A stretch of 25,775 nucleotides of DNA from a virus. The stretch is taken from positions 1 to 25,775 of the IMG/VR virus record IMGVR_UViG_3300042310_000502, one strand, 5' to 3'. Position numbers and translations under genes: made by a program. The notes under the pieces were generated by a model that did not search any database, had not been told where the DNA came from, and saw nothing but the letters and a program-made list of their open reading frames with translations. Shown in pieces: positions 1 to 25,775 of the stretch (position 1 is its first letter; each line of letters opens with the position of its first letter).

Positions 1-19
1 GCATAGTGGTTAGTCCTTT
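1..19 (-). promoter_or_regulatory. Ribosome binding site and start codon of a gene leaving the left edge
   Basis: Read on the minus strand, an AAAGGA Shine-Dalgarno (bases 19-14) is followed nine bases later by an ATG at bases 4-2. Only the start codon lies in the window, so nothing can be said about the product. The site is 20 bases downstream of the stop of the minus-strand gene at 39-329, which suggests the two belong to one leftward operon. Confidence 0.5.
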
Positions 20-38
20 GTGATGGGGGTTAAAGGGG

Positions 39-329
39 TCAAACGTCACACCGCGCCCAAACAGAGCCGTCAGGGCAGGTCAAAAGATTGCCAACATCTT
101 CTAAATAATGAGAACGAAACTCTACCGCTGCAGCCTCAAAACTGGGGTAATGGCTAAAATCACCAACCCAACCAATAGGATCAAACTCACGATCTTCTAA
201 CGTGGCGTCTGCCATTTCGTCATAATAGTTGAATAGCGTTTCGAATTGTTCTCTGGTAATGCCGCTGTACTGCTGTAAATTTTTGCAAAGTAACCACGCT
301 TGGCCAGCACTCAAAATTTCGATGATCAT
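39..329 (-). CDS. Small acidic phage hypothetical protein (96 aa)
   Basis: The function is unknown. The start ATG (bases 329-327) is preceded on the minus strand by AAGGA about nine bases upstream, a good ribosome site. The protein has an N-terminal part beginning MIIEIL, then a middle rich in Asp, Glu and aromatic residues with the string EFDPIGWVGDFSHYPSFEAA. That pattern (acidic helix, then FDPI, then an aromatic-acidic stretch and 'SFEEA') recurs in small uncharacterised phage proteins as far as I recall, without an assigned role. It is transcribed away from the structural genes, from a strong promoter at 393-421, so it is probably part of an early or middle non-structural block. No membrane segment or signal peptide is visible. 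Confidence 0.75.
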   Translation of the reverse strand: MIIEILSAGQAWLLCKNLQQYSGITREQFETLFNYYDEMADATLEDREFDPIGWVGDFSHYPSFEAAAVEFRSHYLEDVGNLLTCPDGSVWARCDV

Positions 330-392
330 TTTTATTTTTCCTTGTTTTATTTATTGGTTAGAGAGCCTAAGACCTTAAGCCTTATTGATAGC

Positions 393-421
393 AGTATGGT
401 AGCAAATTGGTACGTTGTCAA
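393..421 (-). promoter_or_regulatory. Leftward sigma70-type promoter
   Basis: On the minus strand a perfect TTGACA (bases 421-416) is followed by a 17-base spacer and CATACT (bases 398-393, 4 of 6 consensus positions). Transcription would start near base 386, leaving a leader of about 57 bases before the ATG at 329. Host RNA polymerase could use this element without help. An ACGT-containing repeat array lies directly upstream of the -35 box, and a further ACGT (412-415) abuts the -35 box inside the spacer. Confidence 0.65.
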
Positions 422-428
422 CTGTAAA

Positions 429-482
429 ATTTTACGTGCTGTTTTTTACGTGCAATTTTTTACGTGTGTTATTTTTTACGTA
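429..482. repeat. Four-copy TTTTTTACGTG array upstream of the leftward promoter
   Basis: Four direct copies of a T-tract followed by ACGT are visible: TTTTACGTG at 430-438, TTTTTTACGTG at 442-452 and 456-466, and TTTTTTACGTA at 472-482. The ACGT cores start at 434, 448, 462 and 478, so spacing is 14, 14 and 16 bases. The array is non-coding and begins eight bases beyond the -35 box of the leftward promoter. It could be an operator or activator array, an A-tract UP-like element, or origin iterons; the sequence alone does not decide. Confidence 0.7.
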
Positions 483-483
483 A

Positions 484-766
484 TACCCTAGTTTGGCGTT
501 TTTGCTTCTCTTCTTTACCCTTCTTTTTGGGCTTAGGGTAGTTTGCGGGATGCCTTATGCACTGCGCGTTTTGGGATAGCACTACCCTTACTACCCTTCT
601 TTTGGTTAAAGTAGATATATATTTGTCCCCGGCTCCCCAAAAAGTTGAATAGCATCTGTGGGGTATTTAATGGGGTTTTTACGGGTAGCAAGGGTAGTTT
701 TCCCCCCTTTTTTGCCGATATGTGGTTGTAATTTATAAGTTTTTTTTGTTACCCTTGGGATGGGTA
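484..766. repeat. Cluster of ten TACCC/GGGTA motifs in the divergent control region
   Basis: TACCC occurs at 484-488, 516-520, 583-587, 592-596 and 750-754. Its complement GGGTA occurs at 536-540, 661-665, 683-687, 692-696 and 762-766. Several extend to TACCCTT. Two pairs are 9-bp tandem repeats: ACTACCCTT twice at 581-598, and GGGTAG twice on the opposite orientation at 683-697. Inverted pairs with short spacers occur at 516-540 and 750-766. About 0.6 occurrences would be expected by chance in 283 bases counting both strands at even base composition. The cluster stops just before the packaging genes, so a packaging-start, operator or origin role is plausible. Confidence 0.7.
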
Positions 767-902
767 GTCGGGGGTGGGCGCATACGATTATCTTTTATTG
801 CTATTTACACGCAAAAAGTTTTGTGCTAGGCGCGTTGCCCGCGTCACTGGTGGCCAATTCTCCCCTTGCGTTGGGCATGAGATTGGGTTAGAACAAAACG
901 CA

Positions 903-1169
903 ATGGGGGTTGTGCGTATGCTGGTTAAGCGGCAAATTCTGGTTGGTGAAAAGGGCAGGGCAGGCCAAGACCACCATGCGGCACGGTTGAGCGATGAAGA
1001 GGTTGAGGAAATGCGAACGTTGTACGAGGATGGGCTAGGAACCTACAGCACGCTGGCAAAGCGTTTTGGCGTGGCTAAGAGCACAGTGGCCTATATTTGC
1101 CAATACGCTAGGCGCAACGCCATCCCTCGCACGATCACCGTGGTTGTTAAGCAAGCGGGGCAGGCATGA
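903..1169 (+). CDS. Small helix-turn-helix protein upstream of terminase
   Basis: The C-terminal half has a helix-turn-helix pattern: LSDEEVEEMRTLYEDG, then TLAKRFGVAKSTVAYIC (about residues 50-66 from the ATG at 903), as in resolvase-type and sigma-like HTH domains. Small phage proteins with the same 'LT/SDEEV..R.L..EG...LA..F.VS.STV' layout are common, usually without a proven role; DNA binding is the natural inference. The start is uncertain. A GTG at 774 gives 131 aa, but the extra 43 residues look unlike a conserved domain; ATG codons at 903 (88 aa) and 918 are alternatives, none with a strong ribosome site. Its stop overlaps the TerS start (ATGA, 1166-1169), so the two are translationally coupled. 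It may bind the TACCC array just upstream or assist packaging. Confidence 0.65.
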   Translation: MGVVRMLVKRQILVGEKGRAGQDHHAARLSDEEVEEMRTLYEDGLGTYSTLAKRFGVAKSTVAYICQYARRNAIPRTITVVVKQAGQA

Positions 1170-1693
1170 CAAGCGAACAACGCAAACCCGTGTACTACTC
1201 GCATGAGCTGTTTGATCGTATCTGCCAGCGCATATCAGAGGGCACCAGCCTAACGGCTATCTGCCGTGAGCCTGGAATGCCAACGCCACCCACGGTGCAT
1301 CGTTGGATCAGCAACGATCCCGCGTTGGCTGATTGCTACGTGCAAGCGGTTAAGGCTAGGGCGGAATTGATCTTTGATGAAATTCTTGAGATTACCGATG
1401 ACGCCCGCAACGATTGGATGGAAAAGCAGCTGGAAAACGGCAAAGTGATTGAGGTGCTGAACAAAGAACACGTTCAACGCTCTAAGCTTCGCGTTGACGC
1501 ACGGAAATGGGTGCTAGGATGCATGAACCCCGCGCAGTATGGAAACTTCACAAGGCAAGAGCTAACAGGCCGTGACGGTGCGCCCCTGCACCCCACGGTG
1601 CCAGTTAGCGACGCACAACTAGCCGCCGCGCTTAACGCCTTGGTAAAACCGCCCGCCGCTGAACAGGATGCGGATGTTAGCGACCTCTTTTAG
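1166..1693 (+). CDS. terS: Terminase small subunit
   Basis: This protein should recognise the viral DNA and recruit the large terminase for packaging. The 175-aa sequence has an N-terminal HTH region (about residues 28-51, SLTAICREPGMPTPPTVHRW), typical of the phage small terminase family in which the HTH is followed by a helical oligomerisation core. The core here has the expected helical, charged composition (LIFDEILEITDDARNDW, then RSKLRVDARKW at about 105-115) and the familiar 'NPAQYGNF' string before a variable tail. A GCAGG ribosome site lies just upstream, and the start overlaps the HTH gene by four bases. The last 26 bases overlap the large subunit gene, the usual terS-terL arrangement. 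Recognition rests on motif and position. Confidence 0.88.
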   Translation: MTSEQRKPVYYSHELFDRICQRISEGTSLTAICREPGMPTPPTVHRWISNDPALADCYVQAVKARAELIFDEILEITDDARNDWMEKQLENGKVIEVLNKEHVQRSKLRVDARKWVLGCMNPAQYGNFTRQELTGRDGAPLHPTVPVSDAQLAAALNALVKPPAAEQDADVSDLF

Positions 1694-3266
1694 CCCTGAA
1701 CAAGTCGCGGCATTCACACCCCAACAACGCGCAGAGGCCTTGCGGTTGATCCACTTGCGCGGGGGAATTAAGCCTTGGTATCCATTGCCTGGCCCTCAAA
1801 CCATGGCCTATCAGAGCCAAGCGGATATTATCGGCTTTGGTGGTGCTGCTGGTGGCGGTAAGACCGATTTGATGTGCGGCAAAATCCTTACGCAGCACCA
1901 AGTAGGGATGATCTTAAGGCGCGAGGGAACGCAGCTAACGGGCATTGTGGACCGTCTGACCAGTTTGCTTAAGGGCAGGGATGGTTACAATGGGCAAGAA
2001 AAGATTTGGCGGCTCCCTGGCGGCCAGCAAATTGAGTTTGGATCGGTGCCCAACCCTGGCGATGAAACGAAATACCAAGGCCGCCCGCATGACTTCCTAG
2101 GCTTTGACGAAGCGACCAATTTCTTAGAGGCGACCGTGCGCTTCCTGTTGGGTTGGTTGCGGTCCACTGACCCCAAGCAACGCTGCCAAGCCTTGCTGAC
2201 GTTCAACCCACCAACAACCGCTGAAGGGCGTTGGATCATTCCGTTCTTTGCCCCTTGGCTTGATCCCCAATACCCTAAGCCCGCCGCTCCAGGTGAGGTG
2301 CGCTGGTGCGCGTCTATCAACGGTAAGGATCGCTGGGTGGCCGATAACCGCAGCTTTGTGCTTGATGGTGATGAAATTTGCTATGATTTTGATCCTAAAG
2401 CGTACAAGCCAGAGGATGTTATCCTGCCGCTATCTCGCACGTTCATCCCCTCTCGCGTGTCGGACAACCCCCACCTGTTCGGCACTGGCTACATGCGCAC
2501 GCTGCAGGCCTTGCCTGAACCCTTGCGTTCGCAAATGCTGTATGGTGATTTCCAAGCGGGCATTGAAGACGACCCCTGGCAGGTTATCCCTACCACGTGG
2601 GTGCAGTTGGCGATGGATCGATGGAAGGAACCAGCACGCAAAGCTCCGATGCAGTCCGTAGGATGTGACGTGGCGCGTGGGGGTAAGGACAACACGATCA
2701 TCGCCCGCCTGCATGAGGATAATTGGTTTGATATGCCATTGGTTTACACGGGCGCACAAACCCCTGACGGCCCAGCAATCATGGGGCTAATCATGGCCGC
2801 AACACGCGACAACGCGGTGCAGCATATCGATGTAATAGGGGTGGGGGCATCGCCCTATGACTTTTTGAGCAAAGCACGGCAACCCGTGGTAGGTGTGAAC
2901 GTGAGCGAAGCCGCAGTAGGAACGGATCAATCTGGCCGCCTAAGGTTCAAGAATCAGCGTTCACAGTTGTGGTGGCGCATGCGGGAAGAGTTAGACCCCA
3001 ACAACAACACTGGCCTGACCCTGCCCCCATCCAAAGAGCTACTTGCAGACCTCACTGCCCCTAAATGGGAATTGAAAGGATCGACAATTTACGTGGAAAG
3101 TAGGGAAGAGATTGTCAACCGTATTCGCAGGTCACCAGACTGGGCGACTGCCTACATTCTAGCCCTTATCCGCACGCCTAAAATTCAACATTTAACGGGC
3201 ATGGGCACGGGTGGGCATTCAACGCCACAAGTCAACTATGATCCGTACGCAAGTTTAGATCACTAA
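1668..3266 (+). CDS. terL: Terminase large subunit (packaging ATPase-nuclease)
   Basis: This is the motor that pumps DNA into the prohead and cuts the concatemer. The 532-aa length is typical. A Walker A motif GGAAGGGKT lies at residues 58-66, with the Q (Q51) eight residues upstream that podophage terminases carry. The Walker B motif is FLGFDEAT (D147, catalytic E148). The C-terminal RNase H-like nuclease begins near residue 331 with GCDVARGGKD, where D334 would be the first metal-binding Asp, and a second acidic strand follows at HIDVIGVGASP. The start at 1668 lies inside the terS gene; a second in-frame ATG is at 1674. No truncation or frameshift is seen. The portal follows after one small gene. 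Confidence 0.97.
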   Translation: MRMLATSFSPEQVAAFTPQQRAEALRLIHLRGGIKPWYPLPGPQTMAYQSQADIIGFGGAAGGGKTDLMCGKILTQHQVGMILRREGTQLTGIVDRLTSLLKGRDGYNGQEKIWRLPGGQQIEFGSVPNPGDETKYQGRPHDFLGFDEATNFLEATVRFLLGWLRSTDPKQRCQALLTFNPPTTAEGRWIIPFFAPWLDPQYPKPAAPGEVRWCASINGKDRWVADNRSFVLDGDEICYDFDPKAYKPEDVILPLSRTFIPSRVSDNPHLFGTGYMRTLQALPEPLRSQMLYGDFQAGIEDDPWQVIPTTWVQLAMDRWKEPARKAPMQSVGCDVARGGKDNTIIARLHEDNWFDMPLVYTGAQTPDGPAIMGLIMAATRDNAVQHIDVIGVGASPYDFLSKARQPVVGVNVSEAAVGTDQSGRLRFKNQRSQLWWRMREELDPNNNTGLTLPPSKELLADLTAPKWELKGSTIYVESREEIVNRIRRSPDWATAYILALIRTPKIQHLTGMGTGGHSTPQVNYDPYASLDH

Positions 3267-3281
3267 AGAAAGGCGCGAGAT

Positions 3282-3632
3282 ATGTGCGGTTTTGTGGATA
3301 GCATTGCAGATGCTGTTGGGGGTGGTGGCGGTGGCGGCCTTTTGGGCGGCCTTGTCGGTGGTGTTGTAGGGGCTTTGTTGGGTAGACCCGCGATGCAGCA
3401 GCCAGATACCAGTGCATTAGAGGCTAGGGCGCAGGCCAATGCGGACCGCGCTTACCAACAGGCAGACGAAGCTAAGAACAGGGCGAATGCCAAATCCCCG
3501 AATGTGCGAAATCTGCTTGCAGAGAACATTCAAGCCGCGTTGGGCGGTTCAAGTTCTACCATGTTGACTGGCCCGCAGGGGGTAGACCCTAAAAAACTTG
3601 CACTAGGCCAAAACACCCTCTTGGGGCAATAA
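3282..3632 (+). CDS. Small Gly-rich phage protein between terminase and portal
   Basis: The function is unknown. The 116-aa protein begins MCGFVDSIADAV, then has a glycine run and a hydrophobic Gly/Val/Leu segment (about residues 13-34, LLGGLVGGVVGALLG), which could be membrane-interacting. A charged helix with many Ala, Gln and Asn follows. It ends with TMLTGPQGVDP...LGQNTLLGQ, a C-terminal signature ('ILTGP.GV......TLLG') found in many small podophage proteins located next to the portal gene. A good ribosome site (AAAGAAAGG) precedes the ATG. Its position suggests a minor structural or assembly role, but this is inference. Confidence 0.8.
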   Translation: MCGFVDSIADAVGGGGGGGLLGGLVGGVVGALLGRPAMQQPDTSALEARAQANADRAYQQADEAKNRANAKSPNVRNLLAENIQAALGGSSSTMLTGPQGVDPKKLALGQNTLLGQ

Positions 3633-3635
3633 CGC

Positions 3636-5315
3636 ATGGGTGGTTACACCTCCAGCTTCAAAGAACGTGACGATATGTGGCGCCGCTGGACGGCATTGCA
3701 GACGGAACGCGCCAGTTGGGTGGACCATTGGAAAGAAATATCATCGTATATCTTGCCCCGTTCAGGGCAGTTTGTGGTAAGCGATGCCAATAAGGGCACC
3801 CGCAAACACAACAACATCTACGATAGCACTGGCACCAGAGCGTTGCGCGTTTTAGCAGCAGGGCTAATGGGCGGCGCGACTTCGCCAGCCCGCCCATGGT
3901 TCAGGCTCGCCACCCCCAACACTGACCTTATGGGCAGCGCGGCGGTGCAAGTCTGGCTATCGCAAGTGACCCGCATCTTGTTGGATGTGTTCTCTAAATC
4001 CAATACCTACCGCGTGCTACACACCATGTACGAAGAACTTGGTGCATACGGCACCGCTTGCGCCATCGTGGTTGACGACTTCAAAACAGGCATAAGGCTG
4101 GTACCACTAACCGCTGGCGAGTATTGCTTGGCGACCGACTTCAACGGGGATGTGACCACGGTATACCGCGAGCTGCAAGTTTCGGTAGGCGCGATGGTTA
4201 AAGAATTTGGCTACAGCAACTGTTCGGATGCGGTAAAAAACATGCACAGCAGGGGCAACCTGGATGCATGGGTTAAGATCATCCACGTGATAGAGCCGCG
4301 CTATGACCGCAATCCTAACATGAAGGACCAGGCCAACATGCCTTGGCGTTCAGTGTACATGGAAAGCGGGGCGAACCAAAGCAAGTTTCTGCGCGATGGG
4401 GGTTTTAACAGCTTCCGCGTGTTGGCTCCCCGCTGGGCGGTAAGCGGTGGGGATATATACGGCAACTCCCCTGGGATGGAAGCATTGGGGGATATTAAAC
4501 AGCTCCAGCACCAACAGTTGCGCAAAGCGGAAGCCATTGACTATAGCACCAGGCCGCCCCTACAAGCGCCGACAAGCCTTAAGAACCAAGACGTGAGCCG
4601 CCTACCTGGTGGCATAACCTACATTGATTCGGCCAGCGCCAGCACTGGTGTGCGCACCATGTTCGAAACAACGCTGAACCTCCAGCACCTGTTGATGGAC
4701 ATTCAAGACGTTAGGCAACGGATCAACCAGACGTTCTACACCGATTTGTTTTTGATGTTGTCGGGGCAAGACGTGGCGCGTATGACCGCGACAGAGGTGG
4801 CAGAAAGGCATGAAGAGAAGCTTCTCATGCTAGGCCCCGTGCTAGAACGCCTGCACAACGAGCTACTCGATCCTTTGGTATCCATGACCTTTGAACGGAT
4901 GATGGAAATAGGGCAGCTGCCCCCGCCCCCTAAGGAATTGGAAGGGGTTGATCTTAATGTTGATTTTGTGTCGATGCTGGCGCAGGCGCAACGCTCTGTC
5001 GCCACCAATTCTGTGGATCGCTTTGTCAACAACTTAGGGGCCATCGCCTCTATGAAGCCTAACATCTTGGACAAATTCGATGAAGACAAATGGGCGGACA
5101 AATACGCCGATATGTTGGGCATTGATCCTGAAATGATTGTCGCAGAGGACAAGGTTAAAGCCGTGCGTGACGAGCGCGCACAGCAACAGAAGATGGCGCA
5201 GCAGGCCGCTATGGCCGAAAGCGCGTCTAAGACGGCTAAGAATTTAGCAACATCACCCACCAACCAGGGCAACGCGCTTACCGATGCGACCGGCGCGTTC
5301 AGCGGTTACACTTAG
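3636..5315 (+). CDS. Portal (head-to-tail connector) protein, T7 gp8-like
   Basis: This protein forms the dodecameric ring at one capsid vertex through which DNA enters and leaves. The 559-aa sequence matches the head-tail connector family of podoviruses in length and motifs: W..HWKEISSYILPRSG near residues 28-45, then IYDSTGTRALRVLAAGLMGG, then SPARPWFRL. Later strings such as YGNSPGMEALGDIKQLQ and the helical QDVRQRINQTFYTDLFLML are also typical. The C-terminal tail (from about residue 505) is charged and Gln/Ala-rich. It starts four bases after the preceding stop. The order terL, small gene, portal, scaffold, capsid is standard for this phage group. Confidence 0.95.
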   Translation: MGGYTSSFKERDDMWRRWTALQTERASWVDHWKEISSYILPRSGQFVVSDANKGTRKHNNIYDSTGTRALRVLAAGLMGGATSPARPWFRLATPNTDLMGSAAVQVWLSQVTRILLDVFSKSNTYRVLHTMYEELGAYGTACAIVVDDFKTGIRLVPLTAGEYCLATDFNGDVTTVYRELQVSVGAMVKEFGYSNCSDAVKNMHSRGNLDAWVKIIHVIEPRYDRNPNMKDQANMPWRSVYMESGANQSKFLRDGGFNSFRVLAPRWAVSGGDIYGNSPGMEALGDIKQLQHQQLRKAEAIDYSTRPPLQAPTSLKNQDVSRLPGGITYIDSASASTGVRTMFETTLNLQHLLMDIQDVRQRINQTFYTDLFLMLSGQDVARMTATEVAERHEEKLLMLGPVLERLHNELLDPLVSMTFERMMEIGQLPPPPKELEGVDLNVDFVSMLAQAQRSVATNSVDRFVNNLGAIASMKPNILDKFDEDKWADKYADMLGIDPEMIVAEDKVKAVRDERAQQQKMAQQAAMAESASKTAKNLATSPTNQGNALTDATGAFSGYT

Positions 5316-5327
5316 AAAGTTTGAATT

Positions 5328-5828
5328 ATGGCGAATCTTACTATACAAGGCGTTGCGGGGCTATATACACCAAGCACCAACAATCTAGTTGGGCTTCTTG
5401 GCGTGGACGGCAAAGAATACCTTATCCCAGTGTCTGCAGCTTTCGCGCCCACACTAGTTGTCGCTGCGCAAACGATCACCACAGCGACCATCAACGGGGG
5501 CACCATCAACAACACCACAATTGGCGCGACAACCCGCAACACCATCGCTGGTACCCAACTATCGGTGACAGGAACTGATATATCTGGTACCCCTGGCAAC
5601 GGTACCGCCAACACAGGTTCGGGGCGTGCGGCTATCGCGGCGGCGGCCACAACCGTCACCGTCACCAACTCACAGGTTGCGGTTGCTGACCACGTCTTAA
5701 TCCAACCCCGTGCGGTGGGCACGCCTACCAAGTGGGCGGTAGTCACTGCAGCAGGCAGCTTCACAGTTACCGTGGACCTTGCACCTGCTGCTACGTGGCC
5801 TTTCGATTTTATTGTCATCAAGAACTAG
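5328..5828 (+). CDS. Putative head decoration or minor virion protein
   Basis: The product is not firmly recognised. The 166-aa protein is rich in Thr, Ala, Val and Asn and is probably all-beta. A first block (residues 1-45) with LGVDGKEYLIPVS is followed by an Asn/Thr-rich segment (ATINGGTINNTTIGATT, about 55-71), a linker style common in phage fibre proteins. The C-terminal domain (about 105-166) is VTVTNSQVAVADHVLIQP then AAGSFTVTV and FDFIVIKN; this C-terminal pattern recurs at the ends of phage decoration and appendage proteins. AGAAAG lies before the ATG. Position between portal and capsid genes supports a capsid-surface role, possibly a head fibre; this is inference. Confidence 0.7.
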   Translation: MANLTIQGVAGLYTPSTNNLVGLLGVDGKEYLIPVSAAFAPTLVVAAQTITTATINGGTINNTTIGATTRNTIAGTQLSVTGTDISGTPGNGTANTGSGRAAIAAAATTVTVTNSQVAVADHVLIQPRAVGTPTKWAVVTAAGSFTVTVDLAPAATWPFDFIVIKN

Positions 5829-5839
5829 AAAGAAACAAC

Positions 5840-6160
5840 ATGGTAAACATCGCCTACACCCCAGAAGAAACTGCAGACGAGCAAGGCGAAGCTAAAATTG
5901 TCAACTCGAAGTATCCTTACGGCACTTCGCTTTATTTGGATGAGGATACTCTAGCCAAAATTGGCATTGCCAAACTGCCAGAAGTAGGAAGTCAACTGCG
6001 GATGCAAATTTTGGTTACAGTGACCAGTGTTAGCCAAAGGCAAGAAGCAGACGGTGAAACCTGCCAAAATGTTGAACTTCAGGTCACGGATATGGAAGTC
6101 ACAGGGACAGAGGGGCAAGCCAATTCTACCGAACAAGCCAATAAACTGTATGGTTCTTAA
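5840..6160 (+). CDS. Small capsid-associated protein, candidate capsid staple
   Basis: This 106-aa protein probably stabilises the capsid. The true start is the ATG at 5840, preceded by AGAAAGAAAC; the frame is open further upstream but there it overlaps the previous gene. The core reads KYPYGTSLYLDEDTLAKIGI, then LPEVGSQLRMQILVTVTSVS, and near the end VELQVTDMEVT. The order 'PYG..L.LD...L.KLG...LP.VG' followed by beta-strands and 'L.ITDMEL' is characteristic of small proteins encoded next to the scaffold and capsid genes of BPP-1-like phages, some described as capsid staple or stabilising proteins. I recognise the family pattern; the staple role is carried over from memory of that family. 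Confidence 0.75.
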   Translation: MVNIAYTPEETADEQGEAKIVNSKYPYGTSLYLDEDTLAKIGIAKLPEVGSQLRMQILVTVTSVSQRQEADGETCQNVELQVTDMEVTGTEGQANSTEQANKLYGS

Positions 6161-6201
6161 GTGGTGGGCATAGAAATTTTAAAGTTTCTTATACTCCGCC
6201 C

Positions 6202-6525
6202 ATGAGCAGTTACGACCCAACGGATATTCGGGCGACCGAGAAAGTGGAAAGCGATCGTAAAGAGCGCCAACGCCTTACCCAACGCCAAGAAGCCGATGAT
6301 TTTAAATGGCTTATGTCTGATCCAAGAGGCCGCCGCGTCATGTGGGGACTTCTTGAAACCGCAGGCATCTATCGTTCTAGCTTCACGGGCAATTCGGAAA
6401 CGTTTTTCCGTGAAGGACAAAGGGTGGTTGGTTTGACTTATCTGAAAAAGATGGTTGAGCATTGCCCTGAAAAATATGCACTAATGACGAAAGAGAATAC
6501 CAGTGACAGATCAATCGCAGAATAG
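6202..6525 (+). CDS. Bbp19-like phage protein
   Basis: The 107-aa protein carries the conserved block of the Bbp19-like family from Bordetella phage BPP-1: DFKWLMSDPRGRRVMWGLLE, then AGIYRSSFTGNSETFFREGQ, then HCPEKYALMTKE (about residues 34-98). The molecular role of this family is not known to me; it is nearly always encoded beside the scaffold and capsid genes, so a virion or assembly role is likely. The start is unusual: no Shine-Dalgarno precedes the ATG, and a TATACT hexamer (6190-6195) lies six bases upstream, so a leaderless transcript is possible. The gene overlaps the scaffold gene by 23 bases. Confidence 0.88.
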   Translation: MSSYDPTDIRATEKVESDRKERQRLTQRQEADDFKWLMSDPRGRRVMWGLLETAGIYRSSFTGNSETFFREGQRVVGLTYLKKMVEHCPEKYALMTKENTSDRSIAE

Positions 6526-7156
6526 CGCCGCAATACCCAATGAAGGTGGTTCCCTGCTGGCACCAGGACCCGTGGCCGAAGGGGAAACCTTAGGCACGGT
6601 GGAAGGTGCGCAACCTAATGAAGACGGTTCCAACACTGACGCCGTGAAGACGGAAGAAGGTAAGAAAACGCAAGGTGCTCCCGCAGAGTATAAGGAGTTC
6701 ACGTTGGCCGAAGGGCATAAAGTGGACCCTGAAACAATGGGTGAGTTCAAGACGATTGCTAAAGAGCTAAACCTCAACCAAGAGCAGGCGCAACGCCTGA
6801 TTGAGCTTGGGGGAAAGATCGCGGATAAAGCCGCAGGTCCAGGTGAAGCGGCGATCGTTGCAAAAGCGAAAAGTATTTGGGGCGAACTTTCTACCGCGGA
6901 CAAAGAGTTTGGTGGCGATGACCTCGCCGCAAACCTAGCCGCAGCAAAGAAAACCTTGAAGACTTTTGGAACCCCAGAGTTAGGGCAACTGTTGGAAGAT
7001 TCTGGTTTGGGCAACCATCCTGAAGTCATCCGGCTTTTCTACCGTGTTGGTAAACAGATCAGTGACGACAAAGTTATCCTTTCCGGCTCTAGGGCTTCAG
7101 GGGGGCTTTCCGCTGCTGATACGCTTTACGGCACAACCTCCAACAAAACACCTTAA
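6503..7156 (+). CDS. Capsid assembly scaffolding protein
   Basis: This protein should guide assembly of the major capsid protein into a prohead and then leave. The 217-aa sequence has the expected composition: a disordered acidic N-terminus (residues 1-60, rich in Glu, Gly, Pro), then a helical part (FKTIAKELNLNQEQAQRLIELGGK), and a conserved C-terminal block with DKEFGGDDLAANLAAAKKTL, FGTPELGQLLEDSGLGNHPE and VIRLFYRVGKQISDD. These strings recur in scaffold-like proteins directly upstream of the capsid gene in many podophages. The start is a GTG at 6503 with GAAAGAGA upstream, inside the previous gene. Homologues are sometimes labelled peptidase, but no catalytic motif is visible here. Confidence 0.88.
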   Translation: MTDQSQNSAAIPNEGGSLLAPGPVAEGETLGTVEGAQPNEDGSNTDAVKTEEGKKTQGAPAEYKEFTLAEGHKVDPETMGEFKTIAKELNLNQEQAQRLIELGGKIADKAAGPGEAAIVAKAKSIWGELSTADKEFGGDDLAANLAAAKKTLKTFGTPELGQLLEDSGLGNHPEVIRLFYRVGKQISDDKVILSGSRASGGLSAADTLYGTTSNKTP

Positions 7157-7167
7157 GGAATTAAAAA

Positions 7168-8208
7168 ATGGCACTTTTCCCTAAAGCAGGTGCCGTCACC
7201 CTGCTAGACTTTGCGAAGTCAATCGACCCTGACGGCAAAACCTCTACTGTTGTTGAACTGTTGAACCAAACAAACGAAATCCTTACGGATATGGTATTTG
7301 TAGAGGGCAACCTTCCTACCGGCCACCGCACCACAATCCGCACTGGATTGCCCACCGCTATCTGGCGGCAGCTTTACGCTGGTGTTCCTGCTTCCAAATC
7401 TGTTAGGGCGCAAGTCGATGACGTGTGCGGCATGTTGGAAACCAGAGCAGAGATCGATAAAGACATCGCTGATCTGAATGGCAACACCTCTGAATACCGC
7501 CTAAGCGAAGCACAAGCGTTCTTGGAAGCTATGAACCAAGTGTTTTGCCAAACTTTGTGGTACGGTAACTCCGCGATCAACGCAGAACGCTTTACAGGTT
7601 TTGCCCCCCGCTATTCTTCCTTGTCCGCGGGCAACAGCACCAACATTATCGACGCCGGTGGCACTGGTTCTAACAACACTTCGGTGTGGTTGATTGTGTG
7701 GGGTAAAAACTCCGTGACTGGTATATTCCCTAAAGGGTCTAAAGCTGGGCTTACCCATGAAGACTTGGGGGTGATCGATGCTTTTGACGCGAGCAACAAC
7801 CGCTACCGGGCGTATGCTGACCGTTGGCAGTGGAAAGGTGCAATCTCATTGCGGGATTGGCGCTATGTCGTGCGCATCGCTAATATCAATGTCACGGATT
7901 TGGCCGCGCAAACAGGTACCCAACTTCCTACCGCTGCAACCGCGCTAATAAAAGTGATGATCCGCGCGATGGCGCGTATCCCTTCGATGAATATGGGCAC
8001 CGCTGTGTTCTACGCCAACCGTACAGTCAAAGAATACTTGGCGATTGCGGCTTTGGATAAGTCCAACAGCGTGCTTAGCATCCAAGACGCGATCAACCAG
8101 TTCGGCGCAGTTGGGCCAGGCTCTGTCAACAACGGAACAGTTAGGTTTCAAGGGATTCCGGTCCGCACCAGCGATCAGCTCCTGAACACCGAAGCCCGTG
8201 TGGTCTAA
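7168..8208 (+). CDS. Major capsid protein (Bbp17-like)
   Basis: This is the shell protein of the head. The 346-aa sequence matches the capsid family of BPP-1-like podophages: an N-terminus MALFPKAGAVTLLDFAKS, then VVELLNQTNEILTDMVFVEG, LPTGHRTTIRTGLP and WRQLYAGVPASKS (about residues 28-82). The centre holds SEAQAFLEAMNQ and WYGNS, and the C-terminal part holds IPVRTSDQLLNTEARVV. These strings are typical of an HK97-fold capsid protein that is not proteolytically processed at the N-terminus. A strong AAGGA site precedes the ATG. The scaffold gene lies 11 bases upstream and the cement gene 26 bases downstream. Confidence 0.95.
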   Translation: MALFPKAGAVTLLDFAKSIDPDGKTSTVVELLNQTNEILTDMVFVEGNLPTGHRTTIRTGLPTAIWRQLYAGVPASKSVRAQVDDVCGMLETRAEIDKDIADLNGNTSEYRLSEAQAFLEAMNQVFCQTLWYGNSAINAERFTGFAPRYSSLSAGNSTNIIDAGGTGSNNTSVWLIVWGKNSVTGIFPKGSKAGLTHEDLGVIDAFDASNNRYRAYADRWQWKGAISLRDWRYVVRIANINVTDLAAQTGTQLPTAATALIKVMIRAMARIPSMNMGTAVFYANRTVKEYLAIAALDKSNSVLSIQDAINQFGAVGPGSVNNGTVRFQGIPVRTSDQLLNTEARVV

Positions 8209-8234
8209 TCCAAGAACTTTGAAAGGAAACTAAA

Positions 8235-8669
8235 ATGGCATATATTGACAGCCAAGAAGTGTTCTCTGTAGCACAAGCAGTAACCGCCATTGGCGATACT
8301 GTATCCACCAACCAACTTGATACTTTGGCCGCCCACGACCAAGGTATTGGGCAAAATGTGACGGTAATTGTGAAGGTCCACACGACTTTCACTTCGGCGG
8401 GCGCGCCCACTGTGCAGGCCGTCCTGCAAACCTCCGCCGATAACTCCACTTGGGTAGATGCAGCGATCGGGCCTGCGTTTGCTCTAGCTGCGCTAACGGC
8501 GGGGACAACCATCTACAGCCAAGAACTACCCAACGGAGTGCTCAGGCGCTACATACGTGTTGCGTACAGGGTCGCTACTGCGGTGTACACTGCGGGAGCG
8601 TTTGATGCCTTTATTGTTAAAGACCCTCAAGTGTACCAATTTGGTGCCTCTGGGTTTGTAGTTCTTTAA
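8235..8669 (+). CDS. Capsid cement protein, Bbp16-like
   Basis: This 144-aa protein probably binds the outside of the capsid and locks it, as Bbp16 does in phage BPP-1, where it is a jellyroll cement protein. The sequence starts MAYIDSQEVFSVAQAVTAIG and has the family layout: NVTVIVKVHTTFTSAG, VQAVLQTSADNSTWVDAA, a stretch with YSQELPNG, then RYIRVAYRV and a C-terminal strand with AGAFDAFIVKD. AAAGGA lies upstream of the ATG. Immediate downstream position to the capsid gene is the standard place for this protein. A high-copy virion component is expected. Confidence 0.87.
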   Translation: MAYIDSQEVFSVAQAVTAIGDTVSTNQLDTLAAHDQGIGQNVTVIVKVHTTFTSAGAPTVQAVLQTSADNSTWVDAAIGPAFALAALTAGTTIYSQELPNGVLRRYIRVAYRVATAVYTAGAFDAFIVKDPQVYQFGASGFVVL

Positions 8670-8697
8670 TCTCTGGTCTTAGAAAGGTAACAATGTT

Positions 8698-9051
8698 ATG
8701 GCTAAACATTCCCAAACCGCTACGGAGTTGGAACAGCTGACCCCAGAAGACGTGCTAGACGTGGAAGCACGCATCACGGCAGCGGTAGCCGCCGCTAAAG
8801 CGCAGGCGCTAAACGAAGCGCTAGCTTTAGCGGGGGTCAACACCTCCCCTCCCGCCCCGACTACGGGCATCTATGCCACCAATCCTGTGGTGGCAAAAAT
8901 GGCGCGGGAACAATCCCCTAAAAAGCGGGTTGTCGCTTTGACGGCGGGCTACTACGGCGAGCAACTTCGTGAAGAAGGTGACATCTTCGAGGTGCCCGAA
9001 GACGAAGTAAGTTCTTGGTTTGTAAACCATGATGGGCAGGGACTTTTCTAA
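8698..9051 (+). CDS. Small phage structural-region protein
   Basis: The function is unknown. The 117-aa protein has an N-terminal helix rich in Ala, Glu and Gln (residues 1-46), a Pro/Thr linker, and a C-terminal segment RVVALTAGYYGEQLREEGD then IFEVPEDEVSSWF. The latter 'V.A...GYYG..R..GD.F.VP' pattern occurs in many small phage proteins between the capsid and tail genes and is probably a small SH3-like beta domain. AGAAAGG lies upstream of the ATG at 8698; an earlier ATG at 8693 is out of frame. It is the last gene before the terminator at 9077. Confidence 0.8.
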   Translation: MAKHSQTATELEQLTPEDVLDVEARITAAVAAAKAQALNEALALAGVNTSPPAPTTGIYATNPVVAKMAREQSPKKRVVALTAGYYGEQLREEGDIFEVPEDEVSSWFVNHDGQGLF

Positions 9052-9076
9052 GACCTAAGCCTGTTGAAAAACCCTA

Positions 9077-9111
9077 AAGGGCGGTGGTGCAAGCCGCCGC
9101 CCTTATTTTTT
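9077..9111 (+). terminator. Intrinsic terminator after the head genes
   Basis: An 11-bp stem (AAGGGCGGTGG at 9077-9087 pairing with CCGCCGCCCTT at 9094-9104, one G-T pair) encloses a six-base loop and is followed by A and six T residues. This is a strong Rho-independent terminator. It lies 26 bases after the last head gene and 15 before the adaptor gene, with no room for a conventional promoter between, so partial read-through probably sets lower expression of the tail genes. Confidence 0.9.
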
Positions 9112-9125
9112 GAAAGTAGCGTTGC

Positions 9126-9800
9126 ATGGCCAGCGAAGTTGATATTTCCAATTTGGCGCTGTCGCACTTAGGGGATGATGCTACTGTGTCCAGCCTTAGC
9201 CCACCTGAAGGTTCGGCGCAGGCGCAACACTGCGCTACTTTCTATCCTATCGCCAGAGACAGCCTACTTGAGCAACATGACTGGGGATTTGCTACTCGCC
9301 GTGAAGCATTGGTGGAGTTGTCGATAACCGACCCTACTGGTGAGTGGCAGTTTGCTTACACGTTGCCCAACCTTTGTATCCGCCCGATCGAGATTCACCC
9401 GCCCGCTACGTTGGGTGCCACTACCCTCACAAGTTACCCAGGATCGACCTTGGCGGCGACCAACACTTTCCTGAACGCAGGGGCGGCCACAGATTTCACA
9501 GTGGAAACAGACGCGAGCGGCAATAAGATTCTGTGGACGAACCAAGAATCCGCCGCCCTTATGTTTTTGGCTAAGGTCTCCGACACCGGCCGTTTCTCCC
9601 CCCTGTTCACCGACACTTTGACTTGGTATCTGGCGGCGTATCTGGCGGGGCCGGTGCTAAAAGGTGACGTTGGCCGTGCGGAAGCGAAGGGGTGCATGGC
9701 CATAGCGATGCAACTCAAAGGCCAAGCGGTTGCCTCTGACGCCAACCAACGAAGCCGAACCAACGTCACACCCCCAGCGGATTGGATCGCAGGGCGATGA
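9126..9800 (+). CDS. Tail adaptor protein, T7 gp11-like (tail tubular protein A)
   Basis: This protein should form the ring joining portal and tail nozzle. The 224-aa length and sequence match the tail tubular protein A family: an N-terminal ISNLALSHLGDDATVSSL, then FYPIARDSLLEQHDWGFATR (about residues 40-59), YTLPNLCIRPIEI in the centre, and a C-terminal helical part with TWYLAAYLAGPVLKGD. GAAAG lies upstream of the ATG. The gene directly follows the terminator hairpin and its stop overlaps the next gene's ATG (ATGA, 9797-9800), so adaptor and nozzle are translationally coupled. Confidence 0.92.
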   Translation: MASEVDISNLALSHLGDDATVSSLSPPEGSAQAQHCATFYPIARDSLLEQHDWGFATRREALVELSITDPTGEWQFAYTLPNLCIRPIEIHPPATLGATTLTSYPGSTLAATNTFLNAGAATDFTVETDASGNKILWTNQESAALMFLAKVSDTGRFSPLFTDTLTWYLAAYLAGPVLKGDVGRAEAKGCMAIAMQLKGQAVASDANQRSRTNVTPPADWIAGR

Positions 9801-11980
9801 CCAACGTGCGCACCCTCTCTAGGTCTTTTGGTGGTGGTGAAGTCACGCCTGAATTTTTTGGTCGACTAGATGACAGTAAATACCAGACAGGGCTGGCGTT
9901 GTGCCGCAACTTCCTGATCCTACCCCACGGTCCTGCGGCCAATAGGCCGGGCACTACCTTCGTCAGAGAGGTTAAAGACAGCACCAAGCGCACCACGCTT
10001 ATCAACTTCACCTATTCGACCACACAAACCTTTGCGATCGAGATGGGCGCTGGGTGGTTTAGGTTCCACACCAACGGCGCGACCCTGCTCGCTGGCTCCC
10101 CTACCGCGTGGTCATCCGTGACGGCGTATGTTCTAGGGGATTTGGTAAGCTACCTAGGGGTCAACTACTATTGCGTTTTGGCGCACACCAACCAAACACC
10201 CCCCAATGCGACTTACTGGTACGCAATGACTGGGGCGCTGTATGAAATCCCCAACCCATATGTTGAAGCGGACCTGTTCGATATTCATTTCGTGCAGTCG
10301 GCGGATGTGGTCACTATCGTGCACCCCAACTACGCGGTCAGGGAACTGCGCCGTCTAGGGGCGGCAAACTGGCAACTGGTCGCAACATCCTTTGTGTCGA
10401 TACTAGCCGCGCCGACAGGGGTGACAGCTACCCCGACAGGGGCGGGGGCAACGTCTTATTCCTACAAAGTCGCGGCGGTGGACAACACAGGGCTAGAGGA
10501 GAGCCTATCAAGCGCGGCGGCCACCTGCACCAACAATCTACTCACCACGGGCAACTATAACACCATAGGTTTTGCTGCAGTGTCAGGGGCAATTCGGTAC
10601 AATGTGTACAAACAATCTAACGGGCTGTACGGGTACATCGGCCAGACGGATGCGTTGACCTTTAGAGACGACAACATTACCGCAGACTTGTCGAAAACCC
10701 CACCGATCGCCAACAACCCCTTCAACGCAGCGGGGGATTACCCTGGGGCGGTGAGTTATTTTGAGCAGCGCCGTACTTTTGGGGGCACAATCAACAAGCC
10801 CAGCAACATGTGGATGACCCGCAGCGGCACAGAGAGCAACCTTGCAAACGCAATCCCCACTAACGATAGTGATGCTATCAATTTCAAAGTGTTTGCGCGG
10901 GAAGCCAATACCATTCGGCATATCGTTCCTGTGCAGAGTTTGATCCTGCTGACCTCTTCTGCGGAATGGCGAGTAACTTCGGTCAACTCCGATGCGATCA
11001 CCCCCACCTCAATCTCTGTGCGCCCGATGTCCTATATCGGGGCGAACAATGTTCAACCGGTAATCGTCAACAACAACATCATCTACGCCGCCGCGCGAGG
11101 CGGCCACTGGCGGGAACTCGCGTACACCTCCAGCGCAATGGGGTCTTCAGGGTACGTGTCTTCGGACATATCCCTCCGTGCTCCGCATCTATTTGATGGG
11201 TACGATATAACCGCGCAGGCCTTCGCCAAAGCCCCTACCCCCATTGTGTGGGGCGTGTCCTCCAGCGGCAAGTTGCTAGGGCTAACCTACGTCCCTGAAC
11301 AACAGATTGGCGCGGTCCACCAACACGACACTGACGGGGTGTTCGAAGCTGTGACCGTGGTAGCTGAGGGCGCGGAAGATGCGGTGTACGTCATTGTGAA
11401 GCGCACCATTAACGGTTCGGTCAAGCGCTATGTTGAGCGGTTCGCCAGCCGCCGGTTCGCGTCACCTGCTGACAGTTTCTTTGTGGACTGTGGGGGCACG
11501 TACAACGGCGTTCCTGCCACCACCATATCAGGGCTAACTTGGTTGGAAGGGAAAACAGTCAACATCCTAGCGGACGGTGCGGTGCACCCCCAGCGCGTGG
11601 TCACTGGCGGCGCGATCACACTTGACCAAGCGGCGAGTAAGGTGCAGATTGGGCTACCAATCACCGCGGATTTGAAGCTCCTACCTTTGTCTTTCGAGAC
11701 TGAAGCTTACGGCCAAGGTCGGCAAAAGAACGTCAACAAGATATGGTTGCGGGTCAATGAATCGAGTGGCATCTCTGCAGGGCCGGCTTTCGACCGCCTC
11801 GTGCCCGCCAAATTGCGAACCACAGAACTTTACGGTACCCCTGTTGGGCTGCAGACCCGTGAAATTCCTATTGTTCTTAGCCCTGCGTGGGGGGACAGTG
11901 GAACTGTTTGCGTTCGTCAGGAAGACCCCTTACCACTCACGATCGTTTCGATGACCTTGGAGGTGGCAATTGGCTCTTAA
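9797..11980 (+). CDS. Tail nozzle or stabilisation protein
   Basis: This large protein probably forms the short tail tube tip below the adaptor. The 727-aa sequence has the family N-terminus LSRSFGGGEVTPEFFGRLDD, then YQTGLALCRNFLILPHGPAANRPG (split: YQTGLALCRNF, LPHGPAANRPG) and FTYSTTQTFAIEMG. Residues about 105-143 (SSVTAYVLGDLVSYLGVNYY and on) look like a CBM5/12-type carbohydrate-binding module, and about 204-292 look like a fibronectin type III domain (APTGVTATPTGAGATSYSYK). The second half has YFEQRRTFGG and MWMTRSGTESN. The ATG at 9797 overlaps the adaptor stop; an in-frame TTG at 9782 is less likely. Confidence 0.88.
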   Translation: MTNVRTLSRSFGGGEVTPEFFGRLDDSKYQTGLALCRNFLILPHGPAANRPGTTFVREVKDSTKRTTLINFTYSTTQTFAIEMGAGWFRFHTNGATLLAGSPTAWSSVTAYVLGDLVSYLGVNYYCVLAHTNQTPPNATYWYAMTGALYEIPNPYVEADLFDIHFVQSADVVTIVHPNYAVRELRRLGAANWQLVATSFVSILAAPTGVTATPTGAGATSYSYKVAAVDNTGLEESLSSAAATCTNNLLTTGNYNTIGFAAVSGAIRYNVYKQSNGLYGYIGQTDALTFRDDNITADLSKTPPIANNPFNAAGDYPGAVSYFEQRRTFGGTINKPSNMWMTRSGTESNLANAIPTNDSDAINFKVFAREANTIRHIVPVQSLILLTSSAEWRVTSVNSDAITPTSISVRPMSYIGANNVQPVIVNNNIIYAAARGGHWRELAYTSSAMGSSGYVSSDISLRAPHLFDGYDITAQAFAKAPTPIVWGVSSSGKLLGLTYVPEQQIGAVHQHDTDGVFEAVTVVAEGAEDAVYVIVKRTINGSVKRYVERFASRRFASPADSFFVDCGGTYNGVPATTISGLTWLEGKTVNILADGAVHPQRVVTGGAITLDQAASKVQIGLPITADLKLLPLSFETEAYGQGRQKNVNKIWLRVNESSGISAGPAFDRLVPAKLRTTELYGTPVGLQTREIPIVLSPAWGDSGTVCVRQEDPLPLTIVSMTLEVAIGS

Positions 11981-12446
11981 CATCCGGAAAATGGTGGCTT
12001 TCGATCTAGGCCAGGTGGTAGACTTGGTGGAAGCATTGACCGATGAAAGCCCTGTCTATAGAGGGAAAAGGTTCAACCGCAAACGTACAACAGACTTTGC
12101 GACCCACTTTTGTTTTGGCGGCGCCAACGCTTTCGGGTATGTGGCAGAGACAGAAGCAGAAGAGCTTGTGGGGTTTATCGCGGTGCACGTGGGGGATAGC
12201 CCAACTCATGATATTCGCGTGGCTAGGGAGGTGGGGCTTTTTGTGCGCCAAGCATATAGAGGAACCAGTGCAGCGGTGCGCATGATTAAAGCTGCAGAGC
12301 AAGAAGTTTTGCGTTATGATGCAGACGAGTTCTGGCTAGGGGTTAGCACAGGCATTGAGCCTGAAAAGACCACGCGCCTTTTCGAGAAACTTGGGTTTGA
12401 ACGCGCCAGTTGGGGTGTTATGAAAGAGGTGAAGAACAATGTGTGA
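11970..12446 (+). CDS. GNAT-like acetyltransferase in the virion cluster
   Basis: The 158-aa protein resembles GNAT N-acetyltransferases, which transfer the acetyl group of acetyl-CoA. Visible are a central strand ELVGFIAVHVG (about residues 65-75), EVGLFVRQAYRGTSAAVRMI (about 87-106, with the RxxGxxA acetyl-CoA loop pattern), and the C-terminal FEKLGFERASWG. The substrate is unknown; such genes are frequent at this place among podophage tail genes, and modification of a virion or host protein is possible. The start is a TTG at 11970 backed by a strong GGAGG six bases upstream, inside the nozzle gene; the first ATG (11991) has no comparable site. The end overlaps the next gene by eight bases. 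Confidence 0.8.
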   Translation: MALNIRKMVAFDLGQVVDLVEALTDESPVYRGKRFNRKRTTDFATHFCFGGANAFGYVAETEAEELVGFIAVHVGDSPTHDIRVAREVGLFVRQAYRGTSAAVRMIKAAEQEVLRYDADEFWLGVSTGIEPEKTTRLFEKLGFERASWGVMKEVKNNV

Positions 12447-12972
12447 TCCAGCTACCGCAATGATTGGCGTCCAAGCGGCGGGATCGGTGTTCAGCGCGAT
12501 GGGCGCGCGTAAGGCAGCTGCGGGGCAGAGAGGCGCCTTAAGAGCGCAAGCGGCACTGGACGACATCAACGCAAAAATATCTCTAATGAACGCCGAATCT
12601 GAACTGATCGCAGGGCAACGCGATGAGCAAAAGGTGCGGCTCAACACCGCGCAAGTCAAAGGCGCCCAGAAAGCCAGTTTCGCAGCTAGCGGCATCGCGC
12701 TTGACGGCGACCCAACTTCTACCGTCAACAACATTCTCACCACCACAGACACCATGGGCGAGATTGACGCCAACACCGTGGCCGCCAACGCCATCCGCAA
12801 TGCGTGGGGGTACCGCATTGAATCGGTCAACAACACCAACAGAGCGTTGCTGGCGAGAGCGGCAGCAAAAAGCATCAACCCAGATATGGTGATGGCCACC
12901 AGTTTGATAGGCTCTGCGTCTTCTCTAGCCAAGAATTATTACTCCCTCGACAAAGCAGGAGCGTTTGGCTAA
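12439..12972 (+). CDS. Internal virion protein, T7 gp14-like
   Basis: This 177-aa protein is likely a small ejection protein that inserts in the host outer membrane at infection, as gp14 does in T7. The sequence begins MCDPATAMIGVQAAGSVFSA (hydrophobic, Gly/Ala-rich) followed by a long Ala/Gln-rich helical region and the family string KGAQKASFAASGIALDGDP (about residues 74-92), then STVNNILTTTD. It lies directly upstream of the two larger internal proteins, as in podophage ejection modules. Its TAA stop shares its last base with the ATG of the next gene. Confidence 0.85.
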   Translation: MCDPATAMIGVQAAGSVFSAMGARKAAAGQRGALRAQAALDDINAKISLMNAESELIAGQRDEQKVRLNTAQVKGAQKASFAASGIALDGDPTSTVNNILTTTDTMGEIDANTVAANAIRNAWGYRIESVNNTNRALLARAAAKSINPDMVMATSLIGSASSLAKNYYSLDKAGAFG

Positions 12973-15227
12973 TGGCTGTTAAGGTTCCAAGCTATGATAA
13001 TTTCTCAACCCGACCTTCAGGGGGCGGCACGCCGGGCTTTAGCGACCCAGGCTTCGGCCGCGCGGCCTCTATCGCGGGCGAGCAACAGCAACGCCTTGGG
13101 CAAGCGGTAGAACGGGCGGCGGACACCGCGGTCAGCATAAAAGTTGACGCGCTGGACGAAGTCAATAAGGTGCGCGTTGCGGACGCGGTGAACCAAATGC
13201 GTGAACGCGCGATGCAACTCACCTACGATCCTAAAGATGGGTTCCTTAACCTCAAAGGCAACAACGCCTTAGAGCGGCCAGACGGTCGGGCGCTTCCTGA
13301 CGAATACGGCGGAAGGTTAGACGAAGCGATTGGTAGTATCTCTGGGGGATTAGGGAGCGAAGCCCAGCGGCGGGCGTTCATGGCGCAGGCCAGCAGCTTC
13401 AGGTCGAGCTTCACAGGTGACGTGCAGTCGCACATGCTTAAAGAATTTCGGAACTACAGCCAATCTGTGGCCGATGGGGATTTCAAACTCTCGATGCAGG
13501 AAGCTGAACTAAACTGGGATAACCCTGACAAAATCGATGCGGCTATCAACGGGGTCAAAGACCTTGAATCCGGCGTAAACTTTGGGGGCATCAAACAGTC
13601 GATCTACCAGAAAGCCAAGCTGACGGGAATGAGCGCCAGCGAAGCGCAAGCTGCCATGAACGAAGCGGAAAGTTCTGTTCACGCCAAAGTTGTGCAGTCT
13701 GCTCTGGTCAACAACAACCCTACCTACGCAACCGCGTACCTTGACAAGAACAAAGCCAACATGACGGCTTCGGATATTCTTAGGGTGCAAGGGCAGGTCA
13801 ATCAGAAAATGGACGCGCACCAAGCCATTACCGCTTCCAGCCAAGCAATGAAAGACTACAGCCCGGCGTTCAACCCTACCGACATGGACCGTCTCATCAA
13901 CATTGTGCAAGGCATGGAAAGCGGCGGCCGGCGGTTTGGCCAAGATGGTAAACCGCTTACCTCTTCCGCTGGGGCTAAGGGCGAGATGCAGGTCATGGAC
14001 ACCACCAATTTTAACCCTGGCTTTGGGGTAGAACCCGCTAAGGACGACAGCCTAGACGAACGGAAGCGCGTAGGCACGGATTACTTGACCGCAATGGTCA
14101 AACGTTATGGAGACGCGCCGAAAGCTTTGGCAGCGTACAATGCGGGGCCAGGTACCGTGGACAACGCGATCGCGGCGGCCGAGAAGGCGGGCAACCCTAA
14201 CGATTGGATGAACCACCTTAAAGAGTTTCAAAGCCCCGCCAGCAATACCGAAACATTAGCGTATGTGGATAAAGGCATGAAGAGTTTCGGAGCGGGCGCC
14301 GGCGCGGCCAAACTCCCCACAGAGGCAGAGTTTATCAACACCGCTGTCGAGAAATTAGGCCCCAACCCCCGTTTGGGAGCAGTGGAAGCTACCCGCACGC
14401 AAGCGGCAGCGCAGTACAAACTCATAGGAGAAGTGCACAAGCAACGTGGAGACGCGGCGCTTGAGGTCGCGCAACAGGAATTGATTGCCAATGGCGGCAA
14501 CTTCAACCTGCTCAAGCCTGAAACTGTTAGCAATCTCTCCCGTTATGCGCCCGCAAAATATGATGACGCGATGAAGTTCGCCAAAGCGATTTCGTCAGAC
14601 AATGTGGTGACCAACATGGCAGAGTATTCCTGGGCCGTTCAACGCCCAGCAGAATTGGCGGCGATGTCAGAGCCTATCTTCCAACAGTTTTTGCGAACGA
14701 ACTTCGACAAAGGCGATCAAGAAAAGATCATCACGCTGCGGGCGGGGTACCTCACAGGCACCAGTGACGACAGCCCCAAAGCGATCAACAATACTTTGGT
14801 CAACAGCACGCTTAACAATAGGCTGGAATCGTTGGGTATCAACCCCAACCCTAAGAAATCAGACGACCCAGACGGCGTGGAAACGGCGCGTATCGGCCAG
14901 ATTCAAAAATTTGTGAGGGATGAGATTTACGCCCAGCAACAAGCAATAGGGCGCAAGCTCGCGCCAAAAGAAGTGGAGACCGCCATCGACGCCATCTTTG
15001 CGAAATCAGTGAATATCCAGAAAACATTATTTGGCTACCAAGAATCAACTATATTGGGGGTTAAATTGGGGCAGAAAAACTTTAAGTTACTTGATATGAC
15101 TGTAGACGACATTCCTAAGGCGGATGTAGAAAACATCAAAAAGAAGTTCGCTGAACGAACCAATATCCCCCCTACGGACATGGATATTTTGAGATTTTAC
15201 CGTAAATGGAAGTTAGGTGATGGCTAA
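12972..15227 (+). CDS. Internal virion protein with lytic transglycosylase domain
   Basis: This 751-aa protein is probably ejected into the cell envelope and cuts peptidoglycan to let DNA pass. A soluble lytic transglycosylase (SLT) domain spans about residues 300-420: the catalytic Glu is in MESGG (E316), followed by SSAGAKGEMQVMDTT and the conserved ALAAYNAGPGTVDNAI (AYNAGPG at 388-394). The flanking parts (1-290 and 430-751) are helical, Ala/Asn/Gln-rich and resemble T7-type core proteins gp15/gp16 in composition. Its last eight bases overlap the megaprotein gene. It is the only peptidoglycan-degrading enzyme recognised in the window. Confidence 0.92.
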   Translation: MAVKVPSYDNFSTRPSGGGTPGFSDPGFGRAASIAGEQQQRLGQAVERAADTAVSIKVDALDEVNKVRVADAVNQMRERAMQLTYDPKDGFLNLKGNNALERPDGRALPDEYGGRLDEAIGSISGGLGSEAQRRAFMAQASSFRSSFTGDVQSHMLKEFRNYSQSVADGDFKLSMQEAELNWDNPDKIDAAINGVKDLESGVNFGGIKQSIYQKAKLTGMSASEAQAAMNEAESSVHAKVVQSALVNNNPTYATAYLDKNKANMTASDILRVQGQVNQKMDAHQAITASSQAMKDYSPAFNPTDMDRLINIVQGMESGGRRFGQDGKPLTSSAGAKGEMQVMDTTNFNPGFGVEPAKDDSLDERKRVGTDYLTAMVKRYGDAPKALAAYNAGPGTVDNAIAAAEKAGNPNDWMNHLKEFQSPASNTETLAYVDKGMKSFGAGAGAAKLPTEAEFINTAVEKLGPNPRLGAVEATRTQAAAQYKLIGEVHKQRGDAALEVAQQELIANGGNFNLLKPETVSNLSRYAPAKYDDAMKFAKAISSDNVVTNMAEYSWAVQRPAELAAMSEPIFQQFLRTNFDKGDQEKIITLRAGYLTGTSDDSPKAINNTLVNSTLNNRLESLGINPNPKKSDDPDGVETARIGQIQKFVRDEIYAQQQAIGRKLAPKEVETAIDAIFAKSVNIQKTLFGYQESTILGVKLGQKNFKLLDMTVDDIPKADVENIKKKFAERTNIPPTDMDILRFYRKWKLGDG

Positions 15228-18200
15228 TCTTGATGAATTTTCGGACAGTTTTTTTAAACAAGAAGAGGCCGCTGCCGCGACTCTGAAACGGAACAGTGCA
15301 CAGGCTAATCTTGATGAATTTTCGGACAGTTTCTTTAAACAAGAAGAGGCTGCTGCCGCGACCCTAATACGGAACAGTGCGCAGTTGGCGCAGGGCACCA
15401 ACCCTGACCAAGAGGCGTCTTTCCAATCGCTCGCCAGCGCGACAGGCACCCCGCTTGAGACAGTCAAAGCTTTGCCGGATGTGGTTAAACAGAAGGCCAC
15501 CTCGATGGCCGTTCCTGCAGACGCTATCGCCAAGGGATACCCAAGTCTCTCTAAGTTTCTAGGCCAGCCCAACAACATGGCGATAGCGCATGATGATGTA
15601 GACAATTTGGCCGGCATTGAGAAACTGATAGGTAAGACTTCGGTCAGCGCGTACCGGCCTTCGTGGGGCGAGCGCGTGCATGATTGGATCGGTGAAGCGT
15701 TCGGTATGCCCGGCCGCGAGCAGGCGCGAGCCACAATGATTCTGACCGCGCGGGATATGGGTTTGACCCCCGCAGAGTTCAGAGCAAAGACTGGTGGGAT
15801 GTCTGAAATACCCGATCAGATCGGCAGTAAATTTATCAACAGTGTGAGTTTCGGGCTTATCCCTGACGTGGCGCTCGACCCGCTAACCACGAGCGGGGGC
15901 ATTGCGGCGGGTGTTGGGGGCTTAGCTGGGTTCCTTGGTGGTCCTGCTGTTGTTGCCTCAAAAGGGCTAACACGGGCGGGGGCGCTTGGCTTCACCAAAG
16001 TGGCGGCCACAGACAGTTTTGCGAAAGCTTTGGCGCGTGGCGTGTGGCGGGATGTCATGGTTATGGGCGCTGCCTTTGGGCTAGGGAACATAGGCGAGGC
16101 GATTGATTCCCCAGACATAGCAACCGCCGCCACGGAAACGGCGGCTGCGGTGGGGACTGGGATGCTTCTGGGCGTGGTTAACGCTGTTGGGGCGCGGGTG
16201 CTGCCCGACAACACTTTCGCGCAGTTTATCGCCCGTGCGGTTGGGGTCAACGCCGCAACCGATGAGATTCAAGGCACCAGTCTTACCGACGAACGCCCCA
16301 TCGCGCAGAAAGTTTTCGACTACGGGGTCAACACTTTCTTTTCCCTCAAGGGCGCAGGCCGCGTTCAGGGTGGTTGGTTCAAAGACGCGGCCAAAGCTGA
16401 CCTTGCGGTGCAAGACCACGCCACGATCAGCACCCTATCCGAATTAGCGGCAGCGTCCAAGCTTCGTGGCCGAGACCTAGAAAGTTTCAAAAACTTTGTC
16501 ACAGACGCAGCGGAGCAGGAAGGGTTGACTGATCTGTTTGTGAATCCTACTGATCTAGCGCAGGCGGGGGTTGACCCACTTCAGATCGCGGTGGCGGTGC
16601 CATCTCTGCGGGAACCGCTATTGGCCGCGCTGCAAACAGGTACGGACGTGAAAATCCCCGTGGCTGATTTCGTTTCTCACATTGCTGGCAATGAACTTGG
16701 GCAGGCAATGGTCGACCACATGAAAACTGACCCGAATGGCTTCTCCAAAGCCCAAGCGGATAAGTTCACGGCAGAAGAAGGAGAAAGCCTCCGCGCCGAT
16801 GTGGAGAAACTGCTTACTGAAAAACAAGGTGACGAAGCGTTCAAAGCCTCTCGCCAAGTGGTGTATGACGGGGTGCTTAAACAATTGCAGGAAGCTGGGC
16901 GGTTCACCAAGGACGTTAACGAGCCGTACGCAACGCTTCTCTCAAATTTTTATTCGGTGCAGGCTTCAAAACTTGGCGTGACCCCAGAAGAAATGTTCGC
17001 TAGGTATCCTGTGTCGGTGAGTTCGGGAAGCGCGTTCGGCAAGGCCAATACCTTAGAAGAGGGAGCGAAGCCAGAAGACCTCAACCAATTGCAGTCTTCT
17101 CTAAGCTCTGCGGTATCCACGTTAAAACAAGAGAAGGGCACAGGCCAGCAACTGCTAGGCATCTTGAAAAATACCCCAGGTGTTAAGGCTGAAGAGCTTG
17201 CGTGGACGGGGCTTGACACTTTTCTAGCGGGCAAGAAGTCTGTCACCAAGGCAGAGATTGAGAAACACCTAGAAGACAACCAGGTGCAGGTGGAGGAGAT
17301 CACCCACCGTAGCGGCGACCCTAGCCAAGACTACACACAATTCTCAAAATACACCCTCCCTGGCGGTGAGAATTACCGCGAAGTCTTGATGACCCTACCC
17401 CCAAAAGACGGGGAACAGGGCTACAAAAGCTCTCACTTCAAAGAGGCTAATGTTATCGCTCACCTGCGGCTTAATGACCGCGTGGATGCGGATGGCAAGC
17501 GGGTTTTGTTCGTTGAGGAATTGCAATCGGACTGGCACCAAGAGGGCCGCAAGAAGGGGTACGGTGCGGGGGAAGCAAGCGTTCCTGACGCCCCATTCAA
17601 AAAGAATTGGCACGAGATGGCTTTCCGCCGCGCGGTGCAATTGGCAGTGGAAGAGGGTTACGATAAAGTCGCTTGGACGACAGGGGAGCAACAAGCAGAT
17701 CGTTATGACCTAAGCAAACAGGTCGAATCCATCACGGTCCCAATGGTGAACGAGGGCAGCCGCTCCGTGCGCATCAAGAGCAAAGAGGGGGATACCACCT
17801 TCAACTTGATGGTGGACAACAACGGAGTGGTAGACAGCTCGTACACCGGTGCGCAATTCCGTGGCAAGACCTTAGACGAAGTGGTCGGTAAGGACATGGC
17901 CGAAAAGATCATGAAGGCGACCGAACCCACAGAGTTTTCAGGCGAGGGTTTGAAGGTTGGTGGCGCGGGGATGAAAGGGTTCTATGACCAAATTTTACGC
18001 AAGTACGCGGACACTTTCGGCAAAAAGTTTGGGGCTAAGGTTGGGGAAACAGAGATACCCACAGAGGAAACAGGCACCAAAGTTCATTCCTTAGAGATCA
18101 CCCCTGCCATGCGCGATAGCGCGGACAATTTCTCTTTGTTCCAAAAGGTCATCAAGAGACGTGGTTCTTTCAATGTTGAGACCAGCACGATCAATCTTTT

Positions 18201-21200
18201 CAAGAGCGCTGACCTTTCAACCTTCCTGCATGAGAGCGGTCACTTTTTCTTGGAGACAATGAACAAGATCGCGTTGCTTGAAGACGCGCCTCTTGAAATC
18301 AAAGCGGACATGGACACCACGTTGAAGTGGCTTGGGGTTGACAGCTTGGAAGCTTGGAACGCCAAGTCGCTTGAGCAGCAACGCAACGCGCATGAGCAGT
18401 TTGCTAGAGGTTTTGAAGCTTTCTTGTTCGAAGGCAAATCCCCAAGCAAAGAGATGGCGGGCGTATTCGCGCGGTTTAGGGATTGGTTGTTGAGTGTCTA
18501 CAAGAGCGTGAGCGCGTTGCGCGTTGAGTTGAGTGACGACATGAGAGCGGTGTTCGACCGTATGTTGGCCACTGAAAACGAGATCAAAGACATGGAGGCC
18601 GAACGCGCTTACGCCCCGTTCTTCAAAAGCGCCGAAGAGGCGGGGATGACGGCGGATGAGTTCAAGGCGTACCACGATTTAGGCCTTGAAGCCACGCAGG
18701 AAGCGCAGCACCAGCTCGAAGCCCGTAGTCTGCGGGATATGAAGTTCGCGTCCAATGCTAAGAGCAAGGTGCTCAAGACTCTGCAACGGGAAGTAGCGGC
18801 TAAACGCGCGGCGGTAAGACGGGAAGTCACTAAGGAAGTGATGGACGAACCGGTCAACCAGGTACAAACCTTCTTGAAATTTGGTGTTGATCCTGAAACA
18901 GGAACACCGGTTGAGGGGGCGCACAAGCTGTCGATCCCTGAACTTGAAGCGTTGTACGGTGACACACCAGCGTACAAGGCCATCACCGACAAGTTGGGTT
19001 ATGGGAAGTACGGCATGTTGGGGGTTGAGAAGGGTGTGCACCCTGACCAAGTGGCCGAAATGTTTGGCTTCTCTTCCGGCGACCACATGATCCGCACCAT
19101 ACTCGCGGCCGAAGATTCGAAAGTTAAAATCCAAGCTCTGACCGATCAGCGGATGCTGGAGCGGTATGGCGACATCACTTCGCCCGAAGCTCTTTCAAGG
19201 GCGGCGGACGAAGCGATACACAATGAGGTACGGATCAAGTTTGTGGCCACGGAGCTGAACGCCCTGCAAAAAGCTATTGGTGGCCGCAAGATACTTGCGG
19301 AAGCCGCGCAGAGATACGCCAAAGAGATGATCTCACGCACCCAAGTTCGTGACCTTAGGCCTAGCACCTACACGGCGGCGGAAGCCCGCGCGGCGCGTAA
19401 CGCTGAAACTCTCCGCGCTAAAGGGGATTTGCAAGGCGCCGCGATTGAAAAGCGCAACCAACTGGTCAACATGTACGCAGCCAAAGCCACCAGAGAGGCG
19501 CAGGACTACGTTGAGAAAAGCGTGAAATATCTTAGGAAGTTTGACAAAGACAGCGTTCGCAAGTCGGTCAACCATGAGTATGTTGACCTTATCAACACCA
19601 CGTTAGAACGTTTTTCCCTTAAGACCCAAACGCTCAAAGCCCTCAACAGACAAGCTTCCTTGGTTAAATGGATGGCCGGCCAGAAAGAGCTAGGGCTGGT
19701 GCCTGATATTGCGCCCGATCTGCTCAACGAGGCCTACCGCAAGAACTACAAGGATATGTCGGTGGAGGAGCTGCGGGGGCTTGTGGATTCTGTGAAGCAG
19801 ATAGAGCACATGGGAAGGCTTAAGAACAAACTGCTGACCGCCAAAGACAATAGAGACTTTGCGACCACAGTGAACGGCATCGTCTCGTCTATCCAAGAGA
19901 ACGCGGGTGGCAGGATCGCAGACAACACCACAAGGGCGGGGACGGGCGCGGCGGCAGAGCGGCTGTTCAACGGGTACCTAGCCTCTCACCGTAAAGTGGC
20001 GAGCTTGGCGCGTGAACTTGATGGGTTCAAAGACGGTGGTCCTGTTTGGGAGACATGGGTTCGCGCCATGAACGAAGCGGGAACAAGCGAAGCTTCGCGG
20101 CGCTCTACCGCTACCAAGAATGTTGGGGAAATTCTCAATCCGATCATGCATCAAGGTCGAATGGGCGGCAAAGGCTTGTACTTTGAAAGTGTTGGCCGTT
20201 CGTTCAACAGAGAAGAGCGCATTGGCCTGGCGCTGAACACAGGGAACGCGAGCAACATGCAACGCCTGCTTGGCGGGGAGCGGTGGAAAAGAGAGCAGAT
20301 TCAACCAATCCTAGATAGCCTCACTGCAGAGGACGCAAAGTATATTCAGAGCGTTTGGGACCTCTTTGAGAGTTTCCGCCCTGAAATCGCGGCCAAAGAA
20401 CTTCGTGTTTACGGCAAAGAGCCTGAATGGATCGAGCCCACCCCCATCACTATCGCGGGGGTAGAGCTTAAAGGCGGGTACTACCCAGTTAAGTTCGACC
20501 GCCGCCGCTCTATCAGGGCGGAGCAAGACGCGGAGGCGGAAGACGCCAAACAGCAAATGCGGGGGGCGTACACTTCTTCCACCACTCGCCGTAGCTACAC
20601 CAAAGCCCGTGTGGACGAAGTTTATGATAGGCCGCTGCTCTACACAATGGACGGCCTCTTTTCAGGGCTTAACGAAGTCATTCACGACCTCTCGTGGCAT
20701 GAATGGTTGATTGATGCCAACCGTTTGCTCCGTAGTGAGAAGTTCGATGGGGCGGTTCGCAACCAATACGGCGCGGACGTTATCAACCAATTCAAAACTT
20801 CAGTGGAAAACATAGCTGCAGGGGAGTTGCCTTCATCAAGTGCATGGGAGAAAACCCTCGCGCATGTGCGTTCAGGCGCGGTTGTCGCGGGTTTGGGCTT
20901 CAACTTAATGAACGGCGTCATCAACACCACAGGTATCGCGCCAGCTATGGTGCGGGTAGGACCGCGTTGGGTGGCTCAAGGCATTGGGGAACTCGCCCGT
21001 AACCCCCGCGCGCTGGTTGAGAACATCCACGGGAAGTCGGACTTCATGCGGTTACGCGCCCAGACCCAACAACGGGAGTTGAACGAAATCCGCAACCGTG
21101 TGAACGGACGAAGCCAACTGCGCATGGGCATCGACCGCGCCATGTTCCTACCTATGGAAGTAACGCAGTTGGTGGTAGACGCGCCGACTTGGTGGGGCGC

Positions 21201-21888
21201 TTACCAGAAAGCGCTTGCCGGTGGTGAAGTAGAGAATCGCGCGGTAGCCTTAGCCGACCAAGCGGTGCTTGATTCCCAAGGCGGGGGGCAGATAAAAGAC
21301 CTTGCAGCTATTCAACAAGGCGGCCCTTTCCAAAAACTGCTGACCACGTTTTATGGGTACTTCAATGCTGTCTACAATCTAGGGGTGGAGCGCACCAAAG
21401 CGACCAATTTCAAAGACCCCAAGCAGGTTATCTCTTTGGCCAACGATTACCTCCTGCTCTTCATTGGCCCCGCGCTGCTGGGCACTGTGCTCAGGAGCGT
21501 ACTCACCAATGGACTGGATGAGTTTGAAGACCTCCCGAAACTGGCGACCAAAGCGGCCAACGATCAAATCTCATATCTCATGGGCACCTTGGTTGGGGTT
21601 CGGGAACTCACTGGTGCCGCGCAAACTATGGCGGGGGTGAACACCTATAGCTCCGGCTACAGTGGTCCTGCAGGGCTTCGCTTCTTCAACGAAGCTTACA
21701 GGTTCGCGCAACAAGCCGAGCAAGGGGAAGCAGACGCTGCGTTCCGCCGTGCTGCGGTGAATGTTGTCGGCCTTGGCCTTCACCTTCCGTCCACTCAAGT
21801 CAACAGAACGCTAGACGGTTTGACCGCGATGATGGATGGGAAAACCAGCAATCCTGTGGCTTTGGCGACAGGTGGTCCTAGACAATAG
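15220..21888 (+). CDS. Giant polyvalent internal virion (ejection) protein, 2222 aa
   Basis: This is probably the largest ejected core protein, the counterpart of T7 gp16 but far longer. Residues 2-55 are a tandem duplication of 27 residues. About 225-327 are hydrophobic and Gly/Ala-rich. A domain at about 690-975 carries VEELQSDWHQEGRKKGYG (W772) and GMKGFYD (917-923), a pattern of large polyvalent phage proteins. Around 1000 lies FLHESGHFF (HESGH 1004-1008) followed by HEQFARGFEAFLFEG (from 1058), a possible zinc metallopeptidase. About 1100-1700 are mostly charged helices. The C-terminal third has hydrophobic stretches near 1884-1920 and 2076-2095. The ATG at 15220 is favoured over GTG 15217; both overlap the transglycosylase gene. 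No frameshift is seen. Confidence 0.9.
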   Translation: MANLDEFSDSFFKQEEAAAATLKRNSAQANLDEFSDSFFKQEEAAAATLIRNSAQLAQGTNPDQEASFQSLASATGTPLETVKALPDVVKQKATSMAVPADAIAKGYPSLSKFLGQPNNMAIAHDDVDNLAGIEKLIGKTSVSAYRPSWGERVHDWIGEAFGMPGREQARATMILTARDMGLTPAEFRAKTGGMSEIPDQIGSKFINSVSFGLIPDVALDPLTTSGGIAAGVGGLAGFLGGPAVVASKGLTRAGALGFTKVAATDSFAKALARGVWRDVMVMGAAFGLGNIGEAIDSPDIATAATETAAAVGTGMLLGVVNAVGARVLPDNTFAQFIARAVGVNAATDEIQGTSLTDERPIAQKVFDYGVNTFFSLKGAGRVQGGWFKDAAKADLAVQDHATISTLSELAAASKLRGRDLESFKNFVTDAAEQEGLTDLFVNPTDLAQAGVDPLQIAVAVPSLREPLLAALQTGTDVKIPVADFVSHIAGNELGQAMVDHMKTDPNGFSKAQADKFTAEEGESLRADVEKLLTEKQGDEAFKASRQVVYDGVLKQLQEAGRFTKDVNEPYATLLSNFYSVQASKLGVTPEEMFARYPVSVSSGSAFGKANTLEEGAKPEDLNQLQSSLSSAVSTLKQEKGTGQQLLGILKNTPGVKAEELAWTGLDTFLAGKKSVTKAEIEKHLEDNQVQVEEITHRSGDPSQDYTQFSKYTLPGGENYREVLMTLPPKDGEQGYKSSHFKEANVIAHLRLNDRVDADGKRVLFVEELQSDWHQEGRKKGYGAGEASVPDAPFKKNWHEMAFRRAVQLAVEEGYDKVAWTTGEQQADRYDLSKQVESITVPMVNEGSRSVRIKSKEGDTTFNLMVDNNGVVDSSYTGAQFRGKTLDEVVGKDMAEKIMKATEPTEFSGEGLKVGGAGMKGFYDQILRKYADTFGKKFGAKVGETEIPTEETGTKVHSLEITPAMRDSADNFSLFQKVIKRRGSFNVETSTINLFKSADLSTFLHESGHFFLETMNKIALLEDAPLEIKADMDTTLKWLGVDSLEAWNAKSLEQQRNAHEQFARGFEAFLFEGKSPSKEMAGVFARFRDWLLSVYKSVSALRVELSDDMRAVFDRMLATENEIKDMEAERAYAPFFKSAEEAGMTADEFKAYHDLGLEATQEAQHQLEARSLRDMKFASNAKSKVLKTLQREVAAKRAAVRREVTKEVMDEPVNQVQTFLKFGVDPETGTPVEGAHKLSIPELEALYGDTPAYKAITDKLGYGKYGMLGVEKGVHPDQVAEMFGFSSGDHMIRTILAAEDSKVKIQALTDQRMLERYGDITSPEALSRAADEAIHNEVRIKFVATELNALQKAIGGRKILAEAAQRYAKEMISRTQVRDLRPSTYTAAEARAARNAETLRAKGDLQGAAIEKRNQLVNMYAAKATREAQDYVEKSVKYLRKFDKDSVRKSVNHEYVDLINTTLERFSLKTQTLKALNRQASLVKWMAGQKELGLVPDIAPDLLNEAYRKNYKDMSVEELRGLVDSVKQIEHMGRLKNKLLTAKDNRDFATTVNGIVSSIQENAGGRIADNTTRAGTGAAAERLFNGYLASHRKVASLARELDGFKDGGPVWETWVRAMNEAGTSEASRRSTATKNVGEILNPIMHQGRMGGKGLYFESVGRSFNREERIGLALNTGNASNMQRLLGGERWKREQIQPILDSLTAEDAKYIQSVWDLFESFRPEIAAKELRVYGKEPEWIEPTPITIAGVELKGGYYPVKFDRRRSIRAEQDAEAEDAKQQMRGAYTSSTTRRSYTKARVDEVYDRPLLYTMDGLFSGLNEVIHDLSWHEWLIDANRLLRSEKFDGAVRNQYGADVINQFKTSVENIAAGELPSSSAWEKTLAHVRSGAVVAGLGFNLMNGVINTTGIAPAMVRVGPRWVAQGIGELARNPRALVENIHGKSDFMRLRAQTQQRELNEIRNRVNGRSQLRMGIDRAMFLPMEVTQLVVDAPTWWGAYQKALAGGEVENRAVALADQAVLDSQGGGQIKDLAAIQQGGPFQKLLTTFYGYFNAVYNLGVERTKATNFKDPKQVISLANDYLLLFIGPALLGTVLRSVLTNGLDEFEDLPKLATKAANDQISYLMGTLVGVRELTGAAQTMAGVNTYSSGYSGPAGLRFFNEAYRFAQQAEQGEADAAFRRAAVNVVGLGLHLPSTQVNRTLDGLTAMMDGKTSNPVALATGGPRQ
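15223..15384 (+). repeat. Tandem 81-bp duplication in the megaprotein N-terminus
   Basis: Two adjacent 81-bp units (15223-15303 and 15304-15384) encode the same 27-residue segment, containing DEFSDSFFKQEEAAAATL, with one amino-acid difference (Lys in unit 1, Ile in unit 2). The units differ at six bases; five of the differences are synonymous third-position changes. The reading frame is preserved because the unit is 27 codons. Confidence 0.97.
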
Positions 21889-21951
21889 GGGTGGGCATTG
21901 AAACGGATAAAATAGGTAACATCCCCCAAGCGATGAGAGGACGTGGTTGAG

Positions 21952-23589
21952 ATGACGGTTAACAGTGAAGTTCGGGTAGCGGGGCCGTTTGTGGCCACTG
22001 GGGTGTCGCAGGTGATACCCTTCACCGTGCGGATTTTCAACGCCAACGACATCGTGGTCTATGTCACAGACTTAGCGGGCGCCAACACCCGCCTAACCAA
22101 CCAAACAGGATTCACTGTTTCCAAAAACGTAGACCAAGACGCTTCCCCTGGGGGTACGGTCACGATCACCGCGACCTTGAATTACACAATAACTTTGACC
22201 ACTGAATTGGCTAACACCCAAGGGGTCACGTTGTCAAACTTAGGGGGGTTCTACCCAACGGTCATCACGGATGCTTTAGACCGGTTAACGATCTTGATTC
22301 AACAAGCTGCGGTGAACACCTCCCGTTCATTGAAATTCCCTGTCTCTGATAGCACAAGCCTAACAACAGAATTGCCTTCCGCTTTAGTGCGCGCGAACAA
22401 AACTTTAGGGTTCGATGCTTCAGGCAACGTGGTTGCTGGTTCTGTCTCTACCACCGTGGTGAGCGCGGCTATGATCCCTGTAGTTCAAGCCGCGACTATC
22501 AACGCTGCGTACAATCTATTGGTGCTGGCGTCTTCTATAACGACCGCCAAAATCGCTGACGCCAACGTCACCACGGCTAAGATTGCGGATGCCAATGTCA
22601 CCACCGCCAAAATTGCCGACAATAACGTCACCCCCGCGAAACTGGCAAATTCGGGCTTAGAGTTGGGGGCGTTCCGTAATAAAATCATCAACGGCGCATT
22701 TGATATTTGGCAAAGCGGCACGTCTATCAGTTCTGGGGTATCGGCCAACACCTACACTGCTGACCAATGGATCGCCTTTGCTGTTGGCGCGGCTGTCACG
22801 GTAAGCCAGAGTTCTGGAGGGGGCTTTACAGCTGGAACCAACTGCTTGCTGTTTACTGGGGCGGCCAGCAACACTTATGTTGACTTAATCCAAAGATTTG
22901 AAGCGGCTGAAGTTCAAAAGTTTAAAAACGGAAACATCACTGTTTCTGCGCGAATTTTCAACGGAACAGGATCAACCATTGCGGCCAATAGCTTAACCTT
23001 CACCGTCTCTTGCCCCACAGCAACAGATAACTGGGCTGGAGCCAACCAAAGGTTGGGGACAACCTTGACTCATGCCGCTATCTCAAACGCTACATGGGGG
23101 CAGGTATCGATCACCTTTAACCCTAGCGGTTACACCGATATCGATAAAGGGATGTCGGTAGCTTTTAGATTCAACGCTCTACTCGCTGGCCAAACAATTA
23201 GAGTATCGGAAGTTCAGCTTGAGGCTGGGGCTACCATCACGCCATACGAACAACGCTCTGTAGCTGCTGAAAGGTTTCTTTGTATGAAGTTTTACCAAAC
23301 CATCGGCCGTGGCATCTGGGGCTGGCTAAACGCCGCGTCATCTGCCAGCTTTAATGTTGTTTTTGCGGTGCCAATGCGTACTTCCCCAACCGTTAGTTTC
23401 CTTGTGCCGGCATGGTTGATTTACCGCAACATTGGGAACAGTAACTTCCCTGCCCCTTTAACGATTGTTGACGCGGCCAACGATACGACAGGCATGCGGA
23501 TGACTTTTTCGCATGGGGGCTCCGGCGGCGTTAATGAACTATGGGGATCAATCCAGTCCGATGTGATCGCCTTGAACGCGAGGTTGTGA
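21952..23589 (+). CDS. Tail fibre or receptor-binding protein
   Basis: This protein probably attaches by its N-terminus to the tail and binds the host with its C-terminus. Residues 1-130 resemble the virion-binding domain of T7-like fibres (MTVNSEVRVAGPF, FTVRIFNANDIVVYVTD, LDRLTILIQQAAVNTSRSLK), followed by FPVSDSTSLTTELPSALVRA. A linker of four 10-residue repeats (TTAKIADANV type, 22540-22659) leads into GAFRNKIINGAFDIWQSGTS and YTADQWIAF, the start of a galactose-binding-like beta domain seen in many receptor-binding proteins; VQLEAGATITPYEQRS closes that domain. The last 100 residues are variable. The ATG at 21952 fits the family start better than the GTG at 21943; a GAGAGG site lies 11 bases upstream. 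From ATG the protein is 545 aa. Confidence 0.88.
   Translation: MTVNSEVRVAGPFVATGVSQVIPFTVRIFNANDIVVYVTDLAGANTRLTNQTGFTVSKNVDQDASPGGTVTITATLNYTITLTTELANTQGVTLSNLGGFYPTVITDALDRLTILIQQAAVNTSRSLKFPVSDSTSLTTELPSALVRANKTLGFDASGNVVAGSVSTTVVSAAMIPVVQAATINAAYNLLVLASSITTAKIADANVTTAKIADANVTTAKIADNNVTPAKLANSGLELGAFRNKIINGAFDIWQSGTSISSGVSANTYTADQWIAFAVGAAVTVSQSSGGGFTAGTNCLLFTGAASNTYVDLIQRFEAAEVQKFKNGNITVSARIFNGTGSTIAANSLTFTVSCPTATDNWAGANQRLGTTLTHAAISNATWGQVSITFNPSGYTDIDKGMSVAFRFNALLAGQTIRVSEVQLEAGATITPYEQRSVAAERFLCMKFYQTIGRGIWGWLNAASSASFNVVFAVPMRTSPTVSFLVPAWLIYRNIGNSNFPAPLTIVDAANDTTGMRMTFSHGGSGGVNELWGSIQSDVIALNARL
22540..22659 (+). repeat. Four 30-bp repeats encoding a fibre linker
   Basis: Units at 22540-22569, 22570-22599, 22600-22629 and 22630-22659 encode TTAKIADANV, TTAKIADANV, TTAKIADNNV and TPAKLANSGL. 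They sit between the virion-binding and receptor-binding parts of the fibre. Repeats of this kind are common in fibres and can change in number by recombination, altering linker length. Confidence 0.9.
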
Positions 23590-23590
23590 C

Positions 23591-23749
23591 GTGTATAAAC
23601 TTTTAAAAAACCTTGATGGCACACCTTCAACAACAGGGGTTCTACGAATTTCCGACGGAGCGTTTATCCCAGTGCACACCGGCAACGCCGACTACCAGAA
23701 ATACCAACTTTGGTTGCAAGCCGGCAATACACCCCAACCAGCGAGTTAA
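23591..23749 (+). CDS. Small fibre-associated protein (52 aa)
   Basis: A short gene lies between the fibre and lysis genes. It starts with GTG at 23591, one base after the fibre stop, with GCGAGG about seven bases upstream, and ends at TAA 23747-23749. The product begins VYKLLKNLDGTPSTTGVLR (initiator read as Met), continues with ISDGAFIPVHTGNADYQKY and ends QLWLQAGNTPQPAS. The pattern 'GAFIP....N.DYQ.Y..WL..GNTP.PA' is very common at the C-termini of phage tail-fibre-associated and assembly-type proteins, which supports a real gene. Its role may be in fibre assembly or as a small tail component; this is inference from the motif and position. Confidence 0.8.
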   Translation: MYKLLKNLDGTPSTTGVLRISDGAFIPVHTGNADYQKYQLWLQAGNTPQPAS

Positions 23750-23754
23750 AAATA

Positions 23755-24099
23755 ATGACACCAGAGCATATGGTAGACACTTTAGCTGCGTTGGTCATCG
23801 CCCTATTAGCGTGGTTGGGTAAGTGGTTGCATGGTCGCCAAGGGGCGTTAGAGGAGCACAATTCAGTTATCGCCAGCCGACTGGACTTACTTGCTGAAAA
23901 CCAAAAGAACTCTAAGGAGTGGAGCGCTTTGATCCATTCAGAGACTGCGGCGTTGAAGGATGTGGTCAACAGCATCCCCGTGCATTACGTGGATAAGAAC
24001 CTTTTCTACAAGGCTATTGAAACGGTGAACTCCAGCCTTTCGCGCATAGATTCAAAGCTCGACACACTAATCCAAACCCGTATCCCTAGAGATGGCTAA
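23755..24099 (+). CDS. Single-TM coiled-coil protein of the lysis region
   Basis: The 114-aa protein from the ATG at 23755 has one membrane segment (about residues 9-26, TLAALVIALLAWLGKWL) followed by a soluble, largely helical part ending VDKNLFYKAIETVNSSL then SRIDSKLDTLIQTR, a coiled-coil-like tail. The N-terminal residues MTPEHMVD are acidic. It precedes the holin and spanin candidates and overlaps the holin candidate by eight bases, so a lysis-module role (holin partner, antiholin) is likely but not proven. The frame is open from 23710, but there it overlaps the small fibre-associated gene, and no good ribosome site supports an earlier start. The ribosome site at 23755 is itself weak. 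Confidence 0.72.
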   Translation: MTPEHMVDTLAALVIALLAWLGKWLHGRQGALEEHNSVIASRLDLLAENQKNSKEWSALIHSETAALKDVVNSIPVHYVDKNLFYKAIETVNSSLSRIDSKLDTLIQTRIPRDG

Positions 24100-24331
24100 G
24101 GTTTGGAAACAGATCATTTCTGACGACCAGGGCAGAGCGTCTGTTTCTAGGGTTCTTTGGATCGCATCATTTCCTTTCTCGACAATCGCCCTTTTTTATG
24201 TAACATGGGTTACACGAACCGCTGAAGCCTTGCAGTGGTATATTTCTGCTTATGCTGGCAGCTATATTTTTGGCAAGGCTATAGGGAATTTGTGGAAGGT
24301 CGACAATGCCGATTCTAACGATCCTAAGTAA
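24092..24331 (+). CDS. Putative holin, two membrane segments
   Basis: A holin forms the timed lesion in the inner membrane at lysis. This 79-aa protein has two hydrophobic segments: VLWIASFPFSTIALFYVTWV (about 21-40) and LQWYISAYAGSYIFGKAIG (about 47-65), separated by a short polar loop, with a charged N-terminus (ISDDQGRASVSR) and a polar C-terminal tail (VDNADSNDPK). The 'D.QGR.S..R...' N-terminus and glycine-containing second segment are typical of small phage holin-like proteins. It overlaps the preceding gene by eight bases and the i-spanin gene by 26. Length, topology and position next to spanins support the call; no sequence family is assigned with certainty. Confidence 0.75.
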   Translation: MAKVWKQIISDDQGRASVSRVLWIASFPFSTIALFYVTWVTRTAEALQWYISAYAGSYIFGKAIGNLWKVDNADSNDPK

Positions 24332-24872
24332 GTGGAAATATGTCGCTATCATTGGCTCTACAGTTGGTTTTTGTTACTGGTTGCATAGCTTGGATATGGA
24401 AAGAGTTGAGCTAAAGAACCGTGAGGCCATTTCTAAGGCCATCACCAGTGCAAATAATGCCGCGGTAAAGTCCTGCCAAGACGCACAACTTATAACCCAA
24501 GAGGTATCACGTGATTATCAGAACGCTGTTGCTGATTTGCGGGGTAAGCTTGCTGACGCTAAGCGGCTGCGCCCAAACTCCTGTATCGAAGTGTACTCAG
24601 CCCTTGCCGCCAGCAGACGTAATGCAGCCTCCCTCGCAGCAAAGCTTCCTAGAGAGGATGCAGGAATTGCTCAAAAACGCGGAGTGAATAGCGATGATCT
24701 GCTAGACTTCGCGGGTGATGCGGAGGAGGCAAGATTACGGCTAATCGCGTGCCAAGATTTTAACAGGAAAGAAGGCTTGGTGGCGCAAAAACTAGAGCTG
24801 GCCAGCAATCCTGTGAATTGTGGGTCGGGTTATCTGCCTAAGTACGATTGCTATGTTAGTGGGGGTGATTGA
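24306..24872 (+). CDS. Inner-membrane spanin (Rz-like)
   Basis: The i-spanin pairs with an outer-membrane lipoprotein across the periplasm to fuse the two membranes at lysis. The 188-aa protein has one N-terminal membrane anchor (about residues 11-29, KYVAIIGSTVGFCYWLHSL), then a charged helical region (MERVELKNREAISKAITSAN and on) predicted periplasmic. A GGAAGG site lies six bases before the ATG. The strongest support is that a complete Rz1-type lipoprotein gene is embedded in its +1 frame (24511-24687), the arrangement known from lambda Rz/Rz1. The protein continues about 60 residues past the end of Rz1, ending with a Cys-containing segment (NCGSGYLPKYDCYVSGGD), which is longer than usual for Rz. 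Confidence 0.85.
   Translation: MPILTILSKWKYVAIIGSTVGFCYWLHSLDMERVELKNREAISKAITSANNAAVKSCQDAQLITQEVSRDYQNAVADLRGKLADAKRLRPNSCIEVYSALAASRRNAASLAAKLPREDAGIAQKRGVNSDDLLDFAGDAEEARLRLIACQDFNRKEGLVAQKLELASNPVNCGSGYLPKYDCYVSGGD
24511..24687 (+). CDS. Outer-membrane spanin lipoprotein (Rz1-like), embedded in the i-spanin gene
   Basis: A 58-codon gene lies wholly inside the i-spanin gene in the +1 frame. It starts with GTG at 24511, with AAGAGG six bases upstream, and ends at TGA 24685-24687. The product has a short signal peptide (IIRTLLLICGVSLLTLSGC) with a clear lipobox L17-S18-G19-C20, so it would be lipidated at Cys20 and moved to the outer membrane. The mature part is short and Pro/Gln-rich (QPLPPADVMQPPSQQSFLE), as in known Rz1 proteins, ending in a helix LERMQELLKNAE. 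This combination of frame, lipobox and Pro-rich composition is diagnostic of an o-spanin, and implies a host with an outer membrane. Confidence 0.9.
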   Translation: MIIRTLLLICGVSLLTLSGCAQTPVSKCTQPLPPADVMQPPSQQSFLERMQELLKNAE

Positions 24873-24876
24873 TACT

Positions 24877-25176
24877 ATGTTCGTGACCTCAACCCCGCTC
24901 GTCGCTGACGGCTCGACCCCTCCTGTTACCTACACTGGTCCAGTTAAAGGTACAGTCGCTGCGTGGGGGGCATTTGGGGGAGGTACCCTCGTCATGCAAA
25001 TGTCTCCCGACAGCGGAACGACTTGGATTAACCTTGACCCAACAGGGTCGACAGCCGCCACCTTCACCGCAAACGGCGTGGGCAATTTTCAACTAAACAT
25101 GCCGTGCCAACTGCGAGCGGTTTTGTCGGGAGCAACCTCCCCCAGTGTGAATATATCTTGGAACGAAACTGTTTAG
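24877..25176 (+). CDS. Small beta-rich protein, copy A of a paralogous pair
   Basis: The function is unknown. The ATG at 24877 is chosen because GGGGGTGA lies eight bases upstream; an in-frame ATG at 24853 would overlap the i-spanin. The 99-aa product has KGTVAAWGAFGGGTLVMQMS, then PDSGTTWINLD and ATFTANGVGNFQLN, ending with GATSPSVNISWNETV. The strand pattern 'GGGT..L..SPDGGTTW' is typical of compact beta-sandwich phage virion proteins. The next gene encodes a clear paralogue. Placement after the lysis genes and before another tail-type gene suggests a virion accessory or adsorption role, but this is inference. Confidence 0.78.
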   Translation: MFVTSTPLVADGSTPPVTYTGPVKGTVAAWGAFGGGTLVMQMSPDSGTTWINLDPTGSTAATFTANGVGNFQLNMPCQLRAVLSGATSPSVNISWNETV

Positions 25177-25221
25177 GAAGACTGCCTACAAACCCAATCA
25201 CTTTTTAAAGGAAACCAAGCC

Positions 25222-25515
25222 ATGGCTATTTTAGAAACGTTAACTGCTAATGGTACTACTGCTGTAGACCGTTTCAGCGGCTTCGCTAGGGGAACTGTTT
25301 GGGTCAGCGGCAACTTTGGTGGCGGTACATTTGTGTTAGAAGTGTCCCGTGATGAGGGCGTCACTTGGATTCTCGCTGACACCAGTATCGCTTCCGCTAC
25401 CACCTTCACGGCCAACGATAGGGGGAATTTCCAAGTCTCGGCAAATTATTCATTGCGGGAACGGCTGTATGGTGCAACCAACCCCAATATTTTTGTAGCG
25501 GTAGACGTATGGTAA
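25222..25515 (+). CDS. Small beta-rich protein, copy B of a paralogous pair
   Basis: The function is unknown. The 97-aa protein starts MAILETLTANGTTAVDRFSG and shares its body with the previous gene: RGTVWVSGNFGGGTFVLEVS, RDEGVTWILAD, ATTFTANDRGNFQVS and YGATNPNIFVAV. By eye about 35 of 78 positions are identical to copy A without gaps (GFARGTV to the C-terminus). A strong AAAGGA site lies upstream of the ATG. Its stop overlaps the start of the next gene (ATGGTAA). It is probably a beta-sandwich virion or adsorption protein. Confidence 0.82.
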   Translation: MAILETLTANGTTAVDRFSGFARGTVWVSGNFGGGTFVLEVSRDEGVTWILADTSIASATTFTANDRGNFQVSANYSLRERLYGATNPNIFVAVDVW

Positions 25516-25775
25516 CATCCCCAACATCCTTTCCTGTAGTTGGTGTAGCGAACAGTGGCCCGACCACCATCGTGTACCCCGCCACCACGCCTGTGCTTGA
25601 CCTGTTGAGTGTACAACCTTCAGCGGCATGGGACTTGTACAAACTGAAAAGCACCTACGCTGGCGCAGCGGTTCGGGTCAGGCGGTCAAACGATAATCTT
25701 GAAGCTGATATTGGTTTTAACGCGAACGGCAAGCTGGATGAAGTAGCCTTGATGCAGCACATGGTGCCGAACGGG
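25509..25775 (+). CDS. Tail-type protein with arabinofuranosidase-B-like domain (N-terminal part)
   Basis: The gene runs off the right edge; 89 codons are visible. It starts with ATG at 25509, overlapping the previous stop by seven bases. After a short N-terminus (MVTSPTSFPVVGVANSGPTT) come LDLLSVQPSAAWDLYKLKST, YAGAAVRVRRSNDNLEADIG and FNANGKLDEVALMQHM. The string 'A..L.KL.S.Y.G.A.RVRRS.DN...DIGF...G..D..AL' is the one found in phage tail and fibre proteins annotated with an alpha-L-arabinofuranosidase B catalytic-like domain, a family that binds or cuts sugars. In phages the role is usually presumed to be host-glycan binding; enzymatic activity is not shown. Most of the protein, including active-site residues, lies beyond the window. 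Confidence 0.82.
   Translation, partial: MVTSPTSFPVVGVANSGPTTIVYPATTPVLDLLSVQPSAAWDLYKLKSTYAGAAVRVRRSNDNLEADIGFNANGKLDEVALMQHMVPNG

Follow-up and report, generated by a model that had tools for sequence, protein, structure and literature searches.

What is the function of the dense cluster of TACCC/GGGTA pentamers that lies between a block of small leftward genes and the packaging genes in a viral DNA stretch of 25,775 nucleotides (hereafter the window)? All ten copies predicted within 484-766 are present (starts at 484+, 516+, 536-, 583+, 592+, 661-, 683-, 692-, 750+ and 762-), and the expectation of about 0.6 copies at even base composition is correct (279 places x 2 / 1024 = 0.54). Ten is also the maximum per 283 bp in a scan across the window; 500 dinucleotide shuffles of the whole window never gave more than five per 283 bp, and 2000 shuffles of the intergenic region 330-902 gave at most seven. 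The original prediction considered this cluster to be a multi-copy protein binding region, serving as a packaging (pac) site, a late-gene operator or a replication origin. The multi-copy binding region and the third option are supported, by the array with its dyad symmetry and AT-rich spacer, its coupling to the primase gene and covariation with the primase, and a layout like that of P4 and phage-inducible islands. We hence consider, on comparative sequence evidence, that 484-766 very probably contains the iterons of a putative replication origin bound by the phage's own primase-helicase.

The window belongs to a phage of the BPP-1 (Rauchvirus) kind. Contig L004, whose overlap with the window is 100% identical, extends its left side and gives the order primase-helicase, small leftward genes, array, HTH gene, terS and terL. 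The genes concerned are:

L004:2500-4878, + strand: primase-helicase of 792 aa with AEP, PriCT_2 and VapE-like domains, outside the window
39..329, - strand: small leftward gene, the last of the leftward block between primase-helicase and array
903..1169, + strand: small HTH gene, best Pfam match HTH_7 (resolvase-type); a role as array binder was tested and is unsupported
1166..1693, + strand: terS (PF20901 Sf6_terminase)
1668..3266, + strand: terL, BPP-1-like

Taking as an iteron-like site any match to CTACCCTT with at most one mismatch, eight sites are found (515+, 534-, 582+, 591+, 681-, 690-, 749+ and 760-), and all of them have a reverse-complement partner (515+/760-, 534-/749+, 582+/690- and 591+/681-). 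As the four mirror pairs share one centre (639.5-645, near 640), the four sub-clusters form a single dyad. The two tandem pairs first noticed at 581-598 and 683-697 in opposite orientation are real, with a period of 9 bp, and the inverted pairs placed at 516-540 and 750-766 are present as outer iteron-like sites (515..541 and 749..767). The elements are as follows:

581..598, + strand: left arm, two tandem 9-bp iterons ACTACCCTT ACTACCCTT; sequence ACTACCCTTACTACCCTT
681..697, - strand: right arm, two tandem 9-bp iterons, inverted; reverse complement CTACCCTTGCTACCCGT; 683-697 is GGGTAGCAAGGGTAG
599..680, no strand: AT-rich spacer between the arms, containing GATATATATTTG; proposed melting element
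515..541, no strand: outer left inverted pair, 515+ TTACCCTT and 534- TAGGGTAG; mirror of 749-767
749..767, no strand: outer right inverted pair, 749+ TTACCCTT and 760- ATGGGTAG
484..488, + strand: lone TACCC without mirror partner
661..665, - strand: lone GGGTA within the spacer, without mirror partner
428..482, + strand: second motif, TTTTACGTR, in four copies (spacing 14, 14, 16), on the outer flank

The AT content of the spacer (599-682) is 0.62 vs 0.47 for the window, and in all 79 loci with a credible array (see below) the spacer is richer in AT than its own locus (mean 0.65 vs 0.43), as expected for a melting element.

Among relatives, TACCC arrays occupy the equivalent position in L048 and L051. 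Elsewhere the TACCC sequence is generally lost and the architecture retained, namely inverted arrays around an AT-rich spacer, with units mostly of 9 bp and, in a few loci, of 8 or 10 bp. To take the absence of the motif in close relatives as a refutation, as had been suggested, is therefore misleading, since TACCC varies while the architecture persists. When exact 7-mers were autocorrelated in 21 non-redundant relatives, from a set picked by a narrow HTH pattern (28/84 loci), 17 loci had their peak at 9 bp, other periods being found in few loci. Inverted 9-bp arrays lie upstream of terL in 55/208 loci and downstream of it in 0/215. Their units include TTTGCCTCG in BPP-1, whose array is located at about 26.6-26.7 kb in its record, as well as TTTGCGACG, TTTGGAACG, TACACCACC, TGGGACGGA, AAGACAGAT, GTTCCTACC and GCGGGTATT. 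A search of 330-1170 for DNA similarity to named phages gave no match; conservation resides in the architecture and not in the DNA sequence. In L017, L024 and L043, which have VapE-type primases, a third tandem array precedes the left arm by 77-88 bp and shares its orientation.

With which gene does the array travel? Its location directly upstream of HTH-terS-terL in the BPP-1-like group, together with the usually multi-copy nature of TerS sites, would suit a pac/cos recognition site read by TerS beside its gene, and the HTH gene, located after the array in most members of the group, would suit an operator of the HTH protein (903-1169), for late genes or for its own control. Loci fetched by primase, used as an alternative to those fetched by terminase, argue against both. 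There, arrays are found a few to ~150 bp past the primase stop codon, many of them without the HTH gene and without a BPP-1-like TerL. Indeed, an inverted array lies at most 2.4 kb downstream of 80 of the 117 non-redundant primase-helicases (median distance to the stop codon 58 bp in this set), and the strict array rule finds none in the other 37; the interior of primase genes, taken as control, contains an inverted array in 0/109. Seventy-nine of the 80 arrays are credible; the one in L236 resembles a chance match and was thus dropped from later analyses. The array is present in 26 of 31 non-redundant primase loci devoid of both the HTH gene and an A1-type TerL, and it persists in 33 non-redundant loci in which no HTH gene was found. 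In L022, L035, L156 and L169, it abuts the primase gene, and other sequence parts it from HTH-terS. The window array itself, ~1.8 kb past the primase stop codon with the small leftward genes in between, is farther from the primase than nearly all those of its relatives.

The sequence of the units leads to the same gene. Units of the TTTGxxxCG kind accompany BPP-1-type primases (Prim-Pol + D5_N), and ACC/GAC-rich units accompany VapE-type primases such as that of the window. Unit similarity tracks the primase C-terminus (rho 0.35, p=0.001, n=45; 0.70 for the BPP-1 type alone), and the units do not covary with the HTH protein (rho 0.02, p=0.35), TerL (rho -0.01 to -0.02) or TerS (rho 0.02). Arrays thus belong with the primase-helicase gene and not with the packaging genes. 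Since they accompany the primase-helicase in phages without BPP-1-like TerL or HTH gene, and since their units vary independently of TerS, TerL and the HTH protein, we reject both the packaging site, which has become highly improbable, and the operator, for which we see just as slight a chance.

Regarding the covariation with the primase, it can be traced to individual residues. Thirty-five BPP-1-type primases were scanned by comparing 700 variable columns with each base of the unit, whose register was fixed by eye on CGTTT; seven primases whose arrays have other units (L156, L204, L214, L072, L178, L062 and L092) were excluded. Residue 832 (BPP-1 numbering) is the top column of the 700 for base 3 and for base 4, and residue 833 for base 2. 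At base 3, K or R at 832 goes with G (26/26), M or Q with A (7/7) and D with C (2/2); base 2 is C wherever residue 833 is D (13/13). L318 is an exception to the base 4 rule, and bases 7 and 9 have lineage-like associations only. When the last 60 primase residues are omitted from the tree, eight changes are counted for base 3 and eight for the class of residue 832, on the identical eight branches, and base 2 (11 changes) and residue 833 (nine changes) share eight branches; such repeated co-switching argues against one inherited association. Two adjacent residues of the C-terminal wing (see below) hence appear to track three unit bases, in what looks like a residue-to-base code.

In the window's own class, the link is suggestive. 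A partial-correlation scan of 39 VapE-type primases ranks R780, L763 and R779 highest, all within the last 30 residues and in the region of the protein to which the BPP-1-type columns map, and primases with V778, including that of the window, have (C/T)TAC units in 8/9 phages, L286 being the one that does not fit; the V778 column ranks 24th of 406 in a register-free scan. A mutual-information scan with automatic register had been tried for this class; as its register was inconsistent and its top columns were lineage markers, it was replaced by the register-free and partial-correlation scans.

AlphaFold2 models of the last 140 primase residues (653-792 of the L004 protein) indicate what this region may be. 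For the window class, the model contains a helix (107-119) and a hairpin (122-139) with pLDDT about 90, forming a winged helix; for the BPP-1 class, a helix (102-111) precedes a hairpin of lower confidence. In the PDB, the BPP-1-class model best matches the RFX1-DNA complex (1dp7; probability 1.00, E 0.0075), and a fold search with the window-class model gave nothing significant. By sequence, the window primase matches the structure of the VapE-type PriRep1 (7pds). The covarying residues sit just past the recognition helix, in the wing region (model positions 118-119 and 126-128). RFX1 uses its wing to read bases, and the wing is likewise where the covarying residues of BPP-1-type primases lie; RFX1 is a eukaryotic transcription factor, and the resemblance is limited to the fold.

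These elements can be assembled into a mechanism in which 484-766 would be the core of the phage replication origin, used as such in vivo. Each 9-bp unit would be one iteron, taken up by a single initiator protomer; the initiator would be the phage's own primase-helicase (AEP primase, PriCT_2 and VapE-like helicase), binding the unit through its C-terminal winged helix. The oppositely oriented iteron sets would place the initiator to the left and right of the AT-rich spacer, which would melt and allow the helicase to be loaded onto each strand, and the primase domain, attached to the helicase, would prime; replication would accordingly start in both directions. GC skew, which follows gene orientation, is uninformative as independent evidence of an origin, both in BPP-1 and in the window contig. 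The BPP-1 record marks no origin.

The site had been thought to resemble none described, but P4 crr and the origins of phage-inducible islands have such a form (PMC6092414). In P4, 8-bp units at 4314 and 4323 repeat at a 9-bp period and face inverted units at 4366 and 4384, crr adjoins the 3' end of the alpha primase-helicase gene as arrays adjoin primase genes in relatives of the window, and the P4 unit TGTTCACAC/TGTTCACC resembles the window-class unit TGTTACCAC. The origins of phage-inducible islands (PICIs) share the layout of inverted iteron sets, and the initiator gene and its site drive autonomous replication in islands, a plasmid maintenance test having been made for EcCICFT073 (PMC6092414). 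The C-terminus of SaPI Rep recognises downstream iterons, and in SCCmec the gene for Cch2, a D5-type helicase, is followed by short direct repeats that the C-terminal domain of the protein binds (PMC7581432). The window site has the structural features of P4/PICI-type iteron origins: two inverted sets of short direct repeats (581-598 and 681-697), an AT-rich region between them, and a helicase fused to an AEP primase with, in the AlphaFold2 model, a C-terminal winged helix. Differences exist. In P4, crr is present in two copies of 120 bp and more iterons lie at a distant ori, whereas BPP-1 and the window contig have one array; the putative Cch2 origin contains three AAGTG iterons, and its helicase lacks a fused primase; in contrast to PICIs and SaPIs, the phages considered here are full-size with their own terminase, and the window array is 1.8 kb from the primase gene, a separation for which P4 offers a parallel, its ori being distant from alpha.

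P4 also inspires a different reading, in which the primase-helicase iterons would mainly serve copy control or transcriptional autoregulation with the origin proper elsewhere, since P4 has two such regions, crr and the distant ori, and needs both. We hold this to be very unlikely: a second array is absent from BPP-1 (42 kb) and from the 19 kb around the window array, the core is AT-rich in 79/79 loci, and the equivalent layout is a functional origin in satellites (PMC6092414). An origin read by the primase-helicase is thus the interpretation that we retain.

Beyond this locus, it is probable that the P4/satellite origin type extends to autonomous temperate tailed phages and that one or two wing residues of the initiator pick the variable iteron bases. 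If so, origin and initiator would switch together, repeatedly, giving many mutually exclusive origin types. The spread of this iteron origin across autonomous phages and the residue-base code seem to be new, as neither was found in the literature searched, most subscription journals lying outside it. A predicted origin and its putative reader protein are assigned for a large phage group that includes Bordetella phage BPP-1, and one origin design links full-size phages with satellites (P4, PICIs); the arrays of full-size phages run counter to the published claim that no other known replicon has such an origin. Should the two-residue code be true, origin specificity would be readable from protein sequence, and whether phage and satellite origins are shared or exclude each other within one cell could be predicted and tested.

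The flanks of the arrays contain a further motif. TTTT[AG]C[AG]-like sites, akin to the TTTTACGTR copies of the window, are enriched within 200-300 bp on either side of the 79 arrays, CGTAAAA flanking them in 28 loci vs 5.2 expected and TGCAAAA in 37 vs 10. This enrichment is seen in both primase classes and also in phages without the HTH gene, and the motif could, as a guess, be a candidate priming or loading site of the primase. In the window, one inverted relative of TTTTACGTR, CTTTTTGCGTG, is found to the right of the array (806-817).

Several small leftward genes left of the array are preceded by short, near-identical leaders with an AAAGGA-type ribosome site (L002:5065-5099 and 5412-5446; L004 about 5391-5420 and 5646-5670). 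The small HTH gene before terS is widespread across the BPP-1-like group; in BPP-1, bbp27 (NC_005357.1, L082:7126-7362) is annotated as an endonuclease, the HTH being its sole detectable domain. Finally, Limnohabitans phage DC33 (PQ492659.1, L083), with a genome of 39 kb, has the terL of this group at 61% identity, and its taxonomy line, Inoviridae, looks misfiled.
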